This document shows, piece by piece, positions 1 to 64,000 of a stretch of DNA of 64,000 nucleotides (position 1 is the stretch's first letter; each line of letters starts with the position of its first letter). The translations under genes and the position numbers were made by a program. Under the pieces are notes generated by a model. That model made no database searches. It was given only the letters and a program-made list of their open reading frames with translations, and had not been told where the DNA came from. This DNA comes from Chromatiales bacterium (lineage in GTDB: Bacteria; Pseudomonadota; Gammaproteobacteria; Steroidobacterales; GCA-2729495): the NCBI GenBank assembly GCA_020351875.1, contig CP070671.1, positions 819,325-883,324 of the forward strand, written 5' to 3'.

Positions 1-55
1 AAAATTCCGCAGTGTTCGTCGTCAACTTCCGATGTGGGGGAAGCTGGCAACGGTT

Positions 56-613
56 TCAAGCGTTGTCTGCGCCGCTTCCAGCGTCCGCCGGCGCCGGCGG
101 TTCGGCCGCGACGATGACCCTGGCCGGTCGCAACAGCCGACCGTTCAGCGTGTAACCCTTTTGCACCACCGTCAGCACGGTGCCCGGCTCCGCGCTGTCC
201 GAAGGCCGCGTGGCCATGGCCTCGTGGAGCTGCGGGTCGAAAGGTTCACCGAGCGGGTCTACCGGGCCCACGCCGAACTTGTCCAGCGTGGTGAACAGCA
301 GCCGCAGGGTCGCCTGTCCACCCTCCAGCAGCGCGTCGGCTGTAGCGTCGGCCCCGGCGGACACGCCCATCTCGAGACTGTCCACCACTGCGAGCAGCTC
401 GCTCGCAAATCGTTCGATACCGTAGGCCCTGGCGTTTTCCACCTCGCGCGCGGAACGCTTGCGCAGGTTGTCCAGTTCGGCGGCGGTGCGCAGGTAGCGA
501 TCGCGCGCCTGGTCCACCTCCGCCTGCAGCCGCTCGATGTCCGCCGCGGTGACCGCCCCGGCGTCGGGCGCCGGCGCCTCGGCCGCGGCCTTATCGCCCG
601 AATTCTCGGTCAT
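56..613 (-). CDS. grpE: GrpE nucleotide exchange factor
   Basis: Nucleotide exchange factor that releases ADP from DnaK in the cytoplasmic Hsp70 cycle. The 185-residue product has an acidic, low-complexity N-terminus, a long helical stretch from about residue 22 to 75 (ERLQAEVDQARDRYLRTAAE), then the GrpE beta domain with FDPQLHEAM and the end motif GYTLNGRLLRPARVIV. I chose the ATG at 613 because a GGGGAG ribosome-binding site lies 9 bases before it; a TTG twelve codons upstream is unlikely. It follows hrcA on the same strand and transcription runs out of the window, where dnaK would be expected. Family identity is secure. Confidence 0.95.
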   Translation of the reverse strand: MTENSGDKAAAEAPAPDAGAVTAADIERLQAEVDQARDRYLRTAAELDNLRKRSAREVENARAYGIERFASELLAVVDSLEMGVSAGADATADALLEGGQATLRLLFTTLDKFGVGPVDPLGEPFDPQLHEAMATRPSDSAEPGTVLTVVQKGYTLNGRLLRPARVIVAAEPPAPADAGSGADNA

Positions 614-686
614 GCCGGGTGTCTCCCCAGGGGTCAATGGGCACGCCAAAGCGCGCCGGGTTCAGCGTCTGTCCGAAATCTGGGGG

Positions 687-1745
687 CTAGTGCGAGGAAT
701 TCAAGGCCGCGCCCACGAGCTTGGCCGTGATGTCGACGATGGGGATCACCCGCTCGTAGGCCATGCGCTGGGGCCCGATCACGCCAAGCACCCCAACCAC
801 CTGGCCGTCCACGGAATAGGCAGAGGTCACGAGGCTGCAGTCATCCAGCAGCTGGTAGCCGGATTCCTCGCCGATAAAGATCTGCACGCCATCAGACACT
901 ATGCTGCGGTCCAGCAAACGAAGCAGGTCGCGCTGCTCGTTAAAGGCTTCGAACAGCTGTTTCAGCGTGTCGACATTCGACAGCTCATCGCAGTCCATCA
1001 GCTTGGTCTCGCCGGAGATCACGAAGCCGGACTGCTCGAGTTCCAGGTCCAGGGCCTTCTGCGCGATCGCGACCGCATCGATCAGCAGGTCGTTCATGGT
1101 CTCGCGCATGCCATGCAGCCGCTGCACCACGTCGGCCCGGATTTCCCGCAGTTCCCGACCCTGGTAGTGCTCGTTCAGGAAGTTCGCCGCCCGCTGCAGT
1201 TCGTCGGCGGAATGATCGCGCTCCATCTGCAAAATGCGGTTCTGCACTTCCTTGTCGTTGACCACGAGGATGGCGAGCACGCGGCGGTCCGACAGCGGCA
1301 GAAACTCGACCTGCCGCAACTTCATCTGGCTCTGCCGGGGCAGCGTGACGACCGAGGCCAGGCTGGTGATCGCCGACAGCGCACCGGAGGCCCGTGCAGC
1401 CAGCGATTGAGAGCCCGCCGCGCTTTCCTCTTCCAGCTGCGCCTGGAGCCGGTGCAGTTCCCGGCTGCGCAGCGGCTGCAGCTTGACCAGCGTGTCAACG
1501 AAGAAGCGATAACCCTTTGCCGTCGGCACCCGGCCGGCCGACGTGTGCGGGGCAGACACGAAACCGAGCTCTTCCAGGTCCGCCATCACGTTGCGGATGC
1601 TGGCGGGGCTCAGCGACAGACCGGACTGACGCGCCAGGGTGCGCGACCCGACCGGCTGCCCTTCCCGGATGTAATGCTCCACGAGCGCGCGCAAGATGCG
1701 CCGCGCGCGATCTGTCGGCTCACCAATGTCGGGATCGGGAGACAT
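687..1745 (-). CDS. hrcA: HrcA heat-inducible transcription repressor
   Basis: Repressor of class I heat-shock genes; in the known family it binds CIRCE operators and is stabilised by GroEL. The product is 352 residues, normal for HrcA. It has an N-terminal winged-helix region (residues about 12-80, with SLSPASIRNVMADLEELGF) followed by a GAF-like dimerisation region containing the family stretch VGVLGVIGPQRMAYERVIP near the C-terminus. It starts with ATG and is the first gene of hrcA-grpE. I found no CIRCE inverted repeat upstream of hrcA or grpE inside the window, so its target sites probably lie elsewhere, for example before groES. Confidence 0.95.
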   Translation of the reverse strand: MSPDPDIGEPTDRARRILRALVEHYIREGQPVGSRTLARQSGLSLSPASIRNVMADLEELGFVSAPHTSAGRVPTAKGYRFFVDTLVKLQPLRSRELHRLQAQLEEESAAGSQSLAARASGALSAITSLASVVTLPRQSQMKLRQVEFLPLSDRRVLAILVVNDKEVQNRILQMERDHSADELQRAANFLNEHYQGRELREIRADVVQRLHGMRETMNDLLIDAVAIAQKALDLELEQSGFVISGETKLMDCDELSNVDTLKQLFEAFNEQRDLLRLLDRSIVSDGVQIFIGEESGYQLLDDCSLVTSAYSVDGQVVGVLGVIGPQRMAYERVIPIVDITAKLVGAALNSSH

Positions 1746-1789
1746 GCATCAATTCCGGGCGCAGTTTCGCGCGTGATATGGCTGTTAGG

Positions 1790-1819
1790 AAGCTAGCCAC
1801 GGCGCCGAAAAGCTGTCAA
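1790..1819 (-). promoter_or_regulatory. weak candidate promoter for hrcA-grpE
   Basis: A perfect TTGACA hexamer (reverse strand, 1814-1819) is followed after 18 bases by TAGCTT, a poor -10. It lies 45-75 bases upstream of the hrcA start. No convincing sigma-32 -10 (CCCATNT type) is seen at the right spacing. Tentative. Confidence 0.3.
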
Positions 1820-1927
1820 GACGAACTCCTGGTGCCGACCCCCTTGCCGGGCCGCAGACAGCAGGGCTAATGTTGCCGGGCATGGTGCAATCGGGCATCG
1901 GCGGGCCGCACCGGACATAAGCTGCTC

Positions 1928-2824
1928 ATGGCCAGGTTATTTACCAATATTGCGCTGACCGGGAACTGGCGCGACCCGAAGGCGGGGGAATCCATTGCCA
2001 CCCTGTCCGCGCACCTGCTCGAACGGGGTTGCTCGGTGAACGTGGGCGGTGCCTATCGGGGCCCCGAGCTGCCGGGCACGGTGCGCCGCGCCGACGACGA
2101 CACGCTGATGGACGGCGCGGAACTCATGATCGCGGTGGGTGGCGACGGCACCATGCTGTACGCCGCGCGCTTCGCCGTCGACGCTACGGTGCCGCTGCTG
2201 GGAATCAATCGTGGCCGGCTCGGTTTCCTGGCCGACGTGAGCCCGGCAGAGATGCTGGCGGCCGTCGACCAGGTGCTGGCCGGCGACTGCGAGCGCGAGC
2301 AGCGCCGCCTGCTGCACGCGGAGGTCGAGTCCGAAAGCGGCAACGCATCGGGCACGGCGCTGAACGATGTCGTGGTCAAGCGCCTGGACTCCGGACGCAT
2401 GTTCGAATTTCAGACCCTCGTCAATGACGTGTACGTGAACACGCACGGCGGTGATGGTTTTATCGTCGCCACCCCCACCGGCTCCACTGCCTATGCGCTG
2501 AGCTGCGGCGGCCCGATCCTGACACCCCAGCTCGACGCGCTGGTGCTCGCCCCGATCTGTCCGCACACGCTGAGCGACCGCCCGATCGTGATTCCCGGCA
2601 ACAGCCGCGCGGAGATTCGCCTGCGTGAACGGGACGAAGATGCGGCCGCCGTGTGCTGCGACGGCGACGTGATCGGCCACATTGGCGCCGGTGATCGCCT
2701 GCTCGTGACCGCCAGTGACGCCCGCCTGGAACTCATTCACCCGCCCGGCTACGACTTCTATGAAATCCTGCGCGGCAAACTCCACTGGGGCCGCAGCAAC
2801 CGGCAGTCGCAGCGCCCGGGCTGA
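1928..2824 (+). CDS. nadK: NAD kinase
   Basis: ATP-dependent NAD kinase, the only route to NADP in most bacteria; cytoplasmic. At 298 residues it has the usual length. The diagnostic GGDGT motif is at residues 71-75, followed by NRGRLGFL near residue 97 and the second conserved block GDGFIVATPTGSTAYALS. It is divergent from hrcA and its TGA stop is directly followed by the ATG of recN, so the two are co-transcribed and probably translationally coupled. The hrcA-nadK-recN order is common in gammaproteobacteria. Confidence 0.97.
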   Translation: MARLFTNIALTGNWRDPKAGESIATLSAHLLERGCSVNVGGAYRGPELPGTVRRADDDTLMDGAELMIAVGGDGTMLYAARFAVDATVPLLGINRGRLGFLADVSPAEMLAAVDQVLAGDCEREQRRLLHAEVESESGNASGTALNDVVVKRLDSGRMFEFQTLVNDVYVNTHGGDGFIVATPTGSTAYALSCGGPILTPQLDALVLAPICPHTLSDRPIVIPGNSRAEIRLRERDEDAAAVCCDGDVIGHIGAGDRLLVTASDARLELIHPPGYDFYEILRGKLHWGRSNRQSQRPG

Positions 2825-4519
2825 ATGGCGGTGCTGAGCAGCCTGCACATCCGGAACCTGGCCGTGGTCGCCACGGCAGACCTGGAATTTGCCGACGGGC
2901 TCACCGTGATGACGGGCGAGACCGGCGCCGGAAAATCCATCCTGGTGGATGCGCTGGCGCTGGCGCTGGGGGCCCGCGGCGAAGCGCGGCTGGTGCGCAG
3001 CGGCGCAACCCGCGCCGAGATTTCCGCCGTGTTCGACACCGCCACGCTGCCTGCCGCCGCCCGCACGTGGCTGACCGAACAGTCCCTCGACCTCGACGAA
3101 GACTGCGTGGTGCGTCGAATCGTGACTGCCGAAGGGCGCTCGCGGGGCTTCATCAACGATCAACCGGTCAGCATGCAGTCGCTGCGCGACCTCGGCGAAT
3201 GCCTGCTCGACCTGTGCGGCCAGCAGGCGCACCTGCAACTGCGCCATGCGGCGGCGCAGCGCCAACTGCTGGACCAGTTCGGCGGTCACGCGGAGCTCGC
3301 CGATTCCGTGCCACTGGCACATGCACAGTGGCGCCGCGCGCGCGACGAACTGAGTGCGCATGATGAAACAACCCGCGACCGCGAACAGCGCGAGGACCTG
3401 CTGAGTTTTCAGCTCCAGGAACTCGTCAGTCTGGACCTACAGGCAGGCGAGTACCCGGAACTCGAACAACTGCACAGGGTGCTGGGTGCCGGTCAACGCA
3501 TCGAGGCGGGCCTGCAGGATGCATTGACGGCCCTTTACGATGCCGATGACGGCGCCGCACAACAGGTCCTCGCGCGTGCCGCGCGCCAGCTGGGGGAGCT
3601 GGCCGACACCGACCCAAGCATCGGCCCGGTGGCGCAGCTAGTGGCGGAAGCCGACGTCCTGGTCAGCGAAGCGGCAACCGCCGTACGCGAACGTCTCGCG
3701 GCGCTGGATCACGACCCCGCCCGCGAGGCGGAAGTCAGCCAGCGCCTGTCGGATACTCGAGCGCTGGCCCGCAAGCACCGCGTGGAGCCCGACGACCTGC
3801 CGGCGCTGCACGCCAGGCTGGCAGAAGAACTCGATTCGATTACGCACAGCGAGACGCGACGCGCCGAGCTGGTTGCGAAACTGGAGGCCAACGCGCTGGC
3901 GCTGGAAGAAGCCGCCGCGGCGCTCAGCGCGGCCAGGCAGGCGGCGGCTGGCCGCCTCGCCGTGCAGGTCACCGAGCACATGCAGGCGCTGGGCATGCCC
4001 GGCGGGCGCTTCGAAGTCGAACTGCTGCCGCTGGACGCGGCCGAGGCGGGCGCTCACGGTGCAGAGACCGTCGCATTCATTGTTGCGGCAAACCCCGGCC
4101 AGGCGGGCGGCCCGCTGGGGCGTGTCGCGTCCGGTGGAGAACTATCGCGCATCAGCCTGGCGCTGCAGGTGGCAGCGCGCGCGAAGGGCTGCGCAGCCAC
4201 GCTGATTTTCGATGAAGTGGACAGCGGCGTTGGCGGTCGCGTGGCCGAGATGGTCGGCCAGCAGCTACATGCACTGGCCGGCCGCGGGCAGGTGCTGTGC
4301 GTGACCCACCTGCCGCAGGTTGCGAGCCAGGCAGATCATCATTTCCGGGTCAGCAAGCACACCGACGGAAAAGACACCGCGACGGCCGCGGTCGCCCTGG
4401 ACGAGGGCGAACGCGTGGAAGAACTCGCCCGCATGCTCGGCGGCCTGAAAATTACCCAGCGCACGCGCGACCACGCGCGGGAGATGCTGGCCGCTGCAGA
4501 CTTGCGCGAAGCGGGCTAG
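2825..4519 (+). CDS. recN: DNA repair protein RecN
   Basis: SMC-like ATPase acting early in double-strand break repair, bridging or tethering DNA ends for RecA. The product is 564 residues, typical for RecN. Walker A GETGAGKS is at residues 31-38, a long coiled-coil hairpin fills the middle, and the C-terminal ABC signature LGRVASGGELSRISLA and Walker B TLIFDEVDSGVGG are intact. It starts on the base after the nadK stop. In E. coli recN is SOS controlled; no LexA box could be placed here because there is no upstream gap. Confidence 0.97.
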   Translation: MAVLSSLHIRNLAVVATADLEFADGLTVMTGETGAGKSILVDALALALGARGEARLVRSGATRAEISAVFDTATLPAAARTWLTEQSLDLDEDCVVRRIVTAEGRSRGFINDQPVSMQSLRDLGECLLDLCGQQAHLQLRHAAAQRQLLDQFGGHAELADSVPLAHAQWRRARDELSAHDETTRDREQREDLLSFQLQELVSLDLQAGEYPELEQLHRVLGAGQRIEAGLQDALTALYDADDGAAQQVLARAARQLGELADTDPSIGPVAQLVAEADVLVSEAATAVRERLAALDHDPAREAEVSQRLSDTRALARKHRVEPDDLPALHARLAEELDSITHSETRRAELVAKLEANALALEEAAAALSAARQAAAGRLAVQVTEHMQALGMPGGRFEVELLPLDAAEAGAHGAETVAFIVAANPGQAGGPLGRVASGGELSRISLALQVAARAKGCAATLIFDEVDSGVGGRVAEMVGQQLHALAGRGQVLCVTHLPQVASQADHHFRVSKHTDGKDTATAAVALDEGERVEELARMLGGLKITQRTRDHAREMLAAADLREAG

Positions 4520-4596
4520 CCTGCGTCCCTTCCCTGTTCCCCATCGGGTATCATCTCGCGCCGATCGTCCGCCACGCATCGCCGCCTCACCACAGC

Positions 4597-4938
4597 ATGG
4601 AACCTTTGTCCGCACTGACCAGACCGAAATTATTGATAGCTGCACTCGTCGGCGTCTGTTTGCTGGCGGGCTGTGTCTATCGTGTGGACGTGCAGCAGGG
4701 CAACCTGCTCGAGTACTCGGACATCCAGGCGGTGAAACCCGGCATGACGCGCAGCCAGGTGCGCTTTCTGCTCGGCACGCCGGTGGTGGACGATCCCTTC
4801 GACAAGGACCGCTGGGATTACATCTATTACTTCCGCAAAGGCCGCGGCAAGCGAGCCGATCAGCGCTGGCTGATCGTGCTGTTCAGCGATGATCGCGTGA
4901 CCGAGATTCGGCGCGACGTGCAGGTCGAACCCAGCTGA
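4597..4938 (+). CDS. bamE: Outer membrane protein assembly factor BamE
   Basis: Small lipoprotein of the BAM complex that folds beta-barrel proteins into the outer membrane. The 113-residue product has a signal peptide ending in the lipobox LLAGC, with the acylated cysteine at residue 26. The SmpA/OmlA core follows, with the family motif VKPGMTRSQVRFLLGTPVV and the WDYIYYF strand. I placed the start at the ATG at 4597, which gives a normal lipoprotein signal; longer in-frame extensions overlap recN. Its stop directly abuts the convergent rnfH stop. Confidence 0.94.
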   Translation: MEPLSALTRPKLLIAALVGVCLLAGCVYRVDVQQGNLLEYSDIQAVKPGMTRSQVRFLLGTPVVDDPFDKDRWDYIYYFRKGRGKRADQRWLIVLFSDDRVTEIRRDVQVEPS

Positions 4939-5262
4939 TCACTCTTTCGCCGGCGGCGGCCGGCTCAACATGGTCTCCCCGCGCGCCGCCAGTTCCCGGC
5001 GCGCGTCCCGCGGTTCGCGTTGCAACGGGCGCAGTACTTCCACCCGGTCGCCGGCTGCCAGGCGATAGTCGTCCGCGACGACGCTGCCGTACACGGCCAG
5101 CGGCGCAGTGATCAGTTCGATATCCGGAAACCGCGCATCCAGTTGCGCGCGTTCAATCGCCTGTCGCGCCGTCGTGCCTGGCGGCACTTGCAGCGACACG
5201 AGTTCCTGGCGCGTCGCCGATGCACACGCGACTTCTATCGCGATCGCATCCTTGTCAGCCAT
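4939..5262 (-). CDS. rnfH: RnfH family ubiquitin-like protein
   Basis: Small beta-grasp (ubiquitin-fold) protein of the RnfH/UPF0125 family, 107 residues. The biochemical role is not established; family members sit next to ratA and sometimes rnf genes. Visible family features are the N-terminal strand AIAIEVACA, the VPPGTTARQAIERA segment and GDRVEVLRPL near the C-terminus. I chose the ATG at 5262; the reading frame is open 22 codons further. Its first 8 bases overlap the 3' end of ratA, so the pair is translationally coupled. Confidence 0.88.
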   Translation of the reverse strand: MADKDAIAIEVACASATRQELVSLQVPPGTTARQAIERAQLDARFPDIELITAPLAVYGSVVADDYRLAAGDRVEVLRPLQREPRDARRELAARGETMLSRPPPAKE

Positions 5263-5686
5263 AAACCTCGGCGGCACGCGACACGAATGCGTCGACGAGC
5301 CGATTGCAGGTTTGCTCGAAAGCCGCACCCAGCACCAGGTCCTTCAAGGGATTGGAAAATGCGAAACGCATCTGCAAGTCGATCTGGCAACCGTTGTCGC
5401 CCAGCGGCGTGAAGCGCCAGTCGCCGTGCAGCTCGCTGAACGGCCCCTCGACGAGTTCCAGGGTCATCGCCTCGGGCGGGTCGAGCCGGTTACGCGTGGT
5501 CAACCCGCCGGTCAACGGACCCATGGCCATTTCCAGGCGCCCGGTCAGCGCCTTGTCGTCGCGGTCGAGCAGTTGCGCGTCGGCACACCACGGCACGAAG
5601 TCGGGGTAACTCTCGACGTCGGCAACCAGGTCGAACATCTGTGCCGGCGTGTAGGGGACGATCACACTGCGATGCAGTTCGCGCAC
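5255..5686 (-). CDS. ratA: RatA-like START/COQ10 domain protein
   Basis: Lipid- or quinone-binding START-like protein. E. coli RatA has been reported to inhibit 70S assembly, while eukaryotic COQ10 relatives bind ubiquinone; which applies here is unknown. The family start HRSVIVPYTPAQMFDLV is followed by YPDFVPWC and the C-terminal FEQTCNRLVDAF helix. The start is uncertain: GTG at 5686 matches the usual N-terminus, and a TTG at 5707 would overlap the upstream transporter gene. It is followed by rnfH, the conserved gammaproteobacterial pair normally found near smpB, as here. Confidence 0.88.
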   Translation of the reverse strand: MRELHRSVIVPYTPAQMFDLVADVESYPDFVPWCADAQLLDRDDKALTGRLEMAMGPLTGGLTTRNRLDPPEAMTLELVEGPFSELHGDWRFTPLGDNGCQIDLQMRFAFSNPLKDLVLGAAFEQTCNRLVDAFVSRAAEVYG

Positions 5687-5690
5687 GACC

Positions 5691-7073
5691 TCAGCCCAGG
5701 ACGCCAATCGCGTTCAGAAACACCAGCACGACGGCGACCGGCGCTGCATAGCGCGTCAGCACCCGCCACAAGCCATACACAGTGCCCGCCTCGGGATCCA
5801 GCTCATCCGCGCTGGAGTTGCTGCACATGACCCAGCCGGCGAAGATCGTGATCAGGAAGCCACCGGCGGGCAGCATGATGTTCGAGGTCAGGTAATCGAT
5901 ATTGTCGAAGAACGTACCGCGCAGGAAACGGAGGTCCGCCAGCACGTTGAAGGACAGCACCGTGAGGAATCCCAGCGCCCAGATCGTGCCACCGGCTAAC
6001 AGCGCTGCCGCCCCGCGCCGCATCGCGTGCCCCTCCATTAGCCAGGCGACGACTGGCTCCATCAGGCTGATGGCGGAGGTCAGGCCGGCGAACGCCAGCA
6101 ACAGGAAAAAGGCGGTGCCGACGAAGACGCCGCCCGGCATCTTGGTCAATGCCAGCGGCAGCGTCTGGAACACCAGGCCCGGCCCCTCGGCAGGATCAAG
6201 ATTGTTCGCGAACACGATCGGAAAGATCACGATGCCCGCCAGCAGTGCAATCGCGGTGTCGGCGCTGACCACTGCTACGGAGGTCTTGATGATCGATTCT
6301 TCCTGCGGCAGGTAGGCCCCGTAAGCCATCACGGCACCCATGCCGACACTCAGGGAGAAAAAGGCCTGGCCCATCGCGGCCAGCACGCTGCTGCCGGTCA
6401 ACGCGTCGAAATCGGGCCGGAACAGGAAGTCGAGACCTTCGGCAAAACCACCAAAGCTGATCGAATAGCCGAGCAGCGCGAGCATGATCGCAATGAGCGC
6501 GGGCACCATGATGCGCACGGCCCGCTCCAGCCCCTTTTCGACCCCCCGCGCCACCACGAAGATCGTGATGCCCATGAACAGCGTGTGCCAGCCGGTGAGT
6601 ATCCACGGGTTAGCCACTAGTCCGCCGAACAGCTCGCCCAGCGCGGCGGCATCGGCGCCGGCGAACGTATCCTGCGCTGCCAGCACCATGTAATGGAGGG
6701 TCCAGCCGGCAATCACGCTGTAAAAAGACAGGATCAGGAAACCGCAGGCCATGCCGATCACACCCACCAATGCCCAGCGCTGCGACCCGGCCTCTTCCCG
6801 CCCGAGCAGGGCCATGGTGGTGATCGGGTTGCGCCGGCCACGGCGCCCCAGCAGGATTTCCGCCATCATGATGGGCAGGCCGATGCCGAACACGCACAGC
6901 AGGTAGATGAGCACGAACGCGCCGCCGCCGTTCTGGCCGGCAACATAGGGAAACTTCCAGATGTTGCCGAGGCCTACTGCGGACCCTGCGACCGCGAGCA
7001 CGAAGGCGAGCCGCGAAGACCACTGACCGTGTAGAGACGCCCGCGGTGTGGCAGGGTCGGCGGATTCCGCCAT
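5691..7073 (-). CDS. Sodium-dependent transporter, NSS/SNF family
   Basis: Inner-membrane Na+-coupled symporter of the neurotransmitter:sodium symporter family (LeuT fold), probably for an amino acid. The 460-residue product has about 12 hydrophobic segments. The first is the signature [20 protein letters not shown], which carries the unwound helix 1 sodium and substrate residues. A second hallmark is the helix 6 region [19 protein letters not shown]. The start is ATG 7073 with GGAAAAG upstream. It is divergent from smpB and runs into ratA. Substrate cannot be read from the sequence. Confidence 0.92.
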
Positions 7074-7154
7074 CGGCTTTTCCGGCGCTGCGAAAGTTGG
7101 CAGGATTGTGCGGCATCCCCTGAACCTCCACAACCGATTGCGACGACGGAGCGC

Positions 7155-7634
7155 ATGAGCAAGAGCGCCACAAAGAAAAAGCCCGGCAGCGACAGGATCG
7201 CTGAAAATCGCAAGGCCCGGCATGACTATTTCATCGAAGAGCAGCTCGAAGCGGGGCTGTCGCTGGAGGGATGGGAGGTCAAGAGCCTGCGCGCGGGCCG
7301 CGGCAACCTGGCAGAGAGCTACGCGGTGATCCGCGACGGCGAGATTTTCCTGCTCGGCGCCCACATCGCGCCGCTGCCCTCGGCATCGACCCACGTGCGT
7401 GCAGACCCCGTGCGCACCCGGCGGCTGCTGCTGCATCGTCGGGAAATCGACCGGCTGATCGGCGCCGTCGAGCGCAAGGGCTACACGCTCATCCCGCTGG
7501 CGCTGTACTGGCAGCGCGGCCGGGTGAAACTCGCGCTGGGCCTGGGCCGCGGCAAGAAACAGCACGACAAGCGGGCCGCCACCAAGGACCGGGACTGGCA
7601 GCGGCAGAAAGCGAGGATCCTAAAAGCTAAATAA
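7155..7634 (+). CDS. smpB: SsrA-binding protein SmpB
   Basis: Obligate partner of tmRNA in trans-translation; it binds the tRNA-like domain and occupies the decoding centre of stalled ribosomes. The 159-residue product has the family core with [29 protein letters not shown] and the basic tail [15 protein letters not shown] that enters the mRNA channel. It lies 120 bases upstream of ssrA on the same strand, the classic pairing, so any exchange of this locus could move partner and RNA together. Confidence 0.98.
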
Positions 7635-7739
7635 AACATCAGCTAATATCGTTTTCCTAAAGCTTTTTGTCGCTTGAAATCGGCCCGCTGCGGCCCCACA
7701 TATAGGAAACAGTCGGCTTCGCGGGGCAAGGGTCTGCGG

Positions 7740-7745
7740 TAGAAT
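7740..7745 (+). promoter_or_regulatory. -10 element of the ssrA promoter
   Basis: TAGAAT lies 9 bases before the first base of the tmRNA. No good -35 hexamer is seen 16-18 bases upstream. The 120-base gap between smpB and ssrA shows no clear terminator for smpB, so read-through from smpB is possible. Confidence 0.55.
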
Positions 7746-7843
7746 GATTGAACTGGGGGCGATCGGTTTCGACGAGGGTCGCGAAACTCCAGGTGCATGT
7801 CGAGGTGCAGTGACCTCGTAAATCCATCTGCAAACTTATAGTT

Positions 7844-7876
7844 GCCAACGACGACAACTACGCACTCGCCGCCTAA
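7844..7876 (+). other. tmRNA proteolysis tag reading frame
   Basis: The tag frame starts at the resume codon GCC (7844) and ends with TAA (7874-7876), encoding ANDDNYALAA. The ALAA end is the ClpXP-type degron. The alanine resume codon is preceded by the A-rich stretch normal for the resume site. The same tag is known in many gammaproteobacteria. Confidence 0.95.
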
Positions 7877-8097
7877 AACCCGGTAGGGTGCCGTCTGACC
7901 GGAGCCGTGCTTGTGCGTCCGTCATCAGACGTCATCTCTCACAAGATCGCCGCAAAGCTCGTCCGGGGTGGAGCGGTTAAAACTTAACCGGAATCGCCGT
8001 TCGTCTTCCCTGCCCATCGGGTAGCGGCCGGTTAAATTAATTGATGCGGATAAGCATGTAGATCCTGGGGCGGAGGGCTCGCGGACGCGGGTTCGAT

Positions 8098-8365
8098 TAG
8101 TGAAATGGTCGCCACGGGGAGTGATCCCCGACGGAAAAGAGGGCTCATACGGTGAACGCTAAGGGGCATTGCCCTATGCCAACGCCGTCCGGTGAATGGG
8201 AAACCAGTAAGCCGGCTAGAGACTCATAGGCTCCTAAGGCCTTACGGCAATGGAGTACTAGGGTGGACAGGTTGAAGACTCGACCTGCCCACAACACGCC
8301 CTCCCCTGCAGACAACTGCAGGTGAAGGAATAGTCCGGCCCGTATTGAAAGATACGGAACAGCTG
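8098..8365 (+). mobile_element. Group I intron in the tmRNA T-loop
   Basis: Self-splicing type intron of 268 bases with no reading frame inside. The 5' exon ends ...TTCGAT at 8097. P1 forms between 8094-8099 (CGATTA) and 8106-8111 (TGGTCG) and places U8097 opposite G8108, the required wobble. A TGG-GAAA-CCA hairpin (8197-8206) is a GNRA tetraloop. The R-like element CTAGAGACTCATAGG (from 8215) and S-like GAAGGAATAGTCC (8324-8336) form P7 by pairing GACT 8221-8224 with AGTC 8332-8335. P9 is CCGTAT/ATACGG (8340-8357). The intron ends at G8365. The core elements resemble those of bacterial tRNA introns. P3 and P4 were not fully resolved by eye. Confidence 0.92.
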
Positions 8366-8387
8366 TCCCGCCGCCTCCACCACTCTG

Positions 8388-8414
8388 AAACCCGGCGAAA
8401 AGCCGGGTTTTCTT
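8388..8414 (+). terminator. Rho-independent terminator of ssrA
   Basis: A 9-bp stem AAACCCGGC/GCCGGGTTT (8388-8396 with 8402-8410) with loop GAAAA is followed by a T-rich tail. It starts six bases after the tmRNA CCA end and separates ssrA from the endonuclease gene. Confidence 0.9.
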
Positions 8415-8451
8415 TATTGCCTTGAGCTGTCTCGACCGTGACTCTTGGGGG

Positions 8452-8916
8452 GTGAACAGGCTAGATTGCTGTCAGGCAGCCTACATTGCGGGCCTGATCG
8501 ATGCAGACGGGACCGTCACCCTGACCCGCAGGCACCGCAACGAGACACGCCACGCCGCCGTCTATCTGAGCAACACGGACCGACAATTGCTCGAATACGT
8601 GTTGCGAACGGTCGGCGCCGGCAAGATCACTAATAAACGCTCGGTGGGGCGACGACACCGCCCGAGCTATGCCTACGCCATCACTAATCGACAGGCCGTC
8701 CGCCTGCTTGCGGATATCGAACCCTTCCTGCTCACGTATAAAGGTGATCGAGCGCGTTTGATACTTAGAGACTATATCGTCCTGACGCCCAGGAACGGTC
8801 ATTACCCAGCCGAGATTAAGGCCGCCAGGCGGCGCTTTGAAGCCGCCGTTCTGGCCATTCGACCAACGCCGTGTGATTGCGCACTACCCGCTCTCCCGGA
8901 GCGAGAGCACTACTGA
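8452..8916 (+). CDS. LAGLIDADG homing endonuclease, free-standing
   Basis: Single-motif LAGLIDADG endonuclease, expected to act as a homodimer that cuts a long specific DNA site. The motif AYIAGLIDADG is at about residues 10-20 from the GTG at 8452. It is followed by the family stretches LSNTDRQLLEYV, GAGKITNKR, YAYAITNRQAVRLL and LILRDYIVLTPRNG, which resemble endonucleases carried by bacterial rRNA group I introns. The start is uncertain: GTG 8452 or TTG 8422, neither with a strong ribosome-binding site. The gene lies outside the intron, past the ssrA terminator. Its likely target is an intronless ssrA T-loop; this is inference from position. Confidence 0.88.
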   Translation: MNRLDCCQAAYIAGLIDADGTVTLTRRHRNETRHAAVYLSNTDRQLLEYVLRTVGAGKITNKRSVGRRHRPSYAYAITNRQAVRLLADIEPFLLTYKGDRARLILRDYIVLTPRNGHYPAEIKAARRRFEAAVLAIRPTPCDCALPALPEREHY

Positions 8917-8989
8917 AGCCTCTTTGTGCCACCGCACCGTTGGCTTATCCTGCTGGCACTAAAGGCGAGCCTCGCCGAGGTTGAATCGA

Positions 8990-9457
8990 GTGCTGAAAGG
9001 CAAAGCCGACTGGAAGAATCACGGCGTCCGCGTGATCCGCAGCGACCAGCTGGATCCGAATACGCCCCAGACGCCCGGCATGCATCGCCTGGCGGCGGTC
9101 ACCGCCACCTCGGCCCATGCACAAAAAATCTGGGCCGGCACCGTCACGATTGAACCGAATGCGAAGACCGGCGCCCATCACCACGGCGAACTGGAAAGCA
9201 TCATCTACGTCGTGTCGGGCCGCGCGCGCATGCGTTGGGGCGAGCACCTGGAATTCACGGCGGAAGCCGGACCCGGCGATTTTATTTTCGTCCCACCCTT
9301 CGTCCCCCACCAGGAAATCAACGCCGCCGCCGCCGAACCCCTGCAGTGCGTGCTGGTGCGCAATGACCAGGACCCGGTGGTGGTGAACCTGGACATCGAT
9401 GCGGTCGCAGAGCCACAGGAAGTGACCTGGGTCGATCCGCACCATCCGCGGGACTAG
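8990..9457 (+). CDS. Cupin domain protein
   Basis: Small single-domain cupin of about 155 residues; the reaction is unknown. The metal-binding cupin motif 1 is visible as GAHHHGELESIIYVVSGRARM and motif 2 as GDFIFVPPFVPHQEIN, both with histidines in place. GTG at 8990 is preferred because GAGG lies nine bases before it; a TTG at 8981 has no room for a ribosome-binding site. It starts shortly after the homing endonuclease gene. Similar proteins are annotated as uncharacterised cupins, possibly sugar isomerase-like or dioxygenase-like. Confidence 0.8.
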   Translation: MLKGKADWKNHGVRVIRSDQLDPNTPQTPGMHRLAAVTATSAHAQKIWAGTVTIEPNAKTGAHHHGELESIIYVVSGRARMRWGEHLEFTAEAGPGDFIFVPPFVPHQEINAAAAEPLQCVLVRNDQDPVVVNLDIDAVAEPQEVTWVDPHHPRD

Positions 9458-9460
9458 CGG

Positions 9461-11485
9461 TCACCCCGTAACACGGAGCACCACCAACGTTCGATCATTG
9501 CAGGGCCCGCTGCTGTAACCGGCCAGCGCCTTGCGAATCTGCGCGATCAGGTCGTCAACGGTCCCACCAGGAACAGCTTCCAGGGCGGCCTGTATCCCGT
9601 CGATGCCGAAACGCTTGCGCTCAGCACTCACTGCATCCCTGACACCGTTCGACGCAACGATGATGGTGTCGCCCGGCTCCAGTGCAACCGCTGTGGCCTC
9701 GGGCACGTCTCGAGTGCGCCCCAGGCCCAGCGGTTGACCGTCGGTCTGGAGTTTCTCGACGGGGCCCCCGCGTCGCGCCATCAGCACGTCCTGGCCGAGC
9801 CCCAGGACCTCTGCCCGGGCCGGGTCGCCATCCAGCTTCACCAGGCAGACCCGCACCGGGCCGATGTCCGGTAAGTCATCATGCACGAACTGGTCGAGGT
9901 ACCCGGCAAGCTTGCGCAGGTCGCACGGCGTTTCTATGTCGGCCCGGAATGCGGCCCGCAACTGATTGTCGTGCACCGTTGCCGCAAGTCCGGTTCCCGG
10001 CACGTCGAAGAAGGCCAGGACGACGCCCGCGGGCATTTTTGGGTCGCCAACCGTGGCGGGTAGCTGCACCGCGTCGTAGAACTCACCGCCCACCTCTTCC
10101 GCCGGTTCCTGCCAGGCGCGTAAGGTAAAGCCCGTTGGTGCCGGCAGCTGCGCGGGCATAGTCATCGCGCGTATCGATCGCGCAATGCGCAGGTCTTCAC
10201 GCTCCGACGAGAACGATTGCAGCGCGCGGCGCATGCGCTCGAGCGTCGCGGTGAGATCGCGGATCTCGGTAATGTCGGAATCCACCGTTTCGACCCGCTC
10301 GAAATCCAGGCGCTGCATGCGATGCCCCCGCTCGTTCAGTTCTTCCAGCGGCGTGGCATAGCGGGCTGCAAGCCTGAAGGCCCGCCAGATGGCGAGCAGC
10401 ACGAATATTCCAGTCGCAGCGAGCACGATGCGATTGGTATTGGGCAGGCCATCGAGGAGCTGTTCCTCGGGCAGCACGGAGCCGACCCAGATGTTGTCGG
10501 ATGTGCGCAGCTTGGAACGCTCGAGGGCACCCCACCACCTTTCACCATCGTGCTCGAAAGGCACGGCCGCACCCAGCGCGCTGCCGCCTTTGGCAATTGC
10601 CTGGTTGACGAAGCTGGCAACCGGACCGCCGAGTTCCTGCGGCGGAGTCAGCACGAATTCCACCATAGTCTGCTCGTCGTCGAAACGCGCGTCCGCGGGC
10701 AAGCCCACCACGACCAGGCCCATCGGGTCCGCCGGCTTGCCACGCAGTACGAACACCTTGCCGCGCTCGCCGATCTCCAGCGTGGACGTGAACTTGCTGA
10801 TCTCCGACAGGGTGATATCCGCTCCCAGCACGATCACGCGCCCGGAGGCGAGTCGATGCGCAATGCTGGCGGTAACCCCTGGCTCCTGCGTGGTGAAGAA
10901 CCTGTACGGTGCGGTCCAGTGCACGAGTTCGTGCGCGGGTGCGTCTGGGCCCAGCTGTTCGAAGCGCTGCATCGCCCCCTGGTGCCAGGGCCTCTGCCTT
11001 GCGTCGTAATCGAGATCGCGACGCTGGACCGGCTTGACCTTTGCCCCGGCCTGCCATTCACGCCAGTCTGCGGCCCCTCCCCAGGTCTCCGGGCGTGTTT
11101 GTCGACTTTGCCAACGATCATCCGTTCTCATCAGCATGTATTCGTCACCATTCGCATGCGCATAGAGCATGGACGACAACTGCGGAATGCCTGCTACCAA
11201 CGGTGCGAAATAATCATCGAGCCGCGCGATCGGGAAGTTCTCGAAGCCACCGCCATGCACGCGCTCCGCGGTAATCTCGATGGCCAGCTGCACGGGTTCG
11301 AAAAAGCTCATCACGCGCGCGTCGGTGGTAGCGATGATGCGCTTGGTCAGGGACCCGGACAGGCCCTCCAAGACCCGGCCGGTAGCCACGACGGATACCA
11401 TGAGCAGACATGCGCCCAGCAGCAGCACACCCGCTGTCACGTTCAGCAACAGGCTGCGCTGGAAAGGCACTCCCTTTCTGGACAT
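9461..11485 (-). CDS. Membrane sensor with SpoIIE/PP2C-type phosphatase domain
   Basis: Inner-membrane signalling protein of 674 residues. A signal-anchor helix near residues 10-33 (NVTAGVLLLGACLLMVSVVA) is followed by a periplasmic sensor of Cache type (to about residue 310, with DYDARQRPW). A second membrane helix near residue 320 leads to a HAMP-like segment, then a C-terminal SpoIIE-type PP2C domain (EEVGGEFYDAVQL, ALEPGDTIIVASNGVRDA). Such proteins dephosphorylate anti-sigma-factor antagonists. No antagonist or anti-sigma gene is adjacent. ATG 11485 has GGGAG upstream. It is divergent from the LCAT-like gene. Confidence 0.82.
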   Translation of the reverse strand: MSRKGVPFQRSLLLNVTAGVLLLGACLLMVSVVATGRVLEGLSGSLTKRIIATTDARVMSFFEPVQLAIEITAERVHGGGFENFPIARLDDYFAPLVAGIPQLSSMLYAHANGDEYMLMRTDDRWQSRQTRPETWGGAADWREWQAGAKVKPVQRRDLDYDARQRPWHQGAMQRFEQLGPDAPAHELVHWTAPYRFFTTQEPGVTASIAHRLASGRVIVLGADITLSEISKFTSTLEIGERGKVFVLRGKPADPMGLVVVGLPADARFDDEQTMVEFVLTPPQELGGPVASFVNQAIAKGGSALGAAVPFEHDGERWWGALERSKLRTSDNIWVGSVLPEEQLLDGLPNTNRIVLAATGIFVLLAIWRAFRLAARYATPLEELNERGHRMQRLDFERVETVDSDITEIRDLTATLERMRRALQSFSSEREDLRIARSIRAMTMPAQLPAPTGFTLRAWQEPAEEVGGEFYDAVQLPATVGDPKMPAGVVLAFFDVPGTGLAATVHDNQLRAAFRADIETPCDLRKLAGYLDQFVHDDLPDIGPVRVCLVKLDGDPARAEVLGLGQDVLMARRGGPVEKLQTDGQPLGLGRTRDVPEATAVALEPGDTIIVASNGVRDAVSAERKRFGIDGIQAALEAVPGGTVDDLIAQIRKALAGYSSGPCNDRTLVVLRVTG

Positions 11486-11552
11486 CCCGACTCCCAAACT
11501 GGTCCCGGGCCATGACACGCCGTGGCGTGGGCGCACAATATAATCCCTCGCC

Positions 11553-12926
11553 GTGGCAAGCTCGACAGTAAGAAGAATTTTCGCCCGCTCCCGGCCCCGC
11601 TCCACCCTGCAACGTGCACTGGCGGAACGGTTGCAGACGCACGAGCAGGAGCGCGCCCAGGGCACCCGTAACCCGGTGATCGTGATACCGGGCGTGCTCG
11701 GCTCGAAACTGGTGGCTGCAGACACATCGCGCTCGGTGTGGGGCGAATGGCGTCCCGGATTCACCGACCCGGCATCCGGGGAAGGCGCACAGCTTTTTGG
11801 TTTGCCGGTCGCCCTGGGCACGCCGCTCGACCAGTTGCACAGCAAGAGCCGGGTAGCCGGCACCCTGGGCCGCGTGCGCGGTTCCATCGCCGGCGTACCG
11901 GTGAAGATCACCGCCTATGGTGACGTGATGAGCGCGATGGGCGTCGAAAGCTACGCCGACACGTTCAAGGAAGATCGCAGTGTGGCAGCGCATTCCGGGG
12001 CGGCCGCCTTCGAATTCAGCTACGACTGGCGCCGCAGCCTGGACGAATGTGCGCGCGATTTCGAAGCCTTCGTGCTGCGCGCCACGCGCTTCCTGCAAAT
12101 ACAACGCGGTTCCAGCGAACCGATTCGTTTCGACGTAGTGGCCCACTCGATGGGGGGGCTGGTGCTGCGGTACTTCCTGCAGTACGGCGGCCAGCTGCTG
12201 CCCTATGACGGCTCGCGGCCCAGGCTCACCTGGGCCGGCGCGGCACACATCGAACATGCCGTCATCATCGGCACGCCGAATGCGGGGTCAGTCACCATGG
12301 TCGAACGGCTCGTGCAGGGCATACCCGGCAACCCGGTGCATCCGACCTACGGGCCCGTGCTGGTGGGCACCTTTCCCTCCGGCTACCAGCTGCTGCCCCG
12401 CGCCCGCCACCGGCCATACGCCGCGAGCCGCGACGAGGTCGACATCCTGGATCCGGACTTCTGGCTGGCGCGGGACTGGGGCATCACCGCGACTTGGCTG
12501 AAGGAGGAACGCGCCCGGCAACTGCCGGAAATCGCCACGGAAGCGGGTCGTCTGGAAGTGGCGGAGGATCACTTTCGCAAATGCCTGGCCAGCGCCCGAC
12601 TGTTCCAGGACGCGATGGACCAGCCGCTGGCAGGCATGCCCCGGCACCTTCAGTTCCATCTGTTCGTCGGCGAGGCTCAGAAAACGCCACTGACATTCGC
12701 CGGGCAAAAAGGCGATCACCAGGTGACCTGGGCCAGCCACGGGCCCGGCGACGGCACGGTCCTGGCGAGCAGCGCCCGGCTGCGCGAACCCGGCGGCGCT
12801 GAACCCATCCCGTGGCGCAGCGTGACACCGCTACGAAGCAATCACATGGGCCTGCTGAAAGACCCGGCGCTGCTGCTGGGTGTGCTGGACCTGCTGGGGC
12901 AACACGAGGCTGTGGGAGCAAGCTGA
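11553..12926 (+). CDS. Lecithin:cholesterol acyltransferase-like hydrolase
   Basis: Alpha/beta-hydrolase of the LCAT family, 457 residues. These enzymes cleave or transfer acyl chains of phospholipids. Family motifs are PVIVIPGVLGSKL near residue 41, FSYDWRRS near residue 155 and the nucleophile elbow AHSMGG with serine at about 199. The remaining catalytic residues fit D in GDGTVL and H in SNHMGLL near the C-terminus. No clear signal peptide is present; the N-terminus is basic. The start is GTG. It is convergent with the GGDEF-EAL gene. Substrate unknown. Confidence 0.82.
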   Translation: MASSTVRRIFARSRPRSTLQRALAERLQTHEQERAQGTRNPVIVIPGVLGSKLVAADTSRSVWGEWRPGFTDPASGEGAQLFGLPVALGTPLDQLHSKSRVAGTLGRVRGSIAGVPVKITAYGDVMSAMGVESYADTFKEDRSVAAHSGAAAFEFSYDWRRSLDECARDFEAFVLRATRFLQIQRGSSEPIRFDVVAHSMGGLVLRYFLQYGGQLLPYDGSRPRLTWAGAAHIEHAVIIGTPNAGSVTMVERLVQGIPGNPVHPTYGPVLVGTFPSGYQLLPRARHRPYAASRDEVDILDPDFWLARDWGITATWLKEERARQLPEIATEAGRLEVAEDHFRKCLASARLFQDAMDQPLAGMPRHLQFHLFVGEAQKTPLTFAGQKGDHQVTWASHGPGDGTVLASSARLREPGGAEPIPWRSVTPLRSNHMGLLKDPALLLGVLDLLGQHEAVGAS

Positions 12927-13000
12927 GGGTGCGCTTGCCGGGGCGTTGCGCGCCGGAACCGTCCTGCGACCACCGTTGGGGGAAAACTCGGCGGCGCCTG

Positions 13001-15106
13001 TCAGCCGGCGCTGCTCGCGCTGCCGTCTTTGGCCAGCAGGCCGATGAATTCGTCGGCCGGCAGCGGTTTGCTGAACAGGAAGCCCTGGATCTGGTCGCAC
13101 TCGTGCTGGCGCAGGTAGTCGAGCTGTTCTTCCAGTTCCACGCCTTCCGCAACCACCTGCAACCCCAGCTCCTTGCTCATGGCGATGATCGCGCTGCAAA
13201 TCGCAGCATCCTGCCGGTTCACGTGCAGGTTGCGGACGAAAGACCGGTCGATCTTCAGCGACTGCAGCGGGAACTGGGTCAGGTAACTCAGGGACGAGTA
13301 ACCGGTGCCGAAGTCGTCGACGGTCAGCTTGATGCCGGCTTCTCTGAACTTACGCAACACGTCACGCGTCTCGTCCACGTTCTGCATCAACAGGCTTTCG
13401 GTGATCTCGACCTCGAGGCACTGGGCCTTCAGTCCGGCGGCCCAGATGATTTGCAGCACGGAATCCAGCAGGTCGCTCTGCGTGAATTGCTGGCTCGACA
13501 CGTTCACCGCCACCGTCAGATCGTCGAATCCCGCTGCATGCCAGGCCTTGAGTTGCCGGCAGGTTTCCTCCACCACCCAGCGCCCCAGGGGCAGGATCAG
13601 CCCGGTCTCTTCGGCCAGCGGCACGAACTCGCCCGGCGATATCCACCCGCGCTCCGGGTGCTGCCAGCGCAGCAGGGCTTCGCAGCCCACCACCTGCCAC
13701 GACGCGATGTCGACCTTGGGCTGGTAGTGCAACGAGAACGCACCCTCTTCCAGCGCCGCACGCAGCTCGTTCTCCAGGTCGAGGCGCTCCAGCGACCGCG
13801 TGTTCTTGCTGCTGCTGAAAAAGCGATGTCCGTTGCGGCCGGCGGCCTTCGCCTGGTACATGGCCATGTCCGCATGCATCAGCAATTCTTCCATCGAACG
13901 GCCATGATCCGGGTACATGGCCACCCCGATACTCGGCGTGATCACGAACTGGTGGCCTTCATAGCTGAACGGCTCCGTCAGCGCAGCGCGGATGCGGGTC
14001 ACGATCTTTTCGACTTCGCCGACTTCATCCAGGCCCGCAATCAGGATCACGAATTCGTCGCCGCCCAGGCGCGCCAGTTCCGTCGGCTGCGGGATGTCGA
14101 GCCGTATCCGACCCACTGTATCCTCGAGCCGCACCGATGCCCCCAGGCGTTCGGCGACGGATTTCAGCAGCGCATCACCCACCGTATGCCCCAGGGTGTC
14201 GTTGATGCGCTTGAAGCGGTCCAGGTCGAGGAAGAGCACCGCAAGCTTTTGCTCGCCGCGCGCCGCCCGCGCGAGGGCCCGGCGCAAATCGCGGATAAAC
14301 TGCTGCCGGTTCGGCAGCCCGGTGAGCTGATCGTAGTAAGCCAGCTGCTTGATGCGCTTTTCGCTCGCCACCTGTTCGCTAATGTCCCGGATCAGGGTCA
14401 CGACGGTCGTCGCGCTGTTGGCAACCATCCGGGTCTCGAATGTTCGCCCGTCCTGCCAGGCGTAGGTGTAAGTCTGCAGTTGGCCACTGGCCAGGGCGGC
14501 GTGCAGGCTCTCGCGGGCATCGTTGGCGGTGTCCGGTGGCAGCACGGCTTCCAGCCGACGGCCCGCCAGGTCGGGTGTCGGGGCACCCGACACGGGCCCG
14601 CTGAGACTCTCGAGGATGGTACCCGTCTGATCGACCACGAAGATCAACTCGGGAATGGCCTCCAGCAGCGCCCGCATCTTGCGCTCGTCAGCCCGCACGT
14701 CCAGCAATGCGCGATAGGATCGCAACAGATAATGAAGCTTGAAGGGCAAGGCCGCCCAGGTGACCGGCTTGTGAATAAAGTCCGTCGCGCCCACTTCATA
14801 GGCGCGCTTCACGGCTTCGACCTTGTCGTTGCCGGTGATCATGACCACCGGTGCGGGAAAGTCGGGATATTGCTTGCGGATTTTCTTACAGACGTCGAAA
14901 CCATCCAGGCCGGGCATCTCCACGTCCAGCAACAGGATGTCGGGCCAGCGGCCATCGATGGCCGCCAGGACCTCGTGCCCGTCGGCGCAGGTCACGACTT
15001 GGAAGCCCGCTGCGCCCAGTGTTTGCTCGTAGAGCAGCCGAAACGTCGCGTCGTCGTCGGCGACCAGGACGTAGCTCGGAGACTCGGTCGAAGGATTTGT
15101 GGTCAT
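13001..15106 (-). CDS. Response regulator with REC-PAS-GGDEF-EAL domains
   Basis: Cytoplasmic c-di-GMP signalling protein of 701 residues. The N-terminal receiver domain has VADDDA and the phospho-acceptor aspartate at about residue 61 (LLDVEMPG). A PAS-like domain follows, then GGDEF with an intact ARLGGDEF active site and EAL with CEALLRW, VEITESLL, VDDFGTGYSS and EGVE, all consistent with activity. It could therefore both make and degrade c-di-GMP. Its ATG overlaps a TGA of the upstream frame as ATGA, which points to coupling with the GAF gene. Confidence 0.93.
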   Translation of the reverse strand: MTTNPSTESPSYVLVADDDATFRLLYEQTLGAAGFQVVTCADGHEVLAAIDGRWPDILLLDVEMPGLDGFDVCKKIRKQYPDFPAPVVMITGNDKVEAVKRAYEVGATDFIHKPVTWAALPFKLHYLLRSYRALLDVRADERKMRALLEAIPELIFVVDQTGTILESLSGPVSGAPTPDLAGRRLEAVLPPDTANDARESLHAALASGQLQTYTYAWQDGRTFETRMVANSATTVVTLIRDISEQVASEKRIKQLAYYDQLTGLPNRQQFIRDLRRALARAARGEQKLAVLFLDLDRFKRINDTLGHTVGDALLKSVAERLGASVRLEDTVGRIRLDIPQPTELARLGGDEFVILIAGLDEVGEVEKIVTRIRAALTEPFSYEGHQFVITPSIGVAMYPDHGRSMEELLMHADMAMYQAKAAGRNGHRFFSSSKNTRSLERLDLENELRAALEEGAFSLHYQPKVDIASWQVVGCEALLRWQHPERGWISPGEFVPLAEETGLILPLGRWVVEETCRQLKAWHAAGFDDLTVAVNVSSQQFTQSDLLDSVLQIIWAAGLKAQCLEVEITESLLMQNVDETRDVLRKFREAGIKLTVDDFGTGYSSLSYLTQFPLQSLKIDRSFVRNLHVNRQDAAICSAIIAMSKELGLQVVAEGVELEEQLDYLRQHECDQIQGFLFSKPLPADEFIGLLAKDGSASSAG

Positions 15107-15199
15107 ACCGCCGCCTTGCTCATGTATTCGTGCAGCCCGATAACCGCACGGTCGTGCTCGTGGACCACCTGGTGCAGCATTTCCTCGGCGTCATCCAGG

Positions 15200-16105
15200 T
15201 CACCCGCGCGGGCCTGTTTTTCCAGGCGGGCGCATGGGCCCGACGAGCGCGACCACGGCCTCGCACAGCGCGATGGTGCCGGCATCGAAGCGATTCGCGT
15301 CGCCGTGCTCGAAGCTCATCGCGCCGATCAGCTTGCCGTCGTGGCTGATCGGCACGGTGCACAGCGACGCCGAGCCGTAGGTACCCGCCAACTGCGCGTG
15401 CGCTTCGAGCACGTGGGCGTTGCGCTGATTCGGGTTCGGCCACACCAGCGTGACATCCTGGTCTACCGCTTCGTCCATCGCGGCACCGATCGCGCGCAGC
15501 AGGGCCATGCGATTGTCGGCCGATGCACTGCGGGACACCGCCAGCACACGCGTGCTCTGGCGGCGGGCGAAGCCGACACTGACCCGTTCGCAACCCAGTC
15601 GCCGGGCCAGCTCAGCGACCACCGCCGACGCAGACTCGTGTAAAGCGTCGTGCTCCAGGCTGGTCGCCACGATGTCGATCACATCCACCAGCTGCCCGCC
15701 ACCACCGCCCGCCGGCTGCTGCATCAGCAGATCCAGCCAGGCGGCGCCCCAGCGCAGGGCTTTTGCGGTCGCCTGGCGTTGCGCGTCGCTGCCCGTGGGC
15801 AGTTCAACGGCCACCACGCCCCGCTGCTGTTCGGCCACGAGCAGCGGGCAAGTCACGATGTCGCCCTCACGGTCGCCGGGCGCATTCTGCGCCGGCAACC
15901 GGTCGACGGCGCAGGCAGGCTTGCGGGCTGCCGACGCCGCCACGTTCGACAGGGACGGCGTGGGCGCCGAGTCGGCCGGCCACTGGGCCACCACCCGAAA
16001 GGCACCGTCGCTGTCCGCCCACAGCACCACGGCGCGCAGCGCGCCATTCAGCATGCTGCACTGAAGATTCAGCCAGGCCTCTATCCGTTGTTGTTCCGCG
16101 CGCAT
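15200..16105 (-). CDS. GAF domain protein, probably frameshifted at the 3' end
   Basis: Soluble sensor-like protein, 301 residues as read, with two GAF-like regions; the second (about 150-290) contains CTVPISHDGKLIGAMSFEHG. The frame ends in an unnatural tail MRPPGKTGPRG. One base further on, the alternative frame reads RLEKQARAGDLDDAEEML and continues to AVIGLHEYMSKAAV, ending at 15103 in an ATGA overlap with the next gene. Skipping one C in the CGCCCGCC run near 15225 joins them into one sensible protein. So this is either a real frameshift mutation or a base-call error. The ATG 16105 lacks a clear ribosome-binding site. Confidence 0.72.
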   Translation of the reverse strand: MRAEQQRIEAWLNLQCSMLNGALRAVVLWADSDGAFRVVAQWPADSAPTPSLSNVAASAARKPACAVDRLPAQNAPGDREGDIVTCPLLVAEQQRGVVAVELPTGSDAQRQATAKALRWGAAWLDLLMQQPAGGGGGQLVDVIDIVATSLEHDALHESASAVVAELARRLGCERVSVGFARRQSTRVLAVSRSASADNRMALLRAIGAAMDEAVDQDVTLVWPNPNQRNAHVLEAHAQLAGTYGSASLCTVPISHDGKLIGAMSFEHGDANRFDAGTIALCEAVVALVGPMRPPGKTGPRG

Positions 16106-16116
16106 TGGCCGTCGGC

Positions 16117-16140
16117 GGTCAGACCGCGGGCGGTCTGACC
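16117..16140. repeat. Perfect 9-bp inverted repeat before the GAF gene
   Basis: GGTCAGACC and GGTCTGACC flank a 6-base spacer, 12 bases upstream of the GAF gene start. It could be an operator or an RNA hairpin close to the translation start. No T-run follows on either strand, so it is not a standard terminator. Confidence 0.5.
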
Positions 16141-16333
16141 CTCATCTTATTTACAACACCCAAAACCGGGGGGAACTTTACGAAATACGCCGGCTGCGCT
16201 GTGTGACCCGGTTGGCATTTGCCTGCGGGGGTCTGCTGCGGAATACCGACTTTACAGGGCGCTGCCGGCCATTTGGGTGCCTTTGCGGCAACTGGTCTAG
16301 AATTCGCCGACTCGCCACCCCCGCCCTAGCCCT

Positions 16334-17488
16334 ATGACGACCGCATCGATTTCCGACAACAATCACGCCTACCTCGAAAAACGCCGGGTCACGGTCGTGG
16401 GCGCGGTGATCAACCTGGTGCTGGCCGCAGCCAAGGTGGTATTCGGGATCATTGGCCAGTCCCAGGCGCTGGTCGCCGACGGGATTCATTCGCTGTCTGA
16501 CCTGGCCAGCGACGCGATGGTGCTGGTCGCCGCCAAGTTCGGCAGCCAGGATGCCGACGCGGAGCATCCCTATGGCCACGCCCGCTTCGAGACCGTGGCC
16601 ACGATCGGGCTCGGTATGCTGTTGCTGACGGTGGCAGCGGGTATCACGCTCGACGCGATCGAGCGGATTCGCAATCCGGCCCTGCTGCTGGTGCCCGGCT
16701 ACCTCGCGCTGGCCGTCACCACGGTGTCGATCCTGTCGAAGGAATGGCTATATCACTACACGGTGCGCGTAGCCGACCGCGTGCGCTCCGACATGATTCG
16801 TGGCAACGCCTGGCACCATCGCTCCGATGCGATTTCATCCGTGATCGTGTTCGTTGGCATCGTCGGCACGATGGCCGGGCTGAACTACCTCGACGCCGTG
16901 GGCGCGATCGGCGTATCGCTGATGATCGGCAAGATCGGCTGGGATCTCGGCTGGGCCGGGCTGCGCGAACTGGTGGATACGGGGGTGGACCCGGAAACCC
17001 TGCAGCAGATGCGCCATACCATCGAGGCCATTCCCGGCGTCAGAGACCATCACATGCTGCGCACGCGGCGCATGGGACAGGACATCCTGGTCGAAGCGCA
17101 CGTGCTGGTCGCCCCGGATCTGACGGTGTCCGAGGGGCATCGTATTTCGGACGCGGTGCGCTCAGGCATCAAAGCCATCAGCGATGACGTGGGCGATGTG
17201 CTGGTGCACATCGACCCGGAGGACGATGCCACCGAGCGGCCCAGCTCTGACCTGCCGGGCCGCGAAGAACTGCTGGCCGCGCTGACGGAACGGTGGCGGT
17301 CACTGGAAGCCGCGCAGGCGATTGAGAAAGTGAGCTTTCACTACCTCGCCGGTCATGTGGATGTGGACATCGTGCTGCCGCTGGGCCTGGCACACGATAT
17401 GGAACACGCGCGCAAACTGGCCGCGGAATTGCGCGATTGCGCTGAACGCGAGCCGCGCGTGGGCCAGGCCAGCGTCTACTTCCGCTGA
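16334..17488 (+). CDS. Cation diffusion facilitator (CDF) metal exporter
   Basis: Inner-membrane divalent metal/proton antiporter (zinc, iron, manganese or similar), 384 residues. About six membrane helices are visible. The metal-site motifs HSLSD in helix II (VADGIHSLSDLASD) and HHRSDA in helix V are intact, and the cytoplasmic domain carries GVRDHHMLRTRRMG. The protein is about 80 residues longer than E. coli FieF and has an extra C-terminal ferredoxin-like segment. It is divergent from the GAF gene. Which metal is carried cannot be read from the sequence. Confidence 0.93.
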   Translation: MTTASISDNNHAYLEKRRVTVVGAVINLVLAAAKVVFGIIGQSQALVADGIHSLSDLASDAMVLVAAKFGSQDADAEHPYGHARFETVATIGLGMLLLTVAAGITLDAIERIRNPALLLVPGYLALAVTTVSILSKEWLYHYTVRVADRVRSDMIRGNAWHHRSDAISSVIVFVGIVGTMAGLNYLDAVGAIGVSLMIGKIGWDLGWAGLRELVDTGVDPETLQQMRHTIEAIPGVRDHHMLRTRRMGQDILVEAHVLVAPDLTVSEGHRISDAVRSGIKAISDDVGDVLVHIDPEDDATERPSSDLPGREELLAALTERWRSLEAAQAIEKVSFHYLAGHVDVDIVLPLGLAHDMEHARKLAAELRDCAEREPRVGQASVYFR

Positions 17489-17611
17489 CCCTGCCCAGGT
17501 CGTCGGCGGCGACCGGCCCGGCCTGCGACCGCCGTCACTGAAACGCCAGCCAGGAACCGGATCATGGTGCGGTAACGGCGATCCCGCTCGCTGCCAGTTG
17601 ACATAAGCCGC

Positions 17612-18178
17612 ATGATTCCTAGAAGCGAGACCCGATGGCCTGCGGTTTGGGCACAGCTGCTCGCTGCCCTGCTGCTCGCAATGATCTGCGCATCCGCACC
17701 GGCTGCGCCCGCGGAGGAAATCGACGTGCGCATCGACGCGGCCCTGAAACGCTTCCGCGAGAAGGTGGACGGTGCCGACGAGTTCCTGTCCGCAGCCAAA
17801 GGTGTGCTGGTTTTTCCGCGCGTGATCAAGGCCGGCTTCGGAATCGGCGGCGAGTACGGCGAGGGCGCGCTGCGAATCGGCGGGCAATCGGTCCAGTACT
17901 ACTCGGTAGCCGGCGCATCCATCGGCTTTCAGATCGGCGCCCAGGCCAAGACGGAGATCCTGATCTTCATGGACGGCGCCGCGCTGGAGACGTTTCGCAA
18001 CAGCGACGGCTGGGAGGCCGGCGTTGACGGGTCGGTTGCGGTGGCCAAGTTCGGTGCCGGGGGCTCCGTGGACACGACCAACATCCAGGATCCGATCATC
18101 GGCTTCATCTTTGGCAACGCCGGGCTGATGTACAACCTGACGCTGGAAGGGTCCAAGATCAACCGGCTCGAGCGCTGA
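17612..18178 (+). CDS. Exported SYLF/YSC84 lipid-binding domain protein
   Basis: Secreted protein of 188 residues with a signal peptide (cut near APAAPA, residue 34). The SYLF (DUF500/Ysc84) domain follows, known to bind phosphoinositide-type lipids in eukaryotes; the bacterial role is unclear. Family features are AAKGVLVFPRVIKAGFGIGG, GASIGFQIGAQ and the final GLMYNLTLEGSKINRL. It stands alone, two bases before the convergent ASCH gene stop. Mature protein is expected in the periplasm. Confidence 0.87.
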   Translation: MIPRSETRWPAVWAQLLAALLLAMICASAPAAPAEEIDVRIDAALKRFREKVDGADEFLSAAKGVLVFPRVIKAGFGIGGEYGEGALRIGGQSVQYYSVAGASIGFQIGAQAKTEILIFMDGAALETFRNSDGWEAGVDGSVAVAKFGAGGSVDTTNIQDPIIGFIFGNAGLMYNLTLEGSKINRLER

Positions 18179-18180
18179 GC

Positions 18181-18642
18181 TCAGCGCCGCGCAACCGCCA
18201 GCAGCCGGAACCGCTGCACCAGCACCGGCTCGCTGATCGTGAGGCTCTTCCCCCACGCGGCAAGCATCGGCGTCCAGTAACGCTCGTGGATGTCGCGCCA
18301 CACGGCCGGATCCCGCGCGCCCGGGCCTTCAATCTCCAGTTCCCCAGGCCCCACCTCGTCGAAGGCCATTGTGGCGCAGGCCTCGACCTGCACGAGACAG
18401 CCTGCAGACCCGTCGTAGCGGGTCAGGATCACGTAGTCGCCGGCGGCCGGCGTGGTGCCATCCCGCGCGAGTTTTTCGGGCAGTGAAAAAGTGCCCCGCT
18501 TTTCGCCCGAGATGATCAGTTCCAGTATCTGGTCGACGAGCGCCGGCGTGTTGCCGATTTGCCGCTCGGTGTAGCCCCTGGCGCTGGCCTCGGACCCCAG
18601 GGTTTCGCAGCAGCGGGTCCAGAATGCCTCGACGCTTTCCAT
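18181..18642 (-). CDS. ASCH domain protein
   Basis: Cytoplasmic ASCH-fold protein (PUA-like beta-barrel) of 153 residues. Related proteins bind RNA or, in the YqfB group, hydrolyse N4-acetylcytidine. Visible features are GEKRGTFSLPEKLARDG, GDYVILTRYDGSAGCLVQV and the GxxxW-type end WRDIHERYW. ATG 18642 has GGAG upstream. The gene stands alone, divergent from the lipoprotein pair. The exact substrate is not known for this subgroup. Confidence 0.8.
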   Translation of the reverse strand: MESVEAFWTRCCETLGSEASARGYTERQIGNTPALVDQILELIISGEKRGTFSLPEKLARDGTTPAAGDYVILTRYDGSAGCLVQVEACATMAFDEVGPGELEIEGPGARDPAVWRDIHERYWTPMLAAWGKSLTISEPVLVQRFRLLAVARR

Positions 18643-18802
18643 AAGCTCCTCGCCGGCCTTGCGGGCGGCGCAACCCCCGCTGTACAGTGATCTAACGTGT
18701 CGTCCCGAGCGGTTGCAACGCCGGCCCAGGGCCAGCCGCGAAAACCGCCGATAGAGCGGCGCGCAACACACCGCCGAAGGCGGTAACGCCAGTCTAGACG
18801 GA

Positions 18803-19549
18803 ATGCCTCGACGAGTCCCCAGGCTGCTGATCGGCTTGCTGAGTTTGATCGGCGCCGGCTGTTCCCAGAACGTGCAGGTCCAGACCACGTTCCCGGAGCC
18901 GCTGGTCGAGCCCCTGCCGGTCACGGTGGGGGTGCACTACACCGAGGCCCTCACCACCTACATCTATTCCGAAGACCTGCCGGCCGACGGCATGGACTGG
19001 ACCTTTAGCCTTGGCTCGGCGAACCAGCTGTTGTTCGAGAGCGTGTTCAGCGAGGTCTTCACCAACTCAAGGCCCGTGGACGCCCCGGCGGCGGCCGGCG
19101 TGGATGCTGTGTTGCAGCCCAACATCAAGGCCTTCGAGTTTTCCCTGCCCCGGCACTCGCGGTCTGACCAGTACGGGGTCTGGATTAGCTACACTATTGG
19201 GGTTTATGGCCCCGACGGCGAGCTGAGAACGAGTTGGCCGGTGAAGGGCTACGGTGAAGTGGATTCGCGGCGCTTCAAGGGCAATGAGACCATGAAGCAG
19301 GCGACCGTTATGGCGATGCGTGATGCGGCCACCATCATCATCGACTCGCTGAACCGCGACACGGCCTTCCGCCGGGCCGTGATGGGTGGCACCGTTACCG
19401 CGGTGGAAGCCGCCGACCAGCTCGGCGCAGCACCGGGGTACGAACTCCACGACGAGGGCGTCGATGAGTCTGCGCCCGAGGTCGAAGTCGGCCAGGCGAA
19501 CGAGGAGATGCCGGAACTGACCGGCGAGGAGTGGAACGGTGAATCTTGA
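18803..19549 (+). CDS. Predicted lipoprotein of unknown function
   Basis: 248-residue predicted lipoprotein with a short signal and lipobox LIGAGC (acylated cysteine at about residue 20). The mature part has VGVHYTEALTTYIY and a central VLQPNIKAFEFSLP segment of the kind seen in small outer-membrane lipoproteins thought to sense or oligomerise. The end is acidic (EEMPELTGEEWNG). The next lipoprotein gene begins inside its 3' end, so the two are a coupled pair. No specific function is recognised. Confidence 0.72.
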   Translation: MPRRVPRLLIGLLSLIGAGCSQNVQVQTTFPEPLVEPLPVTVGVHYTEALTTYIYSEDLPADGMDWTFSLGSANQLLFESVFSEVFTNSRPVDAPAAAGVDAVLQPNIKAFEFSLPRHSRSDQYGVWISYTIGVYGPDGELRTSWPVKGYGEVDSRRFKGNETMKQATVMAMRDAATIIIDSLNRDTAFRRAVMGGTVTAVEAADQLGAAPGYELHDEGVDESAPEVEVGQANEEMPELTGEEWNGES

Positions 19550-20228
19550 GCGAGCGGCTTGCCCACGCTGGTTGAGCACCTGCACCGTTGCCGTTTCGGT
19601 GGCACTGCTGGGCGGCTGCATGACCACCCGGGTGGAGGGCTCCAAGGACGCGGCCACGGGCATTGCCGAAGGCCAGTCCATCGTGATCATCGAATCCAGC
19701 TATCACTCCGGCAACCAGACCGAAGACGGCTTTGTCGACTGTGTCACCAAGGAAGTGCAGAAGGGCCGCGGCGGCCTGAGCGTTTACCCGGACGAAGTCT
19801 TCCAGGACGATCTGTTTCCGTGGTTCGAGCCGCGCACGATGCCGCAGGGGCCGAATGCGCTGCCGGCCCTGATGGAAAGACCCGGTGTCGCCGAGCGCAT
19901 TCGTGAAAGCGGCGTGCGCTACATCGTGTGGATCAACGGCAACACCGAAAGGACCAACGGCGGCGGCAGCCTGTCATGCGCGGTCGGGCCCGGTGGCGGC
20001 GGCTGTTATGGCCTGGCCTGGTGGGAGAACGATTCCAGTTATGAGGCAGCAGTCTGGGACATCGAAGACGGCAAGTCGGCCGGTGCTGTCAGCGCCGCCG
20101 TGCACGGCACGTCCATGATTCCCGCGGTGGTCGTGCCCGTACCCCTGATCGCCCGCACCCAGAACGCAGCCTGCAAGGGCCTGGCCAAGGAGCTGCGCAG
20201 CTTCATCGTCACCGAAGAGTCGACCTGA
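19539..20228 (+). CDS. Predicted lipoprotein, partner of the preceding gene
   Basis: 229-residue predicted lipoprotein with lipobox LLGGC (cysteine at about residue 27). It starts at a GTG that overlaps the previous stop by 11 bases. The mature protein contains VIIESSYHSGNQTEDGFVDC, a VRYIVWINGNTERT strand and glycine-rich SCAVGPGGGGCYG with paired cysteines, likely a disulfide in the periplasm. No known family could be named. The tight overlap with the preceding lipoprotein suggests they act together. Confidence 0.7.
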   Translation: MNLERAACPRWLSTCTVAVSVALLGGCMTTRVEGSKDAATGIAEGQSIVIIESSYHSGNQTEDGFVDCVTKEVQKGRGGLSVYPDEVFQDDLFPWFEPRTMPQGPNALPALMERPGVAERIRESGVRYIVWINGNTERTNGGGSLSCAVGPGGGGCYGLAWWENDSSYEAAVWDIEDGKSAGAVSAAVHGTSMIPAVVVPVPLIARTQNAACKGLAKELRSFIVTEEST

Positions 20229-20244
20229 GTCCCGCCTGAACCCC

Positions 20245-21495
20245 GTGCGAGCCGCCGCGATTCTGCACCGCTGGTGCTGGTGCCTGCTCTGGCCTGCCAT
20301 CGCGCTCGCCGATGGCCACGAATACCCGGTGACTTTCGGCGCCGTCATCAAGGCGGGCCGCCACGAGGCTGAAGCCTTTATCCGGGTGGACCAGGACGCG
20401 GGCCTGCTGGAGCAGGTGCGCCTGCGCGCCCCCACCCGCCGCTACAGCCGGTTTTCCGGTGACGGCGAGTTCCGCCGGGTCGGTGACCAGGTGATCTGGG
20501 ACGTGCCGGCGGATGGCGGGCGGCTGAACTACCGCGTCAATCTCAAGCATCGCCGGGGCTCCGGCGGCTACGACGCGCGGGTCGAGAACAAGTGGGCCAT
20601 CTTCCGCCTCGATGACCTGTTTCCGCCCGCCGGGATCAGCCAGGTGGACGGTTCCCGGTCGCGCAGCCGGTTGTCCATCGCGGCCCCCGACGGCTGGAAG
20701 ACGGTCACGCGCTACCAGCAGCTGGACGGCCGGCGCTGGCGGGTCACCAACCCGAAGCGCAAATTCGACCGACCCACGGGCTGGGCCGTGACGGGCAGGC
20801 TCAATATCCGCCGCGACCTGATTGACGGCACCCAGGTCACCATCGCCGGTCCGGTCGGCGAAGGTGTGCAGCGGGTCAGCATGCTGGCGCTGCTGCGCTG
20901 GACGCTGCCGGCGCTGCTGGACATTGCGCCCGATGCGCCCAGGCGGTTGCTGGTGGTGTCGGCGGCAGATCCGATGTGGCGCGGCGGCCTGTCGGGACCC
21001 GGATCGCTATTCATGCATGCCGACCTGCCGCTGCTGAGCGAGGACGGAACGAGCACGCTGCTGCACGAGACCGTGCACGCGGTGCTCCCCGTGCCAACGG
21101 CCGACGACCACGACTGGATCGACGAGGGCCTGGCGGAATACCTGACCCTGCGGTTACTGGAACGCACCGGCACCATATCCCCGGCCCGTTTCCTCGCTGC
21201 GGTGGAACGCTTCCGGGAGCGCGGGACCACCGCCGACGGCGTGCTGACGAGCCAGGCTGCTGGCGCCGTGACCGCACGCGCAGTGGCGCTGTTCCACGAC
21301 CTGGACGCGGAGCTGGTGGCGGCGACCGACGGCGCCGCCGATATCGAAGCCCTGGCGGCCACCCTGGCGAAGCAGCGTGAACCGATCGACCTGGAGGCGC
21401 TGCGGGCCGTCACCCTCGAGCTGGCCGGCACCGCCAGCCTGCCGAGCCTGGCCGACGAGCAGCTCCGGGCGTTCCGGCGCCAGGCAGAAATGTGA
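20245..21495 (+). CDS. Exported gluzincin-type metallopeptidase-like protein
   Basis: 416-residue protein with an N-terminal signal peptide (cut near ALADG, residue 23). The C-terminal half holds a zinc peptidase signature: HETVH at about residues 274-278, with a third ligand candidate E in DWIDEGLAEYLTLRLL, the gluzincin arrangement seen in M1/M61 peptidases. The N-terminal half is beta-rich, as in M61 proteins. The start is GTG, 16 bases after the second lipoprotein gene, so the three genes form one unit. Its substrate is unknown. Confidence 0.75.
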   Translation: MRAAAILHRWCWCLLWPAIALADGHEYPVTFGAVIKAGRHEAEAFIRVDQDAGLLEQVRLRAPTRRYSRFSGDGEFRRVGDQVIWDVPADGGRLNYRVNLKHRRGSGGYDARVENKWAIFRLDDLFPPAGISQVDGSRSRSRLSIAAPDGWKTVTRYQQLDGRRWRVTNPKRKFDRPTGWAVTGRLNIRRDLIDGTQVTIAGPVGEGVQRVSMLALLRWTLPALLDIAPDAPRRLLVVSAADPMWRGGLSGPGSLFMHADLPLLSEDGTSTLLHETVHAVLPVPTADDHDWIDEGLAEYLTLRLLERTGTISPARFLAAVERFRERGTTADGVLTSQAAGAVTARAVALFHDLDAELVAATDGAADIEALAATLAKQREPIDLEALRAVTLELAGTASLPSLADEQLRAFRRQAEM

Positions 21496-21614
21496 CCCAG
21501 GTCACTGCAGACCGGGCCGTCGCGTATTACGATAATCGCGAGGGGCGGAATGTCTCAATATAGGGAGTTGGTTCACGACTACCAAAAATAATAGAACCCG
21601 CAAGAAGAACGGGC

Positions 21615-23504
21615 ATGAAGAAAAATAAAAAAACCATTGATTCCATTGATTATTCCTTAGACGAAGATCCCACCGATGAGCTGCCGGTCCTGAACGAGGC
21701 GGCACTGGCCCGAATTGAGTCCGTGGAAGCCACCACGATCGGCGGGCCGGCTGAAGACACCGGGCAATTCCAGGCGGTGCGCCCGGGCCCTGTCACCACC
21801 GCGCCTCCCGCGGCCGCCATCGGGGGCGGCAGCACGCTGCAGGGTCTCGAAAGCGAGTTGAAAACGCTGCAGCAGCGCTGGCATGCGATCGAAGAAGAAC
21901 TTCGCGAACGCGACGCGGAGATGGCCGAACGGGAAGAATCCCTGCGGGCCCGGGCGGCCGCCATTGAAGCCCTCGAGGAAGAACTGCAGGCCGCGAACCG
22001 CACGCGCCTGGAACTCGAGCAGGCAGGCGAAGCGATGCGTGCCGTGCAGGAAGAACAGCTGCAGCAGATCGAGGCGCGGAACCAGGAGCTGGCGGCATTG
22101 CGCGAAGAGCTCGAGCAGAACCGGGCCAGAATCGCCCAACTGGATGCCGAACACGCCGAACGCGATGCACGCGACTCTGCGCTCGAAGACAGGGTCAGTG
22201 CCGTGACTTCCCTCGAGCACGCGTTGCTCGACAGCAGAACACGGATCCAGGGCCTGGAAAACCACCTGGAAGGACGACGCGCGCGCTGGCAAGCCATGCA
22301 GGACACCTGCGAACGCCAGACGCTGCTGCTCGCCACCATGGAAAAGGCTGCGCGGGCCAAAGAACGGCAACTGGTCCGCCAGGACCGGCACGCACGCCAC
22401 GTGGCCGACCAGCTCCGCGAGCTGGAGCGGAATGTGGCGGACTTCCGCCGCCAGGCTGAAGCCGGCAGCGCAGAGAACCGCACACTGCGTGACCAGCTAG
22501 AGGCCAGAGATAACGAGGTCTCGAGCCTACACGAGGCGCTCACGGCGACCACCTCCGACGGCGAATCGCTGGCGGCGACCATAGAAAGCAAAGCGGAACT
22601 GATCGACGAACTCCAACATCAGCTCGCACAGGTGGCCGGCGAGTTGAAGGCGGCCCGGCGCCAGCTCGACGAGGCTGAAAGCCACGCGCGGGCACAGGAC
22701 GAAAGCATCAGCGAAGAACGGGCCCGCACCGCAGCGCTGGCCAGTCAGCTGGAAACGCTGGAAGCAGAACTGGCGACGACCCGCGAAACCCTGTCGCAGA
22801 AGGACCGCCAGCGCGAAGACATCGACAAATCGGCCGCCGAACTCGCGGCTGCGCTGCTGGCTGCCGACGAAGAGCTGAAGAACCTGCGGGATGATCGCGA
22901 GCGGCTGGAAACCGAGCTGGAGGCGCGGGATGCGGCCGTCAGCCGCCTCGACGAGCAGGTGGCGGAACTGCAGGCGCAAAGCGAAGCCGGCGATGCGGAA
23001 ATTGCTCGCCAGCAGGCCATGATCAGTGACCTGGAAGCGGAGATGGAGTCAAGGGCCAGGAACCTGACGGAGGCGAAACAGGATCTCGGGCGGATCGCCG
23101 GCCTGGAAGCCCGGATCATCGAGCTCGACAGCCGGATGTCCCGGTCGCTGGATGCCCACGAAGGCCCCGACGAAGGCGACGGAACAGTCACCCGGGTGAT
23201 GGTTTCGATAGGCAAGGACCGGGCTGTGAAATATCCGCTGTACAAGTCGACGATGACGATCGGGCGCTCTGCCGACAGCGACATCCAGATTCGCCGCCAG
23301 TACATAAGCCGCCAGCATGCGAAATTATGTATGGAACAGGGCGAAACCTATATCGAGGATCTCGGCAGCAAGAACGGCGTGCTCGTTAACGCGGCCCCCG
23401 TGAAGCGGCACCGCCTGCGCAACGGCGACCTGGTCGACCTGGGTAAGGTGCAGTTCAAGTTCATCGATCTGCTGACGCATGACGGTACCGAAGGCAATGC
23501 GTGA
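21615..23504 (+). CDS. Long coiled-coil protein with C-terminal FHA domain
   Basis: 629-residue protein. Residues about 70-520 are almost continuous heptad-type coiled coil, rich in Glu, Arg, Gln and Ala. A C-terminal FHA phosphothreonine-binding domain follows, with TIGRSADSDIQI, ISRQHAKL and IEDLGSKNGVLVN, including the Arg, Ser and Asn residues used for binding. The N-terminus is unusual: KKNKKTIDSIDYS. No membrane helix is seen. A scaffold role reading Ser/Thr phosphorylation is likely; no kinase gene is nearby. The stretch before it (21496-21614) holds only a probable promoter. Confidence 0.82.
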   Translation: MKKNKKTIDSIDYSLDEDPTDELPVLNEAALARIESVEATTIGGPAEDTGQFQAVRPGPVTTAPPAAAIGGGSTLQGLESELKTLQQRWHAIEEELRERDAEMAEREESLRARAAAIEALEEELQAANRTRLELEQAGEAMRAVQEEQLQQIEARNQELAALREELEQNRARIAQLDAEHAERDARDSALEDRVSAVTSLEHALLDSRTRIQGLENHLEGRRARWQAMQDTCERQTLLLATMEKAARAKERQLVRQDRHARHVADQLRELERNVADFRRQAEAGSAENRTLRDQLEARDNEVSSLHEALTATTSDGESLAATIESKAELIDELQHQLAQVAGELKAARRQLDEAESHARAQDESISEERARTAALASQLETLEAELATTRETLSQKDRQREDIDKSAAELAAALLAADEELKNLRDDRERLETELEARDAAVSRLDEQVAELQAQSEAGDAEIARQQAMISDLEAEMESRARNLTEAKQDLGRIAGLEARIIELDSRMSRSLDAHEGPDEGDGTVTRVMVSIGKDRAVKYPLYKSTMTIGRSADSDIQIRRQYISRQHAKLCMEQGETYIEDLGSKNGVLVNAAPVKRHRLRNGDLVDLGKVQFKFIDLLTHDGTEGNA

Positions 23505-23578
23505 CACGACCCGTGTCCCAGCTGTGATTGGTCTCACAGACACCGGCCGCAACGCGGCGCATAGTCGTTGCCTTGCCC

Positions 23579-23878
23579 ATGCACATCCCCAGCGCCAGTT
23601 CCCCGGCTACCAAATTGAGCCGCGCTTTGACCGCCCGCATCAGCCGGGTCCTGTTCCGCAAACTCTGGTTACCTAAAGCACTCTACGAAGCGGCGCCTTA
23701 CTGTTATGTGGTGGGCGGCACCGGCGCGCTGCTGTCGGCGATTTACCTGCCGGGCTGGACTTGGATACTCCCCTACCTGGTCCTGCTCGGTGCTGTCTGC
23801 CTGCACGCCGGCCTCGCGGTGCTGACCCTGCGGTGGCGCTCTCGCCGGGCGGTGTCCGGGCGGGCCCGCCAGGACTGA
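23579..23878 (+). CDS. Small inner-membrane protein, unknown
   Basis: 99-residue protein with two predicted membrane helices, around YVVGGTGALLSAIYLPG and ILPYLVLLGAVCLHAGLAVL, and a basic C-terminus (RWRSRRAVSGRAR). The N-terminal 40 residues are basic and probably cytoplasmic. I chose the ATG at 23579; the frame is open 17 codons upstream. It lies between the FHA gene and another small membrane protein gene on the same strand. No known family recognised. Confidence 0.62.
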   Translation: MHIPSASSPATKLSRALTARISRVLFRKLWLPKALYEAAPYCYVVGGTGALLSAIYLPGWTWILPYLVLLGAVCLHAGLAVLTLRWRSRRAVSGRARQD

Positions 23879-23932
23879 CCAAGCCAGACCAAACCATGCG
23901 AAAATGCCCGCCCCCGGTTGCGCGGTTGACGC

Positions 23933-24232
23933 ATGTCCAGACCTGACTCGCCGCGGCGCCTGCGCCGCACGCTCTACACGATTGTCCTGGTGGTCGTCGG
24001 GGGGGCCGTGCTCGCACCCGTCGCGGTCTATTTGTTCGGCGTCAACCTGATTGCGCCCTATGCCGGCGAAGGCGGTGCACTGGGTTTCCTCGGCAGCGTG
24101 TATGGCGATGCGTTGCAAGGCCGCGCGGCCGCCTGGGCCCTGTTGTTGAGCCCGGCAGTGTTCGTCCTGACCTGGTGGGCCGTGTTCCGGCTAATGCGCC
24201 TCGGCAAAACCCGGGCCAGCGCGGCCGACTGA
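23933..24232 (+). CDS. Small inner-membrane protein, unknown
   Basis: 99-residue protein with two predicted membrane helices (TIVLVVVGGAVLAPVAVYLFG and AWALLLSPAVFVLTWWAVF) flanked by basic ends, giving both termini inside. It follows another two-helix protein gene by 54 bases, possibly co-transcribed. No family is recognised and no function can be proposed. Confidence 0.62.
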   Translation: MSRPDSPRRLRRTLYTIVLVVVGGAVLAPVAVYLFGVNLIAPYAGEGGALGFLGSVYGDALQGRAAAWALLLSPAVFVLTWWAVFRLMRLGKTRASAAD

Positions 24233-24355
24233 CGCGCGGCCAGCAGGCCCGGATTCGGGCCTTTATGTCTGATTGCCGTCGCCCGGCACCCGCTGGGCGC
24301 ATATAGTCTAGGTGCCGATCACGGCCCAAGAACAAGCGCCCGGGCCCCGCGGGGA

Positions 24356-24640
24356 TCAGGGCCAGTAATACCAGCCCGTGACCAGTAACCCCGCCCACAG
24401 GAGGCCGAGAAGCGGGAATCGCCAGGGACGCAGTTTCAGCACCCCGACAAACGAGCCGGCGGCGACAGCGGCCAGGATGGTGAAGATCCCGGTGCTGCGA
24501 AGCAACATAGGCATTTCACTGGCAAAACGCGCATAGTCGTCCTCCAGCAACCAGAAAATGAAGGCAACGACACCCAGGCCAAAGGCGATAGCGGACAAAC
24601 TGCCCATCAGGATGCCCAGGATGACGGCAAAGGGCTTCAT
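24356..24640 (-). CDS. Small inner-membrane protein, unknown
   Basis: 94-residue hydrophobic protein with three predicted membrane helices (VILGILMGSLSAIAFGLGVV, TGIFTILAAVAAGSFVGVL and FPLLGLLWAGLLVTGWYYW). It starts at ATG 24640 and is divergent from prc, with a shared 74-base control region holding a 12-bp palindrome. No family recognised. Confidence 0.65.
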   Translation of the reverse strand: MKPFAVILGILMGSLSAIAFGLGVVAFIFWLLEDDYARFASEMPMLLRSTGIFTILAAVAAGSFVGVLKLRPWRFPLLGLLWAGLLVTGWYYWP

Positions 24641-24656
24641 TGCAATCGCGCCAACC

Positions 24657-24668
24657 TTTGGCGCCAAA
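24657..24668. repeat. Perfect 12-bp palindrome between divergent genes
   Basis: TTTGGCGCCAAA lies between the divergent starts of the small membrane protein gene and prc. Its symmetry and position would suit a dimeric regulator, but no second copy was noticed. Confidence 0.3.
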
Positions 24669-24714
24669 ACGGCGAATTGCGCTTGCTACACAATATAAAA
24701 ATAGGCTCAAATCG

Positions 24715-26859
24715 ATGCACGTGACTTTCCGGCCAAACAATTCCACTCCAGCTGGCCTGTGGCCAGGGTCCGGCGCCTGGCTCACCGTCTTGGCCGCCGT
24801 CCTCCTGCTGCTGCCGGCTGCCGGTTGGACCACCGCCGACGCCGACGCCGAGGACGACGCGCCGTCAATCCTCGCGTCCGACGCCAGGCATCGCCAGGTC
24901 GCGCGCATGGTCACACGCTTCGTCGAGCGTCAGCACTATTCGCGCACGCGGGTGGACGATTCGCTGTCCGCCACCGTGCTCGACAACTATCTCAAATCCC
25001 TCGATCCCGGCAAACAGTATTTCCTGGAAGCCGACATCAAGTATTTCTCCCGCTACCGCCAGCGCCTGGACGACGTGCTGCGGGACGGTGACCTGGAACC
25101 GGTGTTCGATGTCTTCCGGCTGTACCGTCTGCGGGCCCAGCAGAACCTGGGCTATGCGCTGCTCGCGCTGCAGACCGAACCTGACTTCACGCTGGACGAG
25201 TACTTCCGGTTCGACCGCGAAGATCTGCCATGGATCAGCACGTCGGCGCAGATGCAGGACTTCTGGCGCCGGCGCGTGAAGAACGATGCACTGAACCTGA
25301 TCCTGACCGGCAAGGATTGGACCGAATCGTCAGAGATCCTGAAGAAGCGTTACGAAGGCCTGTTGAAACGCGTGAACCAGCTCGACAGCGATGACGTGTT
25401 CGAAACCTTCATGAACTCCTTCGCGCGCACGCTCGACCCGCATTCAAGCTACCTGTCCCCGCGCCAGTCCGAGGAATATCGCATTCAGATGAGCCTGTCG
25501 TATCAGGGCATTGGCGCGTCACTGCAGCTGGAGGACGACCTGGTCAAGGTGCTGAACGTGATCCCGGGCGGCCCGGCTGCCATCGACGGGCGCATTCAGC
25601 CGGATGACCGGATCACGGCCGTCGGCCAGGGTGCTGACGAAGAGCTCGTCGACGTGGTGGGCTGGCAGCTGGACGATGTCGTGCAACTCATCCGAGGCCC
25701 GCAAGGCACTGCAGTGCGGCTGCAGATTCTGCCCGCCGGCACGATGCCCGGTGAAGAGGTCATGATCGACCTGGTGCGCGACAAGATCAAACTGGAAGAA
25801 CAGGCAGCGAGTGCCGATACGCTGGAAGTGGAACGCGACGGCGAGAAGATTCGCGTGGGCGTGATCACGGTACCGAGCTTCTACCAGGACTTCGAAGCGC
25901 GGAACCGCGGCGACAAGGACTACGTCAGCACCACGCGCGACGTGGAACGCCTGATCGGCGAGCTGGAGGAAGACGATGTCGACGGCCTGATCATGGATCT
26001 GCGCGGCAACGGCGGCGGTCACCTGTCTGAAGCCACCGCGCTGACCGGCCTGTTCATCGACCGCGGCCCGGTCGTGCAACTGAAAGACACCAACGGGCGC
26101 ATCGAAGTGCTGGAAGACCCGATACCGACCGCCATGTACCGGGGTCCGCTGGTGGTGCTGGTGGACCGCTTCAGTGCGTCAGCCTCGGAAATCTTCGCGG
26201 CGGCGATCCAGGATTACCAGCGTGGCGTCGTGATCGGCCAGCAGACCTTCGGCAAAGGCACCGTGCAGAACCTTTATGTGCTCGACCAGTACGTGCGCCG
26301 CGTGCCGGAAGAAGGCCTCGGACAGCTGACGCTGACCATCGGCAAGTACTACCGCATCACCGGTGGCAGCACCCAGCACCGGGGCGTGCTGCCCGACGTC
26401 GACCTGCCCTCCGCGGTGGACCCGGAGACCATCGGCGAGAGCAGTCGTGAGCGCGCGTTGCCGTGGGATCAGATTGACGCGACCCGTTTCGACGCGGACG
26501 TGCCGCTGAACGATGTCATCAATGAACTGAACCGGTCGCAGCGTGAGCGTCTGAGCACCGACCCCGACGTCCGGTTCCTGATTTCCGACATCCAGGCGCT
26601 GGAAGAAGTGCGCGCCCAGAAACAGCTGTCGTTGAACCTGGAAACCCGCCGCGACGAGCGCGAGTCACGGCGTGAGCAACAGCTGGCCCGCGAGAATCAG
26701 CGCCGCGCGGCCCTGGGACTGGAACCCGCTGCAGACCTGAAAGAAGTCGAGAGCGAAGAACGCGCGGACGTGCTGAAGAGCCAGGCCGGCCAGGTGTTGC
26801 TCGACCTGGTCAACCTGGCGAACCGGCCGTCGATGCTGAGCCAGGCCACCGAAACCTGA
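24715..26859 (+). CDS. prc: Carboxy-terminal processing (tail-specific) protease Prc
   Basis: Periplasmic S41 serine protease of 714 residues, related to E. coli Prc/Tsp, which trims lipoproteins and cell-wall hydrolases and degrades tagged periplasmic proteins. After the signal peptide (to about residue 40) comes the family N-terminal helical domain (VLDNYLKSLDPGKQYFLEAD). A PDZ domain follows (YQGIGASLQLED, VIPGGPAAIDGRIQPDD), then the S41 core with FSASASEIF (serine) and FGKGTVQ (lysine) of the Ser-Lys dyad, and a charged C-terminal domain. ATG 24715 gives the best signal peptide. Confidence 0.95.
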   Translation: MHVTFRPNNSTPAGLWPGSGAWLTVLAAVLLLLPAAGWTTADADAEDDAPSILASDARHRQVARMVTRFVERQHYSRTRVDDSLSATVLDNYLKSLDPGKQYFLEADIKYFSRYRQRLDDVLRDGDLEPVFDVFRLYRLRAQQNLGYALLALQTEPDFTLDEYFRFDREDLPWISTSAQMQDFWRRRVKNDALNLILTGKDWTESSEILKKRYEGLLKRVNQLDSDDVFETFMNSFARTLDPHSSYLSPRQSEEYRIQMSLSYQGIGASLQLEDDLVKVLNVIPGGPAAIDGRIQPDDRITAVGQGADEELVDVVGWQLDDVVQLIRGPQGTAVRLQILPAGTMPGEEVMIDLVRDKIKLEEQAASADTLEVERDGEKIRVGVITVPSFYQDFEARNRGDKDYVSTTRDVERLIGELEEDDVDGLIMDLRGNGGGHLSEATALTGLFIDRGPVVQLKDTNGRIEVLEDPIPTAMYRGPLVVLVDRFSASASEIFAAAIQDYQRGVVIGQQTFGKGTVQNLYVLDQYVRRVPEEGLGQLTLTIGKYYRITGGSTQHRGVLPDVDLPSAVDPETIGESSRERALPWDQIDATRFDADVPLNDVINELNRSQRERLSTDPDVRFLISDIQALEEVRAQKQLSLNLETRRDERESRREQQLARENQRRAALGLEPAADLKEVESEERADVLKSQAGQVLLDLVNLANRPSMLSQATET

Positions 26860-26866
26860 GCCACCC

Positions 26867-27901
26867 TCAGTTCAGCAGCACGGAATAGAGATCCCAGTAC
26901 TCTTCCACGAGCACGTTGGTCGCGATGGCCTGCGTGTCGACCGGTTGCCCGGCGTCGTCGAGCAGGCACGGAATCGTCTCGAAGCAACCAGAAACCGGTA
27001 CCGCATCTGTCTCCAGGCGATAACGTGCGCACGACTGCAGGTAACGCGTGCGCCTGCGGATTCGTGCGGAGAGATCCTTGATGCTTTCGAAGGCCTGTAA
27101 TTGCTCGGCCATCCTGCGACTCAGGCGGCGGCATATCCTGGCGGTGCCGTAATCCACGTCACTGAGCTGTCGCGACACTACCTCGCGCGCCTGCGCCGCC
27201 AGCCCATCGCCGTCGAAATGCAGCAGCAGCTCCTGCGCCATCGCAATGACCGCCAGGTTCACTCGGCGCCGCGAGTCCAGCGCCAGTTCCCCGCCATCGG
27301 GCGCGGCTTCGTGCAGCTTCGACTGGCGCAAGTGCTCCAGATCATCCCGCTCGATACGCGCCTGCGTCAGCGCTTCCCGCGCCATCTCGAGTTCGTCGCG
27401 ACCGGGGCCGATGCCCACCCAGGCCAGCAGGCTGCGCCGCCGCTTCGCGAGCTGCATCCAGACCTGCTGCGCGTCCCGGACCCGCTCGCTCGCCAGCGCA
27501 AAACGGGCATCGAGTTCCGCCAGTTCCACGTCCCGGCCCTGTTCGAAAGCATGCTGCCCGGCCCGCTGCGTGCGTTCGCGCTCGTGTGTCGCGAGGTCGC
27601 GGCTCAGCCGCATCAGCCGACGCCGTGCGTAGCCCCATAGCGCGCGCAGCTGGAAGAACACGCCAGCATTGGCCGCCTGCGTGGGATCGGCCAGCAGGCC
27701 CTCCAGCTCTTCCACCCGCTGCTGGGCACGCAGGATCTGGCCTTCCTGGTGTCGTACGCGTTCCTGCAACGCGGCCCGTTCCGCGCGCAATTGGGCGAAT
27801 TCCTTTTTTAGCTGGGCGCGATTCCAGAACAGGTCGACGAGGCGATCGTCATCGTCGGCCTGCCTTTTCTGCCGGGGTAAATTGGTAACGACACTGGCCA
27901 T
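26867..27901 (-). CDS. Coiled-coil protein of unknown function
   Basis: 344-residue soluble protein, highly charged and mostly helical. Residues about 28-70 form a coiled coil (QLKKEFAQLRAERAALQERV), and a second long helical region covers about 85-205. The C-terminal third is different, with YLQSCARYRLETDAVPVSG and ending NVLVEEYWDLYSVLLN. No membrane segment or signal peptide is seen. It is convergent with prc (8 bases between stops) and stands before the DUF1249 gene. No family could be named. Confidence 0.65.
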   Translation of the reverse strand: MASVVTNLPRQKRQADDDDRLVDLFWNRAQLKKEFAQLRAERAALQERVRHQEGQILRAQQRVEELEGLLADPTQAANAGVFFQLRALWGYARRRLMRLSRDLATHERERTQRAGQHAFEQGRDVELAELDARFALASERVRDAQQVWMQLAKRRRSLLAWVGIGPGRDELEMAREALTQARIERDDLEHLRQSKLHEAAPDGGELALDSRRRVNLAVIAMAQELLLHFDGDGLAAQAREVVSRQLSDVDYGTARICRRLSRRMAEQLQAFESIKDLSARIRRRTRYLQSCARYRLETDAVPVSGCFETIPCLLDDAGQPVDTQAIATNVLVEEYWDLYSVLLN

Positions 27902-27995
27902 GCTGCGAGTCTGGTGCTGGATCTCTGGATTCTGGTATCTCGCAGGCTAGCCGTCCGCAACGGGACAAACGTTGACGTGGTCGGCAATGCGGGTT

Positions 27996-28487
27996 TCAGG
28001 CCGGGCTGTCGGCGAGCTCGAAGGCGTTGATCCCCCGAAAACTGTGACCCCGTTCCAGCAGGTAGTCCAGCCACTTGCTGAGCATCATGTTGCGCGCCCA
28101 GCGCCGATCCAGTTCCCGCCCGTAGCAGCGGCGCAGGTGCAGCAACACGCCGTGCCGGTGATGGTCGGCCCACCCGCGCACTTCCGCCATGCGTGCATCC
28201 AGGTACAGCCTCAACTGCAGGTCCGGGTCGGCGACATCAGGCCCCGCGTTCCGGAACAGGTAGGTCAGGCGCAGATCCTGCGTGTAACGTTTGGCATCCT
28301 GCGCTTCCTGGCTCAGGTACAGGGGCAGATCACCGGGTGCGCGAGACACGGCTTCGACATCGCCCTTGCGTGATTCCCCGAGCAACTGCACGAGCTTGAT
28401 GTAGTTGCTCTCGTAAAGCGCCATCAGACCGCCGAAGCTGCCTGGGCAGACATCTCCTTCAGGTACCATGTAGGTATCGACGATCAT
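27996..28487 (-). CDS. DUF1249 family protein (YqiB-like)
   Basis: 163-residue cytoplasmic protein of the DUF1249/YqiB family, widespread in gammaproteobacteria and of unknown function. Family features include ALYESNYIKLVQLL near the N-terminus, RYTQDLRLTYLFRN, and LQLRLYLDARMAEV followed by a histidine-rich segment. The start may be ATG 28487 or a later ATG near SFGGLMALYESNY, which fits other family members better. Divergent from pgm. Confidence 0.82.
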   Translation of the reverse strand: MIVDTYMVPEGDVCPGSFGGLMALYESNYIKLVQLLGESRKGDVEAVSRAPGDLPLYLSQEAQDAKRYTQDLRLTYLFRNAGPDVADPDLQLRLYLDARMAEVRGWADHHRHGVLLHLRRCYGRELDRRWARNMMLSKWLDYLLERGHSFRGINAFELADSPA

Positions 28488-28630
28488 GCTTGGAATATAG
28501 CACAGCGACTTTCCGGGTCATCCGTGACGGCGTCGTGACTTTCGCATGACCGAGACGTGGATATAGTCTGTCTGAAAAAGTACTTGTACCAAGACCAGAA
28601 CTGTGCACTAGCGCTTCAGGAAAGGATGTG

Positions 28631-30274
28631 ATGAGCGACACTGCAAATTGCCGTGAAATTCAATGCGAGCCATACAGTGACCAGCAGCCGGGTACGGCCG
28701 GCCTGCGCAAGAAGGTCAAGGTCTTTCGACAGCCGCACTACCTGGAAAGCTTCCTGGAGGCGATATTTCGCACTGTGAAAATTGCGCCGGGATCGGCTCT
28801 CGTCGTGGGCGGAGACGGGCGGTACATGAACCGGGAGTCGATACCGGTGATTGCCGGTCTGGCGGCGGCGCATGGTGTCGGCCGCATCATCACCGGCCTG
28901 GATGGACGGCTGTCGACACCCGCCGCCTCGCACCTGATTCGTGACAGGCAGGCTGCCGGTGGGCTGTTGCTCACGGCCAGCCACAATCCCGGCGGCCCGG
29001 ATGGCGACTTCGGCCTGAAGTTCAACACCGCCACGGGCGGCCAGGCACCGGAGGCCACCGCCGAGGCCATCTACGCCGCAAGCCAGAGCATCACGTCGTA
29101 CCGCCTGTGTGATCTCCCCGAACTGCCCCTGTCGGCACTGGGTGAACACGATCTCGGTGACATCCTGCTGGAAGTCGTCGATTCTGCGGCCGGCTATGCC
29201 GCGCTGATGGAAACGCTGTTCGACTTCGACCGCATGGCTGACTGGCTCCGGCAAGGCAACGAGGTCGCTTTCGATGCGCTGCACGCCGTTACCGGGCCCT
29301 ATGCCCGGGAAATTTTCTGCCGGCGGCTCGGCGCCGCTGAGACCGCCGTGCTGAACGCCGAACCGTTACCCGATTTCGGGGGCTTTCACCCGGACCCGAA
29401 TCCCGTGGATTGCGCCCACCTGGTCGAGCTGTCACGCTCACCGAACTCACCGGCGCTGGTGGCCGCATCCGATGGCGACGGCGACCGCAACATGATTCTC
29501 GGTCCGGGCATGATGGTATCTCCCTGCGACAGTATCGCAGTCATGCTTCACCACGCCGACAAACTGCCAGGTTACCGTGACGGCGTACCGGGCGTGGCGC
29601 GCTCGATGCCAACTAGCCGCGCAGTCGACATGGTGGCCGAGGCCCTCGGCATCCCCTGCTTCGAAACGCCGACGGGCTGGCGGTTTTTCTGCAACCTGCT
29701 GGAGGCAGGGCGCATCGGTCTTTGCGGCGAAGAAAGTTTTGGCACGGGTTCATCGCACACCCGGGAAAAGGACGGCCTGTGGGCCGTGCTCTTCTGGATG
29801 AACCTGCTGGCAGAACTGCGCATGGGCCTGGACGATGTCGTGCGCGACCACTGGCGTCGCTACGGCCGTCACTACTACCAGCGCCAGGACTTCTACATCG
29901 AGGACGCGGACAGGGCACGTGCCCTGGTCGAAGCCCTGCGGGCCGGGCTGCCGGGGCTGCCGGGCCGCCAGCTCGACGGCACGTCCATCACGGCGGCCGA
30001 CGACTTCCACTACCGTGACCCGGTAGACGGCAGTGAATCGGCAAACCAGGGTATTCGGGTGGAACTGGCCGACGGTGGCCGCATCGTCTACCGGCTGTCG
30101 GGTACCGGCACGACCGGAGCGACGCTGCGCGTGTACCTGGAACAGTACACACCTGCCGACGGGCAGCTGGAGCAACAGGTCGCAACCGCGCTGGCGCCAC
30201 TGGCAAGCCGGGCGGCCGAGCTGGGACAGATAGAAGAGTTCACAGGGCTCAAGGCGCCGACTGCCTCGATCTGA
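28631..30274 (+). CDS. pgm: Alpha-D-glucose phosphoglucomutase
   Basis: Interconverts glucose 1-phosphate and glucose 6-phosphate, feeding glycogen or cell-envelope sugar synthesis. The 547-residue product is of the long (eukaryotic-like) type, beginning with PGTAGLRKKVKVF. The phosphoserine loop TASHNPGG is at about residue 115, the metal loop DGDGDRN is intact, the sugar-specificity loop is GEESFGTGS, and the phosphate-binding RLSGTGT is near the end. ATG 28631 follows an AGGA-containing leader. It is divergent from the DUF1249 gene and convergent with ppsR. Confidence 0.94.
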   Translation: MSDTANCREIQCEPYSDQQPGTAGLRKKVKVFRQPHYLESFLEAIFRTVKIAPGSALVVGGDGRYMNRESIPVIAGLAAAHGVGRIITGLDGRLSTPAASHLIRDRQAAGGLLLTASHNPGGPDGDFGLKFNTATGGQAPEATAEAIYAASQSITSYRLCDLPELPLSALGEHDLGDILLEVVDSAAGYAALMETLFDFDRMADWLRQGNEVAFDALHAVTGPYAREIFCRRLGAAETAVLNAEPLPDFGGFHPDPNPVDCAHLVELSRSPNSPALVAASDGDGDRNMILGPGMMVSPCDSIAVMLHHADKLPGYRDGVPGVARSMPTSRAVDMVAEALGIPCFETPTGWRFFCNLLEAGRIGLCGEESFGTGSSHTREKDGLWAVLFWMNLLAELRMGLDDVVRDHWRRYGRHYYQRQDFYIEDADRARALVEALRAGLPGLPGRQLDGTSITAADDFHYRDPVDGSESANQGIRVELADGGRIVYRLSGTGTTGATLRVYLEQYTPADGQLEQQVATALAPLASRAAELGQIEEFTGLKAPTASI

Positions 30275-30275
30275 G

Positions 30276-31103
30276 TCACAGTCGCCGGGTGCGCCGCTCG
30301 ATGTTTGTGCGATCGAGAATCGTGCTCGCAATTTCTTCGATCGATACCCGGGTCGTATCCAGGTACGGTATCTGGTAACGCGTGAACAGCGCTTCCGCGG
30401 CGCGCAGCTCGAAACGTACCTGCCGGGCGCTGGCGTACTGGCCCGTGGAACGGCGCTCTTTGCGGATTTCCTGTAAGCGCTCCGGCTCAATGGTCAAACC
30501 GAACAATTTGTCCCGGTGTGGCTTGAGGACTTTCGGGAGGTCACCGCTTTCCAGTTCATCCTCGGCCAGCGGATAGTTGGCGGCAAAGATGCCGTAGCTC
30601 ATTGCGAGATACAGGCAGGTCGGCGTCTTGCCGGAGCGTGATACGCCGATCAGGACGATGTCCGCGCGTGCATAGTCGCGCGTGCGCGTGCCGTCGTCGT
30701 AGTTGAGCGCAAAGTTGGTGGCCTCGATACGCTGGTCGTAGGCGCCGACATCCTGCATGCCGTGGGCACGACCGACCGCATGGGACGACGCAGTCTGCAG
30801 CTCCCGCTCCAGCGGCGACAGGAAGGTCGCAAAGAAATCGAGAAACAGCCCGCTGACGCGCCGGAACGGCTCGCGGAATTCATCCTGCACCAGCGTGCTG
30901 AAAACGATCGGGCTGGTGCCCTGCTCCAGTGCCGTGGCATTGATCCGATCGACGACGTCCTGCGCCTTGTCAATGCTATCGACAAATGGCAGAGTCACTT
31001 GATCGAAGTCGTGGCTGTCAAACTGGGTGAGCAGGCTGTGGCCCAGCGTTTCCGCCGTCACCCCGGTCTGGTCCGATACAAAAAATACTGTCCGGCGTGC
31101 CAT
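30276..31103 (-). CDS. ppsR: PEP synthase regulatory protein PpsR
   Basis: Bifunctional kinase/pyrophosphorylase (DUF299) that inactivates PEP synthase by ADP-dependent phosphorylation and reactivates it. The 275-residue product begins RRTVFFVSDQTGVTAETLGHS and has the P-loop GVSRSGKTPT and the conserved ANYPL and FGLTIEPERL segments. I chose ATG 31103; an upstream TTG at 31133 is possible. It is divergent from its target ppsA, the usual arrangement. Confidence 0.95.
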   Translation of the reverse strand: MARRTVFFVSDQTGVTAETLGHSLLTQFDSHDFDQVTLPFVDSIDKAQDVVDRINATALEQGTSPIVFSTLVQDEFREPFRRVSGLFLDFFATFLSPLERELQTASSHAVGRAHGMQDVGAYDQRIEATNFALNYDDGTRTRDYARADIVLIGVSRSGKTPTCLYLAMSYGIFAANYPLAEDELESGDLPKVLKPHRDKLFGLTIEPERLQEIRKERRSTGQYASARQVRFELRAAEALFTRYQIPYLDTTRVSIEEIASTILDRTNIERRTRRL

Positions 31104-31176
31104 TGACTCAATAAAATCCTGAACCCGACTCAACCAGATTTTCCACTTCTCGGAATACAGCTCAAGGGAGACCGCC

Positions 31177-33540
31177 GTGGATGCGTGGGTAGTACCACTC
31201 GATCAACTGGGCCTGAAAGACCTGGACTCCGTAGGCGGCAAGAACTCGTCCCTGGGTGAGATGATCAGCCAGCTCGAGAGCCTGGGCGTGAAAGTGCCGG
31301 GCGGTTTCGCCACCACGGCGTCAGCCTACCGCAAATTTCTTGCGCACGACGGTCTCGCCGAGCGAATCAATGCCGAGCTTAACAGGCTGGACGTCGACGA
31401 CGTCGAGACGCTGGCTGAGACCGGCGCCAGGATCCGCGGCTGGGTGCTGGCGGCGCCGCTGCCGGCGGAACTGGAGGCCGGCATTCGCGCGGCGTGGGAC
31501 AGGCTCACGGCCGGGCACGGGGACAACCTGGCCGTTGCCGTGCGGTCCTCAGCCACGGCAGAAGACCTGCCGGATGCCTCGTTCGCGGGCCAGCAGGAAA
31601 CCCTGCTGAACGTGCGCGGCATCGACGGCCTGCTGCAGGCGATCCACCAGGTCTTCGCGTCGCTATACACGGACCGGGCCATTGCGTACCGGGAACACCA
31701 GGGATTCCCGCACGACCAGGTGGCCCTGTCTGCCGGGATACAGCGCATGGTCCGCAGCGACCTCGCTGCCAGTGGCGTGCTGTTCACGCTGGATACCGAA
31801 ACCGGCTTCAGAGATGCGGTGTTCATTACCTCGGCCTACGGCCTGGGCGAAACCATCGTGCAGGGCCAGGTGAACCCGGACGAGTTCTACGTCTTCAAGC
31901 CGACGCTGCGGGCAGGCAAGCGCGCCATTGTGCGCAAGAAGCTTGGCGGCAAAGCCATCAAGATGATCTACGCGACCGGCGGCAGTGACGCGGTCACGAT
32001 CGTCGACGTCGACCCGGCAGACCAGCAGCGCTTCTCGCTGACAGATGACGAAGTCGAAACCCTGGCTCGTTACGCACTCACCGTGGAAGACCACTACGGC
32101 CGGCCGATGGACATCGAGTGGGCCAAGGACGGCGAAGATGGCGAGATCTATCTGCTGCAGGCACGCCCGGAAACCGTGCAGAGCCGCAAGGGCAACTCGC
32201 TGCAGCGCTTTACTTTGCACGACAGCGCCGACGTACTGACGCGCGGTCGCAGCATCGGCCACAAGATCGGCGCCGGCCAGGTTCGCAATATTCGTGATGT
32301 GGGCGAAATGAGTCGGCTGCAGCCGGGCGATGTGCTGGTGGCCGACATGACGGACCCCGACTGGGAACCGGTGATGAAACGCGCGGCGGCTATCGTCACC
32401 AACCGGGGCGGGCGCACCTGCCACGCGGCGATCATCGCGCGCGAACTGGGCATTCCCGCCGTGGTGGGCTGCGGCGACGCCACCGACAGCCTGCCGGACG
32501 GACAGGAAGTGACGGTGTCCTGCGCTGAGGGCGATGAAGGTCTCGTTTATGCGGGGCGGCTGTCGTTCGAAGAACAGCAAATCGAACTCGAGCGACTCCC
32601 GGAACTGCCGGTCAAGCTGATGATGAATGTCGGCAACCCTGAGCGTGCCTTCGACTTCGCGCCGATTCCGAACGAGGGCGTCGGCCTGGCACGGCTGGAG
32701 TTCATCGTGAACCGGATGATCGGCGTGCACCCGAAGGCACTGCTCGAGTACCGCAACCTGCGCCCGGCATTGCAGCGGGAAATCGACGCCCACGTGGCAG
32801 GCTACCCGGACCCGGTCGAGTTTTTCGTCGCCAAGCTGAGCGAGGGTATCGCGAGTATCGCTGCCGCCTTCGCGCCCAAGCCGGTCATCGTGCGGCTGTC
32901 GGACTTCAAGTCGAACGAGTACGCGAACCTGGTGGGCGGGCGCCAGTACGAACCCCACGAAGAGAACCCGATGATCGGTTTTCGCGGTGCGTCGCGCTAT
33001 CTCGCCGATAGTTTCCTGCCGTGTTTCGAACTCGAATGCCGTGCGCTGAAACGGGTGCGCGAAGACATGGGCCTGGACAATGTGCAGGTCATGGTGCCGT
33101 TCATCCGCACTGTCGACGAGGGCCGCGGCGTCGTGGAGCTGCTCGCAGCCAACGGCCTGAAGCGCGGCGAAAACGGCCTGAAGATCATCATGATGTGTGA
33201 AGTGCCCACCAATGCCCTGCTGGCGGACGCCTACCTGGAACACTTCGACGGCATGTCCATCGGTTCCAATGACATGACCCAGCTGACCCTGGGGCTGGAC
33301 CGGGATTCCGGACTGATCGCCGACCGCTTCGACGAACGCGACCCGGCCGTGCTGGCGCTGCTGGAGATGGCAATCTCGGCATGCCGCCGCCACAACAAGT
33401 ACATCGGCATCTGCGGCCAGGGCCCGTCGGATCACGCGGACTTCGCACGCTGGCTGCTGGACCAGGGCATCGAGACCATCTCGCTGAACCCGGACAGCGT
33501 GCTCGACACCTGGCTGTTCCTGGCCGGCGAAAGCGTCTGA
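31177..33540 (+). CDS. ppsA: Phosphoenolpyruvate synthase
   Basis: Converts pyruvate and ATP to phosphoenolpyruvate, AMP and phosphate, for gluconeogenesis; cytoplasmic. The 787-residue product has the usual length and order. An N-terminal ATP-grasp domain ([29 protein letters not shown]) leads to the swivelling domain with the phosphorylated histidine in [11 protein letters not shown] (about residue 415) and a C-terminal PEP/pyruvate barrel with catalytic cysteine in [10 protein letters not shown]. The start is GTG with AAGGGAG seven bases upstream. Confidence 0.97.
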
Positions 33541-33570
33541 CAACAATTTCCCGGTGGGAGAATCCCCTGG

Positions 33571-33641
33571 GTAGGAGCGGCTTTAGCCGCGATCGTGTCA
33601 AACAAGCTGCCAAGGATTGTCGCGACTGAAGCCGCGCCTAC
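33571..33641. repeat. REP pair in inverted orientation (REPIN-like)
   Basis: GTAGGAGCGGCTTTAGCCGCGA (33571-33592) and an inverted partner ending CGCGCCTAC (33620-33641, whose reverse starts GTAGGCGCGGCTTCAGTCGCGA) flank about 27 bases. Each is a small imperfect palindrome starting with GTAG, like REP sequences of Pseudomonas and Xanthomonadales mobilised by RAYT transposases. It lies between the convergent ppsA and SH3 genes, a usual place. No RAYT gene is in the window. Confidence 0.75.
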
Positions 33642-33665
33642 CGGGCCAGCTTGGCGCGGCGATTT

Positions 33666-34388
33666 CTAGAAATCGCTCCAGCTGGATTTTCTGCGCCAGC
33701 GGATACGCGGCAGGATGAGGCCGATGATCATGCCGACGATCACGACGCCGGCGCCAACGACAAACCATTCCCGGGCCGCGCGCCCTTCGAGCTCATCGTT
33801 TTCCCGCTGCAGTTCCGTGACCGTTTGTTCGGCGGCGGCAAGGCGCTCCCGCAACTGCTGATTGTCCTGGTCGACCTGGACCACGTTCGCCGACAGGCGA
33901 CGGATATCGCTGAGTTGCGTCTGCAAGGTGGACCCCGAACGTTCCAGTTCCGCGACCTGGCGTTGCAGCTGATCGCGTTCCTTGCGCAATTCGCCCAACT
34001 GCTGCTGCAGCTCCTTGCGCTTGCCCTGACTATCGGCGAGTCGCTTTTCGACGTCGGGCAGGCGCACGCGCGCCGGCGGTGCAGTGAGCAGGTACCGTGA
34101 CAGCACCCAACCCTCGGCGCCTCCGGGTGTGCGCACCCGTGCGTAACCTTCTTCCTTGTCGAGTTCCAGCAGCTCCACGCGCGACCCGCTGGACAGCATG
34201 CGCACGATGCTCTGGCGATTCCCCTTACCCGAGCGCATCATCACTTCGAAAGAATCGGAAACCCAGCGGTCACCTTGCTGGGCGAACGCCGGCGGCAAAC
34301 CGGCAGTGCCGAGCATGACCAGCACAAGCGCGACGAGCGCGCCACCGCGCACCGACGCGGCTGCGAGTTTGTCCCTGATGGCCAACAC
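33666..34388 (-). CDS. Exported SH3 domain protein with C-terminal membrane anchor (TIGR04211 type)
   Basis: About 240 residues. It has a signal peptide (GGALVALVLVMLGTAGLPPAFA) and a bacterial SH3 domain (VELLELDKEEGYARVRTPGG, EGWVLSRYL). A coiled coil follows (residues about 105-200, RKELQQQLGELRKERDQL), then a C-terminal membrane helix (VVGAGVVIVGMIIGLIL) and a basic tail. This is the architecture of the TIGR04211 family, of unknown role but likely envelope-tethered. GTG 34388 gives a normal signal peptide and has AAGGGG before it; ATG at 34445 or 34451 is the alternative. Confidence 0.82.
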   Translation of the reverse strand: MLAIRDKLAAASVRGGALVALVLVMLGTAGLPPAFAQQGDRWVSDSFEVMMRSGKGNRQSIVRMLSSGSRVELLELDKEEGYARVRTPGGAEGWVLSRYLLTAPPARVRLPDVEKRLADSQGKRKELQQQLGELRKERDQLQRQVAELERSGSTLQTQLSDIRRLSANVVQVDQDNQQLRERLAAAEQTVTELQRENDELEGRAAREWFVVGAGVVIVGMIIGLILPRIRWRRKSSWSDF

Positions 34389-34487
34389 CCGTATCCCCTT
34401 CGCAACAACCCGGCCACGGGGCCGGGGGATGCTAGACTTTAACATAGCCATTTTGGCCTTCCGACAGCCGGCGACTGGGGGTTCCTG

Positions 34488-34865
34488 ATGACATTCGCGT
34501 ACTGGTGTGTGCTGGCCGCCGCCATCCTGCCACTGGCCTGGATTGCAATTGCCAAGAGCGGGATTGCCGACTACGACAATGACCACCCACGTGCCGCGCT
34601 CGCCCGCGCCGAGGGCCGTGCGCAGCGCGCCTACTGGGCCGAGCAGAACGCGCTGGAAGCATTCCCGCCTTTCGCGGCCGGGGTCATCATCGCCCACATG
34701 ACCGGCGGCGCCGAGCAGCTGACAATCGACCTATTGGCAGGCCTGTTCATCATCGCGCGCGTCATTCACGGCCTCGCCTACGTCAACGACAAGGGCCTGC
34801 CGCGCTCCTTCGCCTGGCTCGCGGGCTTTGTCTGCGTGATTGGCCTGTTCATTGCCGCAGCCTGA
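34488..34865 (+). CDS. MAPEG family membrane protein
   Basis: 125-residue integral membrane protein of the MAPEG fold (glutathione and eicosanoid metabolism family); in bacteria the reaction is mostly unknown. Four hydrophobic helices are visible. The family-typical segment RAYWAEQNALEAFPPFAAGV is followed by ARVIHGLAYVNDKGLPRSF. It is divergent from the SH3 gene and convergent with orn. Confidence 0.88.
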   Translation: MTFAYWCVLAAAILPLAWIAIAKSGIADYDNDHPRAALARAEGRAQRAYWAEQNALEAFPPFAAGVIIAHMTGGAEQLTIDLLAGLFIIARVIHGLAYVNDKGLPRSFAWLAGFVCVIGLFIAAA

Positions 34866-34873
34866 CACCGCGG

Positions 34874-35428
34874 TCAGTCGGCGTCCAGTCGGAGCAGGTG
34901 TTCCCGATAGTGTTGCAACTCGTTGATGGAGTCGCGGATGTCTGACAGTGCGAGATGCGCAGCATTCTTGCCAACCCCCTGCAGCACGTTCGGCGCCCAC
35001 AGCCCCGCCAGTATTTTCAGCGTGCTCACGTCCAGATTCCGGTAGTGGAAGAACGCTTCGAGTCGCGGCATCTCGCGGGCCAGGAAGCGCCGATCCTGGC
35101 AAATGCTGTTGCCGCACATCGGCGCCACGCCCGCGTCGAGGTGCCGGCCGAGAAAGTCGAGGGTCTCCTGCTCGGCCTGCTCAGCCGTAATCTCACTGTC
35201 CCTGACCCGCTGGGTCAGACCCGACTTGCCGTGCTGGCGCGTGTTCCATTCATCCATCCCGTCGAGCACGTGGTCAGGCTGATGGATCGCCAGCACCGGT
35301 CCTTCGGCGATTTCCTTCAACCGGGCATCCGTCACTATGGTCGCAATCTCGATGATGCGATCGCGCTGGGTGTCGAGGCCCGTCATCTCGAGGTCGATCC
35401 AGATCAGCCTGCTGTCGTTCGTCGCCAT
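34874..35428 (-). CDS. orn: Oligoribonuclease
   Basis: 3'-5' exoribonuclease that degrades the last 2-5 nucleotides of RNA and the dinucleotide pGpG from c-di-GMP breakdown, so it links to the EAL protein in this window. The 184-residue product has the DEDDh residues: [12 protein letters not shown] at the N-terminus, [10 protein letters not shown] in the middle and [10 protein letters not shown] near the end. ATG 35428 is the standard start. It is divergent from rsgA, with 65 bases between. Confidence 0.97.
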
Positions 35429-35493
35429 GGATGCGGGGAGCGTAGCGAAGGAAAAAGCGATTCTAGCAAAGCGCGACGCCGCATCACGGCCCC

Positions 35494-36393
35494 ATGAGCG
35501 CGACCGGCGACAGCCAGGCAGCGGTCGTCGTCGCGGCCCACGGACGCCGCGGCCGCCTGCAGGCCGCGGGAGCAGCGGAACACCCGTACGTCGTGCGTGG
35601 CCGGCGGCTGCGCGTGGTGTGCGGCGACCGCGTGCAGTGGCAGCCCGGGCTGCACAGCGAAGTGACGGTGATCGCGATCGAACCCCGCAACAACTCCCTG
35701 CGCAGACTGGATACGACCACCAACAAGACCGAAGTGCTGGCGGCAAACCTCAGCCTGGTGGCTGTCGTGTGCGCAGTGGAACCGCAGCCGGACTGGTTCG
35801 TGCTGGACCGCTACCTGTGCGCCGCGGCGGACATGGGCGCCGGCGCGGTGATCGTCGTTAACAAAAGCGACCTGGGCCGTCCCAATGCCAGCGAACTCGA
35901 GGCCTATCGCACCGCCGGCTATCGCGTGCTGGAAGTGTCGGCACGAACCGGGCAGGGCCTCGATGAGCTGGCGGCGACCTTTGACGGTGAAACCGGCATC
36001 CTGGTCGGACAGTCGGGGGCGGGCAAATCGTCGCTGATTAACCGCCTGGTGCCCGGCGTTGACGTCAGCACGGGCGCCCTCACCCGCGGCACTGCCGAAG
36101 GCCGGCACACGACCACCGCGTCAGTGATGCACGCGCTGCCCGGCGGTGGCCGACTAATCGACGCACCCGGTGTGCGTGACTTTCTGCCCGCTATCGACGA
36201 CGACCGAGCGGTGCAAGTGGGCTTTGCTGAGATTCTCGCGGCTGCTGCACAGTGCCGTTTCGGCGATTGCCGGCACATGCGCGAACCGGGCTGCGCCGTG
36301 AAAAGCAAAGTGCAGGACGGGACGATTAGCGAGCGCCGCTACGAAAGCTACCGTCGCCTGCTGCGCAGCACGCAGTCCGCGGCATCACACTGA
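35494..36393 (+). CDS. rsgA: Ribosome small subunit-dependent GTPase RsgA
   Basis: Circularly permuted GTPase acting in late 30S ribosome maturation. The 299-residue product has an N-terminal OB-fold followed by G4 NKSD, then G1 GQSGAGKSS and G3 DAPG in the permuted order. A C-terminal zinc site follows with C, C, H, C in [14 protein letters not shown]. It ends 9 bases inside the convergent recR gene. The orn/rsgA divergent pair is a common gammaproteobacterial arrangement. Confidence 0.97.
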
Positions 36394-36990
36394 CTCGACG
36401 GCCGTGCGCGATTCGATGGCGCGGAAGAGCGTGCTGCTGTCGACGTATTCCAGCTCGCCGCCCATCGGCACACCGTGCGCAATGCGACTGGCCGCCACGC
36501 CGAATTCCGTCGCCAGGCTGCCCAGGTAAGCAGCCGTGGCCTCCCCTTCCACCGTCGCGCTGGTCGCCAGCACCAGTTCCTTCACGTGACCGGCACCGAG
36601 TTGCTCGCGCAGCAGGTCCACACCGAGTTCCGCCGGCCCGATGCCGTCCAGGGGCGACAACCGCCCGAGCAGCACGAAGTAGCGGCCGCGGTAACCGCCG
36701 GATTCCTCGACCGCCACCAGGTCGGCCGGCGACTCCACCACGCAAAGCAGCGTGTCATCGCGACGCGTAGCGGCACAGACCGGGCAGAGTTCCTGCTCGG
36801 TCAACATGCGGCAGCGGGTGCACAAGCCCACGCGTTCTGCCGCCGTGGCCAGCGCGGTGACCAGTCGCGCCGCACCTTCGCGATCTTTCTCGAGCAGGTG
36901 CAAGGCCATGCGCTGCGCCGACTTCGGCCCCACGCCCGGCAAACAGCGCAGCGCATCCAGCAATTCCTGCAAGCTGGGGGAAAAACTCAT
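36385..36990 (-). CDS. recR: Recombination protein RecR
   Basis: RecFOR pathway mediator that helps load RecA on gapped DNA. The 201-residue product has an N-terminal helix-hairpin-helix ([17 protein letters not shown]), a C4 zinc finger ([16 protein letters not shown]) and a Toprim domain beginning [16 protein letters not shown]. It is last in the order ffs-dnaX-ybaB-recR and its ATG follows ybaB by 11 bases. Confidence 0.97.
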
Positions 36991-37001
36991 CGTGGCCGGT
37001 G

Positions 37002-37325
37002 TCAGAACGGCAGCTGCAGGCCGCCGGGCAGTCCCATGCCGCCGGCCATGCCCGAAAACTTGTCCTGGACCGTGCGCTCGACCTTGCGTACGGCGTCATT
37101 AAAGGCCGCCACCAGCACGTCCTCGAGCATGTCGCGATCGTCTCCCAGCAGCGACGGGTCGATGGTCAGCCCGCGCACCTCGTGCTTGCAGGTCATCGAC
37201 AGTTTCACGAGCCCGCCACCCGCCTCGCCTTCGACTTCGAGATTCGCCAGCTCTTCCTGGGCCTTTTGCATCTCGGCCTGCATTTTCTGGGCCTGCTTCA
37301 TCAACTGGCCGATGTCCGCCTTCAT
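37002..37325 (-). CDS. ybaB: YbaB/EbfC nucleoid-associated protein
   Basis: Small DNA-binding dimer of 107 residues. The N-terminal helix with [22 protein letters not shown] is followed by the beta core [20 protein letters not shown] and the helix [15 protein letters not shown]. The C-terminus is glycine-rich ([11 protein letters not shown]). It lies between dnaX and recR, the conserved position. Confidence 0.96.
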
Positions 37326-37348
37326 GGGTAAGCGTCTCCGTGTGATTA

Positions 37349-38947
37349 TCAGGGGCCGTCCGGCGTTCGTTTGACGGACTCCGGGACGACCTCGCCCTGG
37401 AACATGTCAACGATCTGGCGGACCTCGGGGTCCTGTTCGATGGCGGTGCGTGCGCGCGCATCTTCCGCGGCCTCCGCCTTGGCGTGGTCGCCGGCGAGCG
37501 TCCGCCCCGGTGCAATAGCCACCGTCACGCGAACCGCCATGTCACTGCCGAGCCGCTCCCGCACGGATTCGCACAGGCGGCTGACGAGTTTGTCCGTCAC
37601 CAGGTGATCGTTCTGGGGTTCGACGCGCAGGCGCAGCTCGTCGGGCGTGGCCGACTCCAGCGCAGTGTGCTCGGCGAGCTGGCGTGCCGCGCCCGTGACC
37701 GACAATGCCGCGACAAAAGCCGGCCAGTCTTCCGGATCCTGGCCCGCCCCGGCAGACCGGGTGGGTGTGGGCGCAGATGCGGCCGCGGCTTGTTTAGGTG
37801 CCGCGCGGCGAGTGCTGCGTTGCGCAGTGGCCTGCCGCGGCTTGTCCGCCGCGTCGCCAGGTGCGTCGAGCTGGAAGGCCAGCATGCGCAACAGGGCCAT
37901 TTCAAAACCCAGCCGCGGTTCCGGGGCCAGGGCGAGGTCGCGCCGGCCGGTGATCGCAATCTGGTAGTAAAGCTGCACCTGCTCCGGCTCGAGCTGGCCG
38001 GCCAGGGCCTGCATGGCTTCCAGGCTGTCTTCATCCGGCAACGCGTCACTGCCCGCGAGCTGGAGCACGGCCAGGCGCTGCAACGCGGTGGCCAGTTCGT
38101 CGAGCACACCCTCGTAGTCGGGCACATCTTCGTCCAGCGCCTGGATACGGGCCAGCAGTTCGGCTGCATCGCCGGCCGCGACCGGGTGCAGCAATTCGAG
38201 TACGCGATCGCGGCCCAGCGATCCGAGCATGGCGGCCACATCAGCGTCGCTGACGGCATTGTTGCCGTAGGCCAGGGCCTGGTCGAGCAGGCTCAGCGCG
38301 TCCCTGACACTGCCGTTGGCCGCCCGCGCCAGGCGCACCAGCGCAGCGGGTTCAGCCTGGAAACCCTCCGTGTCACAGATTGTCGCCAGCCGCGCTTCGA
38401 TCAGCGCCGCCGGCAGGCGCTTCAGGTTGAACTGCAGGCAGCGCGACAGGACCGTGACCGGCAGCTTCTGCGGGTCCGTCGTTGCAAACAGGAATTTCAC
38501 GTGCGGCGGCGGCTCTTCCAGCGTCTTCAGCAACGCATTGAAAGACTGCCGCGACAGCATGTGCACCTCGTCCACCAGGTACACCTTGTAGCGCCCGCTC
38601 GTGGGCGTGTACTGCACGTTGTCCAGCAGCTCGCGGGTATCGTCCACACCGGTGCGCGACGCCGCGTCCACCTCGATCAGGTCGACAAAGCGGCCCTCGT
38701 CGACCGCAACACACGCGCTGCACTTGCCGCAGGGTTCCGGCGACACGCCTTCCAGGCAGTTCAGTGCCTTCGCCAGGATGCGCGCCAGGGTGGTCTTGCC
38801 GACGCCCCGCGTGCCGGCGAACAGGTAGGCGTGATGGACCTGGTCGGCACCGAGCGCATTTTGCATTGCGCGCACCACGTGATCCTTCCCGATCACATCG
38901 GCAAACTGGCGGGGCCGCCATCTTCGGGCCAGGACGAGGTAACTCAT
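37349..38947 (-). CDS. dnaX: DNA polymerase III subunits gamma/tau
   Basis: ATPase of the clamp loader, joining polymerases and helicase at the replication fork. The 532-residue product has Walker [10 protein letters not shown] near residue 46, a zinc module with cysteines in [16 protein letters not shown] and the VDEVHMLS box. An Ala/Pro-rich linker (about 365-400) leads to a short tau-specific end. It is about 110 residues shorter than the E. coli protein. I saw no A-rich slippery site, so a gamma form made by frameshifting is not evident. It starts 26 bases after the ffs RNA. Confidence 0.96.
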
Positions 38948-38972
38948 TACGTCAACCGTTTGAAAGAAGAAT

Positions 38973-39072
38973 CCGCGCCAGCCACACCCCGGCGCCCGGC
39001 ATCACCGCTACCGCTGCTCCCTCCCGGGCCTGACGGGGTTCACGGCTAGCCGCCGCGGGGGGACCGGCGCGG
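38973..39072 (-). ncRNA. ffs: Signal recognition particle 4.5S RNA
   Basis: Small SRP RNA of about 100 bases that binds Ffh and targets membrane proteins. Read on the reverse strand, the conserved tip is GTCAGGCCCGGGAGGGAGCA, matching the E. coli GGTCAGGTCCGGAAGGAAGCA core. The ends CCGCGCC and GGCGCGG pair perfectly, and internal helices close the rod. The position directly before dnaX is a known arrangement. A possible promoter TTGCCC-17-TAACCT lies just upstream. Confidence 0.93.
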
Positions 39073-39178
39073 ACCCGTACAAAGGTTATGCGGTGCCGGG
39101 GCAGCGGGCAAGCACGGCTTGTTGCGCAGCCGCGGCGCGCGGTGAATAATCCCCGCCGTCGTGAATTCATACCCGTCC

Positions 39179-39808
39179 ATGTCCCGGCACCTTGCTTCCA
39201 TTGGGTTGCTGCTTGCGGCCTTGCTGCTGGCCGCCTGCACGAAGGGCACCAAAGTCACGCCCGTGCGCCACGAGTCGCGGCCGGCCGAGGCGCCCTATTC
39301 CAAGGTACTTGTCGTCGGCGTCACGCCGAACGAAGGCCTGCGCTGGCGCTGGGAGCGCCTGATGGCCCAGACCCTGGAAGACCGCGGCCTGACCGCCTGG
39401 GCCAGCGTGAAGGAAATGGGTTATGACACGCCGCTGAACCGGGACAACGTAGTGGTGGCGGTGCGCAAGACTGGCGCAGACGCGGTGCTGGTGAGTCGGT
39501 TGATTCGCCAGGATGTGGCCGAACGGGGAGTCGATGCCCGCAAGGAAGCCAAGAAGCGCCGCCGTGATGAATATATTTTCGACTTTTTTCGCTACGACTA
39601 CGACGAAATCGAGGTCCCCAGCTACACGCTGCTGACCAGCACCGTGGAGATCAACACCGATCTGTACGAGACGACGGAAGGGCGGCTCGTTTACAGCATC
39701 AACACGGTCACCTACCAGAAGCAGACCGAGTGGGAAGTGCTCGACGAGGTGACCATCGCGCTCGCCAAACGCCTGCGCAAGGACAAAATGGCACGGCCCA
39801 AGTCTTGA
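39179..39808 (+). CDS. Predicted lipoprotein of unknown function
   Basis: 209-residue predicted lipoprotein with signal and lipobox LLLAAC (cysteine at about residue 20). The mature part starts KVLVVGVTPNEGLRWRWERL and has DAVLVSRLIRQDV, a fold like other small envelope lipoproteins that carry an alternating strand-helix domain. A charged segment KEAKKRRRDEYIFDFFRYDYDE follows. ATG 39179 is preferred to a GTG six codons upstream. It is divergent from ffs-dnaX. No function known. Confidence 0.72.
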   Translation: MSRHLASIGLLLAALLLAACTKGTKVTPVRHESRPAEAPYSKVLVVGVTPNEGLRWRWERLMAQTLEDRGLTAWASVKEMGYDTPLNRDNVVVAVRKTGADAVLVSRLIRQDVAERGVDARKEAKKRRRDEYIFDFFRYDYDEIEVPSYTLLTSTVEINTDLYETTEGRLVYSINTVTYQKQTEWEVLDEVTIALAKRLRKDKMARPKS

Positions 39809-39862
39809 CCCGACCGGCCTGTGCAGCCAACCATTGGCCAACGTTCACCAGGAGTCGCTGCA

Positions 39863-40312
39863 ATGCGGAACCTCACTGCCTTCATGACTGTATGCCTGGC
39901 GACGCTGGCCCTCAGCGGGGCCGCCGTTGCCGCTGACCTGCCAAAGGTTACGGTCTACAAGTCACCGACTTGCGGCTGCTGCGTGAAGTGGGCCGACCAG
40001 CTCCGTGCCAGTGGCTTTGAGGTGGAAACTATCAACGTGCGTGACGTGGTCCCGATCAAGCAGCGCTACCGGGTGCCGCCCCAGCTGGGCTCCTGTCACA
40101 CCGCGGTGGTAGACGATTACGTCGTGGAGGGCCACGTCCCCATCGAGGACATCCTGCGCCTGCTGCGTGAACGCCCTGACAAGAAGGGCATCGCGGTGCC
40201 CGGCATGCCCGTCGGCTCGCCGGGCATGGAAGGCCCGAACCCGCAGGCGTTCAAGGTCTATGCCTTCGACAGCTCGGGCGCGATCGAGGAATACGCAGCA
40301 CATTCTCCCTGA
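39863..40312 (+). CDS. DUF411 family exported protein
   Basis: 149-residue secreted protein of the DUF411 family, often found near copper-resistance genes and proposed to bind metal. A signal peptide (cut after AAVAA) is followed by the family motif KVTVYKSPTCGCCVKW, with three cysteines close together, a further cysteine in QLGSCHTAVVDDYVVEGHVP, and the segment GIAVPGMPVGSPGME. ATG 39863 has AGGAG eight bases upstream. No copper genes are adjacent. Confidence 0.87.
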   Translation: MRNLTAFMTVCLATLALSGAAVAADLPKVTVYKSPTCGCCVKWADQLRASGFEVETINVRDVVPIKQRYRVPPQLGSCHTAVVDDYVVEGHVPIEDILRLLRERPDKKGIAVPGMPVGSPGMEGPNPQAFKVYAFDSSGAIEEYAAHSP

Positions 40313-40381
40313 CGGCGTGGCGGCCACACGAAGCGGGTCCGCGGTCCTGCCCCTGCGCGGCTGATCCGGCCTGCACACCCA

Positions 40382-40786
40382 GTGCTCGACTTGTATACCC
40401 GACTGGCGGCCCGGCTGCGGCCACACGCGTGGGTCGGCTGGCTGCTGGTGCTGGTCGCTGGTGTGACTTTCCCGATCGCGGTGTTCCTGGTGCAGGGTGA
40501 AACCGGCCAGTTCCTGGCCCTCGCCGCCATCACGCTGCTGCTGTGGGCCCTGACGCTCCGCGCGTTCATCACCGCCTTCGCCGACCCGCTGCCCTCACCG
40601 TCGTCCGGCGCAGGCCTGGTCACCCGACTCAAGGCACGCCTTCGGCGGCTCTATCGCGGGTTGCTGGCCTTGCTGATTACGCTGCTGCTGGTGCTGGTCG
40701 CCTGGTTCTCGATTCGTGCCGCACTGCTAACGATGGACCGACCGCAAGCTGAGTTGGGCGCCCAGATCGCCGAGCCGATTGGCTGA
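40382..40786 (+). CDS. Small inner-membrane protein, unknown
   Basis: 134-residue protein with three predicted membrane helices (VGWLLVLVAGVTFPIAVFLV, FLALAAITLLLWALTL and LLALLITLLLVLVAWFSI) and a basic loop between the second and third. The start is GTG 40382. It lies 69 bases after the DUF411 gene on the same strand. No family recognised. Confidence 0.65.
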   Translation: MLDLYTRLAARLRPHAWVGWLLVLVAGVTFPIAVFLVQGETGQFLALAAITLLLWALTLRAFITAFADPLPSPSSGAGLVTRLKARLRRLYRGLLALLITLLLVLVAWFSIRAALLTMDRPQAELGAQIAEPIG

Positions 40787-41044
40787 ATAAATATTGATAA
40801 AACAATATGATATATTATTTTCCTAGAAAAGTTCTATGACAGGCGACGGCCGGACGGCGCGCGGCGGTCAGGCCCGATCCACGGCGCTGGTCGGCCAGGC
40901 GCGAGCCGATCAGATTTCGCTAACGAAGCAATACGCGCAAACCCCGACCCGCTTACGGGCATGCCCGACTGGGGCCGGTCGCCGGGTTGAGTCATCCTAA
41001 TCGCTCTTCCCCCGGAGGCTGGATTCCCCCGATCCAATAGCCTC
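40787..41044. other. Intergenic region with AT-rich segment, no gene seen
   Basis: Bases 40787-40830 are far more AT-rich than the surroundings and hold an ATATTG/CAATAT inverted repeat (40791-40808) that could be a weak terminator or a promoter region. The rest is GC-rich, with no convincing reading frame on either strand, up to the hairpin at 41045. A small RNA is possible but not shown. Confidence 0.5.
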
Positions 41045-41080
41045 ACCCGGCCACCCTAGCGGTGGCCGGGTCTCTCTCCC
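41045..41080 (+). terminator. Strong hairpin before the zinc peptidase gene
   Basis: An 11-bp perfect stem ACCCGGCCACC/GGTGGCCGGGT (41045-41055 with 41061-41071) with loop CTAGC, followed by CTCTCTCCCCTT. The tail is pyrimidine-rich rather than a T-run. It could end the upstream transcript or attenuate the peptidase gene, whose ATG is 26 bases further on. Confidence 0.55.
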
Positions 41081-41097
41081 CTTGAGATACTGCCGAC

Positions 41098-41787
41098 ATG
41101 CTTTGGCTGATCCTTGGCCTGCTGCTGCTGGTTGCGATCGTGGCCCCGGGTTTCTGGGTCCGCCGGGTGCTGCAGAAATACAGCGAACCGGCAGACCGCT
41201 ACCGCGAACAGGGCACCGGCGGCGCCCTGGCCCGACACTTGCTGGACCGTTTCGAATTGAGCGGCGTGGGTGTCGAGGCAACCGAGATGGGCGACCACTA
41301 CGATCCGCAGGCGCGCAAAGTGCGCTTGTCGCCCGCCAACTATAGTGGCCACTCACTGACCGCAGTCACGGTGGCGACCCACGAGGTCGGCCATGCAATC
41401 CAGCACGCGCGGGGCGAGGTGCTTTTCGACTATCGCCAGCGGCTGGTGCGGGCGGCGATGACCGGCGAAAGGCTGGGCAGCGTGATGCTGCTGACCGCCC
41501 CGATACTCGTGCTGCTGACGAAACTGCCGCAGGCGGGATTACTGATGCTGCTGCTCGCGGTGGGTTCGATGGCCCTCGGCACGCTGGTCCACCTGGTCAC
41601 GCTGCCGGTGGAACTGGACGCCGGCTTCAACAAGGCGTTGCCGATCCTGGAAGACGGCAACTACCTGCGGTCCGGCGACCTGCCCCACGCTCGGCGAATC
41701 CTGAAAGCCGCAGCGCTGACCTACGTCGCGGGCTCACTGGCGAGCCTGCTGAACCTTGGCCGCTGGCTCGTCATTCTCAGGCGATAG
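41098..41787 (+). CDS. YugP-type membrane zinc metallopeptidase
   Basis: 229-residue membrane protein of the zinc metallopeptidase type 2 (YugP) family; substrates are unknown. It has an N-terminal membrane helix (WLILGLLLLVAIVAPGFWV) and a cytoplasmic or membrane-facing domain with HEVGHAIQH (about residues 99-107). Two to three C-terminal hydrophobic segments flank VELDAGFNKAL, which holds a likely third ligand. It ends close to a bidirectional terminator shared with the convergent aldolase gene. Confidence 0.88.
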   Translation: MLWLILGLLLLVAIVAPGFWVRRVLQKYSEPADRYREQGTGGALARHLLDRFELSGVGVEATEMGDHYDPQARKVRLSPANYSGHSLTAVTVATHEVGHAIQHARGEVLFDYRQRLVRAAMTGERLGSVMLLTAPILVLLTKLPQAGLLMLLLAVGSMALGTLVHLVTLPVELDAGFNKALPILEDGNYLRSGDLPHARRILKAAALTYVAGSLASLLNLGRWLVILRR

Positions 41788-41841
41788 CCGCTGACCGGCC
41801 ACTTACTGGCCCGCGTGAGCTGGGTTCGCGCGGCCAAAAGA

Positions 41842-41865
41842 AAAAGGCCCCGCGAGGGGCCTTTT
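41842..41865. terminator. Bidirectional rho-independent terminator
   Basis: A 10-bp stem AAAAGGCCCC/GGGGCCTTTT with loop GCGA, having A and T runs on both sides, lies between the convergent zinc peptidase and aldolase genes. It should terminate transcription in both directions. Confidence 0.92.
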
Positions 41866-41895
41866 CGCTGACATCCCGATCGGGACCCAGCGCGT

Positions 41896-42789
41896 TCAGG
41901 TGGAGGAAGCGTCGAAGATCGACTGAATCGATGCATCCAGCATGGCATTGAACTCCTCGTCCGACTGCTGGGCCGACAGGCCCTCGGTCAGTGCGCGCGA
42001 GAAGCTCGCGATCATGCCGTTGTTCTGGGTGAGACGCCGGTTGGCCTCTTCCCGGGAATAACCCCCGGACAGCGCCACCACCTTCAGCATGTTCGGGTGA
42101 TCCTGGCACGCCTTGTAGAAATTCGGCTCTTCGGGCAGCGTCAGCTTGAACATGACCAGTTCACTGGACTCGAGCTTGTTCAGGTGCGCCAGCAATTGTT
42201 CCCGGAGCAGGGCTTCGGCTTCGGCCTTGTCCGGGGCGTTGATATCGATCTCGGGCTCGATGATCGGCACCAGCCCGGCGGCCACGATCTGCCTGCCGAT
42301 TTCGAACTGCTGGGCCACGTTTTCTTCAATGCCCCCCGCATTCGCCGACTTGATCACGGAACGCATCTTGGTGCCGAACACGTCCTTCTGGGTCGCCTTC
42401 TGCAACAGGTCGTCGAGGTTCGGGATGGGCTTCATCAGCTGCACCCCGTTCGCCTCGTCGGCCAGACCCTTGTCCACCTTCAGGATGGGCACCACGTTCT
42501 TCTCTTGCCAGAGGTAGTGGGACGTCGCTTTGCCGGCAATTTCCCGGTCGAGGGTGTTCTCGAACAGGATCGCGCAGAGGATGCGTTTGCCGTCAAAGGC
42601 CGGGCTGGTGATGATGCGCGTGCGCATATCGTGGATCAGCCCGAACATTTCCTCGTCGTTGCTGTACGCATCTTCCTGAATGCCGTAGATCCGCAACGCC
42701 TTCGGCGTGCTGCCGCCGCTCTGGTCGAGGGCAGCGATGAAACCGGGATCGTTGCTGACTTTATCCAGCTGGTCTTGGAAAACTGACAT
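41896..42789 (-). CDS. fda: Fructose-bisphosphate aldolase class I
   Basis: Schiff-base aldolase cleaving fructose 1,6-bisphosphate to two triose phosphates; cytoplasmic glycolysis and gluconeogenesis. The 297-residue product matches the short bacterial class I family: [17 protein letters not shown] at the N-terminus, [24 protein letters not shown] and the lysine-containing [10 protein letters not shown], then [14 protein letters not shown]. Together with ppsA and pgm it supports a gluconeogenic capacity in this region. Confidence 0.94.
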
Positions 42790-43275
42790 CGAAAACCGCC
42801 TGTGAAATCGTTGGTGGATTCTAGGTTGCCGGACGGTACCGGCGGCCGGGGGCGGAGTATATCAGTAGATACCGAGCAGCTTGTTTAAAGCGAGATCGAA
42901 CACAGCTCGGTCTGCTGCTCAGTCGCTGGTGCCCGTTAGTCTCGGCCTGACAACGACCCACGGTTCGCGGACGCCGCGTGGCGATTCGGACCGGTTTGTC
43001 ATTTGCCTTGAAGGTGACGGGCGATCAGTGCGGCGCTGCAGGCACGAAGGCCCCGCCCAAGTCCGTGCAGACCGGCACAGCAGCGAACGGGTAACCAGGA
43101 CTCAGTCGACTGCGCAAGCAAGCCGACAACGCGCGGGCCTGGCGCCCGGGCGCCAGTGAACCCGGGCCTTGTAACAGGCAGCCTGAGTGCTGCCGGCGCG
43201 GCCCAGATTTCAGGCACGCCTGAAGGGCCAAAACGCCACCGCCACAATGGATAAGAGCCCCGGTGAGACGCCAGG
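42790..43275. other. Long intergenic region, no supported gene
   Basis: About 490 bases between the aldolase gene and the first island operator. It holds the aldolase leader and an 18-bp perfect palindrome CTGGCGCCCGGGCGCCAG (43139-43156). Short open frames here have no ribosome-binding site and unlikely composition. It marks the left border of the accessory island; no attachment-site repeat or tRNA gene was seen. Confidence 0.55.
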
Positions 43276-43315
43276 ATGCACACGTTTGCAAAAAGTCCCG
43301 GCCCTGCGCTAGGCT
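43276..43315 (+). promoter_or_regulatory. Island operator A with promoter for MFS-DUF1838-propeller unit
   Basis: ATGCACACGTTTGCAA (43276-43291) is a degenerate copy of the 16-bp island palindrome. Its right half TTGCAA can serve as -35, with TAGGCT (43310-43315) as a weak -10 after 18 bases. The downstream ATG is at 43359. Confidence 0.55.
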
Positions 43316-43358
43316 AACGCTCATTCCAACCCAATTTGCTGCTGGTCCCAGGACAACA

Positions 43359-44810
43359 ATGAGCGTGACAATCCCCGACAGTGAGCGCGTGCCCTGGCTC
43401 ACACGCCTGGCATATAGCCTCGGCAACGTCTGCGAGACTGTCCTGAGTCGCTCCTTCGAGCTGTTCGTGCTGTTCTTCTATACCCAGGTGCTGGGCCTGT
43501 CCGGGACCGTGGCGGGCGCGGCCATCCTGGTGGCGATGATTGCCGACGCGTTCACAGACCCGCTGGTGGGTGCGTATTCCGATAGCCTGAAAGCCCGTTG
43601 GGGCCGGCGTCATGCGCCGATGTTCCTCTCGGCCCTGCCATCGGCGCTATTTTTTGTGGCGCTGTTCCTTCCGCCGAGCGGGACATCAACCCTGGGGCTC
43701 GGCGCCTGGCTTGCGTTCACCGCCATTGGCCTGCGCGTATCCGTCACCTTTTTCCACATTCCCTGGTCAACGCAGATCGCCGAACTCACGGACGAGCCGC
43801 GTGAACGGGTCACCCTGGCCGTACTGCGGAATATTTTCGGCGCGGCGGCCAGCTTTGCAGTGGTTGCGGTGGCCTTTGATGTCTTCTTCGTGCCGTCGGC
43901 GGAATTCCCGCGGGGCCAGGAAAACCCTGCCAATTATTTGCCCTTCGCGACTGCCGTTGCCGGCACCCTGATCCTGGTGATCCTGCTGTCGGCGGCGGGC
44001 ACCTACCGCCGAATTCGTGCCCGCGAGGCAGATATCCCGGGCAGCCCCCGCTTTCAGCTTGCGGCCTTGTGGCCGGCCTGGCGGGACATGGTTTTCAGGT
44101 TCAAGAACTTTCGCTGCCTGTTCCTCGGCAGCCTGTTTATCATGACGGCGTTCTCCATGTACAACTCCATGGCCTTGTACCTCGGCAGCTATTTCTGGGA
44201 TCTGACTGGCGATCAGATCAAAGTCTGGCAATTCGCGGTCATTCTTGGCGCCGCGATCACGCTCCTGGTGGGCAAGCCCATCGTCGACCGGGTGCCGCAC
44301 CCACTGCTGTTTGCAGGTGGCATTGGTTTTGGCGCCGCGCTGTTTGCCCTGCCCCTGCTGCTGCGTCTGTTCGGTTTCGTCGAGGTTGGCACGGACGCGG
44401 TCATGCCAATGCTGCGGATAACCAACGGACTGGCCGGCCTGTTCCTGGGCGTCGTCATGATTGTCTCCGCCGTGATCGCGTCGGAAACCGCAGACGACTA
44501 TCAGCACCGCACCGGCGAGAATGCGACCGCGCTGCTGTTCGGCTTCGTGTTCCTGGCCATGAAAACCGCCTCGGGCCTTGGCAAGCTGCTGGCGGGTCTG
44601 ATCGTTGACGTGATAAAGCTGCCGTCGGCGGAGAACATCGATCTGATCACCGCCGCGCAGCTCGACAGCCTGGGCTGGTGGTCGGCTATCACCCTGATCC
44701 TGCTGGGTGTGCTGGGTGTAGTTTCTTTTTCCGGCTACCGCTCACCGAAGCCCGTGGACAGATCCAGAGTCGCCGCCCCACTGGCTGCCAAGCCCGGAAC
44801 CGCAGCCTGA
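43359..44810 (+). CDS. MFS transporter, glycoside-pentoside-hexuronide (GPH) type
   Basis: Inner-membrane cation symporter of the MelB-like GPH group, 483 residues with 12 predicted helices. Family marks are the helix 1-2 region LAYSLGNVCETVLSRSFELF, ADAFTDPLVGAYSDSLKARWGRRHAPM and FFHIPWSTQIAELT. GPH proteins import glycosides, but in cryptic clusters they also carry steroids and other compounds. ATG 43359 follows AGGA. It is the first gene of a unit with DUF1838 and a propeller protein, behind operator A. Confidence 0.88.
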   Translation: MSVTIPDSERVPWLTRLAYSLGNVCETVLSRSFELFVLFFYTQVLGLSGTVAGAAILVAMIADAFTDPLVGAYSDSLKARWGRRHAPMFLSALPSALFFVALFLPPSGTSTLGLGAWLAFTAIGLRVSVTFFHIPWSTQIAELTDEPRERVTLAVLRNIFGAAASFAVVAVAFDVFFVPSAEFPRGQENPANYLPFATAVAGTLILVILLSAAGTYRRIRAREADIPGSPRFQLAALWPAWRDMVFRFKNFRCLFLGSLFIMTAFSMYNSMALYLGSYFWDLTGDQIKVWQFAVILGAAITLLVGKPIVDRVPHPLLFAGGIGFGAALFALPLLLRLFGFVEVGTDAVMPMLRITNGLAGLFLGVVMIVSAVIASETADDYQHRTGENATALLFGFVFLAMKTASGLGKLLAGLIVDVIKLPSAENIDLITAAQLDSLGWWSAITLILLGVLGVVSFSGYRSPKPVDRSRVAAPLAAKPGTAA

Positions 44811-44855
44811 GTGGGTGCCGGCAGGGGGACGTCCAGTTGAGAAGACAGGTGAATC

Positions 44856-45713
44856 ATGATCAATCGACGGCAGTCACTGGGCCTGATGGCCGGTGTCGTA
44901 GTGGCCGCTAAGGCCACCAGCGCTGAACTCGACGCGGAAACCGGCACGGGCCTCGCGAATGACCGACGGGCCATGCTGCAGGCCCTGATGAAACTCCGTG
45001 CCTCTGTTGACGACCGACTTACCCTGGAATGGTTTAAAGGCGTGGTGTACGGCGTAGTCGACGCTGCATTGACACCACTGTTCTCTCTAAACGCCGTGGC
45101 CTTCGCAAGCTTCGAGGCTTTGGACGACAGCAGCTTTCTCGGCCGTCGAATCGAGGTGGTCTATCACGGCGACCTCGGCACCGGTGAGCGCATCAGCGAA
45201 TTTCGCAATCCCTATAACGGCAAGCTGATGGCCGTGCCCCTGTCACGCACGCCGTTACAGCCAGTCACTGTCAATACCGATGGCCTGCAGTTACCGGCTC
45301 AACTCGGACCCCTGCGGATCGAGGCCGAATCGGAACTCGGACCCGCCATCAGCAACGGCGGGCGTACCTGGATTCGCCTCGATACGCGCAGCCGCATGTT
45401 CCCGCCGAACGCCAAGCAACCGGCAATGGTTTATAACGAGTCCATCACGTATACCGGCAGCAGCGCCGACTTGAATGCGCCGGAGAAGCTATCTGTGCCC
45501 AGCCAGATCAGTTACTACAACCTGATGAGCTGGCGACCGTGGATGATGATGGATGGCGTCGCCGGGCATTCGATCTCCATCGCCGCCGGCGAAAAGGTCT
45601 GGCAACTGGCAGAACTGCCCGCAGACCTGAGGCAGTTTGTCGCCGATGAGCACCCGGATCTCGCCGCGGATGCGCTCGCGGTGCTGACCGCGGAGTCGCC
45701 AGGTGCCGACTAA
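44856..45713 (+). CDS. DUF1838 family protein, exported (copy 1)
   Basis: 285-residue protein of DUF1838, a family without known function. The N-terminus INRRQSLGLMAGVVVAAKA has a twin-arginine pair and a hydrophobic stretch, so Tat export is likely. The domain follows from about residue 40: LMKLRASVDDRLTLEWFKGVVYG, TGERISEFRNPYNGKLM and ISYYNLMSWRPWMMMDGVAGH near the end. A second, divergent copy is at 50229-51173 and shares the TGE..NP.(T/N)G motif. It lies in the operator A unit. Confidence 0.82.
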   Translation: MINRRQSLGLMAGVVVAAKATSAELDAETGTGLANDRRAMLQALMKLRASVDDRLTLEWFKGVVYGVVDAALTPLFSLNAVAFASFEALDDSSFLGRRIEVVYHGDLGTGERISEFRNPYNGKLMAVPLSRTPLQPVTVNTDGLQLPAQLGPLRIEAESELGPAISNGGRTWIRLDTRSRMFPPNAKQPAMVYNESITYTGSSADLNAPEKLSVPSQISYYNLMSWRPWMMMDGVAGHSISIAAGEKVWQLAELPADLRQFVADEHPDLAADALAVLTAESPGAD

Positions 45714-45731
45714 CGCGGCAGGCTCGCTGGC

Positions 45732-46955
45732 ATGGCACGACGACAGCAACCGCGCATGGCCTGCTGCTCGCCCGTCAATCATCGCCGCAGCCTGCTCAAA
45801 GGCCTGGCGGGCGTCGGCCTGGCGGCGGGCTTGCCCCGACTCACCGACGCGATGATGAATGAGCCACAAGCAACGACGACCACCGAAGGCTCGCTGCAGG
45901 CAGGCCTGATTCTGCCGGTCGGCCGCGCCGGGAACTGGGACTCCGCGCAGCTTTCCAACCCCCGCGTCATCAGGCTCGGCGCCACGGACTGGCGCATGTG
46001 GTACTACGGGCGCGACCCTGATTTCGACCCCCTGGTCCGGCTGCCGACCGGCCGCATTGGTCTCGCCGTGTCGACGGACGGCCGGCACTGGCAGCGGGTT
46101 ACCGGGTCGGCCACCCGGGGCGCCGTGATGGATCCGGCCCCGGATCCCGATCGCTTCGACTCGGCCCATATCGGCGTAGGCGATGTGCATGCCACTGCCG
46201 ATGGCTTCGAAATGTGGTACTTCGGCGGGCCGCAGAACGTACAGCAACTCGGCGAACTGACCTTTAACGGCTTTCCGTTGCGTATTGGCCATGCAACCTC
46301 GCGGGATGGTGAGCATTGGCAACGCAACTCCGGGCCATTCAGCGGCGCGATCCTGAATCATGGCGCGCCCGGAGAAGCCGATGCGTTCATGGTCGGCTGG
46401 CCGCAGGTTCTGCAACTGTCCGCCAAAGTCCGGCGCATGTATTACCACAGCGTCAATCCGTTCACGAACAAGTTCTTCATCTGCGCTGCGGAGTCGGTTG
46501 ACGGCGGTGACTGGAAAAAACTTGGAGTGATTTTTGGGCCGGGCGAGCCCGACGCCTTTGACGAGGATGGGCCCGCCACCCGCCATGTGATCCGGCGCGG
46601 CGACGAATTCCTGATGTTTTACGAAGGCTTTCGCGAGCAGCGCGCATCCATCGGCCTGGCGCAATCTGCGGATGGACTCAGCTGGACTCGGGTTCCCGGC
46701 GCTGCGGCCAGAGGCGCCATCTTCGCGCCGGCTGAGGCTGAACCTGGCGCATGGGATTCGGGCGCCGTCGGCACCCCCTGGGTACTCCAGGCGCCGGATG
46801 GTGGCCTGCTGATGTACTACGTCGGCGCCGGGTATCGAGGAGAAGATTTCGATGACCTGGTCGAGGCTGAGGCCTCGGCGGTGCACCAGATCGGGCTGGC
46901 CACCTGCAACGGCGAGGACCTCACGCGCTGGGCCCGCTGGCAGGCCTGCGACTGA
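45732..46955 (+). CDS. Tat-exported beta-propeller protein, GH43/GH32-like fold
   Basis: 407-residue protein starting with a twin-arginine type signal (HRRSLLKGLAGVGLAAGLP). The rest shows repeated five-bladed propeller segments of the glycosyl hydrolase type: WRMWYYGRDP, GLAVSTDGRHWQRV, GFEMWYFGG, GHATSRDGEHWQRN, EFLMFYEGFREQRASIGLA and LLMYYVGAGY. Catalytic carboxylates were not assigned with confidence, so it may hydrolyse a glycoside or only bind one. It follows DUF1838 copy 1 by 18 bases, in the same unit. The end is convergent with cytochrome b561. Confidence 0.72.
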   Translation: MARRQQPRMACCSPVNHRRSLLKGLAGVGLAAGLPRLTDAMMNEPQATTTTEGSLQAGLILPVGRAGNWDSAQLSNPRVIRLGATDWRMWYYGRDPDFDPLVRLPTGRIGLAVSTDGRHWQRVTGSATRGAVMDPAPDPDRFDSAHIGVGDVHATADGFEMWYFGGPQNVQQLGELTFNGFPLRIGHATSRDGEHWQRNSGPFSGAILNHGAPGEADAFMVGWPQVLQLSAKVRRMYYHSVNPFTNKFFICAAESVDGGDWKKLGVIFGPGEPDAFDEDGPATRHVIRRGDEFLMFYEGFREQRASIGLAQSADGLSWTRVPGAAARGAIFAPAEAEPGAWDSGAVGTPWVLQAPDGGLLMYYVGAGYRGEDFDDLVEAEASAVHQIGLATCNGEDLTRWARWQACD

Positions 46956-47015
46956 TCCAGGCTTAGCTCTGCAAACTGCGAAGGCCACGCATCCACGGGC
47001 TGCTCCGGACCATTG

Positions 47016-47570
47016 TCAGGGGTGAGCATCGCGCACCGGCAACATCCGGCGCAGCGTTCCGTCCTTGAGCCAGAACTGGTGGCAAAGGGCTGCCAGCACA
47101 TGAAGCGATACGAGTCCCAGCAGGGCCGTATTCAGGTACAGGTGCGTCATCCGCAACACTTGGCTCAGCGCGGGATCCGGACCCAGCCAGTTCGCTACGG
47201 CAAACAAACCGAAGTAATCGACCTCGATACCCTCCGATCCCGCCTTGACCCAACCCACCAGCGGGATGCTGATCAGCAGCGCATATAGCAGCCAATGGGT
47301 GGCCCGGGCAACAAAGCCTAGGGGTGCGGCGATGGCACTCGGGGCCGGTGGCACGTCATTGATCAACCGCCACGCGAGACGCACCAGGATCAGCCCCAGG
47401 ATCGTTATCCCAGGCGGCCGGTGCAGCGCCAGTAACTCCGACTCCCGGCCCGGATCATCGGCGCCGAATGCGGCGACCGCGAGATAGATTTGCCCGAAGA
47501 CCAGCAGCACGATCAGCCAGTGCAGCCCCTGCGCCACGTAACCATAGCGACGAACCGAATTGCGGAGCAT
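47016..47570 (-). CDS. Cytochrome b561 family protein
   Basis: 184-residue four-helix membrane protein that binds two b-type haems and moves electrons between quinol and a periplasmic partner. Haem-ligand histidines are visible in QGLHWLIVLL, LALHRPPGITIL, RATHWLLYALL and LVSLHVLAAL, one per helix position as expected. It is the last gene after DUF1838 copy 2 and the TonB receptor on the same strand, 63 bases behind the receptor gene. It may link the island oxidoreductase to the respiratory chain (inference). Confidence 0.88.
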   Translation of the reverse strand: MLRNSVRRYGYVAQGLHWLIVLLVFGQIYLAVAAFGADDPGRESELLALHRPPGITILGLILVRLAWRLINDVPPAPSAIAAPLGFVARATHWLLYALLISIPLVGWVKAGSEGIEVDYFGLFAVANWLGPDPALSQVLRMTHLYLNTALLGLVSLHVLAALCHQFWLKDGTLRRMLPVRDAHP

Positions 47571-47633
47571 GGCTTACAGACTCACTGGCAGCGCCGTGCC
47601 CGACGCGCATGGCGTCGGACACCGCCCTCTTGA

Positions 47634-50183
47634 CTATCTCGCACTGCCAAAGCGATATCGCGCCGTCACGCCCCACCTGCGCGGGTTGAGGTTCGTCGCT
47701 GTCGTGACAAAAGTGGACGCGTTCAGGTCCGACGGGAAGGTCTGCGTGGATTCAATCGCATCTTCGTCGGACAGGTTTCGCACCCAGAGCAGGACGTCAA
47801 ACGTGTCATTGACGACGCCGAGCGTCAGATTCGCCACCGTTCGGTTGGGAGAAAACTGCACGTCGACATTTGTCGTGCTGATCCTCGACCGGTAGCCCAC
47901 ATCGAAGCGAAGTAACGCATCGAACTCCGACGTAAGGGGCCGCACGGCTTCAACAAACAAAGACGCCGTTCGTTTGGCCGTGCGGATGGGCCGCTCGCCG
48001 CTGATGTCCGGCGCTTCGTCGTCAAAGGTGCCGTCGCCATCGCTGTCAATCGGTACGCACTTTACCGGCACCAGCGGAAAAGCCGTATCGCCCGCATCCT
48101 TCAGATCGCAAAGCGCCGCATCGCCGTCAGCCACGGTGCCACCGTCATAGTCAGGATCCGCGTAACCAAAATTCGCGCCAACGGTCACCCCTTCGACCGG
48201 CGAAGCGACCAGCTCTGCCTCGAAACCGTAGTTCTTGAGGCCTGTCGCGTTGGTGGTCACTGTCAGGAAGCCGGTGCCGGCTGCCGAGGACGGGATACGC
48301 TGGCGAAACTGGGCGTCGTCCCAGTCGATGTAGAAGCCGGTCAGGTTGAACTGCAAACGATTATCGAACCAGGCGGACTTGAAGCCCAGCTCAGTGGTCC
48401 AGTTGGTCTCTTCGTCGAAGGGCACGGCGTTAGGGTCGGCAATCGCCACGTTTAATCCGCCCGAGCGGCTGCCCTTCGCGACGGAAGTGTAGACCATCAG
48501 GTCATCATTGGCCTGGTAACGCAGGATGAAACGCGGGTCCCAGAAACTCCAGTCCTCGTCATACTTGGTCCTGGGCGTTCCAAAGAAATCATCTTTCTTG
48601 TTGTCGAGCTTACGCTCTTCGTACGTGTAGCGAATTTCCGCCGTGCCGGTCAGCTTGTCCGTGATGTCGTACTCCACGGAGCCGAAGGCCGCGTACTGAT
48701 CGGCTTCGGTGATCGCGAGCACGAGTTCCGTCACCTGGTTCGGATTGTCAAAAAATACCGAGTTGGGCAACACCGGGGTGGGTATCCCAAGGGTCGTGCC
48801 CCCGATGCCATCGCCAGGCGACACCAGCAGGAACTGGATGTCCTCCGGTGGCAGGCCGAGGGCCTGCACGGCCGACGAAGCGTCAATACCGAGGTCGGTC
48901 GTATCACTGTTTTCCTGGTGAAAATAGAACACGCCACCCAGCCAGCGGAAACGACCCTCGGGCTGCGAATTCACTCGGAATTCCTGCGAGTAATATTCCT
49001 GGTTAAGCCCGACGCTGCCGATCAGCGTATTCATGGACGAGAAACCGGAATTGTTGGGGAACTGGTTCTCCAAGGAGAAGATAATAGGTAGGCCCGTCGC
49101 ATCAAACGCCGCTTTGTCCACCCAACCGTAGTAAGGCTCACCGGCCTGCGTCCGATCGAGATCCGGCCGGCCCTGGTTGTTGTTGTCCGTGTAGGACGTA
49201 ATTGAAGTCAAGGTTGCCCAGTCGAAATCGAACTGCGCGTCCAGCACCACGCCCCACGTGCGGCCTTTGGCGGCATACGCGGACGGTGAGGTGCTGAGGG
49301 TGCGGGACTCCGCTGGCGGGACCGTGCCGCAATAGTAGGCTGGCACGCCTAAATCGTAAGATGCCAGGGTGCGCGGAAACTTGTCCGGGTCCAGTTCGCC
49401 GCAGTTATTCGGCGTTTTGCTGAGCGCCCGACTGTCCAGGTCTTCGTTCGAAATCCAGCCGCGGAGATTGAGATCAATGGTGTCTGTCGGCCTGAAGCGC
49501 AGATCGCCGGCGACCGCACGGGTCCGGGACCCCCCGAGACCACGGCCCGATTTCTCGGGCCCGCCATTGCGATACATCCCGTCATCATCGGCGTATTGGA
49601 ACGCAAGGCGGCCGGCAAGGTTCTTGACTATGGGCCCGGTCACGGCGCCCCTGATGTCGTACAGGCCATCTTCCGCGGCGGTCGTCTCGATATTGACCCC
49701 GAACTCGTCTGACGCTCGCTTGGTGACAAAGTTGATGGCACCGGCAAAGGTGTTGCGCCCATACAGGGCCCCCTGTGGACCGCGCACAACCTCAATCCGC
49801 TCCATGTCGAAAATGTCTACATTCTGGGACGCGCGGCCGGACATGAAGACCCCATCCACAAACACGCCAACATTGTTGTCGAAGCCACGGCTGTCGATCA
49901 CGCCAAGCCCCCGAATCACCGGTGTCTGCCGGCGCCCGGTCTCACCGGCTTCGAAGGTCAGGTTCGGCGTCAACCTCGCCAGGTCCGCCACGTTGCGAAG
50001 GCCGGCGGTCTCGATGGTGCGCTCGCCGAAGGCCGTCACGGAGATCGGCGCCTCCTGGAGGGATTCCTCCACTTTTCGCGCTGTCACCACAATGTTGTCC
50101 AGCTGCGCCAGCGCCGGGGCTGCCGGAAATCCCGCCAGCAGACCAACTATCAGCCAGCCCGTGAGGCGACGTCGATTGCGCAT
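47634..50183 (-). CDS. TonB-dependent receptor
   Basis: Outer-membrane active importer of 849 residues. A signal peptide (to AAPALA) precedes a TonB-box-like DNIVVTARK. The plug domain has PISVTAFGERTIE and VRGPQGALYGRNTFAGAINFVTK, and a 22-strand barrel ends with RRWGVTARYRFGSAR. It resembles receptors of hydrophobic-compound or glycan uptake loci of sphingomonad-like clusters rather than siderophore receptors with classical names; the ligand is unknown. ATG 50183 has GGGG upstream; ATG 50219 is the alternative. It lies 45 bases after DUF1838 copy 2. Confidence 0.9.
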   Translation of the reverse strand: MRNRRRLTGWLIVGLLAGFPAAPALAQLDNIVVTARKVEESLQEAPISVTAFGERTIETAGLRNVADLARLTPNLTFEAGETGRRQTPVIRGLGVIDSRGFDNNVGVFVDGVFMSGRASQNVDIFDMERIEVVRGPQGALYGRNTFAGAINFVTKRASDEFGVNIETTAAEDGLYDIRGAVTGPIVKNLAGRLAFQYADDDGMYRNGGPEKSGRGLGGSRTRAVAGDLRFRPTDTIDLNLRGWISNEDLDSRALSKTPNNCGELDPDKFPRTLASYDLGVPAYYCGTVPPAESRTLSTSPSAYAAKGRTWGVVLDAQFDFDWATLTSITSYTDNNNQGRPDLDRTQAGEPYYGWVDKAAFDATGLPIIFSLENQFPNNSGFSSMNTLIGSVGLNQEYYSQEFRVNSQPEGRFRWLGGVFYFHQENSDTTDLGIDASSAVQALGLPPEDIQFLLVSPGDGIGGTTLGIPTPVLPNSVFFDNPNQVTELVLAITEADQYAAFGSVEYDITDKLTGTAEIRYTYEERKLDNKKDDFFGTPRTKYDEDWSFWDPRFILRYQANDDLMVYTSVAKGSRSGGLNVAIADPNAVPFDEETNWTTELGFKSAWFDNRLQFNLTGFYIDWDDAQFRQRIPSSAAGTGFLTVTTNATGLKNYGFEAELVASPVEGVTVGANFGYADPDYDGGTVADGDAALCDLKDAGDTAFPLVPVKCVPIDSDGDGTFDDEAPDISGERPIRTAKRTASLFVEAVRPLTSEFDALLRFDVGYRSRISTTNVDVQFSPNRTVANLTLGVVNDTFDVLLWVRNLSDEDAIESTQTFPSDLNASTFVTTATNLNPRRWGVTARYRFGSAR

Positions 50184-50228
50184 TACCCGTTCCCCTGTTG
50201 TCCTGGTTTTAATCGTCATGAAATTGAA

Positions 50229-51173
50229 TCAGGCCCGCGGCTTATGCTGCCGCGCGTAGCTTTCGAAACTCGATTCGTTTGGCGCGCTCCACTTCTCAGG
50301 AGAATGGTGGAAACGCGGATATTTGGCCACGTAGCTCCGCAGCGGCTCATTGAGGTCGCTAACGTCTGCCAGCTTGGTTTTCTTGCCCCGGTAACGCAGG
50401 TGGCCCGGACGGCCGCCCATGAACATCCACGGCAGCCAGGGCCCCAGGCGTGACCACCCGCCCACGTATGAGATGCTCGACAGCTCCGGATCTTCCAGAT
50501 CGGCAAGGCTGACCGTATACCACTCCGATTCCGTCACCCGCACGTACTCGCCTGTGGACTCCCGCTTCCAGACCTTGGGGTCCAGCACGTTCTTCCATCG
50601 CGTGTTGGTGTCGAAAAAGAAGGTCGCCTGGTCACCCAGGATGGACCAGGGCATCAGGAAAGGTTCCGGCTCCACCTGCCGCTCTTCGGTGCCCGGGTTG
50701 TAGTAACGCGGAAATACCGTCGTCACATGATGATTGACCGGATCGTTGAACAGGTGCACCACCTCGACGGTCTCACCGGTAAACGGATTGAACCACTCAT
50801 CGAGAATCTCGCCGGTTTCGAGATCTTTGTAGACGAAGATCTCGCGCTGCAGGATATGGTAGGCGTCATCGGGCAGCCGGATGGAACGCCGCACCTTGTA
50901 GCCTTCCATGTCGAACAGCGGCTGCACGATTTCATCGTCGCCGATGACCGAAAATACCCGCGCCTGGTTGTGCATCAGCACCTCTTCGTCGGGATCGGCG
51001 CTGCCCGTGATGCGGATAAAGGCGTCAAGGTTCTGCTGCGGGTCGTCGGCGTCGAAGGGCACGCGTTGCTGGCGGGCCTCGGCGCGCGCAGGCGGCAAGG
51101 CGGCCGCAACGGCAGCCGCTGCGAGCAGCGTAACCTGCCGCCGGCTAAAACTGGCTTGTCCTGAATCCCCCAA
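50229..51173 (-). CDS. DUF1838 family protein, exported (copy 2)
   Basis: 314-residue DUF1838 protein with a Tat-type signal (FSRRQVTLLAAAAVAAALPPA). The domain follows with EVLMHNQARVFSVI, TGEILDEWFNPFTGETVEVV and ISYVGGWSRLGPWLPWMFMGG. The frame has an earlier ATG at 51272, but the best promoter, overlapping operator B, lies downstream of it. So I chose the TTG at 51173, which has AGGGGG six bases before it. It heads the unit DUF1838-TonB receptor-cytochrome b561. Function unknown. Confidence 0.82.
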   Translation of the reverse strand: MGDSGQASFSRRQVTLLAAAAVAAALPPARAEARQQRVPFDADDPQQNLDAFIRITGSADPDEEVLMHNQARVFSVIGDDEIVQPLFDMEGYKVRRSIRLPDDAYHILQREIFVYKDLETGEILDEWFNPFTGETVEVVHLFNDPVNHHVTTVFPRYYNPGTEERQVEPEPFLMPWSILGDQATFFFDTNTRWKNVLDPKVWKRESTGEYVRVTESEWYTVSLADLEDPELSSISYVGGWSRLGPWLPWMFMGGRPGHLRYRGKKTKLADVSDLNEPLRSYVAKYPRFHHSPEKWSAPNESSFESYARQHKPRA

Positions 51174-51213
51174 TTCAACCCCCTGTCCAGGAACCGACGT
51201 CCTGACGGCCGCA

Positions 51214-51242
51214 GTATTCCACAAGGTTGCACACGAGTGCAA
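51214..51242 (-). promoter_or_regulatory. Island operator B with promoter for DUF1838-TonB unit
   Basis: TTGCACACGAGTGCAA (51227-51242) is a perfect copy of the island palindrome. On the reverse strand its half TTGCAC is the -35 and GAATAC (51214-51219) the -10, with 17 bases between. The operator ends 54 bases before the chosen start at 51173. Confidence 0.72.
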
Positions 51243-51389
51243 ACTGGCGACCGCGCCCTGCCCGGCGTCCATGGACGGTGGCCTAATTCGCTGAATTAAC
51301 TATGACTTCAGGGGCTTGCAGCCAACGCCAGAGCGGTGCGCCCTACCGGACTCCGTGCCGGCGATCCCAACGGCCGCCGGGCCCGACCC

Positions 51390-51737
51390 TCAGGACATGG
51401 GCGCGCTGGTCGGCCCCGCTTTGTCACCGCCATAGGTGGAATACAGCCGCCCGTAGACCTGCTGGATCATGGCCAGGCGTTCCGCCTTCAGCTTGGCCTG
51501 CAACTCGTCCGACGGCGTGCCGTGTTCGAGGTCTTCCAGGGACACGACACCCTTGGCGGCCAGCTGCTCTTCCAGGAAGGCTTGCCGGTCGCGCAGCACC
51601 CAGAACTGGGCGCCGAGTTCGAGCACGATACCCAGCAGGTGATCGATGACCTCATTCTCGAAGTAACTGGGATTGCCCCTTTCCGCACCCGGCAAGTCGT
51701 TGGTGTAGGCCAGGTCTGCTTCTTTCAGTTTTGCCAT
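51390..51737 (-). CDS. Short helical protein of unknown function, paired with methyltransferase (copy A)
   Basis: 115-residue soluble protein, mostly helical. It contains GNPSYFENEVIDHLLGIV and WVLRDRQAFLEEQL. The same features (PSFFEQ, then CVLRDRLDTYERL) occur in the short protein at 59199-59561, and both lie directly beside a methyltransferase gene, so they are paralogues in a duplicated module. No known family was recognised. It starts 14 bases after the methyltransferase stop on the same strand and is the last gene of that unit. Confidence 0.72.
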   Translation of the reverse strand: MAKLKEADLAYTNDLPGAERGNPSYFENEVIDHLLGIVLELGAQFWVLRDRQAFLEEQLAAKGVVSLEDLEHGTPSDELQAKLKAERLAMIQQVYGRLYSTYGGDKAGPTSAPMS

Positions 51738-51750
51738 TTGCTCAGGTTCC

Positions 51751-52848
51751 TCAGGCAGCGGGCTTGACCACGACGCGCCCGCGAGTCAGGGCCGCCTTGG
51801 GATCGTAATGCTCCAGCTCGAAGCCCGCTTCCACCAGCAGGTCTTCCACGTTTGACCGAACATAGTCCGGCAGGTACGGCTCGCCGTTGTCAGCTGCGTC
51901 CATCTCGGCGAAGAACATGCTGTACACGCCGCGGGAACGCACGCTCGGAAAATCCAGCACGGTGAACTTGCCACCGGGCCGCAGCACCCGGAAAACTTCG
52001 GCAATCGCTTCCTTCGCGACGGGTACGGGCAGTTCGTGGAACAGCAACATGGCCAGCACCGCATCAAAATGGTTATCCGGGAAATCCAGCTCTTCGGCCG
52101 CCATCTGCCGCAGGTGGATCTCCGCGCCCGCTTCCATCGCGCGCACATGGGCATAGCGCACCATCGGCGCGCTGATATCGATGCCCCACACTTCCGCGTC
52201 GGGATACTTCTCTTTCAAGGCGATCGTGGTCGCACCTGCGCTAACGCCCAGGTCCAGAATGCGCGACACCTGGCCGTCATCCGGCACCGCCGTTGCCATG
52301 GAGACGCCTTTCGCGAGCCGGTCGTGGTCTGCAGCACCACCCAGGAAAACTTTCAGGCCGTAGTCATAGAAGGGCCCCGCCAACTCGTCTTTCACATAGC
52401 CGCCGGGCTGAATGTGAATTTCCCGGCTGGCGTACTCCGGTGCGTTCTCCCGCCAGTTATCGTCGTATTCGACAGTGCCGGGCCCGGCAGCTTCGGCCGC
52501 GTCAAAGGCTGCCACAATCTCGTCGCGACGTTGATTGAGTGATTTGGACAGGCCCGACCAGAAGGCTTCCTGCAGGCTCCGCTTCACCCGGTAGTAGGTT
52601 TTCAATGTCGGATCCTGCATCAGCAGGTCGATGGCCGCCTGCGTCGTTTCAGGATCCGGGGAATCTGCGATACCCGCATCTGTCATCAATTGCTGGCTGT
52701 ATTCGCCAATGGGCCGCTGCTGCGCGTGCATCAGGACATTGCGGGCATCCTCGATGAACTCCACATAGGCCTCGTCACCCCGGGTGGTCAGCGTGGGATA
52801 CACACCGGCAATCTTGCCGCGCGGAAAAAGGGCATCCTGAATACTCAT
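51751..52848 (-). CDS. Class I SAM-dependent methyltransferase (copy A)
   Basis: 365-residue protein. The first 180 residues are a helical domain ending near GPFYDYGLKVFLGG. A Rossmann methyltransferase follows with motif I ILDLGVSAGATTIAL, the acidic ribose-binding strand EVWGIDISAP, VLAMLLFHELP and RVLRPGGKFTVLDF. The second copy at 59597 shares this layout, including PDAEV(W/Y)GIDI. Substrate unknown; its unit contains only the short helical protein. ATG 52848 is the start and the promoter with operator C lies upstream. Confidence 0.85.
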   Translation of the reverse strand: MSIQDALFPRGKIAGVYPTLTTRGDEAYVEFIEDARNVLMHAQQRPIGEYSQQLMTDAGIADSPDPETTQAAIDLLMQDPTLKTYYRVKRSLQEAFWSGLSKSLNQRRDEIVAAFDAAEAAGPGTVEYDDNWRENAPEYASREIHIQPGGYVKDELAGPFYDYGLKVFLGGAADHDRLAKGVSMATAVPDDGQVSRILDLGVSAGATTIALKEKYPDAEVWGIDISAPMVRYAHVRAMEAGAEIHLRQMAAEELDFPDNHFDAVLAMLLFHELPVPVAKEAIAEVFRVLRPGGKFTVLDFPSVRSRGVYSMFFAEMDAADNGEPYLPDYVRSNVEDLLVEAGFELEHYDPKAALTRGRVVVKPAA

Positions 52849-52943
52849 CGCACAAGCACCTTGACGTCGGTTAGCGGTCAGACCAAAAGATTCGCCGGCG
52901 CACGTGGTGCCGATGAATATTGACGGTCTTCGTGGTACTTGGC

Positions 52944-52973
52944 AGTATGCACTCGTGTGCAAAGTGCTGTCAA
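52944..52973 (-). promoter_or_regulatory. Island operator C with promoter for methyltransferase A, divergent to SDR
   Basis: ATGCACTCGTGTGCAA (52947-52962) is the island palindrome in reverse with one end changed. On the reverse strand a consensus TTGACA (52968-52973) and CATACT (52944-52949) are 18 bases apart and the operator covers the spacer and part of the -10. A weaker promoter towards the SDR gene may use CTGTCA and CAATAT (52989-52994). Confidence 0.7.
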
Positions 52974-53010
52974 AACCCCACGCCTCCTCAATATCAAGGG
53001 TTAAAGCCGG

Positions 53011-53808
53011 GTGAATATCGTGATCACCGGTGGGACTCGCGGCATTGGCCGCGGCCTCGCCGAAGAATTCGTCAGGCGCGGCCATAACGTGGTGATCTCC
53101 GGCCGGCAGCCCGCCGCCGTCGCGAGCGCTGTCGGGGCCATTGATCGCGCCGGACCGGGTCACGCTGCGGGCACCGCGGGCGAAGCCGACGACCCGGCGT
53201 CCCACGAGGCGCTTTGGGAACTCGCGAGTCAGACTTTCGGCGCAGTGGACATCTGGGTCAACAACGCCGGGATGACCAACCGCAAAGTCAAACTGGCCGA
53301 ATTGCCGCCGGAAGAAATCGGCGCGGTCGTGAGCACCAATGTGACCGGCGTGGCCCACGGCTGCAAAGTGGCCATCGGCGGGATGCTGAGCCAGGGGCAC
53401 GGCAAGGTTTTCAACATGGAGGGCTTCGGCAGCGACGGCATGACCCAAGCAGGCATGACTGTCTATGGCGCAAGCAAACGCGCCGTGCGCTATCTCACGA
53501 AGTCCCTGGCCAAAGAATACGCCGACAGCCCGCTGATCATCGCCAATCTCAGCCCGGGCATCGTCGTGACCGAATTCCTGACCCGCGATCTGTATGCCCA
53601 CAATCCAGATGAGCTGAACAAGCGCAAGAAACTCCTGAGCCTCCTCGCCGACCGGGTTGAAACCGTGGCACCGGCCCTGGTGGACGGCATGCTCAAGCTC
53701 GACAAGACCGGGGGGGCCGTGCGCTGGATGACTCCGATGCAGGCACTCGGCCGACTGGTGACCAGCGTGTTTCGCAAGCGGGATCCGTTTGCCAGTTCAA
53801 CGCCCTGA
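53011..53808 (+). CDS. Short-chain dehydrogenase/reductase, chlorophyll b reductase-like motifs
   Basis: 265-residue NAD(P)-dependent oxidoreductase. The Rossmann motif is VITGGTRGIGRGLAEEF, with NNAG at WVNNAGMTN and the YGASK catalytic pair. Instead of the usual catalytic serine strand it has FNMEGFGSDGMTQAGMTVYGASK, a form seen in the NYC1/NOL chlorophyll(ide) b reductase group. Start is GTG. It is the first gene of a unit with a Rossmann protein and an exported SUMF1-like protein; its TGA overlaps the next ATG. Confidence 0.85.
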   Translation: MNIVITGGTRGIGRGLAEEFVRRGHNVVISGRQPAAVASAVGAIDRAGPGHAAGTAGEADDPASHEALWELASQTFGAVDIWVNNAGMTNRKVKLAELPPEEIGAVVSTNVTGVAHGCKVAIGGMLSQGHGKVFNMEGFGSDGMTQAGMTVYGASKRAVRYLTKSLAKEYADSPLIIANLSPGIVVTEFLTRDLYAHNPDELNKRKKLLSLLADRVETVAPALVDGMLKLDKTGGAVRWMTPMQALGRLVTSVFRKRDPFASSTP

Positions 53809-54464
53809 TGAGCGGCGCGATTGAACGCGTGCTGGTGTTTGGCGCCACCGGCCCGACGGGCCTGCAGGTCGTCGAACAGGCGCTGCAGCGCGGCCTTGAG
53901 GTCACCGCCTTTGTTCGTGACCCGGCGAAGCTCACCATCGACCATCCGCGCTTGCGCCAAGTGACGGGCGATATCCTGCAGCCGGACAGCATCGATGCGG
54001 CCTTTGCCGAGCCTCCCGACGCGGTGGTGCTGGCGCTGGGCATCTTCCACAAGCAACCCGAGACCCGGCTGTCGACGGGCACGGCGCACATCGTTGCGGC
54101 CATGCAGAAGCACGGGGTGTCGCGCATCGTGGCCGTGTCCTCTCTCGGCGCCGGCGACAGCCGTTATCAGGGCAGCCTGCTGGCCAAGGCATTGCAGAAG
54201 TTTTTGCTGCGGCACGTGCTGGATGACAAAACCCGCCAGGAACAGATCCTGCGCGACAGCGGGCTGAACTGGACTGCCCTGCGCCCGCCCCAGCTGACGC
54301 TCGATGCCAGCATCCGCGATGACATCGTGTTGTGGACGGGCCGCCCGCCGCGACGAAAAATGACCTGGAAAGTATCGCGCGCAACCGTCGCGAAATACGC
54401 GCTGGATGCGGCGATCACCGGCGCGCACGGCAACAGCGCCGTCAATATGTCTGAACCGGTTTGA
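53808..54464 (+). CDS. NAD(P)H-binding Rossmann protein (atypical SDR)
   Basis: 218-residue cytoplasmic protein of the NAD(P)H-binding (SDR-a5/NmrA-like) group. The dinucleotide motif VLVFGATGPTGLQVVEQAL is at the N-terminus, followed by FVRDPAKL, VTGDILQPDS and VSSLGAGDSRYQG. The catalytic tyrosine motif of classical SDRs is not seen. It starts in a TGATG overlap with the SDR gene. Similar proteins reduce flavins or act as redox sensors; this one is not assigned. Confidence 0.83.
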   Translation: MSGAIERVLVFGATGPTGLQVVEQALQRGLEVTAFVRDPAKLTIDHPRLRQVTGDILQPDSIDAAFAEPPDAVVLALGIFHKQPETRLSTGTAHIVAAMQKHGVSRIVAVSSLGAGDSRYQGSLLAKALQKFLLRHVLDDKTRQEQILRDSGLNWTALRPPQLTLDASIRDDIVLWTGRPPRRKMTWKVSRATVAKYALDAAITGAHGNSAVNMSEPV

Positions 54465-54477
54465 GGGAAGGCGTTAC

Positions 54478-55410
54478 ATGAAGATTCAACCGAACACAAT
54501 TGCACGTTGCGCAGCATCCCTGGTCTGCGCAGCGTTGTTATCGGCCTGCGCCGCTGCGCCCGAGCGGACTCCCGGTGAACGTTTCAGCGACTGTGCCGGC
54601 TGTCCGGAAATGGTCGTGATCCCCACGGGCAGTTTCGCCATGGGTTTCGACGGCGGCGAACCGGAACGCTACAAGGGCCCGGTACGCCAGATCACGATTG
54701 CGCGGGCGTTTGCCGCCGGGCGCACGGAAGTCACGGTGGCCCAGTACCGGGACTTTGTAAATGCCACCGGATACGCCGCTGCCGTTGGCTGTTACGCCTG
54801 GGATGGCAAAGTCGCGCGCATGAATGACGCGGCCAGCTGGCAGGACCCCGGCTACGGCCGCGAACTCACGCCGGAAGAACCGGCCGTTTGCCTGGACTGG
54901 ACCGACGTCAAGGCATACGTCGACTGGCTGGCAGCCAGGACCGGGCAGCCCTATCGACTGCTGAGCGAGGCAGAATGGGAATATGCGGCCGATGCCGGCA
55001 GTACCGCGGTGTTTCCGTGGGGCGATGATCCGGACGCGGCCTGCGCCTATGCCAATGTCTACGACCTGGATGCGGCCGACGCCATCGATGACTCACCGCT
55101 GACGCCGGTGAACTGCCGGGACGGCCATGCGGGAATCGCACCCGTGGGCAGTTACCCGCCCAACAAACTGGGGCTGCAGGACATGGTCGGCAATGTCTGG
55201 GAATGGACCCAGGACTGCTACGTCATGCCTGCCCCGGCGGCGCCACTGGATGGCAGCCCGGTTATCACCGAGAACTGCGATCGTCGGTCCGTCAAGGGTG
55301 GCAGCTGGATCACCGGGATACAGCGTCAACGGCCCACCTTCCGTGGCCGGGATCCGGAAGACCGCGTGAGCCTGGTGTTCGGATTCCGGGTCGCACGCGA
55401 CCTGGACTGA
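54478..55410 (+). CDS. Exported SUMF1/FGE-like domain lipoprotein (copy 1)
   Basis: 310-residue predicted lipoprotein with lipobox LLSAC and a formylglycine-generating-enzyme (SUMF1) fold: VVIPTGSFAMG, EVTVAQYRDFV, YRLLSEAEWEYAAD, GLQDMVGNVWEWTQD and KGGSWITGIQ...FGFRVARD. The two active-site cysteines of true FGE, expected near the KGGSW block, are absent, and no sulfatase gene is in the window. So it is probably not a formylglycine generator; the fold is also used for binding and for C-S bond chemistry. A paralogue is at 62199. GGAAGG precedes the ATG. Confidence 0.85.
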   Translation: MKIQPNTIARCAASLVCAALLSACAAAPERTPGERFSDCAGCPEMVVIPTGSFAMGFDGGEPERYKGPVRQITIARAFAAGRTEVTVAQYRDFVNATGYAAAVGCYAWDGKVARMNDAASWQDPGYGRELTPEEPAVCLDWTDVKAYVDWLAARTGQPYRLLSEAEWEYAADAGSTAVFPWGDDPDAACAYANVYDLDAADAIDDSPLTPVNCRDGHAGIAPVGSYPPNKLGLQDMVGNVWEWTQDCYVMPAPAAPLDGSPVITENCDRRSVKGGSWITGIQRQRPTFRGRDPEDRVSLVFGFRVARDLD

Positions 55411-55483
55411 AAATCCGCGTGTCGGCAGTTCGGCCCGATCGTATGTTTCACCTGTCCTGAAACGCAGGTTAAGGAGAAGAGAC

Positions 55484-56290
55484 GTGAGAATCCAAACCCA
55501 AACGGCCGCAGCACTGGCTGCGCTGGTGACGCTCCCCTGGTTCCTGATGGGCTGCGCCCAAACGACCACCGCCGGGGATTCGAGTGCTTCCGAACTGCCC
55601 GTGGTACTGGTGATCGGCGCAACGGGGCGCACCGGGGGTCCGATACTGGCGGCACTGGGTGACGACTATCGGATACGGGCTCTGGTACGAGACCTGGATC
55701 GCGCCCGGGCGCAATTACCGGCTACCGTAACTTTGTTCCGCGGTGATGTCCGCCAGCCGGAGACGCTAGCGTCGGCTTTTGAGGGTACCCAGTTCGTCGT
55801 CTCAGCCGTCGGTGCCAGATTTGTGGGCCAAGGTGAACTCGACGATCCGATGAATACCCCGGAGTTAGTGGACTATGAGGGCGTGAAGCACCTGGCCGGG
55901 GCGGCGCGCACCGCTGGGGTCAAGCACTTCGTACTGGTTTCGGCGATGGGCGTTACCCGTTCGGGAGGCTCGCATGATCGGATGGCCAATATCATGCACT
56001 GGAAACTCAAGGGTGAGAACGCGCTGCGGACCAGCGGGGTGCCCTACACGATTGTAAGGCCGGGAGGATTAACTGACGAAGCCGGCGGCACTTTCGGCAC
56101 CCTGGTGGCCCAGGGCGACAACCAGGGTCCCGGTCAGACCAACCGCATTGATGTGGCCAGGATCTGCGTACGCGCCTTAACTGATCCGGCGGCGCGCAAT
56201 GTGACCCTCGAGGTCGTGAAGGACGCGTCGCAACCCGTTGTCCCATCGGACGGCGACGTCTTCTCTGGCCTGAAAGCCGATGTGCCGTAA
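55484..56290 (+). CDS. NAD(P)-binding Rossmann protein with lipoprotein signal
   Basis: 268-residue protein that looks like an atypical SDR (VVLVIGATGRTGGPILAALG, ALVRDLDRARAQL, FVVSAVGARFVG, FVLVSAMGVTRSGG). It carries an N-terminal hydrophobic stretch with lipobox LMGC at about residue 23. A dinucleotide-binding domain exported to the periplasm would be unusual, because NADPH is not known to be kept there. The start GTG 55484 has AAGGAGAAG before it, so the leader is probably real. It is the last gene after the SUMF1-like gene, 73 bases behind. Confidence 0.78.
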   Translation: MRIQTQTAAALAALVTLPWFLMGCAQTTTAGDSSASELPVVLVIGATGRTGGPILAALGDDYRIRALVRDLDRARAQLPATVTLFRGDVRQPETLASAFEGTQFVVSAVGARFVGQGELDDPMNTPELVDYEGVKHLAGAARTAGVKHFVLVSAMGVTRSGGSHDRMANIMHWKLKGENALRTSGVPYTIVRPGGLTDEAGGTFGTLVAQGDNQGPGQTNRIDVARICVRALTDPAARNVTLEVVKDASQPVVPSDGDVFSGLKADVP

Positions 56291-56472
56291 AGCCCGTGAA
56301 CCCAAAAGGCAACTAAGAAGCATAGAGACACTGAGATGATTAGACCTGCTGCGGCGATTAGTTCGCCAAGGCACCGTTTCGAAAGCCTTGCGGTGCATGG
56401 ATCGCAGCTATGAACTGCCAGGAAATTCAGCCAGATATACCTGGCCATGTGCCGCGGCAGCCAGCTGCAAAT

Positions 56473-56925
56473 TCAGCGGGCCGGAAACAGCTGCGCGATC
56501 GCGGTATTGATTCGATCGTAGGTGCCGCAGCGGCAGATATTGGTCAGCCGCTCGCGCACGGCGTCGGGCTGCAACCCGGGTTCCTCACTGAGGATCGCCG
56601 CCACGGACATGATCATCCCGGGCTGGCAGTAGCCGCACTGGGGCACCTGGGCTTCGATCCACGCGGCCTGCACCCGGGCCATGGCGGTCTCGCCGAGACC
56701 CTCGATGGTGACAACGCTGGCGCCATCGGCCGACTCGACGGGCACACCGCAGGAACGGATCGCGCGCCCGTTCAGATGTACCGTGCACGCACCGCACAGC
56801 GCGTTGCCGCAGCCGAATTTGGTGCCCTTCAGTCCCAGCAGGTCCCGCAGCACCCACAGCAGCGGCATGCCCGGCGTCGCGTCCACCGCCCGCTCTTCCC
56901 CATTGACCGTCAACTTGATCATCAT
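56473..56925 (-). CDS. Isoquinoline 1-oxidoreductase-type alpha subunit (2Fe-2S)
   Basis: 150-residue iron-sulfur subunit of a xanthine dehydrogenase-family molybdenum hydroxylase. The plant-ferredoxin cluster has cysteines in GCGNALCGACTVHLNG and RSCG, and the second [2Fe-2S] cluster in QCGYCQPGMIMS and ICRCGTYDRI, all present. It passes electrons from the molybdenum centre of the beta subunit. It lies divergent from the beta-subunit gene instead of in the usual operon, with operator D between them. ATG 56925 has AAGG eight bases upstream. Confidence 0.92.
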   Translation of the reverse strand: MMIKLTVNGEERAVDATPGMPLLWVLRDLLGLKGTKFGCGNALCGACTVHLNGRAIRSCGVPVESADGASVVTIEGLGETAMARVQAAWIEAQVPQCGYCQPGMIMSVAAILSEEPGLQPDAVRERLTNICRCGTYDRINTAIAQLFPAR

Positions 56926-56978
56926 CGCTGAGCCTTCTTGTCGCCGCTGAAGCCCGCTCGCGGCCTGCGGAGCCTGGC

Positions 56979-57028
56979 TTGCACACGAGTGCAATGAGCA
57001 TCATAATGACTCAGCCCCAAGCTGTCCA
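56979..57028. promoter_or_regulatory. Island operator D between alpha and beta subunit genes
   Basis: TTGCACACGAGTGCAA (56979-56994) is a perfect island palindrome. Forward promoter: TTGCAC (56979-56984) as -35 and CATAAT (57002-57007) as -10, 17 bases apart, towards the beta subunit. Reverse promoter: TGGACA (57023-57028) and TATGAT (57000-57005), 17 bases apart, towards the alpha subunit, with the operator on its start site. One bound dimer could silence both. Confidence 0.75.
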
Positions 57029-57036
57029 GACGCGCT

Positions 57037-59178
57037 ATGTCCATGAAGCTGAACGATTATTCTGTGACCCGTCGGACCCTGATTGCCGGCGCCGGCGCCA
57101 TCGCCGGCAGCCTGTTGATCGGCTTGCGGGAAGGCGAAGCGGGCAGCCCTGCCGCGACGGAAAGCACGCTGGCTACCTGGCTGCGCATCGATGCCGACGG
57201 CACCGTCACCGTCTATGTCGCGGCGGCAGAAATGGGCCAGGGTGTGATGACGGCTTTGCCAGCCATGGCGGCCGAAGAACTCGGGGTGGACTGGTCGGCC
57301 GTGCGCGCAGAGATGCCGCCGTCGCAACCGCAATTTCGTACGATGCGCGGTCGGCGCATCACCGGCAATAGCCAGAGCGTCATGCATTTTTTCCAACGCC
57401 TGCGCGAGGCTGGCGCCGCGGCGCGCGAAATGCTGGTGGCCGCCGCGGCCGAGCAATGGCAGGTGCCGGTCAACGAATGCGAGGCGGAAAGCGGTCGCGT
57501 CAATCATCCGGCCACCGGACGCAGTGCCGGCTACGGCGAACTTGCGGCGGCCGCCGCGAAACTGCCGGTTCCCGACGCACCGCAATTGAAGTCACCGGCA
57601 GACTGGCAGTTAATGGGCCGGCCGCTGCCCCGGACGGACGTACCATCCAAAGTCGATGGCACCGCCGTCTACGGCATCGACGTCACGCTAGACGGCATGC
57701 AGACAGCCACGATCACCGCCTGCCCGGCTTTCGGTGGCCGGCTCAAGGCCGTGGATTCACAGCCTGCTCTGGCCCGGCCCGGCGTGACCCAGGTGGTCAA
57801 GCTGGACAATGCGGTCGCCGTCGTCGGCGAACACTACTGGGCCGCCGCACAAGGCTTGCAGGCCCTGCAACCTGAGTGGGACTTTAGCGGGGCAACACAA
57901 GAAAACTCCGCGGACATCGAAGCGCAACAACTGGCCACGCCAATCGATGCCGGTACACCCGGCAAGGTCACCGGCGACGTCGACCAGGCGTTTGCCACCG
58001 CGGCCCGCACCGTCGAGGCCCAGTACCAGGTGCCGTTCCTGGCCCATCTGTGCATGGAGCCGATGAACGCTACCGCGCATGTCGAGGCCGACCGCGTGCG
58101 AATCTGGGCGCCCACGCAAGCGGAATCAGACACGGCTGTTGACGTGGCCAAGGCCCTGGGCGTGTCGCCCGATAGCGTCACGGTGTACTCGACCATGATG
58201 GGCGGCGGCTTCGGTCGCCGCAGTTACACCGACTTCGCCGTGCAGGCCGCACTGATCGCCAAGGCGGCGGGCAAACCAGTGCAGCTGATCTGGTCGCGGG
58301 AAGAAGACATTCGCCAGGATCACTATCGCGCCGCGATGGGCGGTCGCTACAAGGGCGCGCTGGATGCCGACGGCAAGCTGACCGCGCTGCAGGCCAATGT
58401 TGTCGGGCCGTCCCTGATCGACGATTTCAACCTGCCGCCCAAGCTGGATACCGTGATTCACGTGATGGCCGTCAGTGGCGACGCCTACACCATCCCGAAC
58501 CAGAAGCTCAGCTACGCGCGTCGCGATATCGGCATCCCGCTGGGAATCTGGCGTTCCACGCTGCTAAGTGAGAACGGCTTTTTCGTGGAAAGCTTTATTG
58601 ATGAACTGGCCGCTGCCGCCGGCCGCGACCCGCTGGTGTTTCGCCGCGATCTCACGGCTGGCAACGCCGCAGCCGACAGCACGCTGGACGCGCTGGAGGA
58701 GAGCTTCGACTTCGGCCCGCGCAAAGACCAGGGCCGCGGCTGGGGCCTGGCCATCGCCGCCGGCTGGAACTGCGTGTGTGCGGCGGCGATGGACGTCACC
58801 CTGCATCGGAACAAACGCGTCGAAATACACGATGTCGCCTGCGCGATGCATGCGGGCACAGTCATAAACCCGGCCATTGTGACCAGCCAGGTACCAGGCG
58901 GTTTTTTATATGGGCTTTGCGCAGCGCTGTGGGGCGATATCGAGATTGAAAACGGCCAGGTCCTGGCCGGTAATTTCGACAGCCAGCCGGTGCTGCGCAT
59001 GAACCAGGCCCCGGCGGTGCGGGTGCAACTCGTCCCCGGTGATGAGCCCCCCGGCGGCGTCGGGGAATTGCCGACGTCCGTCGCCGCCCCGGCCCTGGCC
59101 AACGCCATTGCCGCGGCCGGCGGCAAACGCCTGCGCGAGTTACCCGTGCAGCGGGCCGGCTACCAGTTGAAAATGTAA
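57037..59178 (+). CDS. Isoquinoline 1-oxidoreductase-type beta subunit (molybdenum cofactor)
   Basis: 713-residue molybdopterin-binding catalytic subunit of the aldehyde/xanthine/isoquinoline oxidoreductase family. A twin-arginine signal (VTRRTLIAGAGAIAGSLLIG) indicates export folded with its cofactor. Cofactor regions include AAAEMGQGVMTALP, MMGGGFGRRSYTD and the catalytic glutamate in GVGELPTSVAAPAL near the C-terminus. Such enzymes hydroxylate N-heterocycles or oxidise aldehydes. It is followed by the short-protein, methyltransferase, MFS and SUMF1 genes. Substrate unknown. Confidence 0.93.
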   Translation: MSMKLNDYSVTRRTLIAGAGAIAGSLLIGLREGEAGSPAATESTLATWLRIDADGTVTVYVAAAEMGQGVMTALPAMAAEELGVDWSAVRAEMPPSQPQFRTMRGRRITGNSQSVMHFFQRLREAGAAAREMLVAAAAEQWQVPVNECEAESGRVNHPATGRSAGYGELAAAAAKLPVPDAPQLKSPADWQLMGRPLPRTDVPSKVDGTAVYGIDVTLDGMQTATITACPAFGGRLKAVDSQPALARPGVTQVVKLDNAVAVVGEHYWAAAQGLQALQPEWDFSGATQENSADIEAQQLATPIDAGTPGKVTGDVDQAFATAARTVEAQYQVPFLAHLCMEPMNATAHVEADRVRIWAPTQAESDTAVDVAKALGVSPDSVTVYSTMMGGGFGRRSYTDFAVQAALIAKAAGKPVQLIWSREEDIRQDHYRAAMGGRYKGALDADGKLTALQANVVGPSLIDDFNLPPKLDTVIHVMAVSGDAYTIPNQKLSYARRDIGIPLGIWRSTLLSENGFFVESFIDELAAAAGRDPLVFRRDLTAGNAAADSTLDALEESFDFGPRKDQGRGWGLAIAAGWNCVCAAAMDVTLHRNKRVEIHDVACAMHAGTVINPAIVTSQVPGGFLYGLCAALWGDIEIENGQVLAGNFDSQPVLRMNQAPAVRVQLVPGDEPPGGVGELPTSVAAPALANAIAAAGGKRLRELPVQRAGYQLKM

Positions 59179-59198
59179 ATGAGCAACGACATCAGACC

Positions 59199-59561
59199 AT
59201 GAACGACCAGACACGAACGACAGCCCCCCGGATTTCCAAAGGCGCGCAACCCAGCTTCTTCGAACAACCAGCCACCGAGGCTCTGTACGGCATGTTCGTC
59301 GTCATGCTGGAAGAACTTTGTGTGCTGCGCGACCGTCTCGATACCTATGAGCGCCTCGGCGAGCAGGGTATCGCCGTGACCTCAGCGGCCGTAGAGGCCT
59401 ATGAACCGGATGACAGCGTTGAACAAGCGCGGGAACAGCTGCGGCATGGCACCATCAATCGCGCGATGCGGCCGGTCAAGGCGCTACAGGAGGCCGCCGT
59501 CAAGCGCGCCCAGAGCCAGTACGAACAAGCTGCCCGCAGCATCGCAGAACAGGAAATCTAG
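59199..59561 (+). CDS. Short helical protein of unknown function, paired with methyltransferase (copy B)
   Basis: 120-residue helical protein. QPSFFEQPATEALYGMFVV and CVLRDRLDTYERLGEQG match the order and spacing of motifs in the short protein at 51390-51737, so the two are paralogues. It follows the beta-subunit gene by 20 bases and precedes methyltransferase B by 35 bases. No known family recognised; a helper or small substrate-binding partner of the methyltransferase is possible. Confidence 0.72.
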   Translation: MNDQTRTTAPRISKGAQPSFFEQPATEALYGMFVVMLEELCVLRDRLDTYERLGEQGIAVTSAAVEAYEPDDSVEQAREQLRHGTINRAMRPVKALQEAAVKRAQSQYEQAARSIAEQEI

Positions 59562-59596
59562 ACTGTGCAACTCACCACTTGCGAGAGGACAAACCC

Positions 59597-60763
59597 ATGA
59601 CCGGCGGCCGCGAACACCCGATGCTCCCAGCAACCAATCACGATGAATATGCGCAGACCCGATTTCTGCTCACATTCAAGAATTACATTCAGAACGAACT
59701 GGACCCGCTAGATAAAGAGCTGGTCGAAAAGGTGGTCAAACCCGCCTATGAGCAGCAGGCGGGCCGGCCCGCCCAGGCCAGCAAGGATGTCCGCAAGCTG
59801 ATGGAGGCCGAGCCTTTCCATCAGTTCTGGCTGTCGTCGCTGCGCCACCAGCAGGACCTGATGTGGGACAACGTGGCCGACTCGGTAGACCGCCAGCTCG
59901 ACGAGCTGCAGGAAAAATTCCACCGCACGGAAACGCCCCTGGGCAACCTGCGCCTGAATCCGGACATGGAAATTCCCAGCTATATCTCGGCTTTCGACAA
60001 CCACCGGATGCCCGGCAGTTATTACACGGAACTGGCCGACGACGATCTGCGGGCCGGGGCCCTGTTCGACGGCGCGGCCGCGCTGTATCACGTGAATCGT
60101 AACGGCGGCACGATGAACGACGCGCGCGGCTGGACCATGATTGACCACATTGAAACGCGCTTCCCGGACCTGGGCGCACCCCGGCGGGTCCTCGACATGG
60201 GCTGCTGCGTCGGCCAGAGCACCCTCACCTACTGTGAAAAATGGCCCGACGCCGAGGTCTACGGCATCGATATCGGCGCGCCGCTGCTGCGCTATGCCCA
60301 CGCTCGCTCCGAAAGGCTGGGCCGCGCGGTGCACTACTCACAGCAAAACGCCGAAACTACGGATTTCGACGACGGCTTTTTCGACCTGGTCGTATCCACC
60401 GCGGCTATTCACGAAACCAATCGTCCGGCCACCCAGCGCATCTTCGATGAATGCCACCGACTGCTAAGACCCGGCGGCGTCATGGCCCATCTCGAGGTGC
60501 CCGTGCGTTATGCGGACCTCGGCGTCTGGGAACAGATTCGCGCCGACTGGGAATCACAGGTGAACAATGAACCGTACATTGCCGGCATGGCCCGCCTGGA
60601 CCTGGCGGCCATGGCAGAAAAATCCGGCTTCCGCGACGTTGCTGCCGGGTATCACTGGCAGGTGCCGGGCTTTATTCCGGGCAGGAGCGGCTTCGAAACC
60701 GAGGGCGGCCCCAACGGCACGCTGAAGATCGGCAGCTGGTACATGGTTTCTGCAGTGCGCTGA
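59597..60763 (+). CDS. Class I SAM-dependent methyltransferase (copy B)
   Basis: 388-residue methyltransferase with a helical N-terminal half (NYIQNELDPLDKELVEKVV, SYYTELADDDLRAGALF). A Rossmann domain follows: motif I VLDMGCCVGQSTLTYC, ribose-binding strand EVYGIDIGAPLLRYAHAR, VVSTAAIHETN and LRPGGVMAHLEV. Layout and several motifs match copy A at 51751-52848. ATG 59597 has AGAGGA seven bases upstream. It is followed after 3 bases by the second MFS gene. Substrate not known. Confidence 0.86.
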   Translation: MTGGREHPMLPATNHDEYAQTRFLLTFKNYIQNELDPLDKELVEKVVKPAYEQQAGRPAQASKDVRKLMEAEPFHQFWLSSLRHQQDLMWDNVADSVDRQLDELQEKFHRTETPLGNLRLNPDMEIPSYISAFDNHRMPGSYYTELADDDLRAGALFDGAAALYHVNRNGGTMNDARGWTMIDHIETRFPDLGAPRRVLDMGCCVGQSTLTYCEKWPDAEVYGIDIGAPLLRYAHARSERLGRAVHYSQQNAETTDFDDGFFDLVVSTAAIHETNRPATQRIFDECHRLLRPGGVMAHLEVPVRYADLGVWEQIRADWESQVNNEPYIAGMARLDLAAMAEKSGFRDVAAGYHWQVPGFIPGRSGFETEGGPNGTLKIGSWYMVSAVR

Positions 60764-60766
60764 CGG

Positions 60767-62164
60767 GTGGCCGCTAAAGCAGAGACGGTTCCGGCGGCAG
60801 CGGAATCGGGAGTTCCGTTCAGCCTCCGCCTGTCATTCGGCATCGGTTCGCTAGGGCAGGCGACGATCCTGAACAGCACCTCGGTGCTGCTGCTGTTCTT
60901 CATGACCAATCTGCTCGGCATTCGCCCCTCCGTGGGTGGCGCATTGCTGTTCATTTCAAAACTGGTAGACGTCGCCAGCAACCCGGTCATCGGCATGCTC
61001 AGCGACCGGACCCACACCCGCATCGGCCGGCGCCGCCCCTATCTGCTCGGTGGCGGCATCATGATGTGCGTGACTTTTGTTCTCTTGTTCACGGCGCCGG
61101 AGTTCGAGTCGCAATGGCTGCTGACCGGCTATTTGTTGTTGTTGATGGTGCTGCTGTCTCTTGCATACGCAACGTTCACGGTCCCCTACCTCGCTGTGGC
61201 GGCAGAAACCACGCGGACCTATGACGAACGCACCAGCATCATGGCTTACCGCGTCGTATTCATCCTGCTGGGTACCCTGGTCGGCACCGCCATCGCGCCG
61301 GCTATTGCCACGCCTTCGGGAGTCGGCACTCGCGAAAGTTTCGCCAGCATGGCCCTGTTGCTGGGCGCGGTGATCATGATCGCTTCACTGTTGTGTTTCT
61401 GGGGCACACGCCAAGCGACTTTTTATGATCCGGATGCTGAATCGCCCGGATTCCGCCGCCAGTTACGCATTGCCTGGGACAATCGCCCCTTTGTCACGCT
61501 GGCAACAGCCAAGCTGTTGCAGCTGATCGGCGTGGCCTCGGTGATCACCTGCGCGTTATATCTGACCCGCTACGTGCTGGACATCAGCGGTGTGCGGGTC
61601 GCTCTATTTTTCCTGACCATGACCATCAGTTCTGCCGCCGTGGTGCCGGCCTGGTGGTGGATCGCGCGACGCATCGGCAAGAAATCCGCCTACATCACGG
61701 CTGTCACTATCTATGCGCTTACCGCGCTGACCTGGATGCTGGCGGGCCCGGTGGCAACGTCTGCGGACATGGGTTTGGTCTACGCGCGCGCCGTCTTCCT
61801 CGGCATCTCGAGCGGCGGGCTGATTCTGCTGGGTGTGTCCATGCTGCCGGACACGATCGAATACGATCGCCTGACGTCGGGCGCGCGTCGCGAAGGCGTT
61901 TTCACGGGGTTGTGGAGCGCCGTGGAAAAAGGCGCCACGGCGGTGGGGGGCCTGCTCATTGGCGTCTTGCTGGACCTGATGGGGTTCATCAAGTCCACGG
62001 GCGATGTGGTCATGCAACCGGATTCGGCGATCACCGGCATCATTATCGGTTCAGCGGTTTTGCCGGCTGCATTCATGCTGGCCAGCCTGCCGCTGCTGTT
62101 TCGCTACCCGCTGTCCCAGCAAAGCCTCGAGCAACTCGAAGCCAGCACGACTGTTGCAGGCTAA
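60767..62164 (+). CDS. MFS transporter, GPH type (copy 2)
   Basis: 465-residue inner-membrane symporter with 12 predicted helices, related to the GPH transporter at 43359. Family marks are FGIGSLGQATILNSTSVLLLF, SNPVIGMLSDRTHTRIGRRRPYL, VPYLAVAAETTRTYDER and GLWSAVEKGATAVGGLLIG. It starts at a GTG three bases after methyltransferase B and belongs to the beta-subunit unit. Two GPH transporters in one island suggest two related substrates or import plus export. Confidence 0.88.
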   Translation: MAAKAETVPAAAESGVPFSLRLSFGIGSLGQATILNSTSVLLLFFMTNLLGIRPSVGGALLFISKLVDVASNPVIGMLSDRTHTRIGRRRPYLLGGGIMMCVTFVLLFTAPEFESQWLLTGYLLLLMVLLSLAYATFTVPYLAVAAETTRTYDERTSIMAYRVVFILLGTLVGTAIAPAIATPSGVGTRESFASMALLLGAVIMIASLLCFWGTRQATFYDPDAESPGFRRQLRIAWDNRPFVTLATAKLLQLIGVASVITCALYLTRYVLDISGVRVALFFLTMTISSAAVVPAWWWIARRIGKKSAYITAVTIYALTALTWMLAGPVATSADMGLVYARAVFLGISSGGLILLGVSMLPDTIEYDRLTSGARREGVFTGLWSAVEKGATAVGGLLIGVLLDLMGFIKSTGDVVMQPDSAITGIIIGSAVLPAAFMLASLPLLFRYPLSQQSLEQLEASTTVAG

Positions 62165-62198
62165 GCCAGCTTGCATGCCCACCAGGAGCAAACTGCCC

Positions 62199-63134
62199 AT
62201 GCCCCCTCGCCTGCTTGTCCTGCTTGCCGCCCTGCTCACCAGTACCGCAGCCTGTGCCGCGGAGGACCCATCAACCGCAACTTTTCGCGACTGCCCGCGG
62301 TGTCCGGAACTGGTGCGGATTCCCGCCGGTTCTTTCGTCATGGGTTCCACGCCGGAGGAAACCTCCCGCGCTGGGGTACCCGACAGCCGGGCACCCAACG
62401 AACACCCGCCGGTACCAGTCACCGTTGAAAGACCATTTGCCATCGGCCGCTACGAAGTGACCATCGGGGATTTTCGGCAGTTTGCGGATGACACGGGCTT
62501 TGTGGCCCAGCCAGGCTGTTTTGGCCTGAATGGCCGTGTCTGGGCCATGGATCCGGCAGCCACCTGGTCAGCTCCCGGTTATCCCGTAACGGATGATTAC
62601 CCGGCTGCCTGCCTGACAGCGGGCGACTATCAGCAATACCTGGACTGGCTGAGCAAGAAGACCGGCGCGACGTATCGCTTGCCGACAGAGGCTGAATGGG
62701 AATACGTCGCGCGCCTGGGCAGCGAAGATCCGCCGAGGAACTTTCTCCCGGGCGACGAGGACGCGTGCGGTCTGGTCAATGCGGCCGACCGCCAGTTCAG
62801 CCGCAACTTCGACGGCGAGTGGCCCGCCTTCGAGTGTGATGACGGATTTCCGATCACCTCACCTGTGGGCCGACTGCCAGCCAACAAATTGGGCATGTAC
62901 GACGTACTGGGCAATACCGCAGAAATCACCGCTGACTGCTTTGTCACGGGTCATGCCGGCCGGGCCGCGGATGCAACGGCGCGCGTCGCGAAGCCCTGTA
63001 GCGCCCTGGTCTTCAAAGGCGGCTCATGGGCGGCGGAACCGAGCTTTCTGCGCCCGGCCTTTCGCGTCGCCGCCACGCCCAATGTGCGGGGCAACGGCTT
63101 CGGCTTGCGCGTGGTCCGCGAACTGGACGACTAG
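62199..63134 (+). CDS. Exported SUMF1/FGE-like domain protein (copy 2)
   Basis: 311-residue exported protein with a signal peptide (PPRLLVLLAALLTSTAACA) and the SUMF1 fold: LVRIPAGSFVMGST, YEVTIGDFRQFADD, TYRLPTEAEWEYVAR, GMYDVLGNTAEITADC and FKGGSWAAEPSFLRPAFRV. As in copy 1, the paired catalytic cysteines of FGE are missing. CPRCPELVRIPAGSF versus CAGCPEMVVIPTGSF shows the two copies are close relatives with a shared CxxCPE lead-in. The start ATG 62199 has AGGAG upstream. Its end overlaps the convergent GST gene by 4 bases. Confidence 0.84.
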   Translation: MPPRLLVLLAALLTSTAACAAEDPSTATFRDCPRCPELVRIPAGSFVMGSTPEETSRAGVPDSRAPNEHPPVPVTVERPFAIGRYEVTIGDFRQFADDTGFVAQPGCFGLNGRVWAMDPAATWSAPGYPVTDDYPAACLTAGDYQQYLDWLSKKTGATYRLPTEAEWEYVARLGSEDPPRNFLPGDEDACGLVNAADRQFSRNFDGEWPAFECDDGFPITSPVGRLPANKLGMYDVLGNTAEITADCFVTGHAGRAADATARVAKPCSALVFKGGSWAAEPSFLRPAFRVAATPNVRGNGFGLRVVRELDD

Positions 63135-63988
63135 GCCTGCGCCGCGGCGAGAACTTCACGCCCGTGAGGGGTCGTGAGATCCATGTCAGGGCCGAGCGGA
63201 ATGACGCCATCGCGGCCAGCCGGACTCGTCGTAAAGAAACTCTTACGAAACGCGTCCAGGTCGACGGTCGCAGCAATGCCCGGCAATTGGTATATATCGC
63301 GCAGGTAGCCCCACAGGTTCGGGTAATCCTGCACGCGCCGGAGATGGCAGCGGCTGCCGAAGTAGTAACAGCTGTCGAAACGCACCAGCCCGGTAAAGGT
63401 CACCAGGTCGGCAAGATCCGGCGACGCCCCACCCAGGTAGCGCTGGCCGGCCAGCCGCGCGTCCAGCGCATCCAGCCAGCCAAACACCCGCTGCACCGCC
63501 TGTTCGTATTCCGCCTGTGAGCCGGTGCTGCCGGCGCGGATGATTGCGCCGACGAAGTCCGCGTCGAAGCCCGCCACATCGGCATCGATGCGCTCGCGCT
63601 GCCCGGACGGATACAGATCTGCACCCCTGGCTTGTGGATGTTCGTTAAACAGCAGCACGATCTGCCGGGAATCGTGACTGACGATTCGGCTGTCTTCCGC
63701 ATCCCACAGCACCGGCACTGACGGGCGGCCGTGGAAACCGGCGTCGTCGGCCAGGTAAATATCTTGCAGGCAGCGCGCGCCGATGACGGGATCGGCGTGC
63801 TTGCCGCCGGAGGCATCAAACTCCCAGCCGGTCGGGCCGGGTACCGGCCGCGCCAGCACCTGCCGGACCTGGCTTTCCAGGCCGCGCAGGCACCTGGCCA
63901 GCATGGCGCGATGCGTGAAGGGACACGTGATTCCGCCGTACAGAACGTAACGACAAGGTTCGGCGGCCAGTGCGAGCATGCTGCGCAT
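63131..63988 (-). CDS. Glutathionyl-hydroquinone reductase-like GST (Xi class)
   Basis: 285-residue glutathione transferase of the ECM4/YqjG type, which reduces glutathionyl-hydroquinones. The active-site region is ITCPFTHRAMLA (CPxxHR motif, cysteine about residue 22). Family segments IVSHDSRQIVLLFNE, YLGGASPDLADLVTFTGLVRFD and NLWGYLRDIYQLPGIAATV follow. It is slightly shorter than usual, and an in-frame TGA lies just before the ATG at 63988, so the gene is complete in the window. It may detoxify quinones produced by the island, but no operator is seen upstream inside the window. Confidence 0.88.
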   Translation of the reverse strand: MRSMLALAAEPCRYVLYGGITCPFTHRAMLARCLRGLESQVRQVLARPVPGPTGWEFDASGGKHADPVIGARCLQDIYLADDAGFHGRPSVPVLWDAEDSRIVSHDSRQIVLLFNEHPQARGADLYPSGQRERIDADVAGFDADFVGAIIRAGSTGSQAEYEQAVQRVFGWLDALDARLAGQRYLGGASPDLADLVTFTGLVRFDSCYYFGSRCHLRRVQDYPNLWGYLRDIYQLPGIAATVDLDAFRKSFFTTSPAGRDGVIPLGPDMDLTTPHGREVLAAAQA

Positions 63989-64000
63989 CAGTCGTCAGCG

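Follow-up and report, generated by a model that had tools for sequence, protein, structure and literature searches.

A group I intron in the tmRNA gene of a Chromatiales bacterium and a free-standing LAGLIDADG endonuclease gene beside it: a candidate pair for collaborative homing

An interrupted tmRNA gene and its neighbours

The window analysed here, i.e., the whole 64,000-nucleotide stretch of Chromatiales bacterium contig CP070671.1, contains a tmRNA (ssrA) gene which spans positions 7755-8382 (+), from the acceptor strand GGGGGCG to CCA, and which is interrupted in its T-loop after TTCGAT. The 5' exon (7755-8097, +) extends from the acceptor 5' strand to TTCGAT and encodes the tag ANDDNYALAA, while the 3' exon (8366-8382, +) comprises the last T-loop base, the 3' strand of the T-stem, the acceptor and ACCA. 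Between them, at tRNA-like positions 59/60, lies a group I intron of 268 nt (8098-8365, +) without an endonuclease ORF. The gene encoding the tmRNA partner protein, smpB (7155-7634, +; Pfam SmpB, 1.1e-58), is located just upstream, and a LAGLIDADG homing-endonuclease gene (HEG; 8452-8916, +), specifying 154 aa with a GTG start and the single motif AGLIDADG, begins 69 bp past the tmRNA CCA, beyond a terminator-like hairpin (8387-8411, +). The hairpin is weakly supported on its own, two terminator-like sites having been found where 1.1 were expected in shuffles; its position supports it. The HEG had not been mentioned in the original prediction. Elsewhere in the window, a small SRP RNA gene is present at 38979-39069 (-; Rfam 56.6 bits).

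The Rfam tmRNA model (RF00023) matches positions 7762-8099 with 173.5 bits, the 3' strand of the T-stem and the acceptor being absent from the match. With the insert left in place, whether in the whole window or in a 900-bp stretch, ARAGORN detected no tmRNA; once 8098-8365 had been removed, it reported a complete 360-nt tmRNA with the tag ANDDNYALAA, the T-arm of the joined exons being GCGGGTTCGATTCCCGC. The original prediction that a 268-base insert splits the tmRNA within the T-loop is thereby borne out. When the plus strand was scanned from 8100 to 63900 for a 5/5 T-stem and 7/7 acceptor complement, with G-U pairs allowed in the acceptor, only two places were returned, namely the claimed 3' exon, followed by ACCA, and a second at 40585, followed by ACCG. 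Excision of 8099-8366 gives a product identical to that of 8098-8365, and the latter is preferred because of the terminal-G rule. The genome possesses a single tmRNA above the family cut-off, from which it is inferred that trans-translation should depend on splicing; no second copy of the intron was found in this genome.

Group I fold of the intron

The Rfam group I model (Intron_gpI, RF00028) matches positions 8088-8357 over its full length (1-253) with 27.9 bits and an E value of 3.2e-5, or 5.5e-5 at the scale of the whole genome. Although significant, this score is under the curators' gathering level of 50 bits. Of the two covariance models named in the original prediction, that of the tmRNA thus gave the 173.5-bit match described above, while that of the group I intron met expectation in its significance and not in its cut-off.

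The hallmarks which had been put forward for a group I intron at 59/60 all fit: P1 (8094-8099/8106-8111) has six pairs with U8097.G8108 at the 5' splice site, P7 is formed by GACU (8221-8224) and AGUC (8332-8335), P9 (8340-8346/8351-8357) is capped by a GAAA loop of the GNRA type, and the last intron base is G8365. P3 (8139-8144/8298-8303) and P8 (8305-8311/8316-8322) could also be assigned, the core helices having been placed by hand. A terminal G is present in 69 of 69 introns compared. For P3 and P7 the comparison leaves out 32 of the 69, mostly from Bacillota, which the pattern did not parse. Among the other 37, P3 retains all six pairs in 36 and five in one, with the covariants GAGGGC/GCCCUC, CGGGGC/GCCCCG, CGGAGC/GCUCCG and GAGAGC/GCUCUC, while P7 remains GACU/AGUC in 33 and so contributes no covariation. 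P2 and P9 covary as well. What would be expected of a group I intron, i.e., the core helices P3, P7, P8 and P9 together with supporting covariation, was thus recovered, the covarying helices being P3, P2 and P9. A MAFFT alignment of the introns was wrong before the 3' strand of P3, and the pairing that RNAalifold drew from it (columns 72-77 with 168-174) is not the group I fold. The intron is probably self-splicing, splicing itself being inferred.

As to intron length, the longest tmRNA introns measure 453 nt (L114), 350 nt (L123) and 339 nt (L158), while the other 66 fall between 251 and 300 nt. Two further group I matches, of 37 and 26.4 bits and both below the cut-off, occur in the same genome, near the anticodon of a tRNA-Leu gene and a tRNA-Arg gene (C1:2034239-2034448, i.e., L010 1501-1710, and C1:1807498-1807694, i.e., L012 1501-1697).

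The adjoining gene and its predicted product

The intron ends at 8365, and the HEG, being located outside it, is not intron-encoded at this locus. A plain T-loop intron without anything further was considered as a description of the locus and was ruled out by the adjoining HEG.

The HEG product matches Pfam LAGLIDADG_3 (4.1e-10) and the I-MsoI profile (E 3.6e-13). An AlphaFold2 model, based on an alignment of 50 relatives, attained a pLDDT of 89.8 and a pTM of 0.80, and its best structural matches are I-CreI, I-CvuI and I-MsoI, with sequence identities of 16-23% (for I-CreI, Z 15.6, rmsd 2.2, 127 aligned residues and 17% identity). On the basis of this model, the product is predicted to be an I-CreI-like homodimeric LAGLIDADG endonuclease, with DNA cleavage inferred. 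It resembles these three enzymes in being a single-motif protein of similar size and of the same predicted fold. The genes for I-CreI, I-CvuI and I-MsoI reside within chloroplast rRNA introns, whereas the HEG of the window lies outside the intron. The LAGLIDADG motif is retained in 80 of 80 HEG loci, and the 14 pairs whose dS was usable gave a median dN/dS of 0.13, which indicates purifying selection on the gene.

Linkage of the HEG to the intron in bacteria

Linkage of the HEG to the tmRNA intron was observed in three taxon samples. In the order to which the window belongs (396 genomes), a HEG relative is present in ten genomes and a tmRNA intron in 28; all ten are among the 28, and in 10/10 the HEG lies just 3' of the interrupted tmRNA. 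A long HEG frame is retained in seven, while those of G220, G228 and G357 are shortened, shifted or remnant. The intron occurs without a HEG in 18 of the 28. Within the genus, G004 carries the same intron and lacks any HEG match, its contig ending 41 bp past the tmRNA, while G001, G002 and G003 have an intronless tmRNA with TTCGATT and so provide the intronless ssrA allele that the original prediction would have sought in close relatives. TTCGATT is found in 34 of 38 intronless loci among the relatives of the window, which indicates that, where few genomes have the HEG, uncut targets are frequent.

A search of genome contigs with the HEG alignment returned 109 relatives, of which 80 loci were kept. 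Rfam identified a tmRNA in 75 of these; none was found in the other five stretches (L107, L135, L150, L156 and L174), whose genomes carry theirs at another position or on a different contig. The HEG is never inside the intron (0/75), lying downstream of the tmRNA gene in 74 cases and upstream in one (L140), and the gap from acceptor to HEG match is 32-327 bp, except for L159 (664 bp) and for L125, whose value is unreliable. The tmRNA carries an intron, always after TTCGAT, at 68 of the 75 loci, with L125 kept as intron-bearing on a model match. The seven intronless loci include three from Halieaceae (L102, L104 and L116), with L130, L131, L139 and L140 (the last judged by eye) making up the remainder; three of these four are titled candidate-phylum bacteria and L139 only 'bacterium'. 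At L131, the HEG stands beside an uninterrupted TTCGATT. At 38 intron loci, which by record title belong to Pseudomonadota, Nitrospirota, one Anaerolineae MAG and others, HEG and tmRNA are in tandem; at 30, from Bacillota (one labelled Clostridium), they are convergent. This division, convergent in Bacillota and tandem elsewhere, suggests that it is the site that has been kept, and not one ancestral arrangement.

Among 193 genomes of a Bacillota family, 106 possess the intron, 63 the HEG and 62 both. HEG and tmRNA are within 34-609 bp of each other in 56 of these 62, all 56 being convergent; in five they are 6-55 kb apart and in one they are on separate contigs. The intron is present without the HEG in 44 of the 106. 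Fisher tests of the HEG-intron association ignore relatedness. The possibility that the HEG is a chance neighbour was ruled out by the 10/10 and 62/63 associations and by the tmRNA at 75 of 80 loci.

In G486 (L337), Tn7-like transposon genes at 2780-8227 (a TnsA/TnsB-like fusion, TniB and TniQ) adjoin the HEG, the latter being 54 kb from the tmRNA, and this transposon may explain the large gap. In G424 (L343 960-1460), the tmRNA has an intact intronless 3' end, and 292 bp beyond it stand an intron truncated at its 5' side and another 3' exon, a pattern resembling a bypass of the intron by a newly acquired 3' end; the HEG remnant lies 55 kb off.

These distributions bear on the proposal that the LAGLIDADG protein is a maturase which aids splicing of the intron, in which case the linkage would reflect function and not mobility. 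Some LAGLIDADG proteins are indeed splicing factors, the maturases I-AniI and bI3 appear further down the list of structural matches of the model, and purifying selection on the gene would also be expected of a maturase. The many introns without a HEG and the decaying HEG copies, however, indicate that the HEG is not needed for splicing; furthermore, intronless tmRNAs also carry the HEG, and the closest structures are DNA endonucleases, so that of all explanations weighed here we give this one the least credence.

HEG relatives in phages and plasmids

Phage records yielded nine weak HEG matches (28-37% identity). A search of viral contigs returned 32 distant HEG relatives, the best 12 of which were scanned with Rfam, and the best four of these 12 loci (L176-L179) flank a tmRNA. 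In L176 and L177, which have an identical core, the HEG is convergent with an intron-bearing tmRNA; in L178 it lies downstream of an intronless tmRNA; and in L179 it is positioned just upstream of a permuted tmRNA. On the L179 contig (3001-3791), the HEG relative ends ~16 bp before the permuted alpha-type tmRNA match, near the end of the T-arm. The other eight of the best 12 (L180-L187) had no tmRNA at the Rfam cut-off, and no HEG relative was found on plasmids at an E value of 1e-5.

T-loop variants and second 3' ends

The family of Seongchinamella, Halieaceae, was sampled with 100 genomes, in which 76 tmRNAs scored above the cut-off and 69 were read, six of the 76 plus G620 being left out of the T-loop count and L332, which duplicates genome G600 of L250, being counted once. 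HEG-less intronless members have the T-loops TTCAACT (41), TTCAATT (15), TTCAAGT (one) and TTCGAGA (one), i.e., TTCAA.. in 57 of 58. Seven tmRNAs are intron-bearing, five with the HEG and two without, and all read TTCGATT when joined, while no intronless TTCGATT was encountered among the 69. Nine members carry the HEG, five of them with the intron and four intronless with TTCGAGA or TTCGAAA.

The intron-bearing Halieaceae tmRNAs have a family-like body up to the T-loop, where, three bases ahead of the intron, A57 is replaced by G, and are followed by a terminator of another type than in relatives. From the sequences, G57 and the new terminator appear as the footprint that co-conversion would leave, the converted tract being short on the left and longer on the right. 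These exon changes point away from reverse splicing alone, because reverse splicing leaves exons unchanged. The Halieaceae T-loop differences could also be old lineage traits.

A second tmRNA 3' end is present beyond some HEGs. In Seongchinamella unica (L333), two tmRNA 3' ends, 662 bp from each other, enclose the HEG. The first is new (TTCGAGACCGG; the tmRNA terminates with TTCGAGACCGGCC...) and is succeeded by a terminator and the HEG, while the second, downstream of the HEG, is displaced, has the TTCAACT usual for the family (TTCAACTCCCGCC...) and is accompanied by the same terminator. The breakpoint between old sequence and new falls in the T-loop and not in the spacer. Second 3' ends are likewise found beyond the HEG in the intron-bearing loci L110 (an exact 17-base copy) and L118 (two mismatches), in phage L178 (exact) and, in decayed form and seen by eye, in L104 (= L334). 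With up to two mismatches allowed, six matches were obtained in 74 loci against none with reversed strings. One of the six, in L122, is on the opposite strand ~2.7 kb away and probably due to chance, while that of L104 is situated between tmRNA and HEG. At up to four mismatches the search is noise, with another copy in 13 of 73 loci against 20 control matches. No displaced 3' end was found near the HEG in the window, nor at most loci. The simplest account is a joint entry of 3' end, terminator and HEG into the T-loop, along with the intron where there is one, the old 3' end being pushed outward.

Integration of an island would likewise leave two 3' ends, one restored and one displaced, and it could be argued that the HEG is leftover cargo of recombinase-integrated islands at the ssrA 3' end, with the second 3' ends as attachment-site remnants. 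The part of the tmRNA intron survey available to us does give ssrA as a known island site (PMC11915505), and a Tn7-like transposon adjoins the HEG of G486. Between the L333 3' ends, however, no recombinase gene was found, the HEG being alone there; moreover, one and the same HEG family is always at this gene, with a distance to the acceptor of 32-327 bp at nearly every locus, unlike random cargo. We consider this origin very improbable.

The L333 break also weighs on a further alternative, according to which the free-standing HEG homes by itself into the ssrA spacer, its target being the gene end or spacer, while the intron occupies the T-loop independently of it and has no more than the neighbourhood in common with it. 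Intronless tmRNAs at seven of the 75 tmRNA-linked HEG loci, the intronless tmRNA of phage L178 and the permuted one of L179 agree with such independence, as does the only moderate correlation between HEG and intron distances: over 36 loci, HEG distances correlate with those of the tmRNA 5' exon at r 0.46 and with those of the intron at r 0.35 (partial 0.27). HEG distances thus track the 5' exon better than the intron, indicating that the pair is not strictly a co-inherited unit. This alternative is nevertheless judged unlikely, given that the HEG is nearly confined to intron carriers (10/10 in the order, 62/63 in the Bacillota family) and that the old and new sequences of L333 meet in the T-loop and not in the spacer.

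Collaborative homing as the favoured interpretation

An ORF-less intron beside a free-standing HEG is the arrangement called for by collaborative homing, and we favour the interpretation, with a probability of roughly 0.7, that the external HEG and the ORF-less tmRNA intron form a two-part selfish element. The I-CreI-like homodimeric enzyme encoded by the external HEG would, most likely, cut ssrA genes at the T-loop where this is uninterrupted, and intron, replacement 3' exon, terminator and HEG would be installed in a single conversion tract when the cut is repaired with the carrier copy as template. A T-loop that is interrupted by the intron, or altered as in some lineages, would no longer be cut; the intron would thus shield its carrier while splicing spares the tmRNA, and intronless carriers would apparently be protected by an altered T-loop instead. 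The HEG enzyme therefore probably spreads the tmRNA intron, transfer being inferred and mobility likewise not having been observed.

The cleavage site is also inferred: only indirect data, i.e., the T-loop break of L333, the altered Halieaceae T-loops and G57, equate the HEG target with the intron site, and L131 is an exception. Against a strict unit stand the 5'-exon correlation, the many HEG-less introns and the L131 HEG beside an intact TTCGATT. More tentatively, and with somewhat less than an even chance of being correct, the HEGs may represent an ssrA-devoted LAGLIDADG family of bacteria and phages which was originally an intron-free T-loop cassette with a replacement 3' end, displacing the old one to the far side of the HEG as in L333 and L178, the intron being a later partner which occupies the target and gives immunity. 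If so, a general homing system, independent of the intron, would reside in ssrA and would spare the host gene by 3'-end replacement and not by splicing.

Relation to known systems and implications

The original prediction regarded T-loop introns in tmRNA as reported in a few bacteria, which does not agree with the published survey: as given in the portion available to us, it comprises 883 unique tmRNA sequences with a T-loop intron from 21 phyla, most at subsite 7 (PMC11915505). The intron site of the window is taken to be this subsite 7. The gene, the loop, the subsite after T59, the U at -1, the terminal G and the short intron are all shared with these intron-form tmRNA genes, among which LAGLIDADG HEGs are also known (PMC11915505, same portion). 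The published HEGs, however, are found within 36 of the 883 introns, where they occupy P7.1 or follow P9, whereas that of the window lies past the tmRNA 3' end. The T-loop intron alone is thus of an already known kind, and the external HEG is the unusual part. Within the open-access PMC literature, as far as its text was accessible, no HEG beside, as opposed to within, an intron-bearing tmRNA gene was found to be described, subscription papers and preprints being outside this scope.

Collaborative (trans) homing has previously been described in phages, for example for F-CphI with the cyanophage psbA intron, in T3/T7-like phages and for the ICP1 terminase (PMC3984707, PMC10448857). To the extent that these sources could be consulted, it has so far been described in phages, while the present case also involves bacterial chromosomes of several phyla and differs further in concerning a non-coding RNA gene and a LAGLIDADG enzyme, with cleavage inferred.

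The small number of HEGs in tmRNA introns leaves open, on the evidence of the accessible survey text (PMC11915505), how these introns reach 21 phyla. An endonuclease gene outside the intron, beside ssrA, would answer part of this question of spread, an idea that is open to direct testing given that the enzyme has a single motif, the target is short and intronless variants exist. Such a gene would furthermore extend collaborative homing, as known from the sources available, from phages to bacterial chromosomes.
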